Assembly: GCF_014334055.1 (NCBI RefSeq)
Contig: NZ_CP060490.1
Location: 496,001 to 560,000 of the forward strand
Source of the DNA: Oscillibacter hominis
GTDB lineage: Bacteria > Bacillota > Clostridia > Oscillospirales > Oscillospiraceae
Length of the DNA stretch: 64,000 nt
Reading direction: 5' to 3'
Each line of letters starts with the position of its first letter. Position 1 is the stretch's first letter. Below are positions 1-64,000 of the stretch, piece after piece. The translations under genes and the position numbers were made by a program. The notes under the pieces were generated by a model, which saw only the letters and a list, made by a program, of their open reading frames with translations, did no database searches and was not told the DNA's origin.

Positions 1-286
1 TCATCTCGGAGGCTCCGGCGGCGTGGAGGTTCACCATGTCCACGTCCAAGCGGCTGAGCACGGCCATGGCCCGGCGCACCGTGTTGGGGATATCATGAAG
101 CTTTAGATCCAGAAAAATCCGATGGCCCCGGGCCTTGATCTCCCGGACCATGTCCGGCCCCTCGGCGTAAAAGAGCTCCATGCCGATCTTCACAAAGGGC
201 TTTTCCCCGGCGGGGAACTGATCCAGAAACGCAAGGGCCTCCTTACGGCCGGGGAAGTCCAGGGCAATGATAACATCCTTCTGCAT
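1..286 (-). CDS. pyrF: Orotidine 5'-phosphate decarboxylase, 3' part outside window
   Basis: Last gene visible in the pyrimidine operon; it converts OMP to UMP. The first 95 residues are present, beginning [13 protein letters not shown] (the first beta strand with the phosphate-barrel Asp) and containing [10 protein letters not shown] and [14 protein letters not shown]. The [10 protein letters not shown] stretch carries the catalytic Asp-Lys-Asp motif of the OMP decarboxylase family. The gene starts at ATG 284-286, 30 bases after the pyrD stop, so it is probably translated from the same mRNA. The C-terminal half lies beyond base 1. Identification is firm despite the truncation. Confidence 0.93.
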
Positions 287-316
287 GGCAAAAACACCTT
301 TCTCTCTTGTTTAAAT

Positions 317-1228
317 TCAGTGGGCGCCGCCGGTCAGAGCGCGGATGTGGGAGACGCCGAGCCGTTCGCAGACACCGCCCAGTTCCTCCACGATCTTTTT
401 GCAGGCCATAGGGTCCCGCAGGTTGGCCGCGCCCACCTCCACAGCGGTGGCGCCGGCAAGCATCAGCTCGCACACATCCTCGGCGCAGCTGACGCCGCCC
501 ATGCCGATGATGGGGATGGACACCGCCTCATAGACCTCGTAGACCATCCGCACTGCCACAGGGAGCAGCGCGGGGCCGGAGAGGCCGCCGGTTTTGTTGG
601 CCAGCAGGGGCTTGCGGCGCTTTAAGTCGATCCGCATGCCAAGCAGGGTGTTGATGAGGCTGACCCCGTCGGCCCCCGCATCCTCGCAGGCCCTGGCGAT
701 CTCCGCAATGTCGGTCACGTTGGGGCTCAGCTTCATGAATACCGGCTTGTGGGTCACGTCCTTGACAGCCGCCGTGACCTCAGCGGCGCTCTTGGGGTCG
801 GAGCCGAAGTTCTTTCCTCCGCAGTGGAGGTTGGGGCAGCTGATGTTCACCTCAATGATGCCCACCTGAGGGCACTGGTCGATCTTGCGGCAGTTTTCCA
901 CGTATTCCTCCACGGAGAAGCCGCCGATGTTGGCGATCAGCGGGCCGTGAAACAGCTCTGCCATATTGGGCAGCTCCTGGGCGATCACCGCGTCGATGCC
1001 GGGGTTTTGAAGACCAACCGCGTTGAGCATGCCGGAGGGTGTCTCGGCGATGCGGGGCGTGGGGTTTCCGAACCGGGGATCAGCGGTGGTGCCCTTGAAG
1101 GAAAAGCTGCCAAGGAGGTTCAGATCATAGCACTCGGCAAACTCCCGGCCGTAGCCGAAGGTGCCGGAGGCGGGAATGACGGGGTTTTTCAGCGAAACGC
1201 CGGCAAGGGAGACGCTCAGATCTACCAT
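317..1228 (-). CDS. pyrD: Dihydroorotate dehydrogenase B, catalytic subunit
   Basis: 303 residues; oxidises dihydroorotate to orotate with FMN, passing electrons to PyrK and NAD+. The family signature is clear: [13 protein letters not shown] near the N-terminus, the NISCPN motif with the catalytic Cys of class 1B enzymes, and IIGMGGVS plus a [11 protein letters not shown] phosphate-binding stretch near the C-terminus. Cytosolic. It starts at ATG 1228 with a TAAGGAGG site and overlaps the end of pyrK by 7 bases, indicating translational coupling of the two subunits of the heterotetramer. Confidence 0.95.
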
Positions 1229-1956
1229 ACGATCTCCTCCTTACTTAGGACGGGGCCGTCCTTGCAGATGCGCTTGGAGCCATACCTGGTCTTACAGGTG
1301 CAGCCCATGCAGGCGCCGAAGCCGCAGCCCATCCGCTCTTCAAAGCTGAACTGTCCGCCCGTCAGCTGCTCACAGCCCCAGACTGCCTTGAGCATGGGTT
1401 CCGGGCCGCAGACAAAACCGTAGTCGCAGCCGGTTTGGGGCAGCAGGTCCGTCACCAGGCCCTTGCGGCCCAGGGAACCGTCCACCGTGGCCAGGGAAAT
1501 CTGGCAGCCTAACTCCGCAAATTCCTTCAGATAGAAGGTGTCGTCCCCCGAGTTGAACCCCAGGGCGACGGCGGGGGCGTTCCCTGCCTTTGCCATGCGC
1601 TTTGCAAGGCCGTAGAGGGGCGCGCTGCCGATGCCGCCGCCCACCAGCACGCTCTTTCCCGCGGAGCGGGAGATGTCAAAGCCGTTGCCAAGGCCCATCA
1701 GGGTATCAAAAGACGTGCCCACCTCGGATCGGCACAGCTGCTGTGTGCCCTTGCCGGCCACCCGGACCAGGAGGAGCAGAATATCCTTGTCCCAGTCGCA
1801 CACGGAGATGGGGCGGCGGAGGAACCGGCCCTCCAACAGCAGATTGACGAACTGGCCCGGCGCTGTGATGGCGGAGGTGTCCCCGGCCAGGGCCAGCTCC
1901 CACACGTCCCGATTCAGCTGTTTTTTGTGAATGAGGGTCAAAGGCGTCTGGATCAC
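1222..1956 (-). CDS. pyrK: Dihydroorotate dehydrogenase B, electron transfer subunit
   Basis: 244 residues; iron-sulfur flavoprotein that lets class 1B PyrD use NAD+. N-terminal FAD-binding barrel ([10 protein letters not shown]), a nucleotide-binding part ([15 protein letters not shown]), and a C-terminal [2Fe-2S] cluster site with four Cys in the pattern [12 protein letters not shown]...C. It starts with GTG at 1956, four bases inside the end of pyrC (GTGA overlap), with GGGAGGA upstream. Typical size for PyrK. Confidence 0.94.
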
Positions 1957-3215
1957 AGCTGGTTCCTCCCGTCGTATACGATTTTCCCGCCGCAGATGGT
2001 CATTTCCACCGCCGCGCTGACCTGCCGGCCTTCAAAGGGCGTGGCGCGGCCCAGGGAGCGGAAGCGGCGGCTGTCGATGGCATGGGGGGCGTTCAGGTTC
2101 AAAACGGTCAGATCGGCGGCGCTGCCGGGCTTCAAATCCACCTCCGGCAGTCCGAAAATACGCCGGGGAGCGGCGGTCATCTTGTCGATGAGCTGTTCCA
2201 GCTTCATCACGCCCGTCTCCACCAGGGCGCTGTAGAGCACAGGGAAGGCGGTCTCCAGCCCCACGATGCCCATGGCGCTTCCCCGCAGCCCCCTGGACTT
2301 CTCCTCCGCGCTGTGGGGGGCATGGTCCGTGGCGATGCAGTCAATGGTGCCGTCCAGGAGGCCCTGGCGCAGCGCCTCCCGGTCGGCGGCGGAACGCAGG
2401 GGCGGGTTCATCTTGAACCGGCCCTCATCCTGCAAATCGTCCTCGCACAGCACCAGGTAGTGAGGCGCCGTCTCACAGGTGACGGGCAGCCCCTCCGCCT
2501 TGGCCCGGCGGATGAGCTCCACTGACTCTTTGGTGGAGATGTGGCACACGTGGTAGCGGCAGTTTGTCCTGCGCACGAGGCCGATGTCCCGCTCCACCTG
2601 GCGCCATTCGCTCTCCGACGAGATGCCGGGAAAGCCGTGCTCCCGAGCCCAGCGCCCGTCGTGGATGCAGCCGCCCCGGAGCAGGCTGTTGACCTCACAG
2701 TGGGCCACGATGGGCTTGTCCAGGGATTTGGCGCAGCGCATGGCCGCCTCCATCCGCTCGTCGGACTGCACGCCCCGGCCGTCGTCGGAAAAGGCTACCA
2801 CATAGGGCGCCATGTCCTCCATGTCCGACAGCTCTTCGCCCTGCTGGCCCCGGGTGATGGCGCCATAGGGGACCACATGGATGGCGGCGCCGCGTTCGAT
2901 GGCGCTCAGCTCCCTGCGCAGATTGGCCAGGGAGTCCGGCACAGGGTCTAAGTTGGGCATGGGGCACACGGTGGTGTAGCCGCCCGCCGCGGCTGCCGCT
3001 GACCCGGTGGAAATGGTCTCCTTATAAGAAAAACCAGGCTCCCGAAGATGAACGTGTACATCAACGAAACCTGGAACAAGGAACCGGTCATTCAGTTGAA
3101 GGACTTCCTCCCCGCTGCCGGAAACAGAAACAATACGGCCGTGGGAAATGGCAATGTCCAAAGGATGAAAAGAGGAGCCGGAATATACGTTTGCGCCCTT
3201 CAGGGTGAGTCCCAT
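1953..3215 (-). CDS. pyrC: Dihydroorotase
   Basis: 420 residues; first gene of the operon, cyclises carbamoyl aspartate to dihydroorotate. Amidohydrolase features are visible: the metal-binding DVHVHLREPG motif, metal-ligand His in VAHCE and YHVCHIST, and the CIATDHAPHS catalytic Asp loop. Class I (long) dihydroorotase. ATG 3215 has an AGGAGG site 7 bases upstream and lies about 27 nt downstream of the predicted transcription start, which leaves no room for a PyrR-type attenuator. Confidence 0.95.
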   Translation of the reverse strand: MGLTLKGANVYSGSSFHPLDIAISHGRIVSVSGSGEEVLQLNDRFLVPGFVDVHVHLREPGFSYKETISTGSAAAAAGGYTTVCPMPNLDPVPDSLANLRRELSAIERGAAIHVVPYGAITRGQQGEELSDMEDMAPYVVAFSDDGRGVQSDERMEAAMRCAKSLDKPIVAHCEVNSLLRGGCIHDGRWAREHGFPGISSESEWRQVERDIGLVRRTNCRYHVCHISTKESVELIRRAKAEGLPVTCETAPHYLVLCEDDLQDEGRFKMNPPLRSAADREALRQGLLDGTIDCIATDHAPHSAEEKSRGLRGSAMGIVGLETAFPVLYSALVETGVMKLEQLIDKMTAAPRRIFGLPEVDLKPGSAADLTVLNLNAPHAIDSRRFRSLGRATPFEGRQVSAAVEMTICGGKIVYDGRNQL

Positions 3216-3248
3216 TTTTGCACCTCCTGAGATTTTTTCTAAATCTAA

Positions 3249-3277
3249 ATTCTAACGGATAGGAGGTGTGTTGTCAA
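3249..3277 (-). promoter_or_regulatory. Sigma-A promoter of the pyr operon
   Basis: On the minus strand TTGACA (3277-3272), 17 bases, TAGAAT (3254-3249). Position and spacing are close to consensus. The start would fall near 3242, giving a leader of only about 27 nt. Confidence 0.75.
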
Positions 3278-3343
3278 CTGAAACTTTTGCCAAAGTATAA
3301 AAAGTTTTCCTGGTCCGAGACGGCGCGGCCGTGGCCGCGTCCG

Positions 3344-3988
3344 TCACGGCATGGGATAGGGCGGCCTGCCCGTCAGGTAGGCTGCCATGCGGGCAGACAC
3401 GGCGGGCCAGTTGACCAGCATAAACCAATTGTCGAAGTATTCGCCCCTTCGGTTTTGGTACTGTAAGTAGTAGGCGTGTTCCCAAAGGTCTGTGCACAGC
3501 AGCGGGAACAGGGGCAGGGGCGTATCCTGGTTGGGCGTCTTCACCAGGCTGAGCTGCGCGTCCGCGTTGACACAAAGCCAGACATAGCCGGAGCCGAACA
3601 CATCGGCCGCCGCCTTTTTCATGGCCGCGCGGAAGGGTTCAAATCCGCTGAAGCTGCGGACGATGGACCCGCCCAGCAGCTCATCGGGACTGGAGATCGG
3701 CAGGGGCGCAAGCATGTTGAAATACAGCTCGTGGTTATAGACCCCTCCCGCGTTTTTGCGCACTCCCTGGCGGATGGTGTCGGGCAGGGATTCCCAGTCC
3801 ATGATGAGCTTGGCCAGCGGCCAGTTGTGGTAGGCGGGATAGGGGGTCAGCAGTCGGTTCAAGTTGTCCACGTATGCGGCAAAGTGGCGGTCATGGTGGA
3901 AGGCCAGGGTCCGGGAGTCCAGATGGGGGACCAGCGCGTCGTAAGCATAGGGAAGGGGAGGAAGAGAAAAGGGATAGTGTCGGTTCAT
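3344..3988 (-). CDS. sodA: Fe/Mn-family superoxide dismutase
   Basis: 214 residues; dismutates superoxide to O2 and H2O2. Metal ligands of the Fe/Mn family are in place: His31 in FHHDRHF, His in YNHELYF, and Asp/His in DLWEHAYYLQYQNRRGEYF; the FGSGYVWL and LVNWPAV stretches are typical. It is slightly divergent (the usual NNXWNH reads GGVYNH), so metal preference cannot be told. The start at 3988 has AAGGAGG 6 bases upstream. Monocistronic and divergent from guaB. A sod fold without activity is possible but less likely because all four ligands remain. Confidence 0.88.
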   Translation of the reverse strand: MNRHYPFSLPPLPYAYDALVPHLDSRTLAFHHDRHFAAYVDNLNRLLTPYPAYHNWPLAKLIMDWESLPDTIRQGVRKNAGGVYNHELYFNMLAPLPISSPDELLGGSIVRSFSGFEPFRAAMKKAAADVFGSGYVWLCVNADAQLSLVKTPNQDTPLPLFPLLCTDLWEHAYYLQYQNRRGEYFDNWFMLVNWPAVSARMAAYLTGRPPYPMP

Positions 3989-4126
3989 AATCAGCCTCCT
4001 TATGGTTTGTTATCAGTTTATGCGCGCTTGGGCAGAATAGGACTCAGGAAGAACCCCAATTCTCCGGTGATGCGATAAGCAACCAAGCGAACATGAGGCC
4101 AATATCCGGAACATCGGGTGAATAGG

Positions 4127-4154
4127 TTGATTTTGACCGCTGTTGTGCTATACT
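4127..4154 (+). promoter_or_regulatory. Sigma-A promoter of guaB
   Basis: TTGATT (4127-4132), 16 bases, TATACT (4149-4154). It implies a leader of about 50 nt before the AAAGGAG site and ATG 4214. Confidence 0.55.
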
Positions 4155-4213
4155 GACTCATAAAATCCTGGCCGGAGCCGACTGCTTCGGACGATACAAA
4201 AGGAGTGCGTGCC

Positions 4214-5716
4214 ATGGCTTACTACTATCCGGAACCGTCCCATACCTTCAGTGAATACCTGCTGATCCCCGGCTATTCGGACGCGGAGTGTATCCCATCC
4301 AACGTGTCGCTGCGGACGCCGTTGGTGAAATACCGCCGGGGGGAAGAGCCGCCGCTGTCCATGAACATCCCCCTGGTCTCCGCTGTCATGCAGTCCGTCT
4401 CTGACGACCGCATGGCCATCGCCCTGGCCCGGGAGGGCGGCGTCTCCTTCCTCTACGGCTCCCAGCCCATCGGCCAGCAGGCGGAGATGGTCCGCCGGGT
4501 CAAGCGCTATAAGGCGGGGTTTGTGCCGTCCGACTCCAACATCCGCCCGGATCAGACCCTGCGGGACATCCTGAATCTGAAGGAGCGGCTGGGCCATTCC
4601 ACCATCGCCGTCACCGACGACGGCACCGGCACCGGAAAGCTCCTGGGCCTGGTGACCAGCCGGGACTACCGGGTCAGCCGCATGAGCGGCGAGGAGCGGG
4701 TTTCGGAGTTCATGACGCCCATGGAAAAGCTGATTACCGCGCCGGAGGGCACCTCATTGAAGGACGCCAACGACATCATCTGGGACCATAAGCTCAACGC
4801 CCTGCCCATTGTCACCGGGGAGGGCCGGCTCTCCTCCTTTGTCTTCCGCAAGGACTATGACCAGCACAAAGAGAACCCCAACGAGCTGCTGGACAGCCAA
4901 AAGCGGTATGTGGTGGGCGCCGGCGTGGGCACCCGGGACTATGAAGAGCGCATCCCCGCCCTGGTGGAGGCCGGGGCCGATGTGCTTTGCATCGATTCCT
5001 CTGAAGGGTTTACGCAGTGGCAGAGCAGGACCCTTGCCTGGGTGCGCGGCCGGTATGGGGATGAGGTGAAGATCGGCGCCGGAAACGTGGTGGACCGGGA
5101 CGGGTTCCGTTTCCTGGCCGAGGCCGGGGCCGACTTTGTGAAGGTGGGCATCGGCGGAGGCTCCATCTGCATTACCCGGGAGACCAAGGGCATCGGCCGG
5201 GGACAGGCTACGGCAGTCATCGAGGTGGCCCGGGCCAGGGACGAGTACTTCGAAGAGACGGGCATCTATGTCCCCGTCTGCTCCGACGGCGGCATTGTGC
5301 TGGATTACCACATCACCCTGGCTCTGGCCATGGGGTGCGACTTCTGCATGCTGGGGCGCTATTTCTCCCGCTTTGACGAGAGCCCCACGGATAAGGTGCT
5401 GGTGGGCGGCAGCTATATGAAGGAGTATTGGGGCGAGGGCAGCGCCAGGGCCCGGAACTGGCAGCGCTATGATCTGGGCGGCGACCGCAAGCTCTCCTTC
5501 GTGGAGGGTGTGGACTGCTATGTGCCCTACGCCGGGCCCCTGCACGACAACGTGACTACCACTTTGTCAAAGGTCCGCTCCACCATGTGCAACTGCGGCG
5601 CGCTGAGCATCCCGGAACTCCAGCGCAAGGCAAAGCTGACGCTGGTCTCCGCCACCTCCATCGTGGAGGGCGGTGCCCACGATGTGATCGTGAAGGATCA
5701 GAATACCAACCGCTGA
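4214..5716 (+). CDS. guaB: IMP dehydrogenase, Tritrichomonas-type
   Basis: 500 residues; oxidises IMP to XMP, the committed step to GMP. TIM barrel split by a CBS pair (about residues 105-225). The catalytic loop [15 protein letters not shown] places the nucleophile at Cys319, and the flap NWQRYD places the Arg-Tyr dyad at 418-419. These match the numbering I remember for the Tritrichomonas foetus enzyme, which this protein resembles along its whole length far more than it does classical B. subtilis-type GuaB. ATG 4214 was chosen over GTG 4205 because AAAGGAG lies 8 bases before it. Followed by a strong terminator, so it is a single-gene unit. Confidence 0.92.
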
Positions 5717-5752
5717 GCAGGCGAGGGGGTTACAATTGCGCCAACCATATTC

Positions 5753-5793
5753 AAAAAAGGAGGGCCGCCACTTTTGGGACGGCCCTCCTTTTC
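5753..5793 (+). terminator. Terminator after guaB
   Basis: AAAGGAGGGCCGCC pairs with GGACGGCCCTCCTTT, followed by a T run. G+C-rich stem with short loop; A and T runs on both sides allow use on either strand. Confidence 0.85.
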
Positions 5794-5852
5794 TCATTCA
5801 GCCGCGGATTCGACGGATTTCTCGCATCAAGCAGCTTATAAATAGAAAGGAG

Positions 5853-6020
5853 TTACAGCTCGATCTTTCCATATTCTTTCTCAAACGCGGAGATGCGCAG
5901 CCGAATCATGTGTTCCAGCTCCCGGTTTTTGGTGCGCCCTTCAAATTCGGCAATATATCCAAGTTTTTCCAACAGTTCCCTGCTGACGCGCAGGGTAAAG
6001 CGGGACATAGGATCCTTCAC
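5853..6020 (-). CDS. Small ribbon-helix-helix DNA-binding protein
   Basis: 55 residues from GTG 6020 (AGAGGTG 5 bases upstream); an ATG at 6008 is an alternative. The product reads MSRFTLRVSRELLEKLGYIA..., then GRTKNRELEHMIRLRI and an acidic-basic tail. The pattern FTLRV followed by two helices and a basic NRELEHMIRLRI is that of Arc/MetJ/CopG-type ribbon-helix-helix repressors. It is divergent from the small gene at 6117, and the region between them has an 8-bp palindrome overlapping both promoters, as expected of an autoregulatory repressor. Family call is moderately sure; target is inference. Confidence 0.7.
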   Translation of the reverse strand: MKDPMSRFTLRVSRELLEKLGYIAEFEGRTKNRELEHMIRLRISAFEKEYGKIEL

Positions 6021-6041
6021 AGCATCACCTCTGACTCAATA

Positions 6042-6070
6042 TTGACATCATCATAGTGTCATGCTATGAT
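6042..6070 (+). promoter_or_regulatory. Consensus promoter of the 6117 gene
   Basis: TTGACA (6042-6047), 17 bases, TATGAT (6065-6070). A TATGAT is also present on the minus strand (6055-6050) with TTACAA 18 bases upstream, so the two divergent promoters overlap. Confidence 0.75.
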
Positions 6071-6071
6071 G
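6049..6071. promoter_or_regulatory. Palindromic operator candidate
   Basis: CATCATAG, 7 bases, CTATGATG: perfect 8-bp arms that cover the spacer and -10 of the rightward promoter and the -10 of the leftward one. A likely site for the adjacent ribbon-helix-helix protein. Confidence 0.55.
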
Positions 6072-6116
6072 TTTTGTAAGAATGACGCAGTTTTGACGCA
6101 TAGAATGGAGACGGCC

Positions 6117-6275
6117 ATGCAGGATTACCAGCAGAATTATGAGATATTATGCGCCGCGGTTTCCGATGCGGTCGAGCTGATCAGGGAGAATGAAACGGAG
6201 CGGGCCGAGGCGCTTTTGGAGCGGATTTTGGACCGGGCGCAGGACCTTTCCAAACAGATGGAAAACGACCGCTGA
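6117..6275 (+). CDS. Small helical protein of unknown function
   Basis: 52 residues, MQDYQQNYEILCAAVSDAVE... and a highly charged second helix ENETERAEALLERILDRAQDL. ATG 6117 follows GGAG by 6 bases; earlier in-frame ATGs (6066, 6105) lie within or close to the promoter. Predicted to be two amphipathic helices and probably a coiled coil; no family recognised. Its consensus promoter overlaps a palindrome next to a divergent ribbon-helix-helix gene, so it is probably repressed by that protein. Confidence 0.6.
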   Translation: MQDYQQNYEILCAAVSDAVELIRENETERAEALLERILDRAQDLSKQMENDR

Positions 6276-6296
6276 ACAGGCGGCCGTTCTTTTTTT
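6264..6296 (+). terminator. Terminator of the small gene
   Basis: A 9-bp stem with one mismatch (AACGACCGC with GCGGCCGTT), loop TGAACAG, then a run of seven T. It begins inside the last codons of the small gene. Confidence 0.7.
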
Positions 6297-6313
6297 AATG
6301 TCCGGTAAGGGTG

Positions 6314-7738
6314 CTACTTCTTGAGGCCCTTCTGGGCCGGCCCACTCAAAAGAGCGCCCTGATAGTCGAACCGGGAACCGTGGCAGGGGCAGTCCCAGCT
6401 CTTCTCCTCCGGGTTCCACTCCAGCTGGCAGCCCAGGTGGGGACAGCGGATGTCCACCGCGAAGACCTGGCCCCGGTCATCCCGGAAGACGCCTGCTTTC
6501 TTCCCATCCACTTCCACGATGGCGCCGTGGCCGGCGGGCAGGTTTTCCACGGGAATCCGTCCGGGCTCCAGCAGAAAGCGGCCCAGCCCGCCCACGGCAT
6601 GGCCCATCTCCCCGGCAAGCCTCTTCGCTGAGGCGGTGGGGCGGAACCGGTCGGGGGAAAAGACCTCCTCCTCGGCGCTGTGGCCCTGCACCAGGGAGGA
6701 GAGAATGCGTGCGGCAGTCATGGAGGAGGTCATGCCCCACTTTTGGAACCCTGTGGCCACAAACCAGTTGGGCTCCGCGGAGGAGAAGGGGCCGATATAG
6801 GGGACGCCGTCGATGGGCATACAGTCCTGGGCAGACCAGGAGGCCGCCTCCCGGCAGTGAGGCCAGTACCGCCGCGCGGCCTGGCGGAGGGCGGCGTATT
6901 GCCCGCCCTCCCGGTTTTCACCGGTGCGGTGGCTGCCGCCGCCGATGAGCAGGTACTTGTCCCAGCTGCGGAATGAGAGGCCGGGGACGCCCAGGTAGAC
7001 ATCCTGAAGGACGGCGGCCTGCTCCAGGGCCAATACATAGCTCCGCTCCTGATGCTGGCGGGCGAAATAGTAGCCCGGCACATTCACAAAGGGGAAGTGG
7101 CAGGCAAAGATGAGCTTTTCCGCCCGCACCAGCCCCTGGGGGGTGCGCACCTGATCGGAGGACACCTCCAGGACAGGCGAGTTCTCATAGATGGTCAGGC
7201 CCTGTGTAAGGGCGCCCAGGAAGCGGAGCGGGTGGAACCGGGCCTGGTCCCGGAACCCCAGGGCGTTGACGGGGAAGGGAAGTTCGGTCTCCTGGGTGAG
7301 AAAAGCGTCGATGCCCAGACGTTTGGCCGCCTCATACTCCTCCTGGAGCGGGCTGGGATCCTCCTGCGTGAACAAAAAGGCGGTGCATGGGGTGAAGTCG
7401 CAGTCTATGTGCCGTTTTCCCACCATGGAAGCATAGGCCTCAATGGAGCGGAGGTTGGCCTGGGCATACTGGCGGGCCCGTTCCTCGCCCAACTGATCCA
7501 GCAGGCGGTGGTAGATCAGCCCGTGCTGGGCCGTGATTTTAGCTGTGGTGCCTGCGGTCTGGCCACGGCCGATGCGGCCCCGCTCCAACACGACCACCCG
7601 CACTCCGGCGCGCTGCAAAAGACAGGCTGTGAGGAGCCCGGCCATGCCGCCGCCAATGACGGCGGCCTCGGCGTGGACCTCTCCTGTCAGGGCGGGGAAG
7701 GAGGGGAGCGACGAGGTCTGTTCCCAGAGAGATGACAT
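6314..7738 (-). CDS. FAD-dependent oxidoreductase with C-terminal Rieske domain
   Basis: 474 residues. N-terminal Rossmann FAD site (AAVIGGGMAGLLTACLLQRAG, then VVVLERGRIGRGQTAGTTAK), a DAO-like middle, and at about residues 395-474 a Rieske [2Fe-2S] domain with CPHLGC and CPCHGSRF supplying two Cys-His pairs. This matches the YhfW/DadA-Rieske type found in many Firmicutes; the substrate is not known. ATG 7738 follows AAAGGAGG by 9 bases; an upstream in-frame ATG at 7777 has no ribosome site. It lies divergent from Mn catalase, suggesting a redox-stress or spore-related context. Confidence 0.88.
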   Translation of the reverse strand: MSSLWEQTSSLPSFPALTGEVHAEAAVIGGGMAGLLTACLLQRAGVRVVVLERGRIGRGQTAGTTAKITAQHGLIYHRLLDQLGEERARQYAQANLRSIEAYASMVGKRHIDCDFTPCTAFLFTQEDPSPLQEEYEAAKRLGIDAFLTQETELPFPVNALGFRDQARFHPLRFLGALTQGLTIYENSPVLEVSSDQVRTPQGLVRAEKLIFACHFPFVNVPGYYFARQHQERSYVLALEQAAVLQDVYLGVPGLSFRSWDKYLLIGGGSHRTGENREGGQYAALRQAARRYWPHCREAASWSAQDCMPIDGVPYIGPFSSAEPNWFVATGFQKWGMTSSMTAARILSSLVQGHSAEEEVFSPDRFRPTASAKRLAGEMGHAVGGLGRFLLEPGRIPVENLPAGHGAIVEVDGKKAGVFRDDRGQVFAVDIRCPHLGCQLEWNPEEKSWDCPCHGSRFDYQGALLSGPAQKGLKK

Positions 7739-7836
7739 TGAAAAACGCCTCCTTTTTTTGTAGTTTGTCCCTCCCACGCCGTATCATCCACAGCAGGCGG
7801 GAGAAACTACGGATACAATGAAAAAGGAGGAGCGCT

Positions 7837-8514
7837 ATGTTCAAACATGAAAAACTGCTGTTTCACCCCGTGCAGGTGGAACAGCCCAACCCCCAGTATG
7901 CCGCGCTGCTGCAGGAGCAGTTAGGCGGTGGAAACGGCGAGCTGAAAGCGGCCATGCAGTATATGTCCCAGAGCTTCCGCATTAAGGACCCGGCCATCAA
8001 GGACTTGTTCATGGATATTGCCGCGGAGGAGCTGAGCCACATGGAGATGGTGGCCACCACCATCAATCTGCTCAACGGCCACGACGTGGACTATGAGAAG
8101 GTGGGCGCGGGAGAGGTGGAGACCCACGTGCTTCTGGGCCTGAACCCCGGCCTGATCAACGCCTCCGGCTATTCCTGGACCGCGGACTATGTCACCGTCA
8201 CCGGCGACCTCTGCGCGGACCTTTTGTCCAACATTGCCTCGGAGCAGCGGGCCAAGGTGGTGTACGAATACCTGTACCGCCAGATCAAGGACAAGAAGGT
8301 GCAGGAGACCATCGACTTCCTGCTCAACCGGGAAGAGGCCCACAACGCCATGTTCCGGGAGGCCTTCAACCGGGTGCAGGACACCGGCTCCAACAAGGAT
8401 TTTGGCGTGACAAAGGATTCCCGCATTTATTTTGACCTGTCCACCCCTTCGCCCAAAAACGGCTTTGGGGACACAAAAGCCGACGCGCCCAGCTTCAACA
8501 ACCCCAACAAGTAA
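7837..8514 (+). CDS. Manganese catalase, CotJC type
   Basis: 225 residues; di-manganese catalase-like ferritin fold, size and sequence close to spore coat CotJC. Four-helix metal ligands can be seen: Glu in GELKAAMQY, EELSHMEM, SEQRAKVVYEY and EEAHNAMF. In spore formers such proteins are made in the mother cell and sit in the coat. The start at 7837 follows AAAAAGGAGGAG. Just upstream GATACAAT resembles a sigma-E -10 but I see no matching -35, so mother-cell control is only suggested. Ends with a strong terminator. Confidence 0.9.
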   Translation: MFKHEKLLFHPVQVEQPNPQYAALLQEQLGGGNGELKAAMQYMSQSFRIKDPAIKDLFMDIAAEELSHMEMVATTINLLNGHDVDYEKVGAGEVETHVLLGLNPGLINASGYSWTADYVTVTGDLCADLLSNIASEQRAKVVYEYLYRQIKDKKVQETIDFLLNREEAHNAMFREAFNRVQDTGSNKDFGVTKDSRIYFDLSTPSPKNGFGDTKADAPSFNNPNK

Positions 8515-8515
8515 G

Positions 8516-8555
8516 AAAAAGCCGGACAGCCCTTAGAAAGGGCTGTCCGGCTTTT
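8516..8555 (+). terminator. Terminator after Mn catalase
   Basis: 12-bp perfect stem GCCGGACAGCCC with GGGCTGTCCGGC, loop of 7, flanked by A5 and T4. Confidence 0.88.
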
Positions 8556-8570
8556 CTCCATGCATAAAAC

Positions 8571-8598
8571 AAGCGGGACGGAGTATCCGTCCCGCTTT
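8571..8598 (-). terminator. Terminator after the phosphohexomutase gene
   Basis: AAGCGGGACGGA with TCCGTCCCGCTT, 3-nt loop; on the minus strand it is followed by GTTTTATG. It ends the long minus-strand series. Confidence 0.7.
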
Positions 8599-8603
8599 GT
8601 CCC

Positions 8604-10331
8604 TTAGTCCTGAAGGGAGGCCACCCACCGGCCGTACCGCTCCAGGTTGGCGGCACAGTCCTCCGCGTCCGCGCCCTGAGTCAGGATGTAAACCTTGATC
8701 TTGGGCTCCGTGCCGGAGGGGCGCACCAGGATGGTGGTGCCGTCGGTCAGTTCAAAACGCAGCACGTTGGAGCCAGAGAGCTCCATGGTGCTTTTTGCAC
8801 CGCTTGCGCAGTCGGTGACCGTGCCGTCGGCGTAGTCCTTGCGGACCGCCACACGCACGCCGGAAATCTCCTCCGGAGGCGCTTCCCGGAGGCGCTTCAT
8901 CAGCGCCGCCATCCTGGTCAGGCCGTCCAGGCCGGGCATCACCAGGTTGTGGGTCTTTTCCGCATAGTAGCCGTACTTCTTGTAAAGGGCCTCCAGGGCA
9001 TCGAAAAGCGTCATGCCCTGGGCGGCGTACCAGGCCGCCATCTCCGTGAGGAGCATGGAGGCGGTGACGGCGTCCTTATCCCGGACATAGTCGCCCAACA
9101 TGTAGCCGTAGGATTCCTCATAGGAGAAGATTACCTTGCCCTGTCCGCTGGACTCCAGCTGGCCTTTTTTCTCAGCCATGAACTTGAAGCCGGTAAACGT
9201 GTCGTAGCAGGCCACGCCGTTGGATTCGGCCACCTTTCGGGCCATCTCCGTGGTGACGATGGTCTTCAGGGCCACCGGGTGCTCCGGCAGCTTCCCGGAG
9301 CGGCGCATGGCGCCGATCAGATAGTCCAGCAGCAGCACGCCGGTCTGATTGCCGGTGACGGGGCGGTATTCGCCGCCGCGGTCCCGGATCATGATGCCCA
9401 CCCGGTCGCTGTCCGGGTCGGTGCCCAGGATGAAGTCCACGTCGTTTTCCCGGGCCAGGTCAATGGCCAGGTAGAACCCCTCCGGGTTTTCCGGGTTGGG
9501 GGAGACCACAGTGGGGAAGGAGCCGTCAATGACCATCTGCCTGGGCTCACAGAGCAGATGCTTGATCCCCAGGGCCTTCAGCGCCTCGGGAACCAGCTTG
9601 TAGCCGCAGCCGTGGAAGGGCGTATAGACCATCTTGAAGGTGTCCGCCACCTTGGCCACGGTCTCACGGTCGTTGATCATAGAGGTGACGTTGGCCATGA
9701 ACTTCTGGTCCGTCTCCTCGCCCAGCACCTCGATGAGCCCGGCGCTGACCGCCTCATCATAGTCCATGCGGCGGACGCCGGTGAAGATGTCGATCTTCTC
9801 CAGTTCCCTCGCTATGGCGTCGGCGTGGTGGGGGGGAAGCTGGGCGCCGTCCTCCCAATAGACTTTGTAGCCGTTGTACTCCTTGGGATTGTGGCTGGCG
9901 GTGACGTTGATGCCCGCCTGGCAGCGGTACTCCCGGACGGCGAAGCTCAGCTCCGGCGTGGGACGCAGGGACTCGAAGATGCGCACGTGGATGTGGTTGC
10001 CTGCACAGACCTCCGCCGCCGCCCGGGCAAACTCCATGGAGTGAAGGCGGCAGTCCATGCAGATGGCCACGCCCCGGCGTTTTGCGTCCTCGCCCTCGGC
10101 GGCGATGACGTTGGCAAAGCCCTGGGTGGCCCAGCGGATCACGTAGATGTTCATGTTGTGCAGTCCCACGGCCATGGTGCCCCGCAGCCCTGCGGTGCCG
10201 AACTCCAGGGGGCCGTAGAACCGGGACTCGATCTCTTTGGGGTTGCCGGCGATGGACTGGAGCTCTTCGGTCTCTGCCTCACTCAGCGCACCGCTGCCCA
10301 GCCATTTTTCATACTCTTTCATGAAGTCCAT
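8604..10331 (-). CDS. pgcA: Phosphoglucomutase/phosphomannomutase
   Basis: 575 residues, the long alpha-D-phosphohexomutase type of Firmicutes; interconverts hexose 1- and 6-phosphates for envelope sugars. Active Ser in VTASHNPKEYNGYK, Mg2+ loop GTDPDSDRVG, sugar-binding SYEESYGY, and phosphate-binding RPSGTEPKIK near the C-terminus are all present. ATG 10331 has AAGGAGG upstream. It is the last gene of the minus-strand row and lies 17 bases after the DUF2007 gene. Confidence 0.93.
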   Translation of the reverse strand: MDFMKEYEKWLGSGALSEAETEELQSIAGNPKEIESRFYGPLEFGTAGLRGTMAVGLHNMNIYVIRWATQGFANVIAAEGEDAKRRGVAICMDCRLHSMEFARAAAEVCAGNHIHVRIFESLRPTPELSFAVREYRCQAGINVTASHNPKEYNGYKVYWEDGAQLPPHHADAIARELEKIDIFTGVRRMDYDEAVSAGLIEVLGEETDQKFMANVTSMINDRETVAKVADTFKMVYTPFHGCGYKLVPEALKALGIKHLLCEPRQMVIDGSFPTVVSPNPENPEGFYLAIDLARENDVDFILGTDPDSDRVGIMIRDRGGEYRPVTGNQTGVLLLDYLIGAMRRSGKLPEHPVALKTIVTTEMARKVAESNGVACYDTFTGFKFMAEKKGQLESSGQGKVIFSYEESYGYMLGDYVRDKDAVTASMLLTEMAAWYAAQGMTLFDALEALYKKYGYYAEKTHNLVMPGLDGLTRMAALMKRLREAPPEEISGVRVAVRKDYADGTVTDCASGAKSTMELSGSNVLRFELTDGTTILVRPSGTEPKIKVYILTQGADAEDCAANLERYGRWVASLQD

Positions 10332-10348
10332 TTGAGCTTCCTCCTTTT

Positions 10349-10657
10349 TTACTCTTCCTCAGGGTCCGCCGCCTCCAACAGGCCCTTTGCTTCCTCCAAC
10401 CGGGAGGCGGGCACATACAAACTGGCGCCATAGCCGGAAAAGCCCAGGATGACACGGCCCAGGCCGCCGTCTTTTTCGTAGCGCTTCATCACGGGGATGC
10501 CGTAGGCCTCCAGCTGAGCCACCGTCATATCCGCAATGCCTCCGCTGTCCGGCAGATCGACAAGGAAAGCCGCCTGTTCCGGCAGACCGCCCTCCTCTTT
10601 GGGCCAGCGGTCATAGAGGCCGCCCTCGGCGCGGCCCCAGGTGCTGGGATCGTTCAT
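10349..10657 (-). CDS. DUF2007-like putative signal transducing protein
   Basis: 102 residues. The stretch AAFLVDLPDSGGIADMTVAQLEAYGIPVMKRYE... followed by LYVPASRLEEAKGLLEA has the pattern of the small DUF2007 family: a ferredoxin-like fold of about 70 residues, where a hydrophobic strand, a helix and a 'V(P)...LEEA..LL' ending recur. No catalytic residues. Function unknown. It sits between rlmH and pgcA with a GGAG site before ATG 10657 and is probably cotranscribed. Confidence 0.65.
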   Translation of the reverse strand: MNDPSTWGRAEGGLYDRWPKEEGGLPEQAAFLVDLPDSGGIADMTVAQLEAYGIPVMKRYEKDGGLGRVILGFSGYGASLYVPASRLEEAKGLLEAADPEEE

Positions 10658-10672
10658 GGCGTGTCAACTCCT

Positions 10673-11155
10673 TTACTTATGGTATTTTGTCTTGGCTTGG
10701 ATCTGATAGGCCCGATAGATCTGCTCCAGGAGCATGACCCGGGCCAGGTGGTGGGGAAAGGTCATGGGCGACATGGAAAGCTGCGCCCAGGCCTGGGCTT
10801 TGATGGAGGGGTGCAGTCCAAAGGAGCCGCCGATCAGGAAGACCAGCTGCTTTTCCCCCCGGTTGGCCCAGGTGGCCATCAGCTGTGCAAGCTCTTCGCT
10901 GGAGCGCATCCGGCCCTCAATGCACAGCGCGATGACGCTGGAGGAGGGGGGCAGCTTCTCCCGGATGGCTCCTGCCTCCTTCAAAAGGGCCGCGTCGATC
11001 TGGGCCTGGGAGGGATTCTCCGGCAGCCGTTCCTCCGGCAGCTCCAGGATGGTCAAATCACAGTACCGCCGCAGCCGCTTGACATACTCCGCCGCCGCCT
11101 CGGCGTAAAATTTCTCCTTCAGCTTGCCCACGCACAGCAGCGTTATCTTCTGCAT
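10673..11155 (-). CDS. rlmH: 23S rRNA (pseudouridine1915-N3)-methyltransferase
   Basis: 160 residues; SPOUT methyltransferase that modifies helix 69 of 23S rRNA with SAM. It opens MQKITLLCVGKLKEKFY, holds the trefoil-knot SAM loop LVFLIGGSFGLHPSI and ends with the conserved MTFPHHLARVMLLEQIYRA. ATG 11155 is used, not an in-frame ATG 21 bases upstream, because the family begins at this point. It overlaps the end of walJ by 13 bases, the usual arrangement at the end of Firmicute yyc loci. Confidence 0.95.
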   Translation of the reverse strand: MQKITLLCVGKLKEKFYAEAAAEYVKRLRRYCDLTILELPEERLPENPSQAQIDAALLKEAGAIREKLPPSSSVIALCIEGRMRSSEELAQLMATWANRGEKQLVFLIGGSFGLHPSIKAQAWAQLSMSPMTFPHHLARVMLLEQIYRAYQIQAKTKYHK

Positions 11156-11946
11156 CCCGCACCGACCACATGGCACTCGCTCAGGGCGCTGCGGGGCGCC
11201 ACGGTGAGGCGGGGCGAAAACCCGGCGGCGGCCAGGCTGCGTTCCACGGCGCTGCGGGCCATGGCGGGCGTGTTATTCTCCTCACTCAGATGGGCCAGGA
11301 CGATCTCCGAGGCGCCCCATCCGGCCGCTTCCGCGGCAAAGGAGGCCGCCGCCTCATTGGACAGGTGCCCCTCGTCGCCAAGGATGCGGCGCTTGAGGTA
11401 ATAAGGATAGGAGCCGGAGCGCAGCGTGTCCACGTCGTGGTTGGCCTCCAGGAGCAGCAGCTCCACGCCGGGCAGCACCTCCCGGGCCCCGTCGGGAATG
11501 CATCCGGAGTCCGTGAGAAAGCCAAAGCCCCCCTCTTCCGTGTCGATCCGGTAGGCGGTGGAGCCCGGCGCGTCGTGGCAGGTGGAAAAGGGCGTAACGC
11601 GGCACTCCCCCACGTGGAAGGGGACACCCTGGGAAAAGGGACAGAGCAGATCCTCCACCCCGGCGATCCGGTACTGGAGGCCTCGGGCGGTCTCGATGCT
11701 GGAATAGATGGGCGCGCGGCAGCGCTTGACCAGCGTTCCCAGACCGCTGATGTGGTCGCTGTGGGTGTGGGAGATCAGCAGGGCGGACAGGTCGCGCAGC
11801 TCCAGGCCCAGCTGGCGCAGCCCCTGTTCGATGCGCCGGCAGGAGATACCTGCGTCCAACAGGATGTGGGTATTCTCCGTTGAGAGCACCAGCGCGTTCC
11901 CGGAGGAGCCGCTGGAAAGTGTATGTACAGTGGTCAAATCTATCAT
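11143..11946 (-). CDS. walJ: WalJ/YycJ metallo-beta-lactamase-fold hydrolase
   Basis: 267 residues. MBL-fold metal motif SHTHSDHISG, an early TLSSGSSGNALVL strand and AHLSEENN near the C-terminus match YycJ/VicX, a probable nuclease linked to cell-wall and DNA damage phenotypes in Firmicutes. Cytosolic. ATG 11946 is used although its ribosome site (GAGGT) is very close. In Bacillus this gene directly follows yycI; here murA is inserted between them. Confidence 0.88.
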   Translation of the reverse strand: MIDLTTVHTLSSGSSGNALVLSTENTHILLDAGISCRRIEQGLRQLGLELRDLSALLISHTHSDHISGLGTLVKRCRAPIYSSIETARGLQYRIAGVEDLLCPFSQGVPFHVGECRVTPFSTCHDAPGSTAYRIDTEEGGFGFLTDSGCIPDGAREVLPGVELLLLEANHDVDTLRSGSYPYYLKRRILGDEGHLSNEAAASFAAEAAGWGASEIVLAHLSEENNTPAMARSAVERSLAAAGFSPRLTVAPRSALSECHVVGAGCRR

Positions 11947-11968
11947 ACCTCACTTGCAGAGTCGAAAA

Positions 11969-12022
11969 TGCGTCCGTTGCGGAGCACGATGACCAACGTC
12001 GCCATGCTCCGCAGCGGACGCA
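11969..12022. repeat. Long inverted repeat between murA and walJ
   Basis: TGCGTCCGTTGCGGAGCA (11969-11986) and TGCTCCGCAGCGGACGCA (12005-12022): 18-bp arms with one mismatch. On the minus strand it is followed by ATTTTC, so it may end or attenuate murA transcripts. Confidence 0.6.
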
Positions 12023-12059
12023 GCGGTTGTATTGAATTCCAGCCGCCGCGTTTTGCGGC

Positions 12060-13358
12060 TCAGCCGATGTGGGCCTCCAGCTCTTCGCTGTCGCCGGGGA
12101 CCTCCACCGCGCGGATGTCGGCGCCCAAGGCGCGGAGCTTGCCCACCATGTCCTCGTAGCCCCGTTCAATATACTGCACGCCGCTGATCTCCGTGGTTCC
12201 CTCAGCGGCCAGAGCGGCAATCACCAGCGCGGCTCCGGCCCGCAGGTCGCAGGCCTGGATGGGCGCTCCGGTGAGATGGTCAACACCTTCCACCACGGCG
12301 GTCTTCTCGTCCACCTGAATGTTGGCGCCCAGGCGCTTGAGCTCGTCCACATAGCGGTAGCGGTTGCTCCAGACACCCTCCGTCACCATGCTGGTGCCCT
12401 CCGCCAGCGTCAGCACCGTGGTGATTTGAGGCTGCATGTCGGTGGGGAAGCCGGGATAGGGCATGGTCTTCACATTGGCCTTTTGCATCCGGCCGGTGCG
12501 CCGGACCAGCAGCGTGTCCTCCTGCTCCTCGATCTGGACACCCATCTCCTGAAGCTTGGCCGTGATGCAGTCCATATGCTTGGGGATGATGTTCTTGACA
12601 AGGACCTGCCCTCCGGTGGCGGAGACGGCGGCCATGTAGGTACCGGCCTCGATCTGGTCGGGGATGATGGCGTAGCTGCCGCCCCGCAGGTGATCCACGC
12701 CCTGGATCTTGATGGTGTCAGTGCCGGCACCGCGGATGTTGGCCCCCATGGAGTTGAGGAAGTTGGCCAGATCCACGATGTGGGGCTCCTTGGCGGCGTT
12801 TTCAATGATGGTGTTGCCCTGGGCCAGCGTGGCGGCCATCATGATGTTCATGGTGGCGCCCACGGAAACCACGTCCAAATAGATGTTGGCGCCCTTCAGC
12901 CGTCCGCCCTCGGTGGTGGCATGGATGAAGCCGCCCTCCACCACCACCTTGGCACCCATGGCGGTGAAGCCTTTGATGTGCTGGTCAATGGGGCGTACCC
13001 CGAAGTTGCACCCGCCGGGCATGGCGACCTCGGCCTGGCCGAAGCGGCCCAGGAGCGCGCCGATCAAATAGTAGGAGGCCCGGATGCGGCGGACCATTTC
13101 ATAGGAGGTCCGTGCTTTGCGGATGCGACGGCAGTCCACCTCCACCGCATGGCGGTTGATGGTGCGGATGCCGGCGCCCAATTCCTCCAGAATTTTAAGA
13201 AATAAGGTGACATCGGAAATCTGAGGGATGTTTTCAATGCGGCAGACCCCGTCTACCAGGAGTGCGGCGGGAAGGATGGCGACGGCGGCGTTTTTGGCGC
13301 CGCTGATCTCGACTTCCCCGAACAGCGGCTTTCCGCCGTGCACGACATAATTTGTCAA
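12060..13358 (-). CDS. murA: UDP-N-acetylglucosamine 1-carboxyvinyltransferase
   Basis: 432 residues from TTG 13358 (AGAAGGTG 6 bases upstream); ATG 13382 would add eight residues but has no ribosome site. First step of peptidoglycan precursor synthesis: transfers enolpyruvate from PEP to UDP-GlcNAc. SGAKNAAVA near the N-terminus and PGGCNFGVRPID with the catalytic, fosfomycin-reactive Cys are present. It has its own promoter and lies inside the wal locus, which controls cell wall metabolism in Firmicutes. Confidence 0.92.
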   Translation of the reverse strand: MTNYVVHGGKPLFGEVEISGAKNAAVAILPAALLVDGVCRIENIPQISDVTLFLKILEELGAGIRTINRHAVEVDCRRIRKARTSYEMVRRIRASYYLIGALLGRFGQAEVAMPGGCNFGVRPIDQHIKGFTAMGAKVVVEGGFIHATTEGGRLKGANIYLDVVSVGATMNIMMAATLAQGNTIIENAAKEPHIVDLANFLNSMGANIRGAGTDTIKIQGVDHLRGGSYAIIPDQIEAGTYMAAVSATGGQVLVKNIIPKHMDCITAKLQEMGVQIEEQEDTLLVRRTGRMQKANVKTMPYPGFPTDMQPQITTVLTLAEGTSMVTEGVWSNRYRYVDELKRLGANIQVDEKTAVVEGVDHLTGAPIQACDLRAGAALVIAALAAEGTTEISGVQYIERGYEDMVGKLRALGADIRAVEVPGDSEELEAHIG

Positions 13359-13390
13359 AAAAAGCACCTTCTCTTCAGGCATTTATCAGC

Positions 13391-13445
13391 GCCGGGACTC
13401 GCTTGGTGCGCACAAACAGGGCACCAGAGACAGTTTGCCCCCGGC
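13391..13445 (-). other. Structured leader of murA
   Basis: Nested inverted repeats: GCCGGG/CCCGGC outside and TGGTGC/GCACCA inside, lying in the roughly 147-nt leader between the murA promoter and its start codon. A hairpin CCTCT/AGAGG lies nearer the promoter (about 13460-13478). No known riboswitch class recognised and no T run follows. Confidence 0.4.
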
Positions 13446-13511
13446 AATGGAGCTTCATACCCTCTATTTCAGAGGCAGAAGAAATATACGTTTTGCAACT
13501 TTAGCAGATTT

Positions 13512-13539
13512 AGTATAACAGAAATTTCATAAAAAGCAA
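13512..13539 (-). promoter_or_regulatory. Sigma-A promoter of murA
   Basis: Minus strand TTGCTT (13539-13534), 16 bases, TATACT (13517-13512), in a local AT-rich patch. Confidence 0.6.
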
Positions 13540-13567
13540 CGAAAAATCCAAGAGAAAAAATCAGCGT

Positions 13568-14380
13568 TCAGCTCTGAGTCACAACGCGGGTTGAGAAGTT
13601 TACATAATACTTGTACGTATCGGTGCCGATCTGCCAGACCGGGGTCAGGGAGAGCGGCGCCGCAGGGGTGCTTTCCAGAAGGTATCCCGCTGAGATGGAG
13701 GTGACGGCGCTGGCCACGGAGATGGCGTCAGTGGTGGTGCGGGACTGAAGGAACAGCGTCAGGGCCGTGGAGGCGGACATGGAGCCCTCCGCGGGGGCGG
13801 GGGCGGTGTGGTCCGGCAGCGCATAGCCGCTGACAGAGGTGAGCACGTTCTTGGAAAAAGTAAAGGAGATGGAGCAGTTGACCACCTCCACGCCGCCCCA
13901 CAGAAGGGGAGCGGAATATGTTCCGGTCCCGCCGTTCAGGCGGCCCTGGAGCTCTCCGTAGCCGAATTTACGGCAGATCCGCCGGCACAGGGCCTCCGGC
14001 GTCTCATCCGGCATGTCCACCACCGCGATGTCAAAGGCCCCGTTGGCGCGGAAGCGGGCGGTGCCGGCCTGCCCCGTGTAGAGATAGATGCCGCCGCCCT
14101 CGTCGGAGACGGTGAGGCCCTCGCCTAAAATGGATTCGGCCAGGGCCTGGTCGCGCTCGGTGCTTCGGCTGAGCGTCAGGGGAGCGAGGGTGGAGTCCTC
14201 CGGGATCAGGTCCGGCTCCAGGGAGATGCCCTCCGATTGAAAGAGGGCGGAGAGCTGCTCGTTGGAGGACTGGCGGGCGCTGCGCTGGGCGGCCTGGTGG
14301 TTGCCCGGCAGGCCCAAAAGGCACACATTGACCAGGACCAGAATCAAAATGATGATGTTTTTCAGGCGATAGGTCTGCAT
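13568..14380 (-). CDS. yycI: YycI-like regulator of the WalK kinase
   Basis: 270 residues. Single N-terminal membrane segment (NIIILILVLVNVCLLGL, residues 8-24), the rest extracellular. In Bacillus YycH and YycI bind WalK in the membrane and restrain or tune it. Assignment rests on topology, size and position after yycH more than on strong motifs; the C-terminal part (SLTPVWQIGTDTYKYYVNFSTR) resembles the YycI ending. ATG 14380 follows GGAAAGGAC. It is the last gene before the murA promoter. Confidence 0.72.
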   Translation of the reverse strand: MQTYRLKNIIILILVLVNVCLLGLPGNHQAAQRSARQSSNEQLSALFQSEGISLEPDLIPEDSTLAPLTLSRSTERDQALAESILGEGLTVSDEGGGIYLYTGQAGTARFRANGAFDIAVVDMPDETPEALCRRICRKFGYGELQGRLNGGTGTYSAPLLWGGVEVVNCSISFTFSKNVLTSVSGYALPDHTAPAPAEGSMSASTALTLFLQSRTTTDAISVASAVTSISAGYLLESTPAAPLSLTPVWQIGTDTYKYYVNFSTRVVTQS

Positions 14381-14404
14381 TGGTCAAAGTCCTTTCCTGT
14401 GGAA

Positions 14405-15649
14405 TCAGCCGGCCACCCACTGGGCGCTGACACTGTCGGATCCCGTGTCCACATAGGTCACGGTCAGTTCTGCCCCGCTGTAGCGGTGCTGGGCGATGGC
14501 CGCCGCCTGCCGGACAGGCAGGAGGACGGAGGGGGAATCGGTGGCAGAGTAGCTGCGAAAACGCAGAGTGAAGGAGACGATGGAGCCGTTTTGAATCAGA
14601 AGCTCCGCAGCGCTTGTCTCATTGGAAAAAAGGATGGGGACCCCATCTGCCTGATACCCGAAAGAGACCAGCCAGCCGCCGCTATTTTGCTGGATGCCGC
14701 GCAGGCAGAGGGACGCCTCTCCCGGCGACAGGACGGATTCCGCCAGGGACCGGGCCGCGGCCGCGGCCTCCACGGCGGTGGGCGTCTCCCCAACGGCGGA
14801 GACGGGGAAGGAGCGGTCTCCGTCCCCCGACTGATAGGTCACGGTGCCGTCCGTATAGATGCGCAGCGTCCGGTCGTTTTCGATGATGACCTCCGTGCCG
14901 TCGACGGAGTCCACATAGCGGTTGTTGGTGTGAGGGTTGAACTGAAGCTGGCGGAGCAGCGTGTCCGTATCCGCCAGAGGATTGGAGGCGGAGAGCGTGT
15001 GGTACCCGGACGATTCGTCGGTGAACAGGGTGTAGGGGTCCAGGGACGTGTACTCCTCCCCCAATTCAAAGGCAAAGGAGGCACTGGAGGACTGGTAGCT
15101 GTCCAAAACAGAAAGGAGGGCGGATCCCAGCACGCTGGTGGTGCAGGAGTAAACGGACTCGTCCTGAAAATAGAGCTGCACCGAGGAATGGGAGGCGGCA
15201 AGGATCAACCGCCTTGCGCTGAGGGAGGCAAGGGACGGTGAAACCTCCGCGCCCAAGAGGGCCGAGAGCACCGGCAGCGGGAGGGATACGGTAAAGTCGA
15301 AGTAGATACACTCCCCATCCAACAGCTCCCGGAAGGCCGTCTCCGGCACGATGGAGGCAGGCCCGGCCGTGCCCAATGCCTCTCCCAAAAGCAGAACCAG
15401 GGCCGACGCGTCGGAGGTGGTGCTGCGGCCCTGGCCGGAGCGGCCGAAGCTGTTGGTCACTGCCACGCGGAGGGGAGAAGCGAATTCCGCCAAAGAGCCG
15501 GTGACGCCCTGCACGGTTTCGGCTGGGCCGGCCGTCAGCTGACTGCGGCCCAAGGCTGTCAGCTGAATCTGGGTAAAGAGTGCCACGGCGGACAGAGCAA
15601 GTAGGCAGATGGCAATATTTTGCAGGCGGTTGCGTGTGAGCTTGCCCAT
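14405..15649 (-). CDS. yycH: YycH-like regulator of the WalK kinase
   Basis: 414 residues. One membrane anchor near the N-terminus (IAICLLALSAVALFTQIQL, about 12-30) and a long extracytoplasmic part with no enzyme motif. Located directly after walK with 18 bases between and an AAAGGAG site before ATG 15649, exactly as in Bacillus and Staphylococcus. Sequence conservation in this family is low, so position supports the name most. Confidence 0.75.
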   Translation of the reverse strand: MGKLTRNRLQNIAICLLALSAVALFTQIQLTALGRSQLTAGPAETVQGVTGSLAEFASPLRVAVTNSFGRSGQGRSTTSDASALVLLLGEALGTAGPASIVPETAFRELLDGECIYFDFTVSLPLPVLSALLGAEVSPSLASLSARRLILAASHSSVQLYFQDESVYSCTTSVLGSALLSVLDSYQSSSASFAFELGEEYTSLDPYTLFTDESSGYHTLSASNPLADTDTLLRQLQFNPHTNNRYVDSVDGTEVIIENDRTLRIYTDGTVTYQSGDGDRSFPVSAVGETPTAVEAAAAARSLAESVLSPGEASLCLRGIQQNSGGWLVSFGYQADGVPILFSNETSAAELLIQNGSIVSFTLRFRSYSATDSPSVLLPVRQAAAIAQHRYSGAELTVTYVDTGSDSVSAQWVAG

Positions 15650-15667
15650 GGCATCTCCTTTCTGCGG

Positions 15668-17431
15668 TTAATCCGGCTGGACGATAGGCAGGCTGAGCCG
15701 GACGGTGGTGCCGGGGCCCTCGTGGTCGGCCAGGGCGATGGTGCCGTGGTGGCGGGCCACAATCTCGCGGGCAATGGACAGCCCCAGTCCGGTACCTCCG
15801 TGCTCTCTGGAACGGGCCTTGTCCACCCGGTAAAAACGGTCGAATATCCGGTCCCGGTCCTCGGGGGGGATGCCGATGCCGTCGTCACTGACCTCCATCC
15901 ACACGCACTCACCCTCGCTTCCGGCACTGACGCGGATGTGGCCGCCGTCCGGGGTATACTTGATGGCGTTGCCCAAGACGTTCATCATCACCTGCTCCAG
16001 CCGGCCCCGGTCCCCCATGATGAGGGGCAGGCCCGAGAGGTCTCCGCAGGTGAGCTGGTGGCTGTGGCGCTTGGCCTCCAGGGCGTTGGCCCGGCACACG
16101 CTTTCGATTGCGTCGGCAAAGGGGAAGCGGGCCATGCTGAACTCCCCCCGGCCGGAGTCCAGGCGGGAAAGGGTCAGCAGGTCCTGTACGATGTGGGTCA
16201 TGCGGTCGGTCTCGCCGATGATGATGTCCAAAAAGCTGTGGGCGGTCTCCTTGGAGATGCCGTCGGAATCCCGCAGGGTCTCGGCATAGCTGCGCACGTT
16301 GGTCAACGGGGTGCGCAGCTCATGGGACACGTTGGCCACGAACTCCTTGCGACGCTCTTCGTTGCGGTGCTGCTCCGTTACGTCGTGGAGCACGATGAGC
16401 ACGCCGCCGTCCGCGTCGTCGGAAAAGCGGGCCAGGTACAGCTCCAGCGTGCGCTCGCCCACCGTCTGCTGGCTTTCGGCAAAGTTGGGCCGCTGGAGGG
16501 AGAGCATCTGCTGGAAAGGGTATACCTCGGCGAAGAGGTCGTCGTAAGTACAGCCCTCAATGGAGCGGCCCAGCATTTCCGTGGCGGCGGGGTTGCAGTG
16601 GATCAGCGCTCCGGCGTGGTCAAAGGCCACCACGCCGTCGGTCATATGGAGAAACAGGGTGTCCAACTTGTTGCGTTCGTTCTCCACGGCGGCCAGTGTG
16701 GACTGCAGCACGTCCGCCATCTCATTGAAGGTATTGGTCAAGATGCCAATTTCGTCTGTGGACTCCACATCGATCTTGCTGGAGAAGTCGCCGTCCGCCA
16801 CACGCTCCGCGCCAAGGGTCAGCTTTTCAATGGAGCTGACCATGGCCTTGGAGAGCAGGAAGCTCAGAAGCAGCGAGATCAGAAGGCCGATGACCAGGGC
16901 CTGCATGATGAGGAGGAACAGCTGGGAGTTGAGGTCGCTGACGGTTTCCCGGTTGTCTTTGATGTAGACGATGAAGGAGTTGCCGCCCCCGGCAATGGGC
17001 ACCGCCACATCCATGTAGTCGGCTGTGGCGTCGCTCTTGTCGCCCACCTCGCCGTTGAGGGCGGAGAGCAGGTTCGGCGTGTCGTAGCTCAGCTCCGCCC
17101 CGCCCGGTTCGTCAGAGCCGGTGAGAAACACTCCGGTCCGCCCGTCCAAGATATAGTAGTTCCGCGTGCGGTAGTCGATTCCCAGCCGGCCGGCGTTGGC
17201 GGCCAGGATGTCCTGGATGCCGTCGGCGGGGGTCTCCTGCTCGGCGGCGCTGCACAGGCTCAGATAGAAGTCGGCGTTGTCCTCACCGAACACATCTGTG
17301 ATTTGTTCATAAAAGCTGTTGATATAGAAGTTGGAGACGCTGGTGGTCAAAAAGGCGCCGACCACCGCCATCAGCGAGGTGATCATCAGCAGCATAATCA
17401 AGACCAGCTTCATGTGCAGGCTGCGGAACAT
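15668..17431 (-). CDS. walK: WalK-type sensor histidine kinase
   Basis: 587 residues, membrane kinase of the essential wall-homeostasis system. Order: membrane segment (about 8-30), extracellular sensor, second membrane segment (about 170-195), HAMP, PAS (about 250-340), HisKA with the phosphorylated His in VSHELRTPLTNVRSYAETL, and HATPase_c with NAIKYTP, DDGIGI and GGTGLGLSI boxes. This architecture is that of WalK/VicK rather than PhoR, and gene order agrees. ATG 17431 follows AAAGGAG. Partner is WalR. Confidence 0.9.
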   Translation of the reverse strand: MFRSLHMKLVLIMLLMITSLMAVVGAFLTTSVSNFYINSFYEQITDVFGEDNADFYLSLCSAAEQETPADGIQDILAANAGRLGIDYRTRNYYILDGRTGVFLTGSDEPGGAELSYDTPNLLSALNGEVGDKSDATADYMDVAVPIAGGGNSFIVYIKDNRETVSDLNSQLFLLIMQALVIGLLISLLLSFLLSKAMVSSIEKLTLGAERVADGDFSSKIDVESTDEIGILTNTFNEMADVLQSTLAAVENERNKLDTLFLHMTDGVVAFDHAGALIHCNPAATEMLGRSIEGCTYDDLFAEVYPFQQMLSLQRPNFAESQQTVGERTLELYLARFSDDADGGVLIVLHDVTEQHRNEERRKEFVANVSHELRTPLTNVRSYAETLRDSDGISKETAHSFLDIIIGETDRMTHIVQDLLTLSRLDSGRGEFSMARFPFADAIESVCRANALEAKRHSHQLTCGDLSGLPLIMGDRGRLEQVMMNVLGNAIKYTPDGGHIRVSAGSEGECVWMEVSDDGIGIPPEDRDRIFDRFYRVDKARSREHGGTGLGLSIAREIVARHHGTIALADHEGPGTTVRLSLPIVQPD

Positions 17432-17457
17432 GGCAGATCTCCTTTCGGAAGGAATGG

Positions 17458-18165
17458 CTATTGCGCCGTGCTGAAATAATAGCCCAGGCCCCGGCGGGTC
17501 AGGATATAAACGGGGGTGGCGGGGTTGTCTTCAATTTTTTCCCGCAGCCGGCGGACCGTGACGTCCACCGTCCGGGCGTCGTCGCCCACATAGCCGTAGT
17601 TCCAGACCTGTTCCATCAGGTCGACGCGGGAGTAGACCTTGTTGGGGTGGCTGGCCAGGAAGGTCAGCAGCTCGTATTCCCGCTGGGTGAGGTCGATGTG
17701 GCGGCCGCGGCGGTAGACTTGGCAGCTGTCGGTATGGATGGTCAGGTCCCCGGCCACGGGCGTCGCGTCCTCCTGGGAGGCGGAGGCCACCATGGCGGTG
17801 CGCCGGATGTTGGCCCGGACCCGGGCAATCAGCTCCCGCATGGAAAAGGGCTTGGTGATATAGTCGTCGGCTCCGATCTCCAGCCCCAGGACCTTGTCAG
17901 CCTCCTCCTCCCGGGCGGTGAGGATGATGACGGGCACGTTGTCACCGCTCTCCCGCAGGGCCTTGCATACGTCAAAGCCGATCATTTTCGGCAGCATGAC
18001 GTCCAGCAGGATCAGGTCCGGGCGGGCCGACCTTGCAAGCTCCAGCCCCGCCTCGCCGTCGTAGGCCTCCAGGGTGCCGAAGCCCTCCCGCTGGAGGTTG
18101 AAGCGGAGAATATCCACAATGTTTTTTTCATCTTCCACGATCAGGACGGTTTTCTTGCTGTCCAT
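17458..18165 (-). CDS. walR: WalR-type response regulator
   Basis: 235 residues, OmpR/PhoB family. Receiver domain with acidic pocket EDE and phospho-acceptor Asp in LILLDVMLP, followed by a winged helix (LTQREYELLTFLASHPNKVYSR ... DDARTVDVTVRRLREKI). Controls autolysin and wall genes in Firmicutes. ATG 18165 has a TAAGGAGG site; 26 bases separate it from walK. First of the wal genes, after the Nudix gene. Confidence 0.92.
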   Translation of the reverse strand: MDSKKTVLIVEDEKNIVDILRFNLQREGFGTLEAYDGEAGLELARSARPDLILLDVMLPKMIGFDVCKALRESGDNVPVIILTAREEEADKVLGLEIGADDYITKPFSMRELIARVRANIRRTAMVASASQEDATPVAGDLTIHTDSCQVYRRGRHIDLTQREYELLTFLASHPNKVYSRVDLMEQVWNYGYVGDDARTVDVTVRRLREKIEDNPATPVYILTRRGLGYYFSTAQ

Positions 18166-18175
18166 GATATCCTCC

Positions 18176-18712
18176 TTACAAATTGAGCAGTATCTTGGCC
18201 TTCAGCACGGCGGCCACGGTCTTTGCGTCCTGGAGTTCACCGGCCATCACCCGGTGTACCATCTCGTCGAACGGGACCCGCTCCATGGTGAGGAACTCGT
18301 CCTCATCCGGCTGCTGGGCCTCCATGTGAAGGCCCCTGGCCAAAAAGAGGTACAGCACCTCCCCATAGCAGCCGGGGGAGGGGATGATGGAGCCCAGGGG
18401 GAGGATGGTGTCCGGCACGGCCCCCGTCTCCTCCTTCAGCTCCCGCAGGGCGCTGGCCATGGGCTCCTCACCGGGCTCCATCTTGCCGGCAGGAATCTCC
18501 TGCAGGATACGGCCGAAGGTGTAGCGGTACTGGCTGACCGTGATGACGTTGTTCCGCTCGTCCAATGGCAGAATGGCCACGCCGCCGGGGTGCTCCACCA
18601 CCTCGCGGACGGCCTCCTTCCCATTGGGCAGGGAGACCGTGTCCACATGGAGTTGCACAATGCGTCCGCTGTAAATCTCATTGCGGCTGAGCCGCTTTTC
18701 CATAAAATCCAT
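18176..18712 (-). CDS. nudF: ADP-ribose pyrophosphatase, Nudix family
   Basis: 178 residues. Complete Nudix box GKMEPGEEPMASALRELKEETGA (GX5EX7REUXEEXGU) at about residues 80-102, preceded by VITVSQYRYTFGRILQEIPAG typical of ADP-ribose hydrolases. Cytosolic housecleaning enzyme. ATG 18712 follows AGAGG by 9 bases. 10 bases before walR, so probably the first gene of that transcript. Confidence 0.88.
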   Translation of the reverse strand: MDFMEKRLSRNEIYSGRIVQLHVDTVSLPNGKEAVREVVEHPGGVAILPLDERNNVITVSQYRYTFGRILQEIPAGKMEPGEEPMASALRELKEETGAVPDTILPLGSIIPSPGCYGEVLYLFLARGLHMEAQQPDEDEFLTMERVPFDEMVHRVMAGELQDAKTVAAVLKAKILLNL

Positions 18713-18907
18713 TTCAAAAGACCTCTTTTGACGAAATTCTTCACAAAATGCTCATATTTATCTGTTATACTGTCATTCGTACAGCGGGCGGCATCGCGGC
18801 TATTATGCCTTGGCGGCGTCTCCGCTAAACAAACCGGCTGTTTGGACTATGTGATCTTTTGGCAATTATATCATACAGCGCCGGAAAATCCAATCCAATT
18901 CTCCCGC

Positions 18908-18936
18908 TTGAAAGCAAGAGGGGAGTATGGTATACT
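18908..18936 (+). promoter_or_regulatory. Sigma-A promoter of smpB
   Basis: TTGAAA (18908-18913), 17 bases, TATACT (18931-18936); 25 bases before the smpB start. Confidence 0.72.
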
Positions 18937-18961
18937 ATCATCCACTTGCAGAGGAGAAGAG

Positions 18962-19435
18962 GTGGTCCTCACGGAAAAAAAGGGAATCAAGATCGCGGCG
19001 CAAAACCGCAAGGCATTCCACGACTATTTTGTGGAGGACCGGTACGAGGCGGGCATCGAGCTCTCCGGCACGGAGGTGAAATCCATCCGGGCAGGTACGC
19101 TGAACCTGAAGGACGCCTACTGCACGGTCAAAGAAGGGGAGATGTGGCTGCACTCCATGCATATCTCTCCATACGAAAAGGGAAACATCTTCAATAAAGA
19201 CCCGGTGCGGCCCAGGCGGCTATTGATGCACAAGCGGGAAATCCGCAAGCTCCACGCCCTGGTGAAGCAGGACGGCTACGCTCTGGTCCCGCTGTCCGTT
19301 TATTTCAAGGACGCGCGGGTGAAAATAGAGGTGGGCCTCTGCCGCGGCAAGAAGAACTACGATAAGCGCGAGGCCCTGGCCAGGCGGGAAGCGGGCCGCG
19401 AAATGGACCGCGCGGTCAAACAGAGAAATCGCTGA
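18962..19435 (+). CDS. smpB: SsrA-binding protein
   Basis: 157 residues from GTG 18962 (GAGGAG 5 bases upstream). The frame stays open far upstream, but only this part is conserved. It binds tmRNA and brings it to stalled ribosomes. Typical features: IAAQNRKAFHDYFVEDRYEAGIEL, GTEVKSIRAG, YEKGNIFN, RRLLMHKREI, and a basic C-terminal tail (ARREAGREMDRAVKQ). Encoded upstream of the tmRNA gene with two genes between. Confidence 0.95.
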   Translation: MVLTEKKGIKIAAQNRKAFHDYFVEDRYEAGIELSGTEVKSIRAGTLNLKDAYCTVKEGEMWLHSMHISPYEKGNIFNKDPVRPRRLLMHKREIRKLHALVKQDGYALVPLSVYFKDARVKIEVGLCRGKKNYDKREALARREAGREMDRAVKQRNR

Positions 19436-19451
19436 GAAAGGACGTAGAACA

Positions 19452-19982
19452 ATGTCTGAAGGAAAGAACCCCATCGCCGTCATTGAGCTGAAAAACGGCA
19501 AAGTGCTGAAAGCGGAGCTGTATCCGGAGAAGGCGCCCAACACGGTCAACAACTTCATTGATCTGGCCAACGGCGGATTTTATGACGGCTTGATTTTCCA
19601 CCGGGTGATCCCCGGATTCATGATCCAGGGCGGCTGCCCCAACGGCAACGGAATGGGCGGACCCGGCTACTCCATCCGCGGGGAGTTTTCCGGCAACGGG
19701 TTTGCGGAAAACGACCTCAAACATGTCACCGGCGTGCTCTCCATGGCCCGGGCCATGCAGCCCGACTCCGCCGGCAGCCAGTTTTTCATCATGGTCGCCC
19801 CTGCGCCCCATCTGGACGGGCAGTACGCCGCGTTCGGCCAGGTGTTTGAAGGGGTGGAAGAGGCCATCCGGATTTCCGAGGTGAAGACGGATTGGAACGA
19901 TAAACCCAAGGAGCCGGTGGTGATCCAGTCCATCCGTGTGGACACCCAGGGCGTGGAGTATCCCAAGCCGGAAAAGAAGTAA
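19452..19982 (+). CDS. Cyclophilin-type peptidyl-prolyl isomerase
   Basis: 176 residues, cytosolic (no signal peptide). Conserved cyclophilin core: FHRVIPGFMIQGG with the catalytic Arg, SMARAMQPDSAGSQFFIMV, and the FGQVFEGVE ending. Catalyses proline isomerisation in protein folding. ATG 19452 follows AAAGGACG; 16 bases after smpB, so cotranscribed. Confidence 0.93.
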   Translation: MSEGKNPIAVIELKNGKVLKAELYPEKAPNTVNNFIDLANGGFYDGLIFHRVIPGFMIQGGCPNGNGMGGPGYSIRGEFSGNGFAENDLKHVTGVLSMARAMQPDSAGSQFFIMVAPAPHLDGQYAAFGQVFEGVEEAIRISEVKTDWNDKPKEPVVIQSIRVDTQGVEYPKPEKK

Positions 19983-19996
19983 GGAGTGAACGCTCT

Positions 19997-20755
19997 ATGA
20001 GAACCGCGATTATCACCGGTGCATCCTCCGGCCTGGGCCAGGAGTTTGCAAGGCAGTTCACAGAGGTGTTTCCCAACGTGGAGTGCGTCTGGCTGATTGC
20101 CCGCCGCAGGGAGCGGCTGGAAGCTGTCCAGGACGCGCTGGCGGAGCTTCAGGTGGAGATTCTCCCCCTGGACCTGTGCGAAGGGGCCAGTTTTGCCTAT
20201 CTGGAGGAAAAGCTGCGGCTGGATCAGCCCAATGTAACGCTGCTGATCAACTGCGCCGGCTGCGGTTATTTGGGCAATGTGGGCGAGATGCCCACCCAGA
20301 CCCAGACCCGCATGGTGGACCTCAATGTCCGCGCGCTGACTGCTGTGACCAATTTGGTGCTGCCCTATATGAAGGCGGGAGCGCGCATTCTCAACGTGTC
20401 GTCCATCGCGTCGTTCTGCGTAAACCCCAGGATGACGGTCTACTCCGCCAGCAAGGCGTATGTCTCCCGGTTTACCGTGGGGATCAGCGAGGAGCTGCGC
20501 AAGAAGGGCATCCACGCCACGGCGGTCTGTCCCGGCCCCATGGAGACGGAGTTTCTCACCGTGGGCGGAATCACCGGCAACTCCCGGATGTTTGAGACCC
20601 TGCCCTACTGCGACCAGGTGCGGGTGGCGGCGGGCGCGTTGCGGGCGGCCAGGGCTGGGCGGACCATTTATACGCCTAAGATGTTTTACAAGTTCTACCG
20701 GCTGGCGGCGAAGTTACTGCCGGAACAGCTGGTTGCAAAGATTGCAAAGACCTGA
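19997..20755 (+). CDS. Short-chain dehydrogenase/reductase
   Basis: 252 residues. NAD(P)-binding TGASSGLGQEF at residues 7-17, NCAGCG loop, catalytic Ser in NVSSIASF and YSASK with the Tyr-Lys pair. Of the DltE/YqjQ-like classical SDR group; substrate unknown. ATG 19997 has AAGGAG upstream and lies 14 bases after the cyclophilin gene. Last protein gene of the smpB transcript before ssrA. Confidence 0.85.
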   Translation: MRTAIITGASSGLGQEFARQFTEVFPNVECVWLIARRRERLEAVQDALAELQVEILPLDLCEGASFAYLEEKLRLDQPNVTLLINCAGCGYLGNVGEMPTQTQTRMVDLNVRALTAVTNLVLPYMKAGARILNVSSIASFCVNPRMTVYSASKAYVSRFTVGISEELRKKGIHATAVCPGPMETEFLTVGGITGNSRMFETLPYCDQVRVAAGALRAARAGRTIYTPKMFYKFYRLAAKLLPEQLVAKIAKT

Positions 20756-20767
20756 TCCATTGATCAT

Positions 20768-20794
20768 GGTGTGCCGTGCACTGCGCGGCACACC
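20768..20794 (+). repeat. Hairpin between the SDR gene and ssrA
   Basis: GGTGTGCCG pairs perfectly with CGGCACACC around a 9-nt loop. No T run, so a weak terminator or a processing element ahead of tmRNA. Confidence 0.5.
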
Positions 20795-20824
20795 TGCGAG
20801 ACCCTACCGACCGACATCAGATAT

Positions 20825-21189
20825 GGGGGTGTACCGGTTTCGACGGGGGTATGGAGGCTGGATAAGCGGGCGGATGCGCCTAACATCCTTAAAATGGGCA
20901 TTTTATAAATTAAAGAACAACAACACTGTTGCTGTTGCTGCCTAACTAAAGGCAGCCGTCCGACCGGACAGGACCGCGGGTCCGGAAGGGCGTCGTTTAG
21001 CGGTAAATGTGAGTACAGTAAGCTTTGCCTGTGCCACACATCATGAAGCTCACCTGACCTGACGGCGTGGCGGCTTGCCGCCGGGAAGGGGAACGGGAAG
21101 AGAAAGACTTCCAAAATAACCGCCTGCGCCCGGAGAAAGTCCTGTCAAAGTGCTTTCGGACGGGGGTTCAACTCCCCCCACCTCCACCA
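20825..21189 (+). ncRNA. ssrA: Transfer-messenger RNA
   Basis: 365 nt. The tRNA-like ends fit: 5' GGGGGTG pairs with CACCTCC, T arm GGGGG-TTCAACT-CCCCC, and an encoded CCA at 21187-21189. GGTTTCGACGGGGG after the acceptor strand is the classic tmRNA 5' motif. The tag frame ends with codons for NNNTVAVAA and TAA at 20943-20945; the resume codon is not the usual GCA and is probably AAG at 20913. Rescues stalled ribosomes with SmpB. Confidence 0.95.
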
Positions 21190-21238
21190 AAAGTGCGCCA
21201 GACGAACCCAAGCGGTTCGTCTGGCGCACTTTAATTTT
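21190..21238 (+). terminator. Terminator after ssrA
   Basis: 19-bp perfect stem starting AAAGTGCGCCAGACG with a 5-nt loop, followed by AATTTT. Confidence 0.85.
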
Positions 21239-21487
21239 AGTATTTGCCGCAGTGTGACAAAAAAAACGCCTCGGTCCACGTCCAGCCGCGCACAGGCAGC
21301 GGACTTTGAATTGCCTGCCCGAATGAAATAAAGAACAGGCATACTTTCCATATGTGCCCGCTGAGTAAAAAAAGCATATATTGTATAAGGGGCGACCCCC
21401 GGCAGTCTTACAGCCTGCCGTCCAGAACCGTTTTCCGTCGCCACTCGCTTTGGCGGCGTTTATTTTAGATCGAGAGGTGCAAACACT

Positions 21488-24109
21488 ATGGCAACGATAT
21501 CGGGCCGCGTCGTCTTCGACAGGGATCGAAGCGCTACGGTCTCAGGCGGCGATTCCGGCCTTGCCAATATCCCGGTCGTACTTCAAAATATCAGCACAAC
21601 CGCGCGGCTCACCGTGCTGACGGATGCCGCCGGCAATTATACCTTTCTCAACGTGCCCAACGGCAGCTATCGGATCGTGGAGTCCTATGGCGCATCCGGC
21701 GGGGTCCCTACACCGGGAGACTTCTCCTCCGCTGCGGCGGGAAGCATCCCCCAGGGGGTCAATCCTCCAATCACCGTGGCAGGCAATCCACCGCCCGGCT
21801 CCACCAATCTGGATTCCGTCACGCCGGATACACTGTTAGTCACCGTGACCGGCGCGGACCTGACCAATCAGAACTTCTATAACGGTCCGGTCATCTATAC
21901 CCCCATCCAGGCCATCCTGGACCCCTGCGCCGTCATCTCCGGCGAAAATCTGATCCGGGCCGCGGACAACGGCACATTCGGTTCCTTTCCCCAGGGAACG
22001 CCGGCCAATACAGGCGTCCCGGTGGAGCCCTACCCCGACGTGACTCCGGACTTCACCTATGTGCTGCCAAACCCCGATGTCTACACGCCCGCCGGCGGAG
22101 AGTATACGGTGCAGAACATCATGAACAACGCCCTGAGCGAGGTGATCGGCGCGTGGTGGCGCATTGCAGATCACACCACTGGCAACGAGACCGGCCGGAT
22201 GATGATCGTCAACGGCTTTAACCCCGGGGCAATCTTTTTCCAGGCTGAGGTTCCGGTACAGCCCAACACGAATTACCTGTTCAGCGCGTGGATCCTGAAC
22301 CTCTTTAAAGTGGTGGGCTACCCCAACCCGGAGCTGGGCGTGGTCATCCTGGATCAAAACGGTGCAGTCCTCTACAGCGCGACCTTGGGTATCCTGATCC
22401 CTGTCAATACCAATGCGCCAGAATGGAAGCAGATCGGAAGCGTCATCAACTCCCGGAATAATACCAGCCTGACTGTAGAGTTCCTGAGCGAGGGCCCGGA
22501 GGTGATCGGCAATGACTATGCCATCGACGACGTCTCCTTTCAGGAAATTCAAGAGCCCGTCTTTCTCCCGGTGAAAACCGTGGACCGCAGCACCGCCAAC
22601 GTAGGGGATACGGTCCGATATACGGTGACGCTGACCAATACCTGCGAAAGCCCGCTCACCAGCGTATTTTTCCAGGACACCGTACCGGGTGGGCTCGCCT
22701 TTGTCCCTGGAAGCGTTACAATCAACGGCGCGCCAGTCCCAGTGGCCGATCCCAATGCAGGATTCGTATTGCCGAACGTGCCCGGCGGCGGAACCGTCAC
22801 CGTCGGCTTCTCAGCCACTGTAACGGAGATTCCAAACCCTAACCCCACACTGAACCGCGCCAACATCCGCTATGAATATACCCCGGTGGAGGGCGGCATC
22901 CCAGGGGAGTTCAACGTGGTCTCCAACGATGTTCCGGTGCAGGTCGGCGCATCGGCGGACGTTTCAGTGGTCAAAACGGCCAGCCCCAGCCCGGTAACCC
23001 CTGGAAGCCTCCTGACCTATACCCTCACGATCTCCAACGCCGGGCCCTCCACGGCGGATAATGTGCTTTTGACCGATGCCGTGCCCGCTGCGCTGGCCAA
23101 TGTGGAATACTCCATCAATAACGGTGCATCCTATCAGCCTTGGCCCGGCTCCCTTCCCTTGGGAAGCCTTGCTCCGAACAGCATGCGCACCGTGCTGCTC
23201 CGCGGCCAGGTCAGTCCGGCGGCAGAGGGGACCATAGTCAACACCGCTGTGGTAAGCAGCACCACGCCGGATCCCGATCCAACGAATAACACCGATACAA
23301 ATACGACTGATGTGATCACCACTGGGGCGGCGGCGGATATCGCAGTCACCAAAAGCGCCCAGCCTGCCACAGTCTCCCCGGGACAACTGCTGACCTATAC
23401 GGTGGGGATCACCAACCAGGGCCCGGACGCCGCGGATGGCGTAACACTTTATGACGAAGTGCAGCTGTCCGGTGCGGAGTTCTCCACAGACGGCGGCGTG
23501 ACCTGGAGGCCCTGGTCGAACCCTTATCTCATCGGCCGGCTTGCCGCCGGGGAGAGCAGAACCGTCCTGATTCGCGGTACTGTGCCCCAGGAAGCCCGCG
23601 GTACGATTGCCAATACAGCGGTGGCGACAAGTGCCACACCCGACCCGGATCTCAGTAACAACACAGCTACCGTGGATACGCCTGTCACCTTGAACGGCGC
23701 GGATCTCTCCATTCAAAAAACCGCGTTCCCCAATCCCGTGTGCCGCGGCCGGTACGTCACCTTCACCCTGACCGTCTCCAACGCCGGCCCTGCGGCTGCA
23801 GATCAGGTTGTAATCACAGATTTGCTGCCTAAGGAGCTGAGCATGGCAGTTTATTCTGTGGACAACTGCCAAACGTGGCGGCCCTGGACGGGAAGCTATA
23901 CGGTGGGCACCCTTGCCGCAGGCGCCTCAGTCTCCATTTTGGTGGCTGGATTTGTCAGCGTTTGCGTCGGGGAGTGCTTCTGCAACACGGCCGAGGTATC
24001 TTCCGCCACTGCTGACCCGAACCCATCCAACAACACGGATTCCGTCGCCGTGTGGGTAAGGGGTTCCACCTGCTGCAGGCCCAGAAAAAGCGATTGCGGC
24101 GGCAGATAG
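21488..24109 (+). CDS. DUF11-repeat surface-type protein without signal peptide
   Basis: 873 residues. An SdrD_B/Cna-B-like domain (about 1-135: ISGRVVFDRD, NIPVVLQN, AGNYTFLNVPNGSYRIVE), a jelly-roll-like part (about 150-355), then four DUF11-type repeats from about residue 357, with the shared pattern KTxxPxxVxxGxxxTYTxTxxNxGPxxAD. The N-terminus MATISGRVVFD is not a signal peptide, and there is no LPXTG or SLH; the end is Cys-rich (CVGECFCNTAE, TCCRPRKSDCGGR). Spore-surface proteins often lack signals and are Cys-rich, so an exosporium or coat role is a guess. AGAGGTG precedes ATG 21488. Confidence 0.75.
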   Translation: MATISGRVVFDRDRSATVSGGDSGLANIPVVLQNISTTARLTVLTDAAGNYTFLNVPNGSYRIVESYGASGGVPTPGDFSSAAAGSIPQGVNPPITVAGNPPPGSTNLDSVTPDTLLVTVTGADLTNQNFYNGPVIYTPIQAILDPCAVISGENLIRAADNGTFGSFPQGTPANTGVPVEPYPDVTPDFTYVLPNPDVYTPAGGEYTVQNIMNNALSEVIGAWWRIADHTTGNETGRMMIVNGFNPGAIFFQAEVPVQPNTNYLFSAWILNLFKVVGYPNPELGVVILDQNGAVLYSATLGILIPVNTNAPEWKQIGSVINSRNNTSLTVEFLSEGPEVIGNDYAIDDVSFQEIQEPVFLPVKTVDRSTANVGDTVRYTVTLTNTCESPLTSVFFQDTVPGGLAFVPGSVTINGAPVPVADPNAGFVLPNVPGGGTVTVGFSATVTEIPNPNPTLNRANIRYEYTPVEGGIPGEFNVVSNDVPVQVGASADVSVVKTASPSPVTPGSLLTYTLTISNAGPSTADNVLLTDAVPAALANVEYSINNGASYQPWPGSLPLGSLAPNSMRTVLLRGQVSPAAEGTIVNTAVVSSTTPDPDPTNNTDTNTTDVITTGAAADIAVTKSAQPATVSPGQLLTYTVGITNQGPDAADGVTLYDEVQLSGAEFSTDGGVTWRPWSNPYLIGRLAAGESRTVLIRGTVPQEARGTIANTAVATSATPDPDLSNNTATVDTPVTLNGADLSIQKTAFPNPVCRGRYVTFTLTVSNAGPAAADQVVITDLLPKELSMAVYSVDNCQTWRPWTGSYTVGTLAAGASVSILVAGFVSVCVGECFCNTAEVSSATADPNPSNNTDSVAVWVRGSTCCRPRKSDCGGR
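22558..24050 (+). repeat. Four DUF11-type tandem repeats
   Basis: Protein-level repeats beginning near 22558, 22957, 23332 and 23698, each about 120 residues. Repeats 2-4 also share a 'YS.NNGxSxxPW' / 'GxLAxGxSxxxLxxG' middle. Identity at DNA level is modest, so these are old duplications. Confidence 0.7.
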
Positions 24110-24144
24110 GCTGATAGGAGAAGCTTTTTATACAGGAGAACAGC

Positions 24145-24180
24145 GAAAAAGCACACCCATCATAGATGGGTGTGCTTTTC
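24145..24180. terminator. Bidirectional terminator
   Basis: AAAAGCACACCCATC with GATGGGTGTGCTTTT around a short loop, serving the DUF11 gene and the convergent kinase gene. Confidence 0.85.
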
Positions 24181-24191
24181 ATGTCAAATCA

Positions 24192-26798
24192 TCAGGACGG
24201 GGAACCAATGGAACGCTCAATTACCTGGTAAAGCCGGTCAGGGTCAATCGGCTTTGCCAAATGCTCATTCATGCCGGCCTCTCTGGCGCGTACCACATCC
24301 TCGTGAAACGCGTTGGCTGTCATAGCGATGATTGGGATGGTCTTCGCTTTGGCGGCTTCCGTGTTGCGGATGGCTTCCGTGGCCTGATAACCATCCATTA
24401 GAGGCATCTGGACATCCATCAGGATCAGGTCATAGGCATCGCTGTTGCTGAGGAAGCGCTCCACAGCCTCCTGCCCGTTGCCTGCGCAGTCAATTTCCAT
24501 ACCAGTCATTTTCAGCAGCTCCACGGCAATCTCCCGGTTGAGCTCGTTGTCCTCGGCCAGCAAAACCCGTTTGCCAACCAGGGCTGGGCACTGACGGGTA
24601 TGCCCCTGGGATCGGACTGCCTTTTCAATACCGGTCACAGCCAGCAGGGTATTGTAGAGCGTGGAGGCAAAGATGGGCTTGGAGAGGAACGCGTTCGCCC
24701 CGGCTTCCCTGGCGCTTTGCTCAATGGAACTCCAGTCATAGGCGGTGATGATAATGATTGTGGTGTCGGGCCCCACATATTCCCGGACCCGCCGGGTCAC
24801 TTCGATGCCGTCCATATCCGGCATCTTCCAGTCGATAAGGCATACGTCATAGTCCTCCCCGGTCTTGTGGGAAGTGAGAACCTCCTCCACGCACTCCGCT
24901 CCGGTCAATACCCATTTGGATAGAATACCCAGGTTGCCCAGCAGCAGCGAGGTGTGGATGCAGCAATCCCGATCGTCATCCGCCACCAACACCTTCAGAG
25001 CCTCCAAAACCTGATGGTTGTGGAGGGCAGGATGTTCAGCGGAAGCAGAAACGTCAAAGTCTAACTCAACAGAAAAGGTACTGCCCTGCTCCGGTTTGCT
25101 TTTTACCGTGAGGATTCCGCCCATCAGTGTGACGAGGTTCTTGCAGATGGACATACCCAAACCGGTGCCGCCGTACTTTTGGCTTGTGGTGTTGCTCTCT
25201 TGCTCAAAGGGGAGGAAGAGTCGGTTCATGAACTCCTCACTCATACCGATGCCGGTGTCGCTGACCGTAAACCGGAGGCGGACCCTCCCGTTCTTTTTTT
25301 GAATCTGCCGGATTTCCAATTTGACGGAACCGCCGCTTGGTGTAAATTTGAGGGCGTTGGAGAGGAGATTGAGGAGAATTTGATTCAGCCGCAGCGAGTC
25401 TCCTATCAGAACTGTGTCTGTGAGGTCAATGAGCGGCATGGTGAAGTCGAGGCCTTTTGCCTCCGCCTGGGGGTAAATGATGGAGGTGATGGACTCTGCC
25501 ACGCTCTCCAGATTGAAGACTTCGTGGGCAATGGTCATTTTGCCCTCGTCAATTTTGGACATATCCAGTATGTCATTGATGAGGGACATCAAGTGCTTGG
25601 AGGAGTAACCGATCTTTTCCAGGCAATCCTCCACGCGCTGCCGGTCTTCGATGTATGCGGCGGCAATGGTGGTCATGCCGATGATGGCATTCATGGGGGT
25701 GCGGATTTCATGGCTCATGCGGGAGAGGAAATTCTGCTTGGCCGCGTTGGCGTTCTGGGCATTGATGAGGGCGTCCCGGAGCGCCTGCTCCCTGCGGATT
25801 TCCTCGGTTTGGTCAGAGATGGAGAGGATGTAGCGGACGGCCTTTTGATTGATGAGTTCCGGAAAGCTCTGCAGCCGGATCCAGCGGAGTTCACCGTTGG
25901 GGGAGTGCATCCGCAGGACGCTGCTTTTACTGGGCTCGGTGCCAGTCGGGCAGAGGAATTCTTCAAATGCCGGCTGATCCTCCTCCACGACACGCTCGAC
26001 CAGCACGCTGGTGTTGTCACTGAATTCTTCCTCTTCCAAACCCAATACGCGCTTGCAGTTGGCACTGACGTACTCCAGTGCGCCCTTCCCCTGGTTGTAA
26101 ATCAGAAAAACCTCATCAACGTTAGTAGAGAGGATGTCGAATAAATGCTCCCGATACCGGACTTCACGGATGTTTTTCCGCTCCCGCCAAAATACAACCA
26201 TAAAGTATGCTGGGAGGAAAATGGTGAGCAGAACGGATGACAAAATGGCTGTTGTTGCTGTGTCGGCCGACTCCTGTTCCAGCCCCTGGACCTTATTATC
26301 GGCAAAGGCGATGATTTTGGTGATGGCTTCATCCACTGCGTCATACTTGGGGTAAATATACTGCTCCGCATAGCGCGCGGTTTCTTCAGGATTCATGGGC
26401 AGGACGTTGGGAAGGGATTGTGTCTGCTCCGCTTCCAGTGCCTGCATGGCCGCCAAAAGCGCTGCGGTATCTTCAGCCGGCCCCAGATACTGGCTGGTGA
26501 TTACATCAATGGCGTCATACTGCATGGAATAGCGCTGTTCGAGCAGCAGCTGCACGCTGTCCACATCCTGGCTGGGCTCTGCGATGATGTTGAGAAGGAA
26601 CGAACGCATATCCAGCAGCCTGGACCGCATGGCCCTGGATTCGTTGGAAACCGTGTAAGGATGTGCGTAGATCATAGTGGCCGTTTGCTGCAGGTGGTAT
26701 GTGGAAAATATGCTGAACACAGACAGTAAAATTGCCAGTAAACAGACAATGGCCATTCCAATTTCTACCAAACTTTTTTTCTTTTTCCGATAATCCAT
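24192..26798 (-). CDS. Hybrid sensor histidine kinase with two receiver domains
   Basis: 868 residues. Two membrane segments (about 12-32 and 190-212) flank an extracytoplasmic sensor; then PAS (about 235-345), HisKA with SRMSHEIRTPMNAIIGMT, HATPase_c (NALKFTPSGG, GTGLGMSICK), a first receiver (CLIDWKMPDMDG) and a second (LILMDVQMPLMDGYQAT) at the C-terminus. No HPt domain, so an external phosphotransfer partner is needed. ATG 26798 follows AAGGGAG by 9 bases; an ATG 51 bases upstream has no such site. No obvious partner regulator lies nearby. Confidence 0.9.
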   Translation of the reverse strand: MDYRKKKKSLVEIGMAIVCLLAILLSVFSIFSTYHLQQTATMIYAHPYTVSNESRAMRSRLLDMRSFLLNIIAEPSQDVDSVQLLLEQRYSMQYDAIDVITSQYLGPAEDTAALLAAMQALEAEQTQSLPNVLPMNPEETARYAEQYIYPKYDAVDEAITKIIAFADNKVQGLEQESADTATTAILSSVLLTIFLPAYFMVVFWRERKNIREVRYREHLFDILSTNVDEVFLIYNQGKGALEYVSANCKRVLGLEEEEFSDNTSVLVERVVEEDQPAFEEFLCPTGTEPSKSSVLRMHSPNGELRWIRLQSFPELINQKAVRYILSISDQTEEIRREQALRDALINAQNANAAKQNFLSRMSHEIRTPMNAIIGMTTIAAAYIEDRQRVEDCLEKIGYSSKHLMSLINDILDMSKIDEGKMTIAHEVFNLESVAESITSIIYPQAEAKGLDFTMPLIDLTDTVLIGDSLRLNQILLNLLSNALKFTPSGGSVKLEIRQIQKKNGRVRLRFTVSDTGIGMSEEFMNRLFLPFEQESNTTSQKYGGTGLGMSICKNLVTLMGGILTVKSKPEQGSTFSVELDFDVSASAEHPALHNHQVLEALKVLVADDDRDCCIHTSLLLGNLGILSKWVLTGAECVEEVLTSHKTGEDYDVCLIDWKMPDMDGIEVTRRVREYVGPDTTIIIITAYDWSSIEQSAREAGANAFLSKPIFASTLYNTLLAVTGIEKAVRSQGHTRQCPALVGKRVLLAEDNELNREIAVELLKMTGMEIDCAGNGQEAVERFLSNSDAYDLILMDVQMPLMDGYQATEAIRNTEAAKAKTIPIIAMTANAFHEDVVRAREAGMNEHLAKPIDPDRLYQVIERSIGSPS

Positions 26799-27095
26799 TG
26801 ATGTAAACTCCCTTAGCCAGGAGTGCTTCCATCTCAACTCCAAGCTCATTTATATAAGTTTTTCATTTTGCCCCTTTTAGTATAATCCAGCATTTGGAAA
26901 AACTCAACTATTTTGCCGATTTTTGTCGTTATGACCGAAACCAGGTTATTTATTTGACAAATAATAAGAAATAGGTCGAATAAAACAATAAGAGATATCT
27001 GGTTACTGCTAATTTACGCAAAAAGATGCACCCAATGCGGTATCCCGCACGGCGGGACGTGGGGCATGGCTTGCTTGTGCACAATGGCTGGGCAA

Positions 27096-28010
27096 TCAGT
27101 CGGACAGCAGTTCATCCAAGTAGTCAATGAACTCCAGGGCAATACGGGAAAGTGCGTAAGATTGGTTATAGATATACCCGAATTCATTTTTGAAATCATA
27201 CCCACGCAACTGAAAGATACGCTGTTCGGGATAGCGCCTGGCCTTTCGGTAAACCTGCGAGGGAAAGCCGCCAACGGAGATGCCGTCGGTATGCAGCAGC
27301 AATTCACCGCGTCCGGCGCGTTCCTTGCATGTGATCAGGTTGCCCTTGTTGTATAAGCCGAGCTTTTTGAGAAGCATATTGGAGTGCTCGGAAAAAGAAT
27401 AGATGATGGGGAATTCCTGGATCATATTCAACGTGACCCAGTCCTCCTTCCGCCCCCACAGCGGATTTTTAGGACCGATTGAAACGGTTGGGGAACAGGA
27501 CCCAAGGGAGACAAACTGAATGCCCATTCGGTTCAGCCGTGTTTCTATCGTCTTTTTTTGGAAGGACCAGATGGTGAATCCGCCTATTTGCGCAGTACCC
27601 GCCACAACCATGGAAAGGCTCTCTTCCGGCGGCACATCATGAAACTCGATATGGATGCCCTCTTCCTTATGGGCCATATAGAGCCTGCCGGCCAATTCGG
27701 AAAAAAAGCGGTACTCGCCGTTGGCAACAGAGATTCTCAAATAGTTTTTTGAGGCCTTGCCATAGACCTGGAGCGGCATCTGCTCATACAGGCTGACGAT
27801 ATCCTGGATAAACGGCAGCAGTTCAATTCCAAACGGAGTGGGGATCACTCCGTTGCTGTTTCTGATGAACAAAGGTTCGCCCAGCTCTTCTTCCAGTTTT
27901 CGGATGGAGACGGAGAGGGATGGCTGGGAAATATATAGATTTTCAGAAGCTTTGTTGAATGATTTGCATCTTACGATCTCCGCCACATAACGGAGCTGAT
28001 CAATTGTCAT
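27096..28010 (-). CDS. LysR-family regulator of the peptide-ABC operon
   Basis: 304 residues from ATG 28010 (AGGAGG 6 bases upstream); the frame is open upstream but not conserved. N-terminal winged helix (MTIDQLRYVAEIVRCKSFNKASENLYISQPSLSVSIRKLEEELG), then a type 2 periplasmic-binding-like effector domain. Divergent from the substrate-binding protein gene with palindromes in the gap, so it most likely controls that operon in response to a peptide or amino acid. Confidence 0.9.
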   Translation of the reverse strand: MTIDQLRYVAEIVRCKSFNKASENLYISQPSLSVSIRKLEEELGEPLFIRNSNGVIPTPFGIELLPFIQDIVSLYEQMPLQVYGKASKNYLRISVANGEYRFFSELAGRLYMAHKEEGIHIEFHDVPPEESLSMVVAGTAQIGGFTIWSFQKKTIETRLNRMGIQFVSLGSCSPTVSIGPKNPLWGRKEDWVTLNMIQEFPIIYSFSEHSNMLLKKLGLYNKGNLITCKERAGRGELLLHTDGISVGGFPSQVYRKARRYPEQRIFQLRGYDFKNEFGYIYNQSYALSRIALEFIDYLDELLSD

Positions 28011-28063
28011 ATGAGCCCTCCTTTCGCCATAGAAAGCATCTATGACCGTTATAGCAATTATAG

Positions 28064-28102
28064 CATTGCAAATAAAATTATGCAATGTGATAATATTTTT
28101 AT
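28064..28102. promoter_or_regulatory. Palindromes in the LysR/ABC divergent gap
   Basis: CATTGCA, 10 bases, TGCAATG (28064-28087), followed by GATAA, 5 bases, TTATC. They overlap the promoter of the substrate-binding protein gene and are candidate LysR sites. Confidence 0.5.
28066..28094 (+). promoter_or_regulatory. Promoter of the peptide-ABC operon
   Basis: TTGCAA (28066-28071), 17 bases, GATAAT (28089-28094). Confidence 0.55.
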
Positions 28103-28156
28103 CAATATTAGCCAAATGCAGTATTGAAACCAAAGCTATTATAAGGAGGATTAGAC

Positions 28157-29737
28157 ATGAAAAGAAATTCGCGATCACTGAGACTGCTATGCATGAGTCT
28201 GGCAATTGCACTGATGGTTTCCCTTGTGGGCTGTGGTCAGAACGAGGCCGGAAGCAGCGAAGGCCAAACAAGTAACGAAAACGCATCAGAAGTGGTCTCC
28301 AGCAAAGATGAAATGGTAGTAGCCTGTTATGGAGCGGTTCAGTCCATGTTTCCCGGAAACGACAGCAAGCTTCCGGGCGCTCAGCTGCATGTTAACCTCT
28401 ATGATACGCTGGTTACCATGGATAAGGATGGCACCATCCTCCCGCTGCTTGCGGAGAGCTGGGAACAGCTGAGCGACACTACTTATCGTTTTCACATCAG
28501 AAAGGGCGTTAAATTCCACAATGGCGACGAGCTGAAGGCAAGCGACGTCGCATTCAGCCTTGCCACCCTGATGGAGACTCCGGGTGCAAAAAGCAATGCG
28601 GCACAGTTTGATGCGGAGCATTTTGTGGTGGAGGACGATTATACGGTTGTGCTTGCAACGCTCAAGCCGTTTGCGCCCTTCTTGCCGACACTTTGCCATG
28701 CCACGATGAGTATTTTCCAGCAGTCCTTCTATGAAGAGCATCTGGCCGCCGGGGATCTGGACCTGGTGGAAAATGGCACGGGGCCGTTTAAGCTCACGGA
28801 GTGGAACGAGGGCGAAAATATTGTCGTTGAGCGGTTCGACGACTATTTTGACGGCCCTGCGAAAATGAAGACGATTAACTTCCGCTATATTCCTGAAGTC
28901 AGCACCCGTCTGATGGAGCTGGAAGCGGGCGGCGTTGACCTCATTCAGGAAGTGTCCGGCACCATTATGGAGGACATCCAGGCCAACCCGGATTTGACGC
29001 TTTGGACATGCTCTGGTGTGAATACAAGCTACCTTGCTTTGAATTTCGACAAGATCGCGGATACAAAGCTCCGGGAGGCGATTGCGCATTCCATTGATAA
29101 TAAGACGCTCTGCTCCGTCTGCCTGCTTGATGCCGCGGAGCCGCTTGACAATTATCTGCCCGCCACAGTTCCCGGCGCTTATGATACCGGCGGATATGCG
29201 TTCGATCCGGAGCTCAGCAAACAGCTGCTGGCTGAAGCGGGATATCCCGATGGCTATGAATTGGAGCTCTCCTTCTATACCAGCGCGGATAACCGCCGGA
29301 TGGGCGAATTTTTGCAGAATATGATGGCGGAGAGCGGCATCACTGTGAAGCTGAATGAGATGGACAGCTCTGCCTATACGCCCATGCTCAATGCGCGTGA
29401 ACAGACTGCGGCCATTCTGACAACGGTTTGTACGCTCCGTGACCCTCATCAGACCCTTGGAAAGCTGTATTCCGATCTTGTGGGCTCCGGCGGGAACCGT
29501 GTCAACTATGTGGATCCTGAGCTGGACGCCATGCTTGATGAAGCTGCGGAAGAGATCGACACCACCAAGCGGATGGAGCTTTATGCCGACATTCAGCAGT
29601 ACCTGTATGACCGTGTGGTTTACATCCCCCTTTACAACATGAAGACCATGACGGCCACCACAGCCAAGATCCGCGGCTTTGATCTGGTCCTGCCGACCAA
29701 CTATCAGAAATATAACAATGTATATTTTGTTGAATAA
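28157..29737 (+). CDS. Peptide ABC transporter substrate-binding lipoprotein
   Basis: 526 residues, SBP family 5 (OppA/DppA). Signal peptide with lipobox LVGCG (Cys at about residue 24), then the family pattern LYDTLVTMDKDGTILPLLAESWE...FHIRKGVKFHNGDELKASDVAFSL. Anchored outside the membrane. First gene of an eight-gene operon with RidA, S9 peptidase, TPR protein and DppBCDF; the ligand is probably a peptide or modified amino acid. Start supported by AAGGAGG before ATG 28157. Confidence 0.92.
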   Translation: MKRNSRSLRLLCMSLAIALMVSLVGCGQNEAGSSEGQTSNENASEVVSSKDEMVVACYGAVQSMFPGNDSKLPGAQLHVNLYDTLVTMDKDGTILPLLAESWEQLSDTTYRFHIRKGVKFHNGDELKASDVAFSLATLMETPGAKSNAAQFDAEHFVVEDDYTVVLATLKPFAPFLPTLCHATMSIFQQSFYEEHLAAGDLDLVENGTGPFKLTEWNEGENIVVERFDDYFDGPAKMKTINFRYIPEVSTRLMELEAGGVDLIQEVSGTIMEDIQANPDLTLWTCSGVNTSYLALNFDKIADTKLREAIAHSIDNKTLCSVCLLDAAEPLDNYLPATVPGAYDTGGYAFDPELSKQLLAEAGYPDGYELELSFYTSADNRRMGEFLQNMMAESGITVKLNEMDSSAYTPMLNAREQTAAILTTVCTLRDPHQTLGKLYSDLVGSGGNRVNYVDPELDAMLDEAAEEIDTTKRMELYADIQQYLYDRVVYIPLYNMKTMTATTAKIRGFDLVLPTNYQKYNNVYFVE

Positions 29738-29761
29738 CGTTGACAGAGGAGAGAATTTGCA

Positions 29762-30127
29762 ATGGAAGTGATTCATCATGAGCCCCACGGCCGGGCCAGC
29801 CGGATCGTTGAACATGACGGCGTTTTGTATTTTGAAATCCATGCGCCTGTCGATGCCGCAAAGCGCCAGATGACGATGTACGAACAGGCGACCGCCCTGC
29901 TGCATCGCTATGATGAACTGCTTGAGCAATATGGCTCGGACAAATGCCATGTGCTTCGGGCGGAAATCATTCTGCGCAACTCCTCGGACTTGGAAGAGTT
30001 CAACCACGCATGGACAGAGTGGGTGGAGGATGGGTTTCAGCCTGCGAGATTGACGCATACCGGGCTGATCCTACCTGAAGGCATTCTGCTTGGCATTGTG
30101 ATGACGGCGGCAAAAAAAGCCGTGTAA
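29762..30127 (+). CDS. RidA/YjgF-family protein
   Basis: 121 residues. Pattern GRASRIVEHDGVLYFEIHAP ... DELLEQYGSDKCHVLRAEIIL ... HAWTEWV ... PARLTHTGLILPEGILLGIVMTAAK matches RidA, trimeric proteins that hydrolyse reactive enamine/imine intermediates. The conserved Arg of PAR is present. Its place in a peptide-uptake operon suggests handling of imines from imported amino acids. ATG 29762 has GGAGAG upstream. Confidence 0.82.
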   Translation: MEVIHHEPHGRASRIVEHDGVLYFEIHAPVDAAKRQMTMYEQATALLHRYDELLEQYGSDKCHVLRAEIILRNSSDLEEFNHAWTEWVEDGFQPARLTHTGLILPEGILLGIVMTAAKKAV

Positions 30128-30135
30128 AAACATGT

Positions 30136-30176
30136 GAAGAGGCTGTTATAGGGCTTTGCCTTGTGGCAGCCTCTTC
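30136..30176 (+). repeat. Hairpin after the RidA gene
   Basis: GAAGAGGCTG pairs perfectly with CAGCCTCTTC over a 21-nt loop. No T run, so more likely an mRNA processing or stability element inside the operon than a terminator. Confidence 0.55.
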
Positions 30177-30196
30177 CTATAAGGAGGCAAGGATGG

Positions 30197-32197
30197 ATGC
30201 AGGCCGTTCAATGTGATGATTTTTTAAACTATCGTTTTTTTTCCGCCCTTGAACTGGGGCCGGATGGAACCTCCGCTGTTTTTTGCCTGTCGCAGGCAGT
30301 AAAGGACACAAACGGCTATGACAGCGGTCTGTGGCAGTATTCGTGGGATAGCAAAAAGATCGCACCGATTGCCGGGACGGAGTCGGTACGCAGCTTTTGC
30401 TATCTGAATTCGGATCGGATATTGTTCCCGGTCATCAGGGACAGCCGGGATCGGGACTATATCGGTCAGGGCGGCTATCTTACGGTGTTCGAGGAACAGA
30501 ACCTGAAGACGCAGGTGAGGAAAGAGGCCTTCCGGGTCCCACTGAAGGGTGCCGCGGCGCGCCCCGTCCGGCCGGGGCTGCTCCTTTTATCATGCGTTCG
30601 GGATAATGCCAGACCGGATATTGAAGCCATGCCGGAGGAGGAGCGCAGCGCCGCGCTCGCAAAGTGGAGGGAAGAGGAGGACTTTGAGGTCTGTGACGAA
30701 CTGCCGTTCCTATCCGATGGGCGGGGATTCATCAACAAAAAAAGGCATGCCCTTTATCTGTACGACACTGAGAAAGAGCTCCTCTCTGAGCTGACGGAGC
30801 GGGATTTTGAAACATCCTTTTCCGCGATCAGCCCAGATGGACGGTATATCGCGTTCAGCGGCGTCCAGTACAACCGCTACTATGTTCGTCCCCACGGTAT
30901 TTACCTCTATGATACGGAGTCGGGAACAACCAGAACGCTTTTGACGCCGGGTTCCTATCAGATCATGGGGCTGGATTTTTTGGGGGACGAGCTTGTGGTT
31001 GCGGCATTTCCCTGGAATGGAGAAGGCCCGTTCCCCAATCACAATTTATATACGTTGCCGTTGGCCGGCGGTGCGATGCGCCTGCGCCATACCCACAGCA
31101 GGGAGGATTTTGGAAGCAAAACCTGCTCGGACTGCCGGTATGGACCGGGAACCACCTTTCAGGTGTCCGGGGGATGCCTGTACTACATAACGACCTGCGA
31201 CACGGCGGCCTACCTCAACCGCTGGAGCCCAGGCCGCCAGCCGGAGCGCTTAAATGAGGAGAGCTTCCTCCCGGACAGCCTGACGGTGAAAAACGGCATT
31301 ATATTGGCCACCGGAGCGGCGGGTGGGCTGCAGGAGCTTTTTGCAATCGATTCCGGCGGGGCGCATTGCCTGAGCCGGGTCAACACGGAGGCGCTGGAGG
31401 ACAGGGCGGTCAGCCGTCCCCACAAGTATCAATTCAGGGATTCAGATGGATTTTTAATCAGCGGATTCGTCATCGAGCCCGTGGGCTATGACCCTGCCAA
31501 GACCTATCCCGGAATTTTGGAAATTCACGGCGGGCCCCGTGCCGCGTTTACAGCGGGGTTTTTCCATGAGATGCAATACCTGGCCGGTAAGGGATACTTT
31601 GTGTTTTTCTGCAACCCAAGGGGTTCGGCGGGAAACGGGGAGGCTTTTGCTGACATTCGGGCGTGCCGGGGAACGGCTGATTATATGGATGTGATGGAAT
31701 GGACCGATTTCGTATTAAACCAGTATCCGGCCATTGATCCGGAGCGGCTGGGCGTGATGGGCGGATCATATGGGGGCTACTTGACCAATTGGTGCATTAC
31801 CCATACCCGCCGCTTCCATGCGGCCGTTTCCATGCGTTCCATATCAAATATAACAGGCGACTACGGCGCAACGGATTACGGTGTCTGGGGAACCCCCGGC
31901 GTCTACGGCGGTACGCCGTGGAGCCATGAGGAGCGCCTGAGGGCCCAGTCGCCTTACACGTACGCGATGAATGTGACAACCCCGACGCTGTTCCTGCATT
32001 CATTTGAGGACTTTCGCTGTACGCTCAGCGGCGCGATGCAGATGTATGCTGCGCTGCAGATAAAAGGCGTGCCGACAAGAATGTGCCTTTTTCGCCATTC
32101 CTCCCACGAGCTGTCAAGGTCCGGCGCACCCCGCAGCCGGATCCGCAGGCTCAAAGAGCTTTCAGAGTGGATGGACCGTTATCTGATGGAAAAGTAA
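30197..32197 (+). CDS. S9-family (prolyl oligopeptidase-like) peptidase
   Basis: 666 residues, cytosolic, acylaminoacyl-peptidase-like. N-terminal beta-propeller (about 1-400; ISPDGRYIAFSGVQYNRYY), C-terminal alpha/beta hydrolase with nucleophile Ser in GGSYGGYLTNW, acidic residue in HSFEDFRC, and His in RHSSHELSRSG. ATG 30197 is taken, 9 bases after AAGGAGG. Downstream of RidA in the peptide operon, so it probably cleaves the imported peptides. Confidence 0.9.
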   Translation: MQAVQCDDFLNYRFFSALELGPDGTSAVFCLSQAVKDTNGYDSGLWQYSWDSKKIAPIAGTESVRSFCYLNSDRILFPVIRDSRDRDYIGQGGYLTVFEEQNLKTQVRKEAFRVPLKGAAARPVRPGLLLLSCVRDNARPDIEAMPEEERSAALAKWREEEDFEVCDELPFLSDGRGFINKKRHALYLYDTEKELLSELTERDFETSFSAISPDGRYIAFSGVQYNRYYVRPHGIYLYDTESGTTRTLLTPGSYQIMGLDFLGDELVVAAFPWNGEGPFPNHNLYTLPLAGGAMRLRHTHSREDFGSKTCSDCRYGPGTTFQVSGGCLYYITTCDTAAYLNRWSPGRQPERLNEESFLPDSLTVKNGIILATGAAGGLQELFAIDSGGAHCLSRVNTEALEDRAVSRPHKYQFRDSDGFLISGFVIEPVGYDPAKTYPGILEIHGGPRAAFTAGFFHEMQYLAGKGYFVFFCNPRGSAGNGEAFADIRACRGTADYMDVMEWTDFVLNQYPAIDPERLGVMGGSYGGYLTNWCITHTRRFHAAVSMRSISNITGDYGATDYGVWGTPGVYGGTPWSHEERLRAQSPYTYAMNVTTPTLFLHSFEDFRCTLSGAMQMYAALQIKGVPTRMCLFRHSSHELSRSGAPRSRIRRLKELSEWMDRYLMEK

Positions 32198-32236
32198 AAC
32201 CTACTACATAACAAAACTATAAGGAGGACCCAAATT

Positions 32237-33058
32237 ATGAGTCACGAAAAAATCCAGGAAAGACAGCTTAAACTCATGAGAAAAGGCGGTGCCACCCGTG
32301 GGCCGATCGTCATGGACGAGGAGATCCTGAAAGAGGTGGAGGCAGCGCTGGAAAAGGATCCCAAGGATTTTATCGCCTGGGTTTCCAGAGGAATTCTGTA
32401 CTTTAACGAGGACTTTGAACAGGCGATCGAAAGCTTTTCCAATGCGCTGGCCCTGCAGCCGTTCAACGGTGACCAGTACTACAACCGCGGCCGCAAATTC
32501 CTCTCTGAGGACCGCTATCCGCAGGCCCTGGCCGACCTGGTCCTCTCTACCCGCCTGGATGATAAGGACGCGTGGAAGTGGCATTTCCGGGGCGTGGCGC
32601 ACTATTTCCTGGAGCAGTATGAAGAGGCCATCGAATGCTTTTACCGCGGCATTGACTGCCACCTGAAAAACGGCACCAACAACACCCCTCCGGAGCGAGA
32701 CTGGATCTTCATGGCGTATCTGCACATGGGACAGAAGGAGAAGGCCCTGGAATCCATTGCTGACATTACCCCGGATACGCCCGTGGAGAAAGGCGACCTC
32801 ATGTATCTCAAGCGCTGCCTTCTGTATACGGGCCAGACCAGCATCGACCAGTTCGACCGGGAGGTCGATCGCAGCATGCCCAAGAGAATCATCACGGAGC
32901 TGTATGGAGCGGTTGTCTACTGCCACTGGATCAGCGGCGACGATGAGCGGGCCGTCGAATATCTGAAGGAAATCCTGGCGGTGAATGAGGATCATCACGC
33001 GTTTGGCTACAAGATGGCTTTGCTGGACAAGGCCACCTGGGCAAAGAGGTTTTTTTAA
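32237..33058 (+). CDS. Tetratricopeptide-repeat protein
   Basis: 273 residues, no signal or membrane segment. Several TPR units: about 35-68 (DFIAWVSRGILYFNEDFEQAIESFSNALALQP), 70-100 and 105-135 (WHFRGVAHYFLEQYEEAIECFYRGI), then weaker ones. Likely a protein-interaction scaffold; partner unknown. It lies between the peptidase and the DppB-type permease with an AAGGAGG site, so it belongs to the operon. TPR proteins are uncommon in Opp/Dpp operons. Confidence 0.8.
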   Translation: MSHEKIQERQLKLMRKGGATRGPIVMDEEILKEVEAALEKDPKDFIAWVSRGILYFNEDFEQAIESFSNALALQPFNGDQYYNRGRKFLSEDRYPQALADLVLSTRLDDKDAWKWHFRGVAHYFLEQYEEAIECFYRGIDCHLKNGTNNTPPERDWIFMAYLHMGQKEKALESIADITPDTPVEKGDLMYLKRCLLYTGQTSIDQFDREVDRSMPKRIITELYGAVVYCHWISGDDERAVEYLKEILAVNEDHHAFGYKMALLDKATWAKRFF

Positions 33059-33101
33059 ATAGTTTGCAACATCCTGTTGCGGAGGATAAAGGAAAGACGC
33101 G

Positions 33102-34040
33102 ATGGTTAAGTACATTGTTAAACGCTTTATAGCGCTGATCCCCGTGCTTTTGGGAGTAACACTGATCATCTTCACGCTGCTTTATTTTACTCCTGGCGAC
33201 CCGGCTCAAATCATGCTGGGCGATGAGGCCGCAACACCCGAGGCGATTGCGCAGATTCATGAAGAGTTGGGCCTGGACGATCCCTTTTGGGTTCGGTATG
33301 GCAATTATGTCTTGGATTTGCTGCATGGCAACTTGGGCGTTTCCTACCTGAATAAAAGGCCGGTTGCGGAAATGCTGATCGAGCGTCTTCCCAAAACGAT
33401 GACTCTGGCGTGCGTATCGGCTGCGCTTGCAATTGTCCTGGGCGTTACGTTTGGAGTGATCGCTGCAGTGAAGCACAACTCCATCTTTGATAACCTGTGT
33501 ATGATTTTTGCCCTGGGCGGTGTGTCAATGCCCCACTTCTGGCAGGGATTGCTGCTGATGCTTTTGTTTGGCGTGAAATTGGGCTGGCTGCCAATATCGG
33601 GATACGGCACGTTAGCCCAACTGATTTTGCCGGCGTTGACGATTGGGTATGGGTGCATGGCGATCATCGCCAGAATGACGCGGTCAAGCATGCTGGAGGT
33701 AATCAATCAGGATTACATCAACTTTGCCCATGCAAAAGGCCAGAAAAAGTTCGTCATCATCACGCGGCATGCGCTCCAAAATGCCCTCATCCCCATTATT
33801 ACAACGATTGCGCTGCAATTCGGAATCCTGTTGGGCGGCTCTGTCATTACTGAAAGCATTTTTGCCATTCCTGGCATTGGGAAGCTGATGGTCGACTCCA
33901 TCCGCGCCAGCAATTATCCAGTCGTCCAGGGCGGCGTTTTGCTGATTGCGTTTATCTACTGCGTCAACAATCTGCTGGTGGATATTATCTACGCCTTGAT
34001 CGACCCAAGGATGAAAACGAGTCTGAGTAACGCGAGGTGA
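33102..34040 (+). CDS. Peptide ABC transporter permease, DppB type
   Basis: 312 residues, six predicted membrane segments. Opens MVKYIVKRFIALIPVLLGVTLIIF and has the PGDPAQIMLG and EELGLDDPF stretches typical of OppB/DppB; the EAA loop is in YINFAHAKGQKKFVIITRHALQNALIP. Membrane channel partner of the next gene. Confidence 0.92.
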   Translation: MVKYIVKRFIALIPVLLGVTLIIFTLLYFTPGDPAQIMLGDEAATPEAIAQIHEELGLDDPFWVRYGNYVLDLLHGNLGVSYLNKRPVAEMLIERLPKTMTLACVSAALAIVLGVTFGVIAAVKHNSIFDNLCMIFALGGVSMPHFWQGLLLMLLFGVKLGWLPISGYGTLAQLILPALTIGYGCMAIIARMTRSSMLEVINQDYINFAHAKGQKKFVIITRHALQNALIPIITTIALQFGILLGGSVITESIFAIPGIGKLMVDSIRASNYPVVQGGVLLIAFIYCVNNLLVDIIYALIDPRMKTSLSNAR

Positions 34041-34046
34041 ATATCG

Positions 34047-34922
34047 GTGGGTGATAAAAATACAGGGGCAAAGGTAAAAAGCGAAAGCTATTTTACTTCC
34101 GTGTGGAGTGAATTCAGGAAAAACAAGGCTGCGGTGCTGGGGATGGCGATTTTATTTGCCATTATCTTTGTCGCCATATTTGCGGATCTGCTCGCACCCT
34201 GTGATCCTTATCTTCAGGTTTATCCAGAGGCCTTGCAGCATCCAAGCGCGGCCCATCTCTTTGGAACAGATGAGTTTGGGCGGGATATCTTCAGCAGAGT
34301 GCTTTACGGCGCCAGGGTATCTTTGCTGGTGGGCGTTGTGTCGGTTGCGATCGCGTGTGTTTTTGGAAGCCTTTTGGGGGCCAGCGCCGGTTACTTCGGC
34401 GGGACATATGACGCGGTTGTGATGCGCTGTATGGACGTTCTTCTTGCGATCCCCAGCCTCTTGCTGAACCTCTCGATCGTCGCTGCACTGGGCAAAAGCG
34501 TATTCAACATGATGCTGGCCGTCGGCATAGCCAATATCCCGAGATATTGCCGCATTATGAGAGCTTCCGTGCTGCAGATCAAGAACACAGAGTATGTCGA
34601 CGCGGCGCGTACGTCGGGCGCTTCGAACCTGTTTATCATTCTGCGCCATATCATTCCCAACTGCCTTGCGCCAATCATTGTGCAGGCGACCCTCAGCGTT
34701 GGATCAGCCATCATTGCCTGCGCCGGACTGAGCTTTTTGGGCGTTGGAATCCCGGCCCCCATTCCGGAGTGGGGCGCGATGCTTTCCAACGGAAAGGACT
34801 TTTTGCGCCACAATGCGTACATCACGATTTTCCCGGGCCTTGCCATCATGCTGACGGTCCTCTCCCTGAACCTGATGGGGGACGGTCTGCGTGATGCATT
34901 CGACCCCAAATTACGTCGGTAA
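34047..34922 (+). CDS. Peptide ABC transporter permease, DppC type
   Basis: 291 residues. N-terminal SVWSEFRKNKAAVLGMAIL (OppC_N), HLFGTDEFGRDIFSRVLYGARVSL, and the EAA loop EYVDAARTSGASNLFIILRHIIPN. Starts with GTG 34047 after GAGGTGA, 6 bases beyond dppB, so coupled. Confidence 0.92.
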   Translation: MGDKNTGAKVKSESYFTSVWSEFRKNKAAVLGMAILFAIIFVAIFADLLAPCDPYLQVYPEALQHPSAAHLFGTDEFGRDIFSRVLYGARVSLLVGVVSVAIACVFGSLLGASAGYFGGTYDAVVMRCMDVLLAIPSLLLNLSIVAALGKSVFNMMLAVGIANIPRYCRIMRASVLQIKNTEYVDAARTSGASNLFIILRHIIPNCLAPIIVQATLSVGSAIIACAGLSFLGVGIPAPIPEWGAMLSNGKDFLRHNAYITIFPGLAIMLTVLSLNLMGDGLRDAFDPKLRR

Positions 34923-34950
34923 ATTTTCCTATGTAAAAAGGAGCAAGCGG

Positions 34951-35970
34951 ATGATTACACAAGGCGATAAAATTCAAACACAGCGTTCTACCGTGGATTC
35001 CGATGCCGCTGTTTTGCAGATATCCGGGCTGCGCACTTGTTTGGAAACCAGAAAAGGGAAATTGTATCCGGTTGACGGCGTGGATTTGGATATCCCCAAA
35101 GGAAAGATCATTGGGCTGGTGGGTGAGAGCGGCTGCGGAAAAAGTATGATGGCCAATTCGGTCATGGGGCTGCTGCCGAAAGGCGGTTACATCGCAGAAG
35201 GCGGCATCCGGTTTTGCGGGAATGATTTCCTGGCGTACACAGCAGAGCAGCGCCGAAAACTGTATGGTGACAGGATAACGCTGATTTTCCAGGAGCCGAT
35301 GAGCAGCCTGAACCCTGTGATCAAGGTTGGCCCGCAGGTTTCGGAAGTTTTGATGCTTCACAAGGAGCTCAGCAGGGAAGAGGCCAAGAACCAGGTCATA
35401 GAAATGTTCCGCAGCGTTGGAATTCCGGAGCCGGAGCGGCGGTACGGCTGCTACCCCCATGAGCTCAGCGGCGGCCTGCGGCAGCGCGTGATGATCAGTG
35501 CCGCAATGATCTGCAGGCCTGACCTGCTCATCGCCGATGAGCCCACGACCGCACTGGACGTTACAATTGAAGCGCAGATCCTCCAATTGATGCGCCGGCT
35601 GCAGCAGGAAGCGGGCACGTCGGTCCTTTTGATCACCCATGATCTTGGCGTGGTTGCGGAAATCTGCGACTGGGTCTATGTCATGTACGCTGGAAAAATA
35701 GTGGAGGCGGCGGATGTATACGAGCTGTTCCACAACCCAAAGCATCCGTATACGCGGGGGCTGTTAGGGTCGCTTCCAAGCCGGAACACAGAAAAGCGCC
35801 TGCAAAGTATCCCGGGGACCGTACCAATGCTGGCGGAGATGCCGCAGGGCTGCCGCTTTGCGCCCCGCTGCCAGTATGCGGAAGAGTCGTGCAGGCAGGC
35901 CTTCCCCCTTGCCGCGCAAGTGCATGAGGGGCATCGTGTCAGCTGCTGGATGTTCCAAAAGGAGGCCTGA
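34951..35970 (+). CDS. Peptide ABC transporter ATPase, DppD type
   Basis: 339 residues from ATG 34951 (AAAGGAG, 7 bases). Walker [10 protein letters not shown] loop [13 protein letters not shown], signature LSGGLRQRV, Walker [14 protein letters not shown], His of the switch ITHDLG, and the C-terminal oligopeptide domain with Cys ([14 protein letters not shown]) found in OppD/DppD. Confidence 0.93.
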
Positions 35971-35972
35971 GT

Positions 35973-36926
35973 ATGGAAAATGAGCAAAGAGTATTGCTGC
36001 GCGGAGAAGGCCTTGTGAAAGAATTCCCCGCTGGACGCAACCGGGTCCATGCCGTATCGGATGTCGACATTACGGTGTATCAGGGCGAAACCCTGGGCCT
36101 TGTGGGAGAGAGCGGCTGCGGTAAAAGTACACTGGGCCGATTGATTCTTGGCCTTCTCCGGCCGACTGCAGGGAAGCTTTGGTTTGAAGAAAACGAGCTG
36201 ACCGCAATGAGCCCGGGCGAATTCCGGAAGGTGCGAAAGGACATCCAGTGTATTTTTCAGGACCCCTATGCCAGTCTGGACCCAAGGCTGAGCATAGCGA
36301 ACTCCATTATGGAGCCGCTGACCATCAATGGGGTTGGCAGCAGGCAGGAAAAGCAGCGCAAGGTGGAAGAGTTGCTGCGAACGGTGGGGATTCCCGTTGA
36401 ATACAAGAACCGGTTCCCCCATCAGTTCAGCGGCGGTCAGCGTCAGCGTGTTGGTATTGCGCGCGCATTGGCTTTGAACCCCAAACTGATTGTCTGCGAT
36501 GAGCCGGTGTCGGCATTGGATGTTTCCATCCAGGCCCAGGTCCTGAACCTGCTTGCAGACCTGCAGGAGAAAATGGGGCTGACCTATCTGTTCATCTCTC
36601 ATGATTTGAACGTAGTGCGGCGCATTTCCAACCGCGTTTGCATCATGTACTTAGGCGTGATTTGCGAAAGCGGGGCAACGGAGGAGATATTTGCGCATCC
36701 GAGGCATCCTTATACAAGCTTTCTGCTCAGCGCGGTGCCGGTTACGGACCCAAGCGACAGGCAGGGGAAAAAGCTGATTTCCGGTGAACTGCCAAGCCCG
36801 ATCGCACCGCCTCCGGGATGCCGTTTTCATACCCGATGCCCCTATGCAACAGAAGAATGCAGGCGGCAGGTCCCGAAAGCGGTGGAAGAAGACGGACGCC
36901 TGATTGCATGCCACCATCCGCTGTAA
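35973..36926 (+). CDS. Peptide ABC transporter ATPase, DppF type
   Basis: 317 residues; second ATPase of the pair. Walker [64 protein letters not shown], and a Cys-containing tail (CRFHTRCPYATEEC). Begins 3 bases after the DppD stop. Last gene of the operon, followed by a terminator. Confidence 0.93.
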   Translation: MENEQRVLLRGEGLVKEFPAGRNRVHAVSDVDITVYQGETLGLVGESGCGKSTLGRLILGLLRPTAGKLWFEENELTAMSPGEFRKVRKDIQCIFQDPYASLDPRLSIANSIMEPLTINGVGSRQEKQRKVEELLRTVGIPVEYKNRFPHQFSGGQRQRVGIARALALNPKLIVCDEPVSALDVSIQAQVLNLLADLQEKMGLTYLFISHDLNVVRRISNRVCIMYLGVICESGATEEIFAHPRHPYTSFLLSAVPVTDPSDRQGKKLISGELPSPIAPPPGCRFHTRCPYATEECRRQVPKAVEEDGRLIACHHPL

Positions 36927-36982
36927 AAGGCGGGAGCCATGCGGGCGTGAGTTTCCACGGCAGTCCGGCCTTGAGAGAAATA

Positions 36983-37020
36983 AAAAGCCAGGCGAATCCT
37001 ATTGGATTCGCCTGGCTTTT
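36983..37020. terminator. Terminator after the peptide operon
   Basis: AAAAGCCAGGCGAATCC with GGATTCGCCTGGCTTTT, 4-nt loop; usable in both directions between convergent genes. Confidence 0.88.
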
Positions 37021-37044
37021 CTCCGATGGTCCTTGTCCGGGGCG

Positions 37045-38439
37045 TTATTTTCGCAGTTGCTCGTACTCCCGCAGGGAGCCAAGGGCCTGCTTGGACATGG
37101 GAAGGATGACGGCGATGTTGAAAATGGTCATCAGGCCAATCCCCACATCGCCCAAATCCCACACAAACGTGTAGGTGGCCAGGCCTCCGATGAACAGCAT
37201 CCCCAGCGCCAGCACCTTGTAGGCGGTCTGGGAGACCCAATTGTCACCGAAGAGATAGGCCACGTTGGAGCGGGCGTAGAAGAGGATGCCGATGAAGGTG
37301 GAAAAGCTGAACAGCCACAGAACCACGGCGATGAACACCACGCCGAAGCGGCCCAGATGATACTGCATGGAGGCCTGAAGCAGGTCCATGCCCTCCATGC
37401 CCGACACATTGGCCTCCGGTGTGACCAGCATGATGAGGGCCGTGCAGCTGCAAATGACGATGGTGTCGATGAATACGCCCAGGGCCTGAAGGAGCCCTGA
37501 CTTGGCCGGGTGGGAAACGTCCGCCGCGGCTGCGGCGCAGGGGGCGGAGCCGGAACCCGCCTCATTGGAGAATAGGCCCCGCTTCACTCCGTTCATCAGC
37601 ACGGCCCCGAACCCGCCGGCCGCCGCCTGCCGCAGGCCAAACGCCTCGGAGAAGATGCGCTGGAAGACCGACGGGAGCACAGCCGCATTTTTGACCAGCA
37701 GGAACAGGGTGAGCACAAAATAGCAGCCCGCCATGATGGGGACCAGCACGTCCAGCACCTTTACCGTGGCATTTTTCCGCAGCACGATGACGGCGGCCAG
37801 CGCGACCAGAACCACTGTGGTGTAGAGGGGAGGAATCTGGAAGGCATTTTCAAAGGCGCTGGAGACGGAGTTGCTGATGACCTGGCTGATGCCGCACCAG
37901 CAGATCAGGCCGGAGATGGCAAAGAGGACAGCCACCACGGAATACCGCCGGGTTTTTCCATTTTCCTCGGCAAAGCGGTGGATGTAGTAGGCGGGGCCGC
38001 CCCGGAAGCCGCCGTAGAGGGGGTCTTTCTGCTTGTAGAGCTGAGCCAGCGTGGCCTCGATGAAGGCGGTGGAAGAGCCCAGGAGGGCGGAAATCCACAT
38101 CCAGAACACCGCGCCTGCCCCGCCTGCGGAGATGGCAGCCACCACGCCGACCAGGTTTCCCATTCCCACGCGGGTGGCGGTGGAGACGATCAGCGTCTGA
38201 AGGCCGGAGATGCCGTGCCTGCTGTCCCCGGTCCGCCTTTCCACGGCAATGCGCAGCATTTCCGGAAAGAGGCGGATTGGCAGGAAACGGGTGCGGAACG
38301 TGAAGTAAATGCCGGTGGGAATCAAAAGCAGCACCAGAAGCGAAATGCCCACAGAGCCTCCGCCGGGCAGGGGAATGGAAAAGAGGTCCCCCCATAAATA
38401 CTGGTAAACGGTGGAGATGAGTCGGATGATCGGTTCCAT
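37045..38439 (-). CDS. Sodium:alanine symporter, AGCS family
   Basis: 464 residues, about eleven membrane segments. Family signatures: TATRVGMGNLVGVVAAISAGGAGAVFWMW, GGFRGGPAYYIHR and GLFSNEAGSGSAPCAAAAA. Imports alanine or glycine with Na+. ATG 38439 was chosen (GGAAAGGGAC upstream); the earlier ATG at 38523 lacks a site. Divergent from a LysR gene that probably controls it. Confidence 0.93.
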   Translation of the reverse strand: MEPIIRLISTVYQYLWGDLFSIPLPGGGSVGISLLVLLLIPTGIYFTFRTRFLPIRLFPEMLRIAVERRTGDSRHGISGLQTLIVSTATRVGMGNLVGVVAAISAGGAGAVFWMWISALLGSSTAFIEATLAQLYKQKDPLYGGFRGGPAYYIHRFAEENGKTRRYSVVAVLFAISGLICWCGISQVISNSVSSAFENAFQIPPLYTTVVLVALAAVIVLRKNATVKVLDVLVPIMAGCYFVLTLFLLVKNAAVLPSVFQRIFSEAFGLRQAAAGGFGAVLMNGVKRGLFSNEAGSGSAPCAAAAADVSHPAKSGLLQALGVFIDTIVICSCTALIMLVTPEANVSGMEGMDLLQASMQYHLGRFGVVFIAVVLWLFSFSTFIGILFYARSNVAYLFGDNWVSQTAYKVLALGMLFIGGLATYTFVWDLGDVGIGLMTIFNIAVILPMSKQALGSLREYEQLRK

Positions 38440-38524
38440 TGGCCTTGTCCCTTTCCTGATTCTTGATTGCCGCCAGCGCGGCGGCAGTTGATTTTTCCAG
38501 AGATTAGTATATAATGGGAACACT

Positions 38525-38550
38525 CATTTGTAAAATCGATAATTCAAATG
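38525..38550. promoter_or_regulatory. Candidate LysR site between symporter and regulator
   Basis: CATTTG, 14 bases, CAAATG: a palindrome with T/A ends in the divergent gap, compatible with the T-N11-A pattern of LysR sites. Confidence 0.45.
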
Positions 38551-38581
38551 GAATGGATTAAGAAAATAGATGGAGGGTACA

Positions 38582-39457
38582 ATGGACCTGCGGAATTTGA
38601 GAACATTCCTCTATGTCTCGGAGCAGTGCAGCTTTACGAAAGCGGCGGCGCGGCTGGGGTATTCCCAGTCCACGGTCTCCTTCCAGATCAAGCAGCTGGA
38701 GGAGGAGCTGGACGTGCGGCTCTTTGAGCGGATTCACCACACGGTAAAGCTGACGGATCAGGGGCGGGAAGTGCTGCGCTACGCCCGCCGGATGGACAAG
38801 CTGCGGGCGGAGCTGGAACGGGAATTGCGGGAGGAAAAAGAGGTGACGGGCCACGTGCGCCTGGCCATGGCGGATTCGCTGTGCACCCAGTTCGGCAGGA
38901 CGTTTCAGGATTTCTGGCTGAGGTATCCCGGCATCAGCCTGAAAATCATTGCGGCGGGCACGGAGGAGATGTTCCGGCTTCTGAACCACAACGAGGTGGA
39001 CCTGGTCTTCACGCTGGACAACCACATCTACAACACGGAATACCAGCTGATCCGGGAGGAAAAGATTGAGACGCACTTTGTAGCCGCGCCGAACTGCCCC
39101 CTCGCGGGGCGGGAACATGTTTCCGTCCGGGAGGTGCTGGACTACCCCTTCCTATTGACGGAAAAGGGGATGAGCTACCGCCGCCTGGTGGATGAGCAGC
39201 TGGCGTCCCGCTCCCTGGAGGTCAGCCCTGTCCTGGAGATGGGCAATACGGAGATCATCTGCCAGCTGGCATCCCGGGGGGCAGGATGCGCGTTCCTTCC
39301 GGACTACGCCACCGACGAGGATGTAAAGGCGGGCCGGCTGGTGCGGCTGAAGGTGGACGACTTTACGGTGGAGGTCTGGAAGCAGCTGTTCTGCCATCGG
39401 GACAAGTGGGTCTCTCCCCACCTTCAGTCCGTGATGGCCTACTGCGCCGGCATCTGA
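38582..39457 (+). CDS. LysR-family transcriptional regulator
   Basis: 291 residues from ATG 38582 (GGAGG 5 bases upstream; an ATG at 38570 lies inside that site). Winged helix MDLRNLRTFLYVSEQCSFTKAAARLGYSQSTVSFQIKQLEEEL, then a ligand domain. Probably senses an amino acid and controls the divergent AGCS symporter. Confidence 0.92.
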   Translation: MDLRNLRTFLYVSEQCSFTKAAARLGYSQSTVSFQIKQLEEELDVRLFERIHHTVKLTDQGREVLRYARRMDKLRAELERELREEKEVTGHVRLAMADSLCTQFGRTFQDFWLRYPGISLKIIAAGTEEMFRLLNHNEVDLVFTLDNHIYNTEYQLIREEKIETHFVAAPNCPLAGREHVSVREVLDYPFLLTEKGMSYRRLVDEQLASRSLEVSPVLEMGNTEIICQLASRGAGCAFLPDYATDEDVKAGRLVRLKVDDFTVEVWKQLFCHRDKWVSPHLQSVMAYCAGI

Positions 39458-39495
39458 ACAAACGCGCCGCGGCTTTTAAGCCGCGGCGCGTTTGT
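39458..39495. terminator. Terminator between convergent genes
   Basis: ACAAACGCGCCGCGGCTT with AAGCCGCGGCGCGTTTGT, nearly without loop; very stable. Confidence 0.8.
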
Positions 39496-39503
39496 TTCCG
39501 CCC

Positions 39504-39926
39504 TTATAAAAAGGGCTTCATCTGTTCCACATTGGACTGCTCGGTTGCAAGGAGCTCTTCCGCCAGCGACCGCACCTGGCTGTCGTTGCCGGCGTAGTCG
39601 TGGAGATGCTTCAGCCCCTTGGTGATGCCCATTTGATTCCCCTTGATGACCATTTCGGCAATCTTGGAAGAAGAAGGGTCTGCCAAGGTCTGCACAGTGG
39701 ACATGACCTCGGAGGAAACCCGGGCCATGAGGGCAGGCTCCTTGGGTGTTTCGCCTTTGGAGCGCAGCATCTGGGCGGAGCGTCTTGAGATGTTTTCATA
39801 CTCCGAAATCTGGGAGTGGATGGACTCTCTCAGCCTGTCGTCGGCCTGCCCCACCACATTTTGGAGCCCCTCTATGCCCATCTCTGCCGTCTCGTGGACA
39901 AATTGGAGCAACTCGGTATCCTGCAT
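39504..39926 (-). CDS. Small helical protein, ferritin-like conserved hypothetical
   Basis: 140 residues from ATG 39926 (AGAGGTGA upstream). All-helical, MQDTELLQFVHETAEMGIEG..., with IAEMVIKGNQMGITKGLKHLHDYAG and a tail ATEQSNVEQMKPFL. I recall similar 140-residue proteins as common hypotheticals in Clostridia with a four-helix fold; no metal-site residues are obvious. Function unknown. The next gene upstream (40115) is probably in the same transcript. Confidence 0.75.
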   Translation of the reverse strand: MQDTELLQFVHETAEMGIEGLQNVVGQADDRLRESIHSQISEYENISRRSAQMLRSKGETPKEPALMARVSSEVMSTVQTLADPSSSKIAEMVIKGNQMGITKGLKHLHDYAGNDSQVRSLAEELLATEQSNVEQMKPFL

Positions 39927-39971
39927 TGTACTCACCTCTGCCAATAGTATGACCAAAGCGGACAAGAATAC

Positions 39972-40115
39972 TTACAGATCCTCCAGGTCCGCGGCGGGCA
40001 GGTCGTTTTCCACGTTGTCCCGTCCCAGGTCGGTGTCGATGACGGGATATACGCTGGGGATGGGTTTCTCCTGGAGTCCCGGCTGGGGAAGCTCAATGCG
40101 CTTTTTTTCATCCAT
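39972..40115 (-). CDS. Small Pro-rich hypothetical protein
   Basis: 47 residues, MDEKKRIELPQPGLQEKPIP..., acidic end DLPAADLEDL. Start chosen at ATG 40115 because GGAGGTGA lies 6 bases upstream. Probably disordered. No family recognised; reality rests on the good ribosome site and on its place 45 bases before the ferritin-like gene. Confidence 0.55.
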   Translation of the reverse strand: MDEKKRIELPQPGLQEKPIPSVYPVIDTDLGRDNVENDLPAADLEDL

Positions 40116-40235
40116 TGCAATCACCTCCGCCATAGTTTGCCCGTAAACAGGTGATTTATGTCGAATTGCGTCATTTGCAGCGGTCAAACAGCAAGATGCA
40201 CAGTATAATAATTTGTTATTTATGCAAAACATCTA

Positions 40236-43200
40236 TTAAAACAGACTGATCTGTTCCGAGGGGCGCACGTTCTTTCGTGCGGTTTCCCGACTCACGCACT
40301 CCGGGAGTTCCTTCAGGAACAAGGACTCGCCCGGCCCGGCGGTGAGGATCAGTTCCTCCCGGGCGCGGGTCATGCCCACATAGAACAACCGCCGTTCCTC
40401 CTCCACGTCCGTGGTCCTGCCCTGGGCCTTCAGGGGAAGGGTGTCCACGCCGGCCAGGAAGACTGCCGGAAATTCCAGACCCTTGGAACCGTGGAAGGTC
40501 ATGAGGCGCACCGCCCCGGACTCCCAGCCTCTGCCTGCGGCGCGGCACAGGTCCGCCTCCTGTCCCAGGGTCAATGCGTTTAAAAAGCCGGGAAAGTCAG
40601 CGTGGAAGACCGCCGTGTTTTTCAGCTGCTCCAGGGCAGATGTGCTGCCGTACTGCTCTGCCCAGCGCTCGATCAGAAGCCGGGGCTTTTCCCTGCCCAC
40701 CAGGGGCAGATAGGCCTCCGCCCGGGCCAGCCAGTCCTCAAGGAGGCCGTAGCCCCGCACGGTATCCCGCAGCGCCTCCGGATCCAGCGTCTCCAGGCCG
40801 CGGCAGGCTGCCCGGGCGATTTGGATCAGATCGGCCGGGCAGTCCCACAAAAGGCGCAGGGCGGTTTTTAGGGCGGCGCCGTCGCCGGGGCTCAGGAGAA
40901 AGTGGAAAAAGGAGAGGACGCCCCGGACTTCGTCACGCTCTAAAAACTCCTCCCGTCCCGTCACCAAGCAGGGGATGTCGTCGTGGCGCAGGCATTTTTC
41001 CACCAGCTCCAGCTGGCGGTGGGTGCGGCAGAGGACGGCGATGTCGGAAAACGCCCGGGTGCTCCGCTCGTGATCCAGGCCCTGGGCCTCTAACATGTCC
41101 ACGCCGCCGGTCATGCGTCCGATCTCCTTGGCAATGAAGACGCCCTCTTCAAAGCCTCCCGCGGCCCGTACCAGGCGCACCTGGGGCCCGGAGGGGCGGT
41201 TGGGATGAAGGAGGCGGGGCCCGCCGGAGTTTTTTTCAATGACCCCAAGGGCGGACTCCAGAATCTCAGGCGTGGAGCGGTAATTTTCCATAAGGCGGAT
41301 TTCCCGCGTCTCAGGATACTCCTCCATCAATTGCCGGAAACAGCGCCCGCTGGCGCCGCGGAAGCCGTAGATAGACTGGTCCCCGTCGCCGATGACAAAA
41401 AGGCTCTTGCCGCCCCGGCTCCAGGCGCGGACCAGGTCGTATTGGACAGCATTGATGTCCTGGAACTCATCCACCAACAGGTGGGTAAACCCTTTGCGCC
41501 CGGCGGTATCCAGCTTCAGCGCCTCTGTCAGCAGGTCGTCAAAATCGAGTAGGCTCAATGTCTTGAGCCGGGCGCAGTAGGCCTCCTGGAGGGACGCATC
41601 CACCTCCGCCTCCTCCGTGGAGGCGCCGCTTTTGACCTGGGACACCGCCTGAAGGAGGGCCCTGGCGCTCTTCTTGCTCCCCGCCTCCCGCAGGACGTCG
41701 GACGCGGTCTCAATGGCTTCTCCCTGGCCGATGAGGCGCACCTTGCCCAGGAGCTTCAGGCAGATGGAGTGGAAGGTGCCGATGGTCATGGAGGACACAG
41801 CACGCTTGCCGCCAAGGCGCTGCTCCAGCCGCTGGCGCATCTCGGCGGCGGCCTGGTTGGTGAAGGTGACGGCGGTGATCTCCCCGGGCTTGACGCCCCG
41901 CTCCTCTACCAGGTAGGCGATCCGTGCAACCAATGTCTTGGTCTTGCCCGTTCCCGGGCCGGCCACCACGGCCACCGTACGCTCCGGCGCACAGACCGCC
42001 TGGTGCTGCTCCGGGTTGAGGGAGTCCGCCTCCGGAGAGGATGGGGCGGGGGCCGCGGCCTTCTTTTTCAGCGTCCGCTGGCGCCTTGGTGCCTGCTGGG
42101 GAGCCGAGGCGCCGAAAAGGGAGACCTGGCCGCTGAGCAGTGAGATTTCAGAGGGCGTCAGCAAAGAGATGGTGCCGAACTCCCCGTCGAACCCGGCGCG
42201 CCGCTGTACCTGGCCCAGCCGGAGGCGGCGGATGCCCTCCGCCACGCAGGGGCCCGACACGCGCTCAATGTCGGGGATGGGGACCTCTCTCAGGATGTGA
42301 AACTCCGGCCCCAGTTCCCGGAGCATGTGCTCATACTGCTCCAACGTCTTTTTCCCGGCGGCCGGGGCCCCGGTGGAGGCGGCGATGACCTCCGGCAGGG
42401 GGGCCAGGCTTTCAAAGGGCCTGGCGGTTGGTGGGCGGAAGCCGTGGGGCCGGTCGGCCAGCTCCTCCACCCGGTGTTCCACGCCGATGGTCAGCTTTTT
42501 TCCGCACACCGGGCAGCGGCCCTCCCGCGCCTCCGTCTCAGCCGGCGTGAGGCAGACGCCGCAGCTGCGGTGGCCGTCCAGGTGATATTTGCCCTCCTCG
42601 GGGAAAAATTCAATGGTTCCGGCAAACCCCTCCCCGGTGCGGATGGCCTGCATCAGCTGGGGATAGGAGAGGCCGGTATCCAACAAATTGGCCTCCCGGC
42701 CCAGCTTGGAGGGGGAGTGGGCGTCGGAATTGGACACCAGCGTCAGATGATCCAGGGCGGAGAGGCGCCAGTTCATCGGCGGGTCGGAGGAGAGGCCGGT
42801 CTCCACGGCGTGGATGTGGGGCGTCAGATCGCCGAAGCACTCCTCCATGGTGTCGAAGCCGGAAAAGGCGCCGAACATGGCAAAGTGCGGCGTCCAAATG
42901 TGGGCGGGGATCAGCTCCGCGCCGGGGCAGGTCTCCAGCGTCAGCTCCAATAGGTCCCTGCTGTCCAGGCCCAGGATGGGCCGTCCGTCGGAGTGGATGT
43001 TGCCGATGGCCTCCAGCCTGGCGGAGAGCTCCTCCGCATCCTCCAGGCTGGGCAGAAGGATGAGGTTATGGACCTTGCGGGTCTTTCCATTCCGCTTATA
43101 GATGGAGCTGATTTCACCCGTGACCACAAAGCGGGGCGCCTCCGCCGCCTCCCTGTCCGGAAGGAGCAGTTCCTCTCGCAGCGTGTAGACCCCGTCCCCG

Positions 43201-43373
43201 GCGGGGAGCAGCTGCTCTTTGAGTTCCGCGCGCCAGGCGGGATGAGTGAAGTCCCCGGTGCCCAATAGTTGGATGCCCTTGCGCCGGGCCCACCAGTCCA
43301 GGTGGGGCAGGTCGCAGTCGCGGCTGGTGGCCCGGGAGAAGCGGGAGTGGATGTGGAGATCGGCAATATACAA
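40236..43373 (-). CDS. EndoQ-like PHP nuclease fused to UvrD-family helicase
   Basis: 1045 residues from TTG 43373 (AGAAGGTG 5 bases upstream). N-terminal part (about 1-400) is a PHP/endonuclease Q-type domain: YIADLHIHSRFSRATSRDCD metal motif, VVTGEISSIYKRNGKTRKVH, SNSDAHSPSKLGREA, and a Cys cluster (CGVC...CPVCGKKLTIGVEHRVEELADR) as in EndoQ, which cuts DNA at deaminated bases. The C-terminal part is an SF1 helicase: Walker A AGPGTGKTKT (about 475), LVDEFQDIN, GDGDQSIYGFRG, TFHGSKGLEF and YVGMTRAREEL. Suggests incision coupled to unwinding for repair of uracil or hypoxanthine in DNA. Confidence 0.88.
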   Translation of the reverse strand: MYIADLHIHSRFSRATSRDCDLPHLDWWARRKGIQLLGTGDFTHPAWRAELKEQLLPAGDGVYTLREELLLPDREAAEAPRFVVTGEISSIYKRNGKTRKVHNLILLPSLEDAEELSARLEAIGNIHSDGRPILGLDSRDLLELTLETCPGAELIPAHIWTPHFAMFGAFSGFDTMEECFGDLTPHIHAVETGLSSDPPMNWRLSALDHLTLVSNSDAHSPSKLGREANLLDTGLSYPQLMQAIRTGEGFAGTIEFFPEEGKYHLDGHRSCGVCLTPAETEAREGRCPVCGKKLTIGVEHRVEELADRPHGFRPPTARPFESLAPLPEVIAASTGAPAAGKKTLEQYEHMLRELGPEFHILREVPIPDIERVSGPCVAEGIRRLRLGQVQRRAGFDGEFGTISLLTPSEISLLSGQVSLFGASAPQQAPRRQRTLKKKAAAPAPSSPEADSLNPEQHQAVCAPERTVAVVAGPGTGKTKTLVARIAYLVEERGVKPGEITAVTFTNQAAAEMRQRLEQRLGGKRAVSSMTIGTFHSICLKLLGKVRLIGQGEAIETASDVLREAGSKKSARALLQAVSQVKSGASTEEAEVDASLQEAYCARLKTLSLLDFDDLLTEALKLDTAGRKGFTHLLVDEFQDINAVQYDLVRAWSRGGKSLFVIGDGDQSIYGFRGASGRCFRQLMEEYPETREIRLMENYRSTPEILESALGVIEKNSGGPRLLHPNRPSGPQVRLVRAAGGFEEGVFIAKEIGRMTGGVDMLEAQGLDHERSTRAFSDIAVLCRTHRQLELVEKCLRHDDIPCLVTGREEFLERDEVRGVLSFFHFLLSPGDGAALKTALRLLWDCPADLIQIARAACRGLETLDPEALRDTVRGYGLLEDWLARAEAYLPLVGREKPRLLIERWAEQYGSTSALEQLKNTAVFHADFPGFLNALTLGQEADLCRAAGRGWESGAVRLMTFHGSKGLEFPAVFLAGVDTLPLKAQGRTTDVEEERRLFYVGMTRAREELILTAGPGESLFLKELPECVSRETARKNVRPSEQISLF

Positions 43374-43403
43374 AATGTCACCTTCTGTCGAATGGTTTTC
43401 TCG

Positions 43404-43432
43404 ATTATACCGCCTACCGCGCCCCTTTGCAA
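43404..43432 (-). promoter_or_regulatory. Sigma-A promoter of the EndoQ-UvrD gene
   Basis: Minus strand TTGCAA (43432-43427), 17 bases, TATAAT (43409-43404). Leader of about 24 nt to the TTG start. Confidence 0.72.
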
Positions 43433-43446
43433 CGCCAGTCAGAGTC

Positions 43447-43475
43447 TTGCCAGGTGGGAAATCCTGTGATACAGT
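43447..43475 (+). promoter_or_regulatory. Candidate promoter of the TM1266/ABC operon
   Basis: TTGCCA (43447-43452), 17 bases, TACAGT (43470-43475). It implies a leader of about 170 nt ahead of the regulator gene. Confidence 0.4.
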
Positions 43476-43565
43476 AGAAGCGTTGTGGGAAAGATATGCT
43501 CTGACCCCTGACGGTAAACAAGCGACCGTTCTGACAATCCCGGAGGAGTCCGGGCGGGAAGAGGC

Positions 43566-43640
43566 GGAAAAGGGCGCGCTGCGGCACGCCCCGGATAGTC
43601 TGCGCCTTTTCCCCGGGGGAAAGGCGCTTTTGTTGTTTGG
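43566..43640 (+). promoter_or_regulatory. Attenuator-like leader with terminator and antiterminator
   Basis: GCGCCTTTTCCCC (43602-43614) pairs with GGGGGAAAGGCGC (43615-43627) and is followed by TTTTGTTGTTT, ending directly before the ribosome site of the 43651 gene. GGAAAAGGGCGC (43566-43577) can pair with the 5' arm of that hairpin instead. Mutually exclusive pairing is the hallmark of a transcription attenuator or riboswitch expression platform; I could not assign a ligand class to the upstream part (43480-43565). Confidence 0.6.
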
Positions 43641-43650
43641 AGGGTGAGAA

Positions 43651-43929
43651 ATGAAGACACGAATTGCCCTGCTTGCCATTGTGGTGCAGGAGACCGGATC
43701 GGTGGGACGGCTCAACGAGCTGCTCCACCAGTACGGGGCATGGATCATCGGACGGATGGGCGTTCCCTACCGCCAGCGGGGGCTTCACATCATCAGCGTG
43801 GCCATGGACGCGCCCCAGGATGAGATCAGCGCCCTGGCCGGGAAGATCGGGCGGCTGGAGGGCGTCACGGCGAAAACAGTTTACGCGCCGGCGGAGTCCG
43901 GCGAAGGACAGGAAAAGGAGAAGAGATAA
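43651..43929 (+). CDS. TM1266-type iron-only hydrogenase system regulator
   Basis: 92 residues. MKTRIALLAIVVQETGSVGRLNELLHQYGAWIIGRMGVPYRQRGLHIISVAMDAP...ISALAGKIGRLEGVTAKTVYA fits the small ACT/NikR-C-like TM1266 family, often next to [FeFe]-hydrogenase maturation genes. Here it heads an ABC transporter operon instead; no hydrogenase genes are in the window. It follows the attenuator-like leader and starts at ATG 43651 after GGAGGGTGA. Confidence 0.8.
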   Translation: MKTRIALLAIVVQETGSVGRLNELLHQYGAWIIGRMGVPYRQRGLHIISVAMDAPQDEISALAGKIGRLEGVTAKTVYAPAESGEGQEKEKR

Positions 43930-43930
43930 G

Positions 43931-44944
43931 ATGAAAAAAGCGGTAGCGGCAGGATTGAGCCTCCTGCTGATCCTCTCCCTGGCCGCCTGCGGCGGCTCAA
44001 ATGGAGCAGGCGGGGAAAGCGCCTCCATTCCCTCGGCGGAGGCGGAGCAGGCGGTCACGGTTCGGGCGGCGGCGCTGAAGGGCCCCACCGCCATGGGCCT
44101 GGTGAAGCTGATGCGGGATTCGGAGGACGGGAACAGCACCTATGGATATTATGACTTTACGCTGGCTGCGTCCGCCGACGAGGTGAGCCCCGGCCTGATC
44201 CAGGGGGAGCTGGACGTGGCCTGCGTTCCGGCCAACCTGGCGTCGGTGCTCTATGAAAAGAGCAAAGGGGAGATCGTGGCCCTGAGCATCAATACCTTGG
44301 GCGTCCTCTACATCGTGGAGCGGGGGGACAGCGTGACATCTCTCTCCGATTTGAAGGGCAAGACCATTGCGGCGGCGGGGAAGGGCTCCACGCCGGAGTA
44401 TGCCCTGCGGTATCTGCTGCGGGAAAACGGAGTGGACCCGGACACGGATGTGACCATTGACTGGAAGAGCGAACACAGCGAGTGCGTCAGCGCCCTTGCC
44501 TCCGGCAGCGAGGCCATCGCCCTGCTGCCCCAGCCTTTTGTCACCGTGGCCCAGGGGAAGATAGAGGGGCTGCGGGTAGCGCTGGATTTGACGGAGCAGT
44601 GGGACAGGCTGGAGAACGGCTCTGCCCTGATCACCGGCGTGACCGTGGGACGCCGGCAGTTTGCGGAGGAGCACCCGGTGGCGACGGCGCTGTTCCTGGA
44701 GGGGTACGGCGCGTCTGTGGCGTGGGTCAACGAACAGACGGAGGACTCGGCCCGGCTCATCGGCTCCTATGGGATTGTGGACACCGCGGTGGCGGAGCAG
44801 GCGCTGCCTCAGTGCAACATCGTGTGCATCACCGGCGCTGAGATGAAGGAAAAGCTGTCCGGCTATCTTGAAGTGCTCTATGACCAGGACCCGGCTTCCG
44901 TGGGAGGTGCTCTGCCTGAGGACGACTTCTATTACGGCGCGTAA
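43931..44944 (+). CDS. NMT1/SsuA-like ABC substrate-binding lipoprotein
   Basis: 337 residues from ATG 43931. Signal peptide with lipobox LAACGG (Cys at about residue 20). Type 2 periplasmic fold: GLVKLMRD, LIQGELDVACVPANLASVLYEKSKGEIVALSINTLGVLYIV, SLSDLKGKTIAAAGKGSTPEYALRYLLRENGVDPDTDV. Resembles the binding proteins for nitrate, taurine or thiamine-precursor type ligands; substrate not known. Starts 1 base after the regulator stop. Confidence 0.88.
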   Translation: MKKAVAAGLSLLLILSLAACGGSNGAGGESASIPSAEAEQAVTVRAAALKGPTAMGLVKLMRDSEDGNSTYGYYDFTLAASADEVSPGLIQGELDVACVPANLASVLYEKSKGEIVALSINTLGVLYIVERGDSVTSLSDLKGKTIAAAGKGSTPEYALRYLLRENGVDPDTDVTIDWKSEHSECVSALASGSEAIALLPQPFVTVAQGKIEGLRVALDLTEQWDRLENGSALITGVTVGRRQFAEEHPVATALFLEGYGASVAWVNEQTEDSARLIGSYGIVDTAVAEQALPQCNIVCITGAEMKEKLSGYLEVLYDQDPASVGGALPEDDFYYGA

Positions 44945-45680
44945 AGCGCCGAGGCTCTGGGCCGTGGTTTTCTGGCTGGCCGTGTGGCAGGGGTGTGCCT
45001 TACTGGTGGGGGAAGGGCTGCTGCTGCCGGGGCCGATTGACGCGGCTGTGAGCCTTGCCCTGCTGATGGGCTCCATAACGTTCTGGCAGGCGGCGTGGTA
45101 TTCGGCGGCGCGTATCCTGGGCGGCTTTTTCCTGGCCGCCGCAGCCGGAGTGCTCTGTGCCGGCTGCAGCTGTGCCTTCCAGGCGGTGCGGGAGCTGCTG
45201 CGGCCCCTGGTGGACGTGGTTAAGGCGGTGCCGGTGGCCTCGTTCATCCTGCTGGCGCTGATGTGCGTGCCTGCCCGGAAGCTGTCGCTGCTGATCTCCT
45301 TTCTGATCGTCTTTCCGACGGTCTACGGCAATGTGCTGGAGGGGAGCGGCCGCGTGGACCCCGCTCTTCTGGAGATGGCCCGTGTGTTCCATGTGCCGCC
45401 CGCCCGGCGGATTCGGAGCATCTACCTGCCCCAGGTGATGCCCTACTTCCGCTCGGCATGCTCCCTGAGCCTGGGGCTTTGCTGGAAGGCCGGAGTGGCG
45501 GCGGAGATCATCGGGCTGCCGGCCGGGTCCGTCGGAGAACGGCTCTACACGGCGAAAATCTATTTTGAGACGCCGGAGCTGTTTGCCTGGACAGCGGTGG
45601 TGGTGGCGTTGTCGGCCCTCTCGGAGCGGCTGATCCTTGGACTCTTAGACCGCATTTGCGGCAGGATGGGAGGTGCGTGA
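44880..45680 (+). CDS. ABC transporter permease, SsuC/ThiX type
   Basis: 266 residues if started at ATG 44880, which overlaps the binding-protein gene by 65 bases; the family resemblance begins near APRLWAVVFWLAVWQ, so a later GTG (44907 or 44964) is possible. Several membrane segments and the EAA loop PALLEMARVFHVPPARRIRSIYLPQVMPYFRSA. Partner of the ATPase that overlaps its stop codon. Confidence 0.85.
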   Translation: MTRTRLPWEVLCLRTTSITARKAPRLWAVVFWLAVWQGCALLVGEGLLLPGPIDAAVSLALLMGSITFWQAAWYSAARILGGFFLAAAAGVLCAGCSCAFQAVRELLRPLVDVVKAVPVASFILLALMCVPARKLSLLISFLIVFPTVYGNVLEGSGRVDPALLEMARVFHVPPARRIRSIYLPQVMPYFRSACSLSLGLCWKAGVAAEIIGLPAGSVGERLYTAKIYFETPELFAWTAVVVALSALSERLILGLLDRICGRMGGA

Positions 45681-46243
45681 TGGACGCGGTGCATCTTTGG
45701 AAGTCCTACGGGAGCAGGCTTGTCCTGCGGGACCTCTCCTTTTCGGCGCCTCCGGGCGTCACCTGCATCGAGGCGCCTTCCGGCGGCGGGAAAACCACGC
45801 TGCTGCGGATCGTCCTGGGCCTGGAGAAGGCGGACCGGGGAAGGGTGGAGGGCCTGGAGGGAGCCAGGCTGGCCGCCGTGTTCCAGGAGGACCGGCTGCT
45901 GCTCCACGCCACGGCTCTGGAGAACCTGGCCTTTGTCCGCCCAGGCGCGGAGGAAGCGTCGGCAGAGCTGCTGGAGGAGCTGGGCCTGCCCTTGTCCGGA
46001 CAGCCGGTGGGGGAGTTCTCCGGGGGGATGCGCCGCCGGGTGGCCCTTGCAAGGGCGCTGGCTGCGCCGTCGGACGCTCTGGTACTGGACGAGCCCTTTA
46101 CGGGCCTGGACCGGGAGAGCCGTGCCGCGTGCCTTGCGTGTCTCCGGCGCAGGGGAGAGGGGAAGGTCGTCCTGCTGGCTTCCCACAACCCCCAGGATGC
46201 CCGGGAACTTGACGCCCGGGTGATCCGTCTGCCTGTCATCTGA
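45680..46243 (+). CDS. ABC transporter ATPase, SsuB/TauB type
   Basis: 187 residues, short for the family. Walker A APSGGGKTTLL, Q loop VFQEDRLLLHATALENLAF, signature FSGGMRRRVALARAL, Walker B ALVLDEPFTGLD and switch ASHNPQDA. ATG 45680 overlaps the permease stop (ATGA) and is preceded by GGGAGGTG. Last gene of the operon. Confidence 0.9.
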   Translation: MDAVHLWKSYGSRLVLRDLSFSAPPGVTCIEAPSGGGKTTLLRIVLGLEKADRGRVEGLEGARLAAVFQEDRLLLHATALENLAFVRPGAEEASAELLEELGLPLSGQPVGEFSGGMRRRVALARALAAPSDALVLDEPFTGLDRESRAACLACLRRRGEGKVVLLASHNPQDARELDARVIRLPVI

Positions 46244-46279
46244 AAAAACGCGGCGGCCTTTGTGGCCGCCGCGTTTTTT
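46243..46279. terminator. Terminator after the ABC operon
   Basis: AAAAAACGCGGCGGCC with GGCCGCCGCGTTTTTT, 5-nt loop; bidirectional between convergent genes. Confidence 0.88.
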
Positions 46280-46898
46280 AACGGATAAAGCTGGTTTTGA
46301 TCTTTGGCTCGTACTGGGGGCGGGCCACACCGGCCTGGTCGCCGGCCTGGATACACTGGAGCAGCCAGGCCATGTTCTCCCCAAGGGTGCGCATGGTCTG
46401 AAGGCCCTCCTCGTCCTGAAGCACCTGCTCCGGCGTGTTGCCGTGCACCTGGTTCCAGTACTGGGAGGGGACGATGGGCATGTTGCTGATGGTGAAGTAT
46501 TTGTTCAGCTGGTCAAAGGCCGCCGACGCGCCGCCCCGGCGGCAGGAGACCACGGCGGCGCCGGGCTTTCCCGCCATCTTGCCGCCGGCTATGTAAAAAA
46601 GCCGGTCCAAAAACGAGGTGACCTGTCCGCTGGCGGCTGCATAGTGGACGGGGCTGCCCACCACCAGGCCGTCGAATTCGTCCAGACGCCCGGCGATCTC
46701 GTTGACCAGGTCGTCCCGGAAGCAGCGGCCGGTTTTGGCGCAGCTGCCGCAGCCGATGCACCCGGCCACAGGCTGCACGCCCAGGTAGGCGATCTCTGTC
46801 TCCACGCCCCGGCGCTGCAGTGCCTTTCCCACCTCGCTGAGGGCGGTGTAGGTGCAGCCGTGCTCATGAGGGCTGCCGTTGAGCAAAAGTACCTTCAT
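46278..46898 (-). CDS. NADPH-dependent FMN reductase/flavodoxin-like protein
   Basis: 206 residues from ATG 46898 (AAAGGAGC upstream). FMN-binding LLLNGSPHEHGCTYTAL, a Cys-rich loop GCIGCGSCAKTGRCFRDD of the iron-sulfur flavoprotein-like group, and VVGSPVHYAAASGQVTSFLDRLFY. Cytosolic quinone or metal reductase; substrate unknown. The frame is open upstream but the conserved start is here. Confidence 0.88.
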   Translation of the reverse strand: MKVLLLNGSPHEHGCTYTALSEVGKALQRRGVETEIAYLGVQPVAGCIGCGSCAKTGRCFRDDLVNEIAGRLDEFDGLVVGSPVHYAAASGQVTSFLDRLFYIAGGKMAGKPGAAVVSCRRGGASAAFDQLNKYFTISNMPIVPSQYWNQVHGNTPEQVLQDEEGLQTMRTLGENMAWLLQCIQAGDQAGVARPQYEPKIKTSFIR

Positions 46899-46994
46899 AG
46901 AAAACGCTCCTTTCAGATGATCCGCCGGCCATGCCGGCCCTTTACGGAATTCAGTGTAGCACGGCGAAAAATCAAATGCAAATTCCTTTAACAA

Positions 46995-47487
46995 CTGCAG
47001 TAAAAATTTGTATCATCGCTCTCGCCAAGCTTCGCTGATGGTGGGCGATGGCAAGGCCGCGCTGGCCCTCCTCTCCGGCCACTGAGTTTGAAAAGGCATT
47101 GTCCTGATGATGCGCTGTCCCTTTTGCTGACGGCTTTTGCCTTTTTTCTGGCGGATAGGCCCATTGGGACTAAGCTGCGGCTATGCAAAAGACTATATGA
47201 CGGTGATCCCTGCGGGCATTCCTGTTTCCATACACCCCCTGTACTAACGACGCCGGGCGAGTCTCCGATGTTCGAGCAGGCACATCCTTTTATCAAAAGC
47301 CTGGAAAGTTCCGCCAGATCCTATTAAAGTGACCTGGATGGGGTTTACTCGGATTTTTCCTGAATGATATGAAAATACAGGAAAAATGGAAACAAAGCGC
47401 CTGGTAAAACCGTCTATATACAAATGAGCATTCGCGCTACATCTTGTGTCGGGAGAGGGATTTGGCACTATATTTTCTGAAAGTGGC
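46995..47487. other. Intergenic region without recognised gene
   Basis: About 500 bases ahead of the S-layer promoter. Open frames in it (for example 46988-47296 minus, 47088-47327 plus) lack ribosome sites or known motifs and have odd composition. I see no riboswitch core that I recognise. Confidence 0.5.
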
Positions 47488-47516
47488 TTGTGGAATAAAA
47501 GAAGATAGTATATAAT
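47488..47516 (+). promoter_or_regulatory. Promoter of the S-layer gene
   Basis: TTGTGG (47488-47493), 17 bases, TATAAT (47511-47516); leader of about 60 nt. Confidence 0.65.
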
Positions 47517-47582
47517 AATAGCGCTAAATACTCTTTGTGGAGCAACACAGTTGATCACCGACGATGAAATGAGGTAAAGAAA

Positions 47583-50500
47583 ATGAAAAAGCGTGTTGGT
47601 ATCAAAAGAATCGTTTCCTTTTGCCTGACCCTTGTGCTTGTGTGCGGTCTGGTGACGGTGCAGAGCACCGCTGCCGCACTGAGCGACATCAAGGGCCATT
47701 GGGCGGAGGAGGCCATCCGGTCCGGGGTGAACGCCGGTTACATCAGCGGCTATCAGGATGGCACGTTCCGGCCGGACAACCCTGTGTCCCGTTCGGAGTT
47801 CTCCAAGATGCTCAATCAGGCTTTGGGCCTGAGCAACACGGTATCCATCAGCTTTTCCGATATCAGAAGCAGCGACTGGTGCTACTCTGAGCTCCAGAAG
47901 GCGGTTTCCGCCGGCTACATCGCCGGCTATACCGATGGCACCTTCCGGCCCAACCAGACCATCACCCGCCAGGAGTCGGCATTGATGCTCAGCCGCGTGG
48001 TGACGCTGCCTGCGTCGGTTTCCTCCTCCAAGGTCTTTGCGGACTCCTCCTCCATCGGGGACTGGGCCCGCGACGGCGTGGATATCATCTACACCAAGGG
48101 GTACATGAAGGGCGACGGGAACAATAAGTTCAACCCCAATGCCAAGATGACCCGCGCCCAGGTGGCCCAGGTGATCTACCTGCTGCTCAAGGGCGAGAAC
48201 GTGGTGTCCGATTCCACGGTTTCCATCTCCTCCGCGGTGACCCGCAGCAACACCCTTTACGCCAACAATGTCACTGTGACCGACGATACGGGAAGCGGCG
48301 CCGTGACGCTGCGCAACAGCCGTGTCTTAGGCGCCCTGACTGTCAACGGCGGCAGCATGGTCACGCTCTATGACACCAATGTAAACTACCTGGCCGCCTC
48401 CAAGGAGGATGCGGCCATCTATGCCACCGGGAACTCGTCGGTGAAGGAAACCGTGGTCAAAAACGGCGTCACCCTCTCCGAATCCTCCCTCACCGGCGAC
48501 GGCTTCCAGAATGTGACACTCACCGGCTCTTCACTGGCCAGCAGCACCGTCAAGCTCTCCGGTACATTTGACAAGCTGACCGTGCAGAGCAGCACCGTCA
48601 TCAACCACAGCAGCGGTAAGATCGCCGCCATGAACCTGACCAGCAAGACCAACACGGTGATCCAGAAGGGCACCATCACCGCCCTGACCGTGGACAAGGC
48701 CGCCGCCGGTACCACCATCTCCCTGGCCAAGGGTGTCAGCGTGGGCACCGCCACCATGAATGGCCTGACCACCTTCTACGGCGAGGGAACCATTTCCACC
48801 GCTGTGGAGAATGTGAACGGCATCACCTATGAGACCCAGCCGGGCAAGATCACCAACAACGCCGACAAGGATCAAAACGGGATCCTCCAGCCCACCGTGG
48901 TGCCCTCCAAGGGCGCGGGCTCGGTGGACCCCTCGGCCACCATCTCCCTGGTCTTTGACGAGGCCATCTACAATTCCAGCGGGAACAGCGTCTCCAACAG
49001 CTACATTGAAAACTCCGTGGTGGAGCTGCGCCGCGGAAGCTCTTCCGGCACCAAGGTGAACTTCTCCGCCTATGTCAGCGGCAGGACCGTGACCGTGACG
49101 CCGGATTCGGAGCTTGCCACCGGTACCACCTACTATGTGGTCGTAAAGGGCGGTACTCTGAAAAACAGCGCCGGACAGCGGAACACGGAGTACACCTCCT
49201 ATTTCGGGACCAAGTCCGCTTCCACCACCCTGAGCCCCACAGTATCTCCCTCCAACGCCTCCACCGGTGTGGCCATCTCCAGCGCCATCACCCTGACCTT
49301 CCACGATGTGCTCTTCAACTCCAGCGGCAACACCCTCACCACCTCCTATGTGGAGGGCAGCGTGGTGGAACTGCGCCGTGGAAGCACTTCCGGCGCGCTG
49401 GTCAGCTATACCGCCTCCATCAGCTCCGACAAGAAGACCATCACCATCCGGCCGGATGAGGATTTGGCCACCAACACCACCTATTATGTGATCGTGGCCT
49501 CCTCCAAGCTGAAAAATTCCGACGGGGCCACCAATCCCAAGGTCACCTCGTACTTCACCACTGGCACCTCCACCACCCTCACGCCCTCCGTGTCCCCCAC
49601 CAACGGCCGCACCAGCGTGTCCAAGACCACCAGCATCACGCTGAGCTTTGACGAGGCGATTTATGAGGATGTGGGCGTGACGCTGACCGCGTCCTATATC
49701 AGGAACAGCGTGGTGGAGCTGCACAAGGACAGCACCACCGGCGAAAGCCTTGCCTATACCGCCACCATCAGCTCCAACAAGCGCACCATCACCATCAAGC
49801 CCAACGTGGCGCTGGCGGACGACACCACCTATTATGTTGTGGTGAATAAGGGGACGCTGGTCAATGAAAACGGCAGCTCCAACGGGCGCTTTGTCTCCAA
49901 GTTCTCCACCGGCAAGACCGTGGAGACAGACATCGTGGTCTCTCCCGAAGATAAGGCCGTCAACGTCTCCGCCGGCAGCCCTATCACGGTGACTTTCGGC
50001 TCCCCGGTCTACCGGTCGGGCTATACCACTTTGAAGCCCTCCTATGTGGAAAGCACAGCCATTGAGCTGCGCCGCGGCAGCACCTCCGGTTCCAAGGTGG
50101 ACTTCACCGCCTCTGTTTCCAACGACGGCAAGACAGTTACCATCCAGCCCTACAACGACCTGGAGCTGAATACGAAATACTACGTGGTGGTAGTGTCCGG
50201 AACCCTGGAATACGAGGATGGCTCCAATGTGGGCTCCTTCTCCTCCTATTTCACCACGGAGGATTCCAACCCCCTGAACATCGCGGTGGATACGGAAAAC
50301 GACGTCTCCAGCACCTCTGCGGTATTTTCCGTGCAGTCCGATGTGGAGGGCAAGCTGACCGTGACGTATTCCGGCGGCGGCAAGACCACCACCCTGGTCT
50401 CCAATATCACCACCAAGGCGAATGAGGCCAGGCGGTTTGAGCTGTCCGACCTGAAGGCGGGCACAAGCTATACCATCCGCGCCACGCTGGTGTACAACGG

Positions 50501-50891
50501 CCTCACCTACACCAAGAGCCAGAGCTTCTCCACCACCTCCTCTTCCGTCACCTCCACACTGAAGGAGATGCGCCTGATTGCGGATCCCGATGTTTACAGC
50601 ATCATTGATACCGCAACCACGACTACCTCCTATACGGTTTATCCCACGGCGGCTGTGGGCGCGAAGTTGACCATGCTGCCCACCGAGGATTCCGTCAGCT
50701 CCATTGAGTACAAGATCGGCACCAGCAGCTCCACCCCCTATATCCAGCTGGATCGGGACAGCGATGGGTATTATACCATCTCCAATCTGGATTTTGCCAA
50801 GGGTGAGACCATGACGATCCAGATCAAGGTGACGGCTGAAAATTCCAGCTACACCCGTACATATACGGTGAAGATCATCTGCAACTATTAA
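47583..50891 (+). CDS. S-layer protein with three SLH domains and Ig-like repeats
   Basis: 1102 residues. Signal peptide (MKKRVGIKRIVSFCLTLVLV..., cut near STAAA), then three SLH domains at about 33-195 (DIKGHWAEEAIRSGVNAGYISGY; WCYSELQKAVSAGYIAGY; WARDGVDIIYTKGYMKG) that anchor it to wall polymer. Next a Ser/Thr/Val-rich beta-helix-like region (about 200-425), four Ig-like (Big_5/SbsA-type) repeats (about 433-895), an FN3-like part and a cadherin-like end. Exported wall surface protein, probably abundant. ATG 47583 follows a weak GAGGTAAAG site. Confidence 0.9.
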   Translation: MKKRVGIKRIVSFCLTLVLVCGLVTVQSTAAALSDIKGHWAEEAIRSGVNAGYISGYQDGTFRPDNPVSRSEFSKMLNQALGLSNTVSISFSDIRSSDWCYSELQKAVSAGYIAGYTDGTFRPNQTITRQESALMLSRVVTLPASVSSSKVFADSSSIGDWARDGVDIIYTKGYMKGDGNNKFNPNAKMTRAQVAQVIYLLLKGENVVSDSTVSISSAVTRSNTLYANNVTVTDDTGSGAVTLRNSRVLGALTVNGGSMVTLYDTNVNYLAASKEDAAIYATGNSSVKETVVKNGVTLSESSLTGDGFQNVTLTGSSLASSTVKLSGTFDKLTVQSSTVINHSSGKIAAMNLTSKTNTVIQKGTITALTVDKAAAGTTISLAKGVSVGTATMNGLTTFYGEGTISTAVENVNGITYETQPGKITNNADKDQNGILQPTVVPSKGAGSVDPSATISLVFDEAIYNSSGNSVSNSYIENSVVELRRGSSSGTKVNFSAYVSGRTVTVTPDSELATGTTYYVVVKGGTLKNSAGQRNTEYTSYFGTKSASTTLSPTVSPSNASTGVAISSAITLTFHDVLFNSSGNTLTTSYVEGSVVELRRGSTSGALVSYTASISSDKKTITIRPDEDLATNTTYYVIVASSKLKNSDGATNPKVTSYFTTGTSTTLTPSVSPTNGRTSVSKTTSITLSFDEAIYEDVGVTLTASYIRNSVVELHKDSTTGESLAYTATISSNKRTITIKPNVALADDTTYYVVVNKGTLVNENGSSNGRFVSKFSTGKTVETDIVVSPEDKAVNVSAGSPITVTFGSPVYRSGYTTLKPSYVESTAIELRRGSTSGSKVDFTASVSNDGKTVTIQPYNDLELNTKYYVVVVSGTLEYEDGSNVGSFSSYFTTEDSNPLNIAVDTENDVSSTSAVFSVQSDVEGKLTVTYSGGGKTTTLVSNITTKANEARRFELSDLKAGTSYTIRATLVYNGLTYTKSQSFSTTSSSVTSTLKEMRLIADPDVYSIIDTATTTTSYTVYPTAAVGAKLTMLPTEDSVSSIEYKIGTSSSTPYIQLDRDSDGYYTISNLDFAKGETMTIQIKVTAENSSYTRTYTVKIICNY
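48880..50265 (+). repeat. Four Ig-like repeats in the S-layer gene
   Basis: Units near 48880-49220, 49230-49565, 49570-49915 and 49925-50265. Each has 'ISSxITLxFDEAIY', 'SYxExSVVELRRGSxSG', 'VTIxPxxxLAxxTTYYVVV' and 'SYFTT'. The VVELRRGS block is close to identical in three of the four, pointing to recent duplication. Confidence 0.8.
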
Positions 50892-50951
50892 TTCAAGAAT
50901 AGGGAAGCGGGCCGCGGAAAATATCCGCGGCCCGCTTTTCAAGAATAGGGA
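50892..50951 (+). terminator. Terminator after the S-layer gene, flanked by a direct repeat
   Basis: AAGCGGGCCGCGGA with TCCGCGGCCCGCTT (50905-50938), then TTC. A 14-bp direct repeat TTCAAGAATAGGGA lies on both sides (50892-50905 and 50938-50951). The second copy supplies the -35 region of the sigK promoter. Confidence 0.8.
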
Positions 50952-50972
50952 CTTCCTCTGCGCTCATAGGAT
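50943..50972 (+). promoter_or_regulatory. Sigma-E-like promoter of sigK
   Basis: GAATAGGG (50943-50950), 14 bases, CATAGGAT (50965-50972). The CATA -10 and 14-base spacer fit mother-cell sigma-E promoters; the -35 is a partial match. Start near 50979, before the GGGGGAG site at 50984. Confidence 0.5.
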
Positions 50973-50995
50973 AAATGGCGAAAGGGGGAGTGCCC

Positions 50996-51202
50996 ATGCT
51001 GTCCGCTACGCTGCTGCTCCTGTGCAACAGCCTGCTGTTTTCCCTGAGGCTGGAGGGGAACGGCAGTTCATTTCCAAAGCCCCTCTCTGCGGCGGAGGAA
51101 AAAATGTATCTGGAACGGTTTTCACAGGGGGATGTGGAGGCCAGAAATGTACTCATCGAACACAATCTGAGGCTAGTGGCACATATCATCAACAACGGGT
51201 GA
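50996..51202 (+). CDS. sigK: Sporulation sigma factor SigK, N-terminal part (split gene)
   Basis: Codes for [17 protein letters not shown] (pro-sequence-like hydrophobic start), [21 protein letters not shown] and [17 protein letters not shown], which is the N-terminal third of SigK up to region 2. It then runs into TGA at 51200-51202 after two codons of foreign sequence. The SigK part ends at 51192 with the first two bases of a Lys codon. ATG 50996 (GGGGGAG 5 bases upstream) is preferred over ATG 50975, which lies ahead of the predicted transcription start. The rest of the gene is at 59281-59773. Confidence 0.9.
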
Positions 51203-51215
51203 AGCGGAAGGAAAG
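51170..51215 (+). other. attL: Left attachment site of the sigK element
   Basis: Crossover AA at 51191-51192: chromosome side CATATCATC, element side CAACGGGTGAAG. The element side is the inverted partner of TTCAGCCGTTT at the right end (TTCACCCGTT against TTCAGCCGTT, 9 of 10). Confidence 0.8.
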
Positions 51216-51339
51216 AAACTCTGGACCGACTACAGGAAAAAGGCTTTGAAGCGCACGGGTAAAAATGTAATTTTTAAGTACAAGGTCATACTGGAAGGAT
51301 GATTCAAGAACTTTGCGGGGCGTATAGATTAAGACAATT
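51203..51339 (+). other. Left-end sequence that codes only after excision
   Basis: In the integrated state 51193-51302 has no gene of its own. In the excised circle it would continue the recombinase frame for 36 codons ([20 protein letters not shown]... to TGA 51300-51302). The Lys-rich composition looks like genuine protein. Confidence 0.5.
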
Positions 51340-51393
51340 TCATCAAAAAAGCGCCGTTATTTCCGGTTGGAAACAACGGCGCTTTTTTGATGA
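51340..51393. terminator. Strong bidirectional terminator at the left end of the element
   Basis: 19-bp perfect stem (TCATCAAAAAAGCGCCGTT with its complement) around a 16-nt loop, with A6 and T6 runs. It would stop the leftward WYL transcript and insulate sigK. Confidence 0.85.
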
Positions 51394-51453
51394 AAGACCT
51401 CATAAGGCATTTAAGCAGCTCAATAGACACAGACGATCCGTACTGTGCACGCT

Positions 51454-52428
51454 TTATCTGCTTGTTTGTATCCAGTTGTTCTGCCGCAGCACCCGCTCCC
51501 GCATCTGCTCCACAAAGCGCTCCGGGCCCAGCACACGGACCACGGGGCCAAAGCCCAGCAGACGGATGAGGACCTCGGTCTCGTCGTCCCGCTGATACCA
51601 CAGCTTGACGGTGCAGGTTTTCGTCTCCTCGTCGTACTCGCTCTGTTTTTCATAGGAGGAGAACTCCACCATAAAACGTTCGATGCCGTTGCGCTCACGG
51701 GTGACCCGGAGGAGCAGCGGCTCGGCGCAGCGGTGCCTGACCCGCCAGCCTTCCAGATCCAAGGGACCGTCATACCGCTCGGTGGAGGGCCCCACTTCTT
51801 GGATGCGGCTCAGGTTCAGGATATGGTAGCCCTGGAAGACTCCGTGCCACGCTTTGGCTGTGTAGACCCGGAACTTGTCGTCCTTTGCGGAGTACTCCAG
51901 CCGCAGAGGCCGGTGGTCGCCCAGCTGTAAGCGGCTCTTGGGCGGCGCGTAGGCCAGGCGCAGGAAGGCCCCCTCCCGCAGGGCGGCCAGGATGGCCTGG
52001 AAGTGCCGACGGTAGTCCGGGTCGGTGTAGCCGTCCCCGTCCAGGTAGCGGTCAAAATAGAAAAAGTCCTCCTGCCGGTAGAGTGGCGCCACGTCCCGGA
52101 GGGCTTCGGTCAGGTGGTCGAGCTGTTCGTCGGTCATAAAGAGCCGGATGCGCGGGTCGCCCAGCAGGGCTTTCAGCCAGGCGCGCTCCAGGGCCGTTAC
52201 CGGCAATGCAGGCGGATGCTCCAGCAGGGAGAACAGCAGCCCGTCCCGCTCCTCCAGCAGCGGCCAGGCATTCTGATTCAGCAGCTTGGGGATAAGCTGG
52301 AGGGTGCTCTCCCCGTAGCCCCGCTCTCCCACCAGCGCCTCCACTTGGCGTCGTGTCAGCGGCGCGGCGTGGAGAATGTCGGCCACCACCTGATAATAGC
52401 AGCCGTAGACCTCGGAAAAGAGTTCCAC
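51454..52428 (-). CDS. WYL-domain protein, second of two
   Basis: 324 residues from GTG 52428, sharing one base with the stop of the preceding WYL gene (TAGTG). N-terminal helical part, then a WYL-type SH3-like fold (about 145-230: LRLAYAPPKSRLQLGDHRPLRLEYSAKDDKFRVYTAK) and a C-terminal extension (ETEVLIRLLGFGPVVRVLGPERFVEQMRERV). WYL domains bind ligands, often nucleic acid pieces or nucleotides, and control transcription in defence and repair loci. Cotranscribed with the upstream WYL protein and divergent from the RNA array. Confidence 0.85.
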   Translation of the reverse strand: MELFSEVYGCYYQVVADILHAAPLTRRQVEALVGERGYGESTLQLIPKLLNQNAWPLLEERDGLLFSLLEHPPALPVTALERAWLKALLGDPRIRLFMTDEQLDHLTEALRDVAPLYRQEDFFYFDRYLDGDGYTDPDYRRHFQAILAALREGAFLRLAYAPPKSRLQLGDHRPLRLEYSAKDDKFRVYTAKAWHGVFQGYHILNLSRIQEVGPSTERYDGPLDLEGWRVRHRCAEPLLLRVTRERNGIERFMVEFSSYEKQSEYDEETKTCTVKLWYQRDDETEVLIRLLGFGPVVRVLGPERFVEQMRERVLRQNNWIQTSR

Positions 52429-53660
52429 TATTCCTCACCCCCGTACATCCCCACCATGCGGTGTACATCGTCATAAAAGCGGTCTATGGCGCGCTGATCG
52501 TCCCCTTCCAAGGCTACAATGCGTCCGATAAAGGTCTTGACCCAGTTCATCATCTCGCCCACGTCGTAGACCTCGTTGGTGTAGCGCCACAAACCGGGCT
52601 CCAGCTGGGCCACATGGCCGCCCCGGCCCTCCCGGCGCAGGCGCTGGATGATGTGGGGCTCGTGCTCCTCGTCCACCGCCACCGTCATGGAGAAGCGCCG
52701 GGTCCGCTCATGTCTGGGCAGGGCGGGGCCCCAGGCATGGGCCAGGAGGAGGTCCGCCAGGGCGCGGTAGTTCTCGTCCCCTTCGTGCCCGGGGAGGGGC
52801 GCCAGGGCCTTGATATAGTCCAGCCGGAAGGTGGAGAACCGCCGCTGTTCCAGGTGGTGGGCCACCAGGTAACGCCGCCCGCTCTGGACGCTCACCATGA
52901 TCTTGACCGGCACCACCCGGCAGACGCTCTGCCGCCCGTCCCGCCCACTGACGTTGGTCAGCTCCAGCCGCAGGCCGTCCCGGAGGGCCTCCAAAATGGT
53001 GAGGAGAATCTGGTCCTCCAGGGTGTGGACGATGAAATGATGCTTAAACCGGAGACTGGGATTCTCTCCTCCGAGGCGGCCGGACAGAAAATAGCCGACG
53101 ACGGAGAGCGGGGCGGCCTCTCCGAAAAAGCCCAAGAACTCCGATAGGCCGGTCTGATCCGGGAACAGAGAATCCAGGGAGCACGGGGAGATGGCATAGT
53201 ACAGCCTTCGACCTTGCTTTTGCGTATTCAGGATTCCCAGTTCCTCATACTCCTTCAGTTTCCGCCGGACAGTGGGCAGCTCGAAAAGCTGTTCCCCACG
53301 CTCCGCCAGTTCGTCCGTGATCTCCTCCGCGTGGCGGGGCTGGCCGTCCGAGAGCAGATCCAACAGGTAAAAGTGGAGGGTGATGTCGTTGTCGGTGAAG
53401 CTCTTGGACTGCCAAGCCCGATAGAGGGGATTGTGGGGGAGCTCCGAGGCATCCACGGAGAGGAACACGGCCTTCCCGCCGGGGCGGTACTCCCAGCGCA
53501 GGCCGTCCCCCAGCCAGCTCTCGATGCGCCGGCGCTCGTTGTCGTAGGTACGGGCGCTCTTCTGGTCGAAGTCTTCCCGGGTCTTGTAGCCGAAAATCAG
53601 AAAATCCCGCATGTAGTCCCGCACCCGGTCAAACCGCTTGACCAATTCACTGTAGGCCAT
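52428..53660 (-). CDS. WYL-domain transcriptional regulator, first of two
   Basis: 410 residues. A helix-turn-helix region (ITLHFYLLDLLSDGQPRHAEEITDELAERGEQLFELPTVRRKLKEYEELGIL, about 90-145), then a WYL domain (about 210-300) with VPVKIMVSVQSGRRYLVAHHLEQRRFSTFRLDYIKAL, and the WCX-type C-terminus. ATG 53660 follows GGAGG by 7 bases. It faces the RNA array, DUF2828 and rtcB, and takes the place that RtcR has in proteobacterial rtc operons, so it is the likely switch of the island. Confidence 0.88.
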   Translation of the reverse strand: MAYSELVKRFDRVRDYMRDFLIFGYKTREDFDQKSARTYDNERRRIESWLGDGLRWEYRPGGKAVFLSVDASELPHNPLYRAWQSKSFTDNDITLHFYLLDLLSDGQPRHAEEITDELAERGEQLFELPTVRRKLKEYEELGILNTQKQGRRLYYAISPCSLDSLFPDQTGLSEFLGFFGEAAPLSVVGYFLSGRLGGENPSLRFKHHFIVHTLEDQILLTILEALRDGLRLELTNVSGRDGRQSVCRVVPVKIMVSVQSGRRYLVAHHLEQRRFSTFRLDYIKALAPLPGHEGDENYRALADLLLAHAWGPALPRHERTRRFSMTVAVDEEHEPHIIQRLRREGRGGHVAQLEPGLWRYTNEVYDVGEMMNWVKTFIGRIVALEGDDQRAIDRFYDDVHRMVGMYGGEE

Positions 53661-53683
53661 GCCGCCACCTCCTCTTATCTGTC

Positions 53684-53712
53684 AGTTTACGACATATCGG
53701 GAGACCTCGCAA
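53684..53712 (-). promoter_or_regulatory. Promoter of the WYL genes
   Basis: Minus strand TTGCGA (53712-53707), 17 bases, TAAACT (53689-53684). Confidence 0.5.
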
Positions 53713-53718
53713 CTTTTT

Positions 53719-53751
53719 TGGAATGAAAAGTTTTCCACCTGCGGTTAAGAT
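53719..53751 (+). promoter_or_regulatory. Promoter and palindrome before the RNA array
   Basis: TGAAAA (53724-53729), 16 bases, TAAGAT (53746-53751) puts the start at about 53758, four bases before RNA 1. TGGAA, 9 bases, TTCCA (53719-53737) overlaps the -35 and could bind a WYL regulator. No sigma-54 GG/GC promoter is seen. Confidence 0.5.
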
Positions 53752-53761
53752 TGGAACATGA

Positions 53762-53857
53762 AAGGCGCCAACAGCAACTTCGATTAGCTAAGTTGGTATA
53801 GCAGTTGACTTAAGATCAACGTTTCGCGGGTTCAAATCCCGCATCAAACGGCGCCTT
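53762..53857 (+). ncRNA. tRNA-like/Y-like RNA 1 (anticodon position TAA)
   Basis: 96 nt closed by AAGGCGCC/GGCGCCTT. Inside, after AACAGCAA, is a full tRNA cloverleaf: weak acceptor CTTCGAT/ATCAAAC (5 of 7 pairs), TA, D arm GCTA-AGTTGGTA-TAGC, anticodon arm GTTGA-CTTAAGA-TCAAC (TAA), variable GTTTC, T arm GCGGG-TTCAAAT-CCCGC. There is no CCA and the acceptor is continued into an outer stem, so it is not an ordinary tRNA. A tRNA-like module on a stem is the plan of bacterial Y RNAs. Confidence 0.8.
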
Positions 53858-53863
53858 GCTATA

Positions 53864-53921
53864 AACGCACCAACAGCAATCCTACATACAGCTGTTAACT
53901 GTGAATCGTAAACGGTGCGTT
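53864..53921 (+). ncRNA. Short Y-like RNA 2 with Asn-type anticodon arm
   Basis: 58 nt closed by AACGCACC/GGTGCGTT and again followed by CAACAGCAA. The only inner element is an anticodon-type hairpin TACAG-CTGTTAA-CTGTG, whose loop equals that of tRNA-Asn (GTT at positions 34-36). No D or T arm. A reduced member of the array. Confidence 0.7.
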
Positions 53922-53926
53922 GTCAA

Positions 53927-54021
53927 AAGGCGTCAACCGCAGCTTTTCAATAGCTAAGTGGTAAAAGCGCCTGGCTCATAACCAGGAGACGCGGGTCCGA
54001 ATCCCGCTGAAATGGCGCCTT
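53927..54021 (+). ncRNA. tRNA-like/Y-like RNA 3 (anticodon position CAT)
   Basis: 95 nt closed by AAGGCGTC/GGCGCCTT (one G-U pair); after the stem AACCGCAG. Cloverleaf: acceptor TTTCA/TGAAA, D-arm GCTAAGTGGTAAAAGC, anticodon arm CCTGG-CTCATAA-CCAGG (CAT), T arm GCGGG-TCCGAAT-CCCGC. Same plan as RNA 1 and no CCA end, so a mimic of tRNA-Met rather than a tRNA. Confidence 0.8.
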
Positions 54022-54030
54022 GATTTCCCA

Positions 54031-54121
54031 AAGGCACAGACAGCAATCCAATTTGGTCATTCCATTCAGGAACGTGGTTCAACTCCACAACGCCGGGCAA
54101 CCGGTGTCGAAACTGTGCCTT
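54031..54121 (+). ncRNA. Y-like RNA 4 with T-arm-like hairpin
   Basis: 91 nt closed by a perfect 9-bp stem AAGGCACAG/CTGTGCCTT, followed by ACAGCAA. Inner parts: TTCC/GGAA hairpin, T-arm-like GTGG-TTCAACT-CCAC, and CGCCGG-GCAA-CCGGTG with a GNRA loop. No anticodon arm. It ends 32 bases before the DUF2828 start, so it lies in the leader of that mRNA or is cut from it. Confidence 0.7.
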
Positions 54122-54153
54122 GCAATCGTCAAGCAGGTAAGGAGGTCATCATC

Positions 54154-55617
54154 ATGCTTGCGTTTTTGAAGAAAGAAGCCCTCACCACCCGCACGGAAAA
54201 CGGCGCGGCCGCCTACGCCACCACCATGAGTGATTGCCTGGACCTGTTTTCCACCGTCGGCGCGCTCCGCGCTGCCTCCGAGGCGGAGATTGCGGACCGC
54301 TTCACCCGGGCCTGGGCGGAAAACCCCGACCTGGCAATGAAAATCGCCTTCTTCGCCCGGGACGTCCGGGGCGGCCTGGGCGAGCGCCGGGCCTTCCGGG
54401 TCATGTTAAAGACCCTCTCCGCCTTGGCCCCCGCGTCTGTGGTCAAGAACCTGGCGAACATCCCCGAGTATGGCCGTTACGACGACCTGATAGCCCTGTT
54501 GGACACCCCTTGCAGGGGGCAGATGCTTGTCTACATAAAGGGGCAGCTTGCCAGGGATATCGCCGCCCTGGGCACGGAGGAGGAATCTGTCTCCCTGCTT
54601 GCCAAGTGGCTCCCCTCGGTGAACGCCAGCAGCGCGGACACCGTCCGTGCCGCCAAGCAGGTGGCCCGCGCCCTGGGCATGAGCGACGCCCGGTACCGCA
54701 AGACCCTCTCCGCGCTCCGGGCCAGAATTGCCATCCTGGAGAATAGCCTCCGGGAGCGGGACTATACCTTTGACTATGCCAAGCAGCCTTCCAAGGCCAT
54801 GTTCAAGTACCGCAAAGCGTTCCTCCGCAACGACGGCGTACGCTATCAGGCATTTTTGGAGCAAGTTCGCTCGGGCGAGGCCAAGCTGCACACGGGGACC
54901 CTGTATCCCTATGAGCTGGTGGCCCCCATCCTGAACGGCACAGTATCCGAGGCCGAGCGTCTCACCCTGGACACCACCTGGAACTCCCTGCCCGACTACG
55001 CCTCGGACGGCGACGCTCTGGTGGTGGTGGACGGCTCCGGCTCCATGTACTGGAATGGGGCTCAGCCCATGCCCGCCACGGTGGCCCTTTCCCTGGGGCT
55101 CTACTTCGCCCAGCGGAACACTGGGGCCTTTCGGGGCCACTTCATCACCTTCTCCAGCAGACCCAGGCTGGTGGAGGTGAAGGGACGGGATCTCTACGAG
55201 CAGGTGAAGTACGCCGAGAGCTTCAACGAGTGCGCCAATACCAACGTCCAGGCGGTCTTTGACCTCATCCTGCGCACGGCGGTGAAAAACCGTTTAAAGC
55301 AGGTCGACCTGCCCGCCACGCTGTACTTTATCTCCGATATGGAGTTCGACTCCTGCGCGGAGCACGCGGATTTGACCAACTTCAATTGCGCCCATCGGGC
55401 CTTCGAGGCCAAGGGCTACAAGCTTCCCCGCGTGGTGTTCTGGAACGTGGCCAGCCGTGCGCTCCAGCAGCCCGTCACCATGAACGAGCAGGGCGTGGCG
55501 CTGGTCTCCGGCTGCACGCCCCGGCTCTTCGAGATGGTCCTGGGCGGCAAGCTGTCCCCCTACGCCTATATGTTGGATATTCTGAGCGCCCCCCGGTACC
55601 GGGACATCGCGGCATAG
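54154..55617 (+). CDS. DUF2828 protein, Ro60-like plan with vWA/MIDAS domain
   Basis: 487 residues from ATG 54154 (AAGGAGG 8 bases upstream). The alpha-helical N-terminal two thirds (1-280) hold the DUF2828 marks FFARDVRGGLGERRAFRVM, IPEYGRYDDLIAL, LLAKWLPSVNASS, LGMSDARYRKTLSALR and LYPYELVAPIL. The C-terminal vWA domain has an intact MIDAS motif VVVDGSGSMYWN (about 288-299) and the later YFISDMEFD. Helical ring plus vWA is the plan of Ro60/Rsr, the Y-RNA-binding RNA-quality protein, and this gene follows four Y-like RNAs and precedes rtcB. RNA binding is therefore inferred, not shown. Confidence 0.82.
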   Translation: MLAFLKKEALTTRTENGAAAYATTMSDCLDLFSTVGALRAASEAEIADRFTRAWAENPDLAMKIAFFARDVRGGLGERRAFRVMLKTLSALAPASVVKNLANIPEYGRYDDLIALLDTPCRGQMLVYIKGQLARDIAALGTEEESVSLLAKWLPSVNASSADTVRAAKQVARALGMSDARYRKTLSALRARIAILENSLRERDYTFDYAKQPSKAMFKYRKAFLRNDGVRYQAFLEQVRSGEAKLHTGTLYPYELVAPILNGTVSEAERLTLDTTWNSLPDYASDGDALVVVDGSGSMYWNGAQPMPATVALSLGLYFAQRNTGAFRGHFITFSSRPRLVEVKGRDLYEQVKYAESFNECANTNVQAVFDLILRTAVKNRLKQVDLPATLYFISDMEFDSCAEHADLTNFNCAHRAFEAKGYKLPRVVFWNVASRALQQPVTMNEQGVALVSGCTPRLFEMVLGGKLSPYAYMLDILSAPRYRDIAA

Positions 55618-55637
55618 GCTGAGATCTGTGAGAAAGA

Positions 55638-55671
55638 AGGGGGCGTATCCCTTTGGAGGATGCGCCCCCTG
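55638..55671 (+). repeat. Stable hairpin between DUF2828 and rtcB genes
   Basis: AGGGGGCGTATCC pairs with GGATGCGCCCCCT (13 pairs, one G-U) around a 7-nt loop. No T run follows, so it is more likely an mRNA processing or regulatory hairpin than a terminator. Confidence 0.65.
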
Positions 55672-55687
55672 TGTATAGGTGAACAAT

Positions 55688-56896
55688 ATGATTGAAATTA
55701 CCGGCGCCCACAACACCGCCAAGGTGTTTATCGACACCATCGACGAGACGACCCGGGCGCAGATTACCACCATGTGCGACCAGGACTTCCTGGAAAACTG
55801 CCGCATCCGGGTGATGCCGGACACCCACGCGGGCAAGGGCTGCACCATCGGCACCACCATGACCCTCCATGACAAGGTGGTGCCCAATATGGTGGGCGTG
55901 GACATCGGCTGCGGCATGGAGACGGCCATTTTGGACGAGAAGTCCCTGGACCTGGAGGCTCTGGACCGCTTCATCCGTGCAAATATCCCCGTGGGCATGG
56001 AGATTCGGGAGCACCCCCATTCCTACCAGACCCAGGCCGATTTGAGCGCGCTGCGCTGTTTTGGCCAGATCAACGAGCATCGGGCCCGCCATTCCATCGG
56101 CACCCTGGGCGGCGGCAACCACTTCATCGAGGTGGACCGGGACGATGAGGGAACCTTGTACCTGGTTATCCACTCCGGCAGCCGCCACTTGGGCACAGAG
56201 GTGGCCCGCTGGTACCAGGAGGAGGGCTACCGCAGCCTCTCCGGTAACAGCAGGCGCCAGCTCCAGGAGCTGCTGGACGCCCTCAAAGCCGAGGGTCGCT
56301 TCCAGGAGATCGAACCCGCCCTGCGGGCGGCCAAGCGCCGCCGCCCCGGCGGGGCCGTCGCTCAGGATCTGGCCTACGTGGAGGGGGCCCTCTTTGACGA
56401 CTACCTCCACGATATGGCCCTCACGCAGCGCTTCGCCCTCCTGAACCGCAGGGCCATAGTGAGCGAGATCGTCCGGGGCCTGGGCCTGACGGTGCGGGAG
56501 ACCATCAGCACCATCCACAACTACATCGATACCGGCACCATGATCCTCCGCAAGGGGGCCGTCTCCGCCCAAAAGGGGGAGCGCCTGCTCATCCCCATCA
56601 ACATGCGGGACGGCAGCCTGCTCTGCGTGGGCCGGGGCAACGAGGACTGGAACTGCTCCGCCCCCCACGGAGCGGGCCGGCTCATGAGCCGTCACGCGGC
56701 CGCGGCGGCCTTCACGGTGGAGGAGTTCCGGCGCTCCATGGAGGGCATCTACACCACCTCCGTGGGACGGGACACCCTGGACGAGTGCCCCATGGCCTAC
56801 AAGGACATGTCCGCCATCGTGGACAATATCGGCCCCACGGCCGAGATCATAAAGATCATTCGCCCCGTCTACAACTTCAAGGCGGGCGAGAGATGA
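55688..56896 (+). CDS. rtcB: RtcB RNA ligase (3'-phosphate type)
   Basis: 402 residues from ATG 55688 (AGGTGA 5 bases upstream). Joins RNA 2',3'-cyclic or 3'-phosphate ends to 5'-OH ends with GTP and Mn2+. Motifs present: MPDTHAGKGCTIGTTM, VGVDIGCGME (metal Asp/Cys), GTLGGGNHFIEV, HSGSRHLG, SAPHGAGRLMSR with the His that takes GMP, and DECPMAYKD. Short bacterial form like E. coli RtcB. Neighbours (Y-like RNAs, DUF2828, WYL regulators) make it the repair enzyme of the island. Confidence 0.95.
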   Translation: MIEITGAHNTAKVFIDTIDETTRAQITTMCDQDFLENCRIRVMPDTHAGKGCTIGTTMTLHDKVVPNMVGVDIGCGMETAILDEKSLDLEALDRFIRANIPVGMEIREHPHSYQTQADLSALRCFGQINEHRARHSIGTLGGGNHFIEVDRDDEGTLYLVIHSGSRHLGTEVARWYQEEGYRSLSGNSRRQLQELLDALKAEGRFQEIEPALRAAKRRRPGGAVAQDLAYVEGALFDDYLHDMALTQRFALLNRRAIVSEIVRGLGLTVRETISTIHNYIDTGTMILRKGAVSAQKGERLLIPINMRDGSLLCVGRGNEDWNCSAPHGAGRLMSRHAAAAAFTVEEFRRSMEGIYTTSVGRDTLDECPMAYKDMSAIVDNIGPTAEIIKIIRPVYNFKAGER

Positions 56897-56901
56897 ATTG
56901 A

Positions 56902-57081
56902 GTTGAGAAACTTGAGAGAAATCATTTTACAAAACTACAGGAGATCGAGGAGACTGAAGGCGTCACCATCCTCCACGCCTCCAACCCGACCCTGTTCGAA
57001 TGGAGTCAGTTGAATGCAGCTGCTTTTTCTCAACAAAAACTCCGGAATTTATTTGCCATCCATTTTCTCCTGAGCCGCTGA
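56902..57081 (+). pseudogene. Remnant of an RlaP-type RNA-repair nucleotidyltransferase
   Basis: An open stretch without start codon directly after rtcB reads ...LQEIEETEGVTILHA, which fits the beginning of RlaP (COG3541/PF10127) before the catalytic 'ESGSRAWG', then jumps to SNPTLFEW, which fits a part about 80 residues further on ('SNPxLLEWL'). The nucleotide-transfer site is gone, apparently by deletion between two similar sequences. RlaP is a known partner of RtcB in RNA-repair operons. The 3' part no longer resembles the family. Confidence 0.55.
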
Positions 57082-57238
57082 ATCCTTCTCACAAAAGGGT
57101 TTGGCGGCATTTTTATGCCTGTGTGTTTCCGGAATGTCCGGACAACGCTTATTCAAGCTTTAGAGAAAGAAACTAAAAAATAACTATTTTGAACCCGGTA
57201 TTCCAACTGCCTCACGACTCGCGTATTGTGCCCCTTGA

Positions 57239-57364
57239 TCACTGCGAAAAGTGAAATCGCGCCCCGGTTTTCGTTCCGCCACAGAAGCTTAATTTGACCG
57301 GCTCGCCCATCTGGTAGCGGGCTACCAACTCCTGCTTTTCCTCTGGCGCCAATCGTCTTTTCAT
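57239..57364 (-). CDS. 41-residue ORF like a transposase helix-turn-helix fragment
   Basis: MKRRLAPEEKQELVARYQMGEPV resembles the first helix pair of IS3-type OrfA or HTH_23 proteins, then KLSFCGGTKTGARFHFSQ is unrelated. Start ATG 57364 has AAAGGAG 7 bases upstream. Likely the broken 5' end of an insertion sequence or recombinase accessory gene; the intact ribosome site leaves open a small functional protein. Confidence 0.45.
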   Translation of the reverse strand: MKRRLAPEEKQELVARYQMGEPVKLSFCGGTKTGARFHFSQ

Positions 57365-57408
57365 CAAACCGCTCCTTTCCGCGTTGATGCCCTTATCATA
57401 GCACATTC

Positions 57409-57440
57409 AAATACCGGACGGCTTGGCCGGCCGGTATTTT
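57409..57440 (+). terminator. Terminator-like hairpin before the recombinase genes
   Basis: AAATACCGG with CCGGTATTT and an inner GGC/GCC, followed by TT. Its 3' arm overlaps the -35 of the next promoter. Confidence 0.55.
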
Positions 57441-57462
57441 TATGTTCTGCCGCTCATAGCTT
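57433..57462 (+). promoter_or_regulatory. Sigma-E-like promoter of the recombinase genes
   Basis: GGTATTTT (57433-57440), 14 bases, CATAGCTT (57455-57462). Compares well with the mother-cell sigma-E pattern (ATATTT, 14, CATACAAT), and shares CGCTCATAG and spacing with the sigK promoter at 50943-50972. The start would fall close to the ribosome site of the small ORF. Confidence 0.5.
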
Positions 57463-57481
57463 AGAAGCGAGGTGATGCAAT

Positions 57482-57676
57482 TTGGAGAGCGCACAGAAAG
57501 AACTGCTGAGCGTCCTGTTGGGGCACGTCTTTTCCCTTGGCCTTATATCGAAATCCACCTATTCTCACGCGGAAGATTTGGTGCATTCTGTGATAGACTT
57601 ACCGGAGTTGTTGCGGTATCCTGTGTGCTTGACAGAGGAGGCGAGCAGGCATGAATGTATTGAAAATACGCAGTGA
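57482..57676 (+). CDS. Small protein upstream of the recombinase, candidate directionality factor
   Basis: 64 residues from TTG 57482 with GAGGTGA 6 bases upstream: MESAQKELLSVLLGHVFSLG..., then AEDLVHSVIDLPELLRYPVCL and a charged end. It overlaps the recombinase start by 26 bases, so the two are coupled. No family assigned. In Clostridioides difficile a small protein encoded in the skin element (CD1234) gives the recombinase its excision direction; position and size here suggest the same job, without sequence proof. Confidence 0.6.
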   Translation: MESAQKELLSVLLGHVFSLGLISKSTYSHAEDLVHSVIDLPELLRYPVCLTEEASRHECIENTQ

Positions 57677-59318
57677 GATGAGAAACGGGAAGTCCATTTT
57701 TGATCTCCCGCTGCGCGTAACTTTTTACGCCAGAGTATCGACTGACAAAGACGAACAACTCAACAGCCTGGAAAACCAGGTGCAATATTATACGGAACTG
57801 ATTCAATCGAAACCCAACTGGACTTATGTTAAGGGGTACATTGACGAGGGCATCAGCGGGACAAGTACCAAAAAGCGGGATAGTTTCAATCGGATGATCG
57901 CGGACGCCAATGCGGGACGTTTTGACTTCATCATCACGAAAGAAATATCCCGCTTTTCCCGTTCTACCCTGGACAGTATCCAGTACACTCAACAGTTGCT
58001 GGAGCACGACGTGGGAGTGTTGTTCCAAAACGACAACATCAATACCTTGGACAGCGACAGCGAGTTCCGTTTGGTGGTCATGGCCGGCGTGGCCCAGGAC
58101 GAGGTGCGCAAGCTCTCTGAACGATTGAAGTTCGGTTTCCGCCAGGCCATCAAAAACGGCCATGTGCTGGGAAACGACAAGCTGTGGGGGTACGACAAAA
58201 AGGACTGCGTGCTGACGATCAATGAGGAGGAGGCCCGGGTGGTCCGCCGGATTTTCGACCTCTACGCCAACCAGCAGATGGGCATTCGCCGCATTTCCCA
58301 GACGTTGTATGACGAAGGCTTTACCAGCCGGAAGGGCAACGCCTTCAACGTGCTGACCATCCGGCATATCCTCTGCAACCCCAAGTACAAGGGCTGGTAC
58401 TGTGCCAACAAATCCCAGACGGTGGACTACCGCAGCAAGCGCAAGGTCTTCCTGGAGGAGAGCGAGTGGGTCATGTACCCGGACCCCTCTATCCCGGCCA
58501 TTGTATCGGAGGAACTGTGGGACCGGGCCAACGCACTCTATAAGCGCCGCAGTGAGCAGATGATGTCCCACCAGAGCGCCGCCGAGTTCCACAACCGCTA
58601 CCCGTACAGCGGCAAGATCATCTGCGAGGAGCACGGCACCAGCTTTCACCGTCAGGTGCTCAAGAGCGCCAAGGGGGAAAAGGAGGTCTGGCAGTGCCGG
58701 GTGTACCGCAATCGGGGCCGGGCGGCCTGCTCCGCGCCCCAGCTGCGCACCACGGAGCTGGATCAGATCATGGCTCAGATTTTCGATCAACTGGCCCAGG
58801 ATAAGCAGGCCATTGTGGACGCGGTGGTGAAGGTCATCCAATCGGTCCCCGATGAGCACGACTATGGGCGGGACGTATTGCGCATCGAGGAGGACTTGTC
58901 CGCAATCCACGCAAAAAAGGACCGCCTGCTGGAGATGAGCATGGCGGAGGCGATCACCATCGAGGAGTTCAAGCGCCGCAACGACAGCTTTAATGAGCAG
59001 ATCAAAGAGCTGGAGGAACGGCTGGAGTTCGTGAAAACGGAGGCGCAGAAGAGCAAGCGCTCCATAGAGCAGTTGGAGCAAATCCGCACCGCGCTCGAAC
59101 AGGAGCTTTCTTTCGAGAACGGCATCAATTCAACCCTGGTGACCACTATTCTGGACCACATCGTGGTCAAAAAGAGCAGCACCAAAGAGGAAGTGCATCT
59201 GGATATTCACCTGAAATTCGGCGACCCCTGCGGGGTCGTTTTTAACCGCAACGATTCCTCCTTTTGTTTCAGCCGTTTAAAAAATACTACACTCCAAATG
59301 CCGACCAGGAGGATTTGA
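57651..59318 (+). CDS. Large serine recombinase of the sigK element (SpoIVCA-like)
   Basis: 555 residues. Resolvase domain (about 20-165) with nucleophile Ser in FYARVSTDKDEQ and EISRFSRSTLD, recombinase domain (about 185-290, LWGYDKKD...RRIFDLYANQQMGIRRIS), zinc-ribbon part (CEEHG ... WQCRVYRNRG..C), coiled coil (about 405-500), C-terminal beta part. GAGGAGG precedes ATG 57651. The frame crosses the right attachment site: its last 12 residues are coded by the sigK 3' part in another frame, and excision would replace them with 36 different residues. Confidence 0.93.
   Translation: MNVLKIRSEMRNGKSIFDLPLRVTFYARVSTDKDEQLNSLENQVQYYTELIQSKPNWTYVKGYIDEGISGTSTKKRDSFNRMIADANAGRFDFIITKEISRFSRSTLDSIQYTQQLLEHDVGVLFQNDNINTLDSDSEFRLVVMAGVAQDEVRKLSERLKFGFRQAIKNGHVLGNDKLWGYDKKDCVLTINEEEARVVRRIFDLYANQQMGIRRISQTLYDEGFTSRKGNAFNVLTIRHILCNPKYKGWYCANKSQTVDYRSKRKVFLEESEWVMYPDPSIPAIVSEELWDRANALYKRRSEQMMSHQSAAEFHNRYPYSGKIICEEHGTSFHRQVLKSAKGEKEVWQCRVYRNRGRAACSAPQLRTTELDQIMAQIFDQLAQDKQAIVDAVVKVIQSVPDEHDYGRDVLRIEEDLSAIHAKKDRLLEMSMAEAITIEEFKRRNDSFNEQIKELEERLEFVKTEAQKSKRSIEQLEQIRTALEQELSFENGINSTLVTTILDHIVVKKSSTKEEVHLDIHLKFGDPCGVVFNRNDSSFCFSRLKNTTLQMPTRRI
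59256..59300 (+). other. attR: Right attachment site of the sigK element
   Basis: Crossover AA at 59279-59280: element side TTTCAGCCGTTT, chromosome side AAAATACTACAC. Only this pair of the six A keeps the SigK frame and gives HIIKKYY, the sequence expected for the family. Confidence 0.8.
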
Positions 59319-59773
59319 TTTCCATAGGGACCATCGGGCTGATCAAGGGGATCAGCAGCTTTGACCCCTCCAAAGGCGCGCGTTTGGCCACCTATGCAGC
59401 CCGCTGTGTGGAAAACGAGATTTTGATGTACTTCAGAAGCCAGAAGAAATTACAGGGCGAGGTCTCCCTCTCCGATTCCATAGAGACGGACAAAGACGGC
59501 AACTCCCTTATGCTGATGGACGTCGTGGGAGTGGACGACACCATGCTGGAGGATCTCCATGACCGGGACAACAGCATCCGCATCCGCCATCTGGTGCAGG
59601 AGTGCCTGACGGAACGGGAGGCGCAGATCATCCGCCTGCGTTACGGCCTGGGAGGCGGAATTCCCCAGACCCAGCGGGAGGTGGCCAAGGTGTTCGGCAT
59701 CAGCAGAAGCTATGTGTCGCGCATTGAAAAGCGGGCACTGAATAAATTGGAGGAGGCGTTGGGCACGGAATAA
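59281..59773 (+). CDS. sigK: Sporulation sigma factor SigK, C-terminal part (split gene)
   Basis: Codes in the SigK frame for KKYYTPNADQEDLISIGTIG..., ATYAARCVENEILMYFRSQKK (regions 2.2-2.4, with the core-binding and -10 recognition helices), and a region 4 with CLTEREAQIIRLRYGLGG and VAKVFGISRSYVSRIEKRALNKL. Equivalent to B. subtilis spoIIIC. No proper start codon at its left edge, so it depends on excision. Joined to 50996-51192 it gives a full-length sigma factor of 229 residues that directs late mother-cell genes (coat, cortex, lysis). Confidence 0.92.
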
Positions 59774-59879
59774 GGGCGGCCTGATAGTGAATGAAGAGTC
59801 AAAACCGCCTGCAAAAAGAGTTCCAGCTATTTTGACAGCATTTGATGGGGGAACGTGCCATTCTTTGACAGATGATCCG

Positions 59880-59909
59880 TTGACAAATCCCACAGCAATG
59901 TGCTAAAGT
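59880..59909 (+). promoter_or_regulatory. Candidate promoter of the symporter-mmuM operon
   Basis: TTGACA (59880-59885), 18 bases, TAAAGT (59904-59909). A hairpin AAGCCGTGC/GCACGGCTT (59922-59946) lies in the leader. Confidence 0.5.
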
Positions 59910-59964
59910 TTTACCAATCGTAAGCCGTGCGGTTTCGGCACGGCTTGCTGTGGGAGGGTAAAAA

Positions 59965-61398
59965 ATGCTGGATATTCTGTATGCAATTTCTGATTTCCTG
60001 TGGGGCACGCCCATGACGGTGGCATTGTTGGGCACAGGGCTCTTTTTGTCGATCGCCTTTGGCTTCCGGTATAACTTTCGGAAAATCGGCTTCCATTTTA
60101 AAAATACCTTTGGAAAGATGTTCAAAAAGGGGGAGGGGACCGGTACGGTCTCCGGCTTTGCCGCCGCCTGCACCGCCATGGCCAACACCATTGGTGTGGG
60201 CAACATCGGCGGCGTGGCCACGGCCATCGTGGCCGGGGGGCCGGGCGCGGTGTTCTGGATGTGGGTCTCCGGCCTTCTTGGGATGTCCACCAAGGCATGT
60301 GAGATCATCCTGGGCCAGCGTTACCGGGTGAAATACAGCGAGTCCATGGATGAGTACATGTGCGACCGCTCCTTTGTGATGAAAAACGCTCTGGGCTGGA
60401 AGCGGGGCGCGGTGGTCCTGGCGGTGGCCTGCTTCGTCCTCGGCCCGTGGACCTGCTGCGTTCAGACGGAGTCCGTCACCAGTTCCCTCGAGGAAGGGTT
60501 CGGCATTAATCCGCTGATCTCCGTCATTGTGTTGGGCGCCACCTGCCTGCTGACCATTGCCGGCGGGCTGAAGCGCATCTCCTCCATCATGGAGAAGGTG
60601 GTGCCCTTTATGGCCATGCTCTACATCCTGGGCGGCCTTGGTATTTTGCTGATGAACCTGCCTCAGGTGCCCGCGGCCTTCGGCCTGATTTTCAAGAGCG
60701 CCTTCACGCCCATGGCCGGAGTGGGCGGTTTTGCCGGCGCAACCGTCCGGGACGCCATCCGCTACGGCATTGCCCGGGGCCTCTATTCCAATGACGCCGG
60801 AACCGGCTACGGCATCATTGCCCACGCCTCAGCCAAGACGGACCATCCGGTCCGCCAGTCCTCCTGGGGCTGGGGCGAGGTGTTTTTGGACACGATTGTG
60901 GTCTGCTCTGTCACAGCGCTGTCCTTGATCCTGACCAATGCCTACATCGACTATCCTGAGATCGACAGCGCCCAGCTGACCACCGTGGCCTTTAAGGTGG
61001 CTTACGGAGATTTCGGCGGCTGGTTCATGGCCATTGCCATTACGATTTTTGCCTGGACCACCATCATCGGCATGTACTACAGCTGCGAGAAGTCGGTCAA
61101 CTACGCCTTTGGCGACACCAAGGCCAACCGCCGGGCCACCTGGGTCTACATGGTCTATTACATGGTGCCCTGCGTGGTGCTTTACAACATCCAGGCGGAC
61201 GCACTGTGGGCCATGACCGATATCCTCTCCGCGGTTTATGTGATCATTACCCTGATCTTCATCTATGCCAAGCACAAGGAAATTTTCCGACTGTTCCACG
61301 ACTTCTGGGACCGCTTTGTCCCGGCCCAGCAGCGTGGGGAGCATCCGGAGAACGTCAGCTATGGCACGGTGGACGAGAAGGCTGAAAAGGGAGTGTAA
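59965..61398 (+). CDS. Sodium:alanine symporter, AGCS family (second)
   Basis: 477 residues, about eleven membrane segments. TVSGFAAACTAMANTIGVGNIGGVATAIVAGGPGAVFWMW and GIARGLYSNDAGTGYGIIAHASAK are the AGCS signatures. It differs from the symporter at 37045 (only family-level likeness) and is coupled to a homocysteine methyltransferase gene 3 bases downstream, so its substrate may be a sulfur amino acid. ATG 59965 follows GGGAGGG. Confidence 0.92.
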   Translation: MLDILYAISDFLWGTPMTVALLGTGLFLSIAFGFRYNFRKIGFHFKNTFGKMFKKGEGTGTVSGFAAACTAMANTIGVGNIGGVATAIVAGGPGAVFWMWVSGLLGMSTKACEIILGQRYRVKYSESMDEYMCDRSFVMKNALGWKRGAVVLAVACFVLGPWTCCVQTESVTSSLEEGFGINPLISVIVLGATCLLTIAGGLKRISSIMEKVVPFMAMLYILGGLGILLMNLPQVPAAFGLIFKSAFTPMAGVGGFAGATVRDAIRYGIARGLYSNDAGTGYGIIAHASAKTDHPVRQSSWGWGEVFLDTIVVCSVTALSLILTNAYIDYPEIDSAQLTTVAFKVAYGDFGGWFMAIAITIFAWTTIIGMYYSCEKSVNYAFGDTKANRRATWVYMVYYMVPCVVLYNIQADALWAMTDILSAVYVIITLIFIYAKHKEIFRLFHDFWDRFVPAQQRGEHPENVSYGTVDEKAEKGV

Positions 61399-61401
61399 AC
61401 A

Positions 61402-62358
61402 ATGCGTACCACATTTGCTGAGACGTTGGAAAAGACAGGCGTGATTGTCATTGACGGCTCCATGTCCACGGCCCTGGAGGCCCTGGGCTGCGATCTGAAT
61501 GACAGCCTATGGAGCGCCAAGGCGCTGGCGGAATCGCCGGAGAAGGTCAAGCAGGTGCACCTGGACTACTTCCGCTCCGGCGCCGACTGCGGGATCACAG
61601 ACAGCTACCAGGCAACCATCCCCGGTTTGATGGCAAAGGGTTTTACACAGCAGCAGTCAGAGGATCTGATCGTCCGGTCGGTAAAACTCTTTTTGGAGGC
61701 GCGCCAAGAGTGGTGGGACTCCGAGGGGAAAGGGAGCGGCCGGGCCTATCCCCTGTGCCTGGGGGCTGTGGGGCCCTATGGGGCCTATCTGGCCGACGGG
61801 TCTGAATACCGGGGTAACTACGGGATTTCAGAAAAGGCGCTCTACGACTTCCACCGCCGGCGCATGGAGCTGCTGTGGGAGGCGGGGGCGGACCTGCTGC
61901 TGATCGAGACCCAGCCCTCCATGGATGAAGCGCTGATCGAGGCCCAGATTGCCGAGGAGTTGGGCGCGGCCTACTGGATCAGCTTCAGCTGCAAGGACGG
62001 CTCCCACATCAATGAGGGCGATCACATCCGCTCCTGCGCCGAGCGGCTGAGCCGCAAGCACCCCGGGCTCCAGGCCATCGGTGTCAACTGCACGCCTCCC
62101 CAGTTTGTAGAGAACCTGATCCGGGAGCTGAAGGACAGCTGCGATCTGCCTGTGGCGGTCTATCCCAACAGCGGCGAGGAGTACGATCCCATCACCAAGA
62201 CCTGGCACGGCAGCCGGGACGGCATGCGCTTTGGGGACTATGCCCGCCGGTGGATGCGCGCCGGGGCCAGCGCGGTGGGCGGCTGCTGCCGAACGCTGCC
62301 CTCCCACATCCAGGAGGTGGCCCGGGCCAGGGAGGCTTATCTGAAGCTGTGCAGGTGA
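61402..62358 (+). CDS. mmuM: Homocysteine S-methyltransferase
   Basis: 318 residues, Pfam S-methyl_trans without the MetH domains. Makes methionine from homocysteine with S-methylmethionine or SAM as donor. Zn ligands: GVNCTPP and VGGCCRTLPSHI. Other marks: IDGSMSTALE, HLDYFRSGADCGITDSYQAT, LIETQPSMDEA. ATG 61402 lies 3 bases after the symporter stop (GGGAGTG site), pointing to import and use of one compound. Confidence 0.92.
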   Translation: MRTTFAETLEKTGVIVIDGSMSTALEALGCDLNDSLWSAKALAESPEKVKQVHLDYFRSGADCGITDSYQATIPGLMAKGFTQQQSEDLIVRSVKLFLEARQEWWDSEGKGSGRAYPLCLGAVGPYGAYLADGSEYRGNYGISEKALYDFHRRRMELLWEAGADLLLIETQPSMDEALIEAQIAEELGAAYWISFSCKDGSHINEGDHIRSCAERLSRKHPGLQAIGVNCTPPQFVENLIRELKDSCDLPVAVYPNSGEEYDPITKTWHGSRDGMRFGDYARRWMRAGASAVGGCCRTLPSHIQEVARAREAYLKLCR

Positions 62359-62387
62359 GGGCACGTATTCCCCTCAATAGAGTAAAA

Positions 62388-62422
62388 AAGAGCGGGCCGC
62401 AGAACTTCTGCGGCCCGCTTTC
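62388..62422. terminator. Terminator between mmuM and glyA
   Basis: AGCGGGCCGCAGA with TCTGCGGCCCGCT, 3-nt loop, A6 on the left; serves both convergent genes. Confidence 0.8.
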
Positions 62423-62427
62423 GGCTG

Positions 62428-63675
62428 TTACTGATAGATGGGGAACTCCTGGCAAAGGGCGTTGACCTCGGATTTGACCTGGTCCCGGGTGCCCTCGAAA
62501 TCCTTGGCGGTCATGGCCATCCACTGGGCGATCTTGACCATCTCCGGCTCCTTGAAGCCACGGGAGGTGGCGGCAGGAGTACCCACACGGATGCCGGAGG
62601 TGACAAAGGGCTTTTCCGGATCGTTGGGGATGGAGTTTTTGTTGACGGTGATCTGGACCTCGTCCAGGCGGTGTTCCAGCTCCTTGCCGGTGATGTGGAA
62701 GTTGCGCACATCCACTAACATCAGGTGGTTGTCGGTGCCGCCGGAGACCAGACGGAAGCCCTGCTTCTGAAGCTCCTCGGCCAGAGCGGCAGCGTTTTTC
62801 ACGATCTGCTGCTGATAGGCCTTGAACTCGGGCTTCAGCGCCTCGCCGAAGCAGACGGCCTTGGCCGCGATGATGTGCATCAGCGGGCCGCCCTGGGTGC
62901 CGGGGAACACAGCGGAGTTGATCTTCTTGAAGATGTCGTCGTCGTTGCAGAGGATCATGCCGCCCCGGGGGCCGCGGAGGGTCTTATGGGTGGTGGTGGT
63001 CACCACGTCGGCGTATGGCATGGGATTGGGATGGAGGCCCGCGGCCACGAGGCCCGCAATGTGGGCCATGTCCACCATCAGGTAGGCGCCTACAGCGTCA
63101 GCCACCTCGCGGAACTTGGCAAAGTCAATGACGCGGGGATAGGCGGAGGCGCCGGCAATGATCATCTTGGGCTGGCACTCCTTGGCCACCTGCATCAGCG
63201 CGTCGTAGTCGATGGTCTCGGTCTCCTCACCCAGGCCGTAGGGGACGATGTTGAAGTACTTGCCGGAGATGTTCACGGGGCTGCCGTGGCTCAGGTGCCC
63301 GCCGTGGGCCAGGTTCATGCCCAGGATGGTGTCGCCAGGCTTTACCAGGGCGACAAAAGCTGCCAGGTTGGCGGAGGCGCCGGAGTGGGGCTGGACGTTT
63401 GCGTGCTTGGCGCCGAAAAGCTGGCAGGCACGGTTGCGGGCGATCTCCTCGGTGACGTCCACGGCATAGCAGCCGCCGTAGTAGCGCTTGCCGGGATAGC
63501 CCTCGGCATACTTGTTGGTCAGGCAGGTGCCCATGGCCAGCATGACGGCCTCGCTGACGATGTTTTCAGAGGCGATCAGCTCGATGTTGCGGCATTCGCG
63601 GTTGAACTCTTCACGAATGGAGGCGCCGACTTCCGGGTCGGCCTGTTCCAGAAAATCCATGGTTTCCTTAATCAT
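62428..63675 (-). CDS. glyA: Serine hydroxymethyltransferase
   Basis: 415 residues; PLP enzyme interconverting serine and glycine with tetrahydrofolate. Marks: [44 protein letters not shown] with the PLP Lys, and [20 protein letters not shown] 63675 follows AAGGAGG by 10 bases; an upstream in-frame ATG at 63705 lies before that site. Downstream of the glycine dehydrogenase gene, so one-carbon and glycine genes are grouped. Confidence 0.95.
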
Positions 63676-63727
63676 TGGGAAAGTTCCTCCTTCAATTTCT
63701 TCCATAAGCAGATGGTATTGCCCGCTT

Positions 63728-64000
63728 TTAAAAACTGTAGCGCAGGACAGGGTTACGGGCGGCGCCCACCTCGTCCAGGCGGCGGACCGGCGTGCACACG
63801 GGCGCGTCGTGCAGGGCCTGGGGGTTGGATTTGGCTTCCTCGTAGAGCTTTAGGAACACATCGCAGGCGTGATCCATGGTCTCCTTGCTCTCCGTCTCCG
63901 TGGGCTCCACCATCAGCGCCTCGTGGACGATGAGGGGGAAGTACATGGTCGGCGGATGGATTCCGTTGTCCAGAAGGCCCTTGGCAATATCCATGGCGGA
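63728..64000 (-). CDS. gcvPB: Glycine dehydrogenase (decarboxylating) subunit 2, 5' part outside window
   Basis: The last 90 codons of the P-protein subunit 2 of the glycine cleavage complex: [41 protein letters not shown]..., then [30 protein letters not shown]. The [11 protein letters not shown] and [10 protein letters not shown] blocks are specific to GcvPB. The PLP-binding part lies beyond base 64000. Stops 52 bases before glyA. Confidence 0.93.

Follow-up and report, generated by a model that had tools for sequence, protein, structure and literature searches.

Y RNAs encoded beside Ro60 are already known in bacteria and phages, and Chen et al. (2014) reportedly described them from over 250 bacteria and phages, close to Ro60. 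In Salmonella, the rsr-yrlBA-rtcBA operon brings together a Ro60 protein, Y RNAs and RtcB, and PMC7790460 describes this operon as responding to cut tRNAs; it also reports that YrlA is not cut by the nuclease studied there, and suggests that YrlA acts as a competitive inhibitor of that nuclease. Phage tRNAs are thought to have been selected against host anticodon nucleases (PMC10264068). According to PMC12409363, the targets of AriB of the PARIS system are the tRNAs Lys UUU, Thr UGU, Asn GUU and Thr CGU, which it cuts, and some viral tRNAs, when overexpressed, inhibit it. In the P100-like Listeria phage CKA15, three highly transcribed, unannotated regions lie at most 2 kb upstream of a Ro-like gene whose product was found in virions; Y RNAs are one option among others that its authors consider for these transcripts (PMC12282133).

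The locus described here lies in a stretch of Oscillibacter hominis DNA of 64,000 nucleotides, hereafter the window, in which four tandem units are flanked by a divergently oriented WYL-type gene on one side and by a DUF2828 gene, with rtcB after it, on the other. The system is similar to YrlA, YrlB and Yrn with Rsr in having a small RNA beside a Ro60-type gene, a basal stem and a tRNA-like interior. By contrast with YrlA, its handle is ACAGCAA and not the RF02553 sequence, complete cloverleafs and anticodon arms on their own are found among its interiors, and a locus can hold as many as nine units. Compared with the Salmonella operon, WYL proteins are found instead of RtcR, no RtcA was found among the scanned neighbours, and the units carry anticodons. 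The phage tRNAs that resist cleavage or replace cut tRNAs (PMC10264068, PMC12409363) are like the units phage-borne, tRNA-like and often in tRNA clusters, and have anticodons in common with them, e.g. Lys UUU and Asn GUU; however, those tRNAs translate, whereas the units, without CCA or a proper acceptor, would act by binding or by presenting loops. The CKA15 locus likewise lies near a Ro-like gene, but its account, in the part available, mentions no units, handle or anticodon mimicry (PMC12282133). The different handle, the cloverleaf and bare anticodon-arm modules and the multi-member arrays of up to nine units per locus appear new: among the papers listed in searches of the open-access literature, none dealt in its title or abstract with Y RNAs that mimic anticodons. 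In the same literature, the word DUF2828 appears in four plant papers only.

The array and its neighbours in the window

The original prediction, made from the letters and their reading frames, had described a four-unit array, and each of the units was recovered where it had been placed. The features of the locus are as follows.

51454..52428, minus strand: second WYL/WCX-like protein (weak WCX match, 20.9 bits, cut-off 23.9; PADLOC WYL model, E 1.5e-11)
52428..53660, minus strand: WYL-domain protein (Pfam PF13280, 36 bits), divergent from the array
53708..53719, plus strand: promoter-like or operator element CGCAACTTTTTT, conserved among loci
53745..53751, plus strand: possible -10 element TTAAGAT, proposed from the alignment of upstream regions
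53762-53858, plus strand: unit 1 (U1), stem AAGGCGCC/GGCGCCTT, ACAGCAA, Leu(TAA)-like cloverleaf 53778-53850 with anticodon arm 53804-53820 and T-arm 53826-53842
53864-53922, plus strand: unit 2 (U2), stem AACGCACC/GGTGCGTT, ACAGCAA, Asn(GTT)-type anticodon arm 53887-53903
53927-54022, plus strand: unit 3 (U3), stem AAGGCGTC/GGCGCCTT with one G-U, ACCGCAG, Met(CAT)-like cloverleaf 53943-54016 with anticodon arm 53970-53986 and T-arm 53991-54007
54031-54122, plus strand: unit 4 (U4), stem AAGGCACAG/CTGTGCCTT, ACAGCAA, T-arm-like hairpin 54074-54088, GNRA hairpin 54093-54104
54154..55617, plus strand: DUF2828 + DUF7788 protein (Pfam; PHROG 850, RNA-binding protein), with a predicted Ro60 (TROVE + vWA) fold
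55688..56896, plus strand: RtcB RNA ligase (Pfam PF01139, 210 bits; PHROG 1075, 448 bits)
57651-59318: large serine recombinase gene, at the right end of the insert described below

The units share one layout, in which a closing stem of 8-9 bp is followed by ACAGCAA, the interior, and the stem complement with a G; the 5' stem leads into ACAGCAA in U1, U2 and U4 and into ACCGCAG in U3. ARAGORN called U1 as tRNA Leu (TAA) and U3 as tRNA Met (CAT), which score 57.3 and 55.0 bits with Rfam RF00005 (cut-off 29); the acceptor of such a tRNA-like unit runs directly into the closing stem. The anticodon arm of U2 reads TACAG-CTGTTAA-CTGTG, and U4 combines the T-arm GTGGTTCAACTCCAC with the GNRA hairpin CCGG-GCAA-CCGG. 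Against 200 dinucleotide shuffles each, the fold-energy z values of U1 to U4 were -3.07, -2.11, -3.19 and -4.25; in the minimum-energy fold of U2, ACAGC pairs with GCTGT and the anticodon arm is not formed. Minus-strand matches to Plastid-ycf2 were set aside, being below the cut-off and lying on the reverse complement of the tRNA-like parts.

The product of the DUF2828 gene is predicted to have a Ro60 fold. Its AlphaFold2 model (pLDDT 81.9, pTM 0.68, 36 sequences) had Ro60, Rsr or TROVE structures as its twelve best PDB matches, with E from 8.4e-9 to 1.5e-5 and TM by query of 0.36-0.55, including the Ro60 of Thermus phage phiLo. A sequence-profile search of the PDB with DUF2828 returned no match, and Pfam TROVE matched neither the window DUF2828 protein (threshold E 0.001) nor any protein of four host genomes. 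The units lie beside a gene for this putative Ro60-type protein in the window and in 78/81 loci; their paired ends form a basal stem with a conserved, putatively protein-binding part, and at least one RNA has a tRNA-like domain. Taken together, the units are predicted to be Y-RNA-like partners of a Ro60 homologue.

The pairing of DUF2828 with rtcB, also part of the original prediction, proved common without being general: of 73 bacterial loci whose sequence extends far enough, just 39 have RtcB immediately after DUF2828, 45 have it anywhere in the stretch, and 28 lack it in the stretch analysed. In DUF2828 phage records it is found in 2/41, and RNA_ligase PF09414 is above cut-off in 21/41, a figure that has no comparison group. 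A Pfam scan of the seven neighbouring window proteins found neither RtcA nor RtcR, so that RtcB stands alone among the scanned neighbours, as opposed to the RtcB, RtcA and RtcR of an rtcBA RNA repair operon. A WYL relative occurs in 46/65 loci with at least 2.5 kb upstream, and the WYL proteins may possibly regulate the array.

Upstream of the array, exact CGCAACTTTTTT was found at most 400 nt before the first unit in 46/78 loci, at 50-56 nt in 33 of the loci, and the alignment of upstream regions shows a TATNAT-like element shortly before unit 1 in relatives. The median distance from the end of the last unit to the DUF2828 start codon is 36 nt. Because of these upstream elements and this short distance, the array and DUF2828 probably belong to one operon, with the array at its 5' end; the conserved element upstream would drive transcription, and the individual units would then be released from the transcript.

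The whole system lies within an insert of about 8 kb, whose recognised content is the array with DUF2828 and rtcB, the two WYL genes and the recombinase. The insert splits sigK, the gene for a sporulation factor, into an N-terminal part (50978-51190) and a C-terminal part (59276-59773, positions 66-225 of TIGR02846). Since the insert splits sigK and carries the array together with a recombinase, the array system looks like the cargo of a small skin-type element. In the stretches of the 80 other bacterial loci, a search for the sigK insertion matched no recombinase, and matched sigK just once and poorly (20% identity, L058). Elsewhere in the window, the tmRNA gene (20623-21189) has a 5' end at 20623 or 20825, ARAGORN and Rfam disagreeing, and its tag peptide, as called by ARAGORN, looks unusually long.

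Recurrence of the array and covariation of the closing stem

The bacterial loci were the best 80 of 184 DUF2828 relatives from genome contigs, mostly Clostridia and Synergistaceae by record title, to which the window was added for a count of 81. A strict descriptor found 260 units at most 2 kb upstream of DUF2828 in 78/81 loci, whereas 272 kb of downstream sequence gave 12, the reverse complement 2, and ten mononucleotide shuffles 0-2 apiece. ACAGCAA is present in 201/260 units. The scan merged U1-U3 of the window into one 261-nt match, which was replaced by hand, giving 262 bacterial units; in this hand entry the end of U1 and the start of U3 are each one base late. The original prediction had held an array with varied anticodon loops to be unusual: the window is no one-off, with at least two units in 64 of the 78 unit-bearing loci and a maximum of nine per locus. 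In six of seven host genomes, a search for the handle pattern gave a single cluster of at least three matches, with scattered matches elsewhere; the seventh, that of L053, had two matches and no cluster.

Because the strict descriptor favours pairing by design, stem covariation was tested separately, without a pairing requirement. The original prediction had named a lack of covariation in the outer stems of homologous loci as one of two outcomes that would refute it, and the stems do covary: for 219 (92%) of 239 5' halves picked regardless of pairing, the sequence that follows contains the exact complement of the half's own 7-nt arm plus a G, whereas the complement of another class's arm followed in a mean of 2.3% (maximum 5.3%). 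Pairs 3-6 of the closing stem alternate between G-C and A-T types among the bacterial units. The idea that stems within an array are kept orthogonal was rejected, identical stem pairs within an array making up 9.0% against 10.9% expected, a non-significant difference (p = 0.11).

Arrays of this kind are also carried by phages. IMG/VR holds at least 545 DUF2828 stretches, the best 80 of which were taken as phage loci; 61/80 have units upstream of DUF2828, 132 in all, against 9 on the reverse complement and 1-7 in shuffles. Removal of units above 160 nt and of two duplicate contigs (L086, L114) left 121. Many of the phage loci are situated among tRNA genes. Among phage records, DUF2828 occurs in 682/50,697, with hosts that include E. 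coli, Salmonella, Listeria, Staphylococcus, Campylobacter, Vibrio and mycobacteria, and in mycobacteriophage records it is often annotated as a Ro-like RNA binding protein. Ten of the 682 records were inspected, counting only an NCAGCA core or near form with a shared stem, and nine had units (LeBron, PJN02, LP-124, EFDG1, SEP9, Ro111lw, F361, LAh_8 and a 7.4-kb gut contig), while Vibrio phage nt-1 had none by this descriptor; the same relaxed scan also gave 0-5 minus-strand matches per locus. Three of these phages, LeBron, SEP9 and the Felix O1-type Ro111lw, have their units on the downstream side of the DUF2828 gene, and those of Ro111lw stand among tRNA genes. In Listeria phage LP-124, less than 2 kb separates the DUF2828 gene from a gene for an RtcB-like protein, and the two products share 39% and 45% identity, respectively, with the window proteins. 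The survey of 80 bacterial and 80 phage loci, together with the predicted Ro60 fold of DUF2828, bears out three points of the original proposal: that the units mimic tRNA, that they share a conserved closing handle, which covaries, and that the array is linked to DUF2828.

Several side observations were made in these loci. In LP-124, which we take to be a relative of CKA15, a full-length match to ROOL RNA lies about 1 kb upstream of DUF2828 and the units (L163:1450-2001) and falls below the cut-off (87.4 bits versus 99.1); this ROOL-like match might account for one CKA15-type transcribed region. CCA-bearing tRNA genes share the stretch with units upstream of DUF2828 in bacterial loci L036, L037, L042, L044 and L046, as they do in phages, which suggests a shared history. 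In L004 (4374-4449) and L011 (4686-4764), tRNA-like elements without CCA and without a closing stem lie between units.

What the unit interiors copy

Three types of interior were recognised, namely cloverleafs with imperfect acceptors and without CCA, permuted T-D modules resembling YrlA, and the anticodon arm alone. T-arms were found in 65/262 bacterial units and in 0/20 shuffles. A 7-nt hairpin loop identical to a tRNA anticodon loop is present in 58/262 bacterial units (100 shuffles: mean 1.8, maximum 6; reverse complement 9) and in 24/121 phage units (shuffles: mean 1.1, maximum 4; reverse complement 2), T-loops being excluded and the reference being the loops of 390 ARAGORN calls outside units, not all of them proven tRNAs. 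Units of at most 80 nt have such a loop in 22/98 bacterial and 21/87 phage cases. The same loop is carried by several different stems among the bacterial units: CTTTTAA (Lys) by 4, CTCTTAA (Lys) by 5, CTGTTAA (Asn) by 5 and CTTCTAA (Arg) by 4. The anticodons differ in 17 of the 18 arrays that have at least two tRNA-identical loops. U36 is found in 38/58 bacterial mimic loops versus 99/286 CCA-bearing tRNAs (Fisher p = 1.6e-5). An exact anticodon-loop match is absent in 204/262 bacterial and 97/121 phage units, and many interiors are unexplained. Short phage units in L161, L163, L165 and L166 have many hairpins that match no tRNA anticodon loop, several of the loops containing TTGG or GCGG.

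Units called by ARAGORN lack the CCA end, and nearly always the full 7-bp acceptor, of a translating tRNA: CCA is encoded in 0/33, and all seven acceptor pairs are present in 2/33 (mean 5.06) versus 270/405 ARAGORN calls elsewhere. As for the resemblance to YrlA raised by the original prediction, it holds for some relatives and not for the window. Units with the T-arm before the D-arm, the permuted module shared with YrlA, score 28-48 bits with RF02553 (cut-off 69) in phage L161 and L164 and in bacterial L002, L024 and L070; matches of about 30 bits are weak, sub-cut-off matches occurring in 7/14 control genomes, and those of 40-48 bits are stronger. No RF02553 match to the window units was among those listed, and none in relatives reached 69 bits.

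Mimicry of toxin sites in rRNA was considered and rejected: the sarcin-ricin loop, decoding site, anti-SD, H69, 530 loop and PTC were each found in 0 or 1 of 388 interiors, and in 0 or 1 of the shuffled ones. The notion that mimics are cuttable decoys and phage tRNAs resistant was likewise dropped, the loop sequences showing no contrast between the two.

Possible functions of the array

We favour, with a probability of roughly 0.5, a mechanism in which the units are small Y-RNA-like decoys or baits for anticodon nucleases, with repair by RtcB. The units would be produced as small RNAs that copy parts of tRNAs. The closing stem and ACAGCAA would form a handle for DUF2828, as the basal stem of Y RNAs serves Ro60, while the interiors would offer intact anticodon loops as targets for nucleases that cut tRNA, with several anticodons represented in a single array. 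In the least certain step, the modules would compete for, or report on, nucleases of the PrrC, AriB, colicin E5 or colicin D type; RtcB would then reseal the breaks, and in phages the array would shield the infection from tRNA-cutting host defences. This mechanism is taken as the most likely because the variable interiors are often exact anticodon loops, several per array, in phages as well as bacteria, and many of the bacteria have RtcB. Against it, most units are without an exact anticodon loop, RtcB is often missing, mimic and phage-tRNA loops show no contrast, YrlA is uncut, and the predicted fold of U2 does not display its arm.

The main rival, which we consider unlikely although it is the strongest of the alternatives, is that the units, like the bacterial Y RNAs studied so far, gate the Ro60 ring and use their tRNA-like modules to bring in partners that process RNA, in the service of RNA quality control. 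The partners would be PNPase or tRNA-modifying or tRNA-processing enzymes, and the anticodon arms would recruit enzymes that act on anticodon arms instead of serving as nuclease bait. Consistent with this, Rsr and YrlA act with PNPase, and YrlA is a substrate of tRNA-modifying enzymes, according to PMC8394870; the permuted T-D units resemble YrlA, and DUF2828 has a predicted Ro60 fold. Taken alone, however, such tethering and gating leaves unexplained both the several anticodons per array and the link to RtcB.

It is rather improbable that the array serves, as the 5' part of the DUF2828-rtcB mRNA, as a leader whose cleavage by tRNA-cutting enzymes reports damage and alters operon expression. 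The median of 36 nt between the units and the DUF2828 start codon and the conserved element that precedes the first unit by about 53 nt speak for a leader, but the units of LeBron, SEP9 and Ro111lw lie downstream of the gene, and a leader would have no need for separate closed units. Finally, ordinary or decaying tRNA genes gathered near a recombinase are hardly credible and already contradicted: U1 and U3 do pass tRNA finders, and CCA-bearing tRNA genes do stand beside some arrays, but the outer stem covaries and ACAGCAA is present even in units that are not cloverleafs, CCA is found in 0/33 with acceptors mostly imperfect, and the units recur upstream of DUF2828.

Returning to the decoy or bait mechanism, its extension to an RNA shield common to phages and Clostridia, in which a Ro60-type ring displays exchangeable baits, made of anticodon loops or other tRNA parts, on a standard handle, these baits soak up or trip immune nucleases and toxins that cut tRNA, and RtcB reseals what is cut, is put forward tentatively. 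If true, such a shield would be an RNA counter-defence with exchangeable baits, of which the known Y RNAs are one visible edge. The question bears on the role of bacterial and phage Y RNAs and on that of the Ro60-like protein in many large phages, and since anticodon loops are copied exactly, laboratory phages offer a direct test of the idea. If the loops are baits, the anticodon nucleases that act against phages are opposed by an RNA counter-defence other than translating tRNA, and one could read from the anticodons in an array which nucleases its owner encounters.
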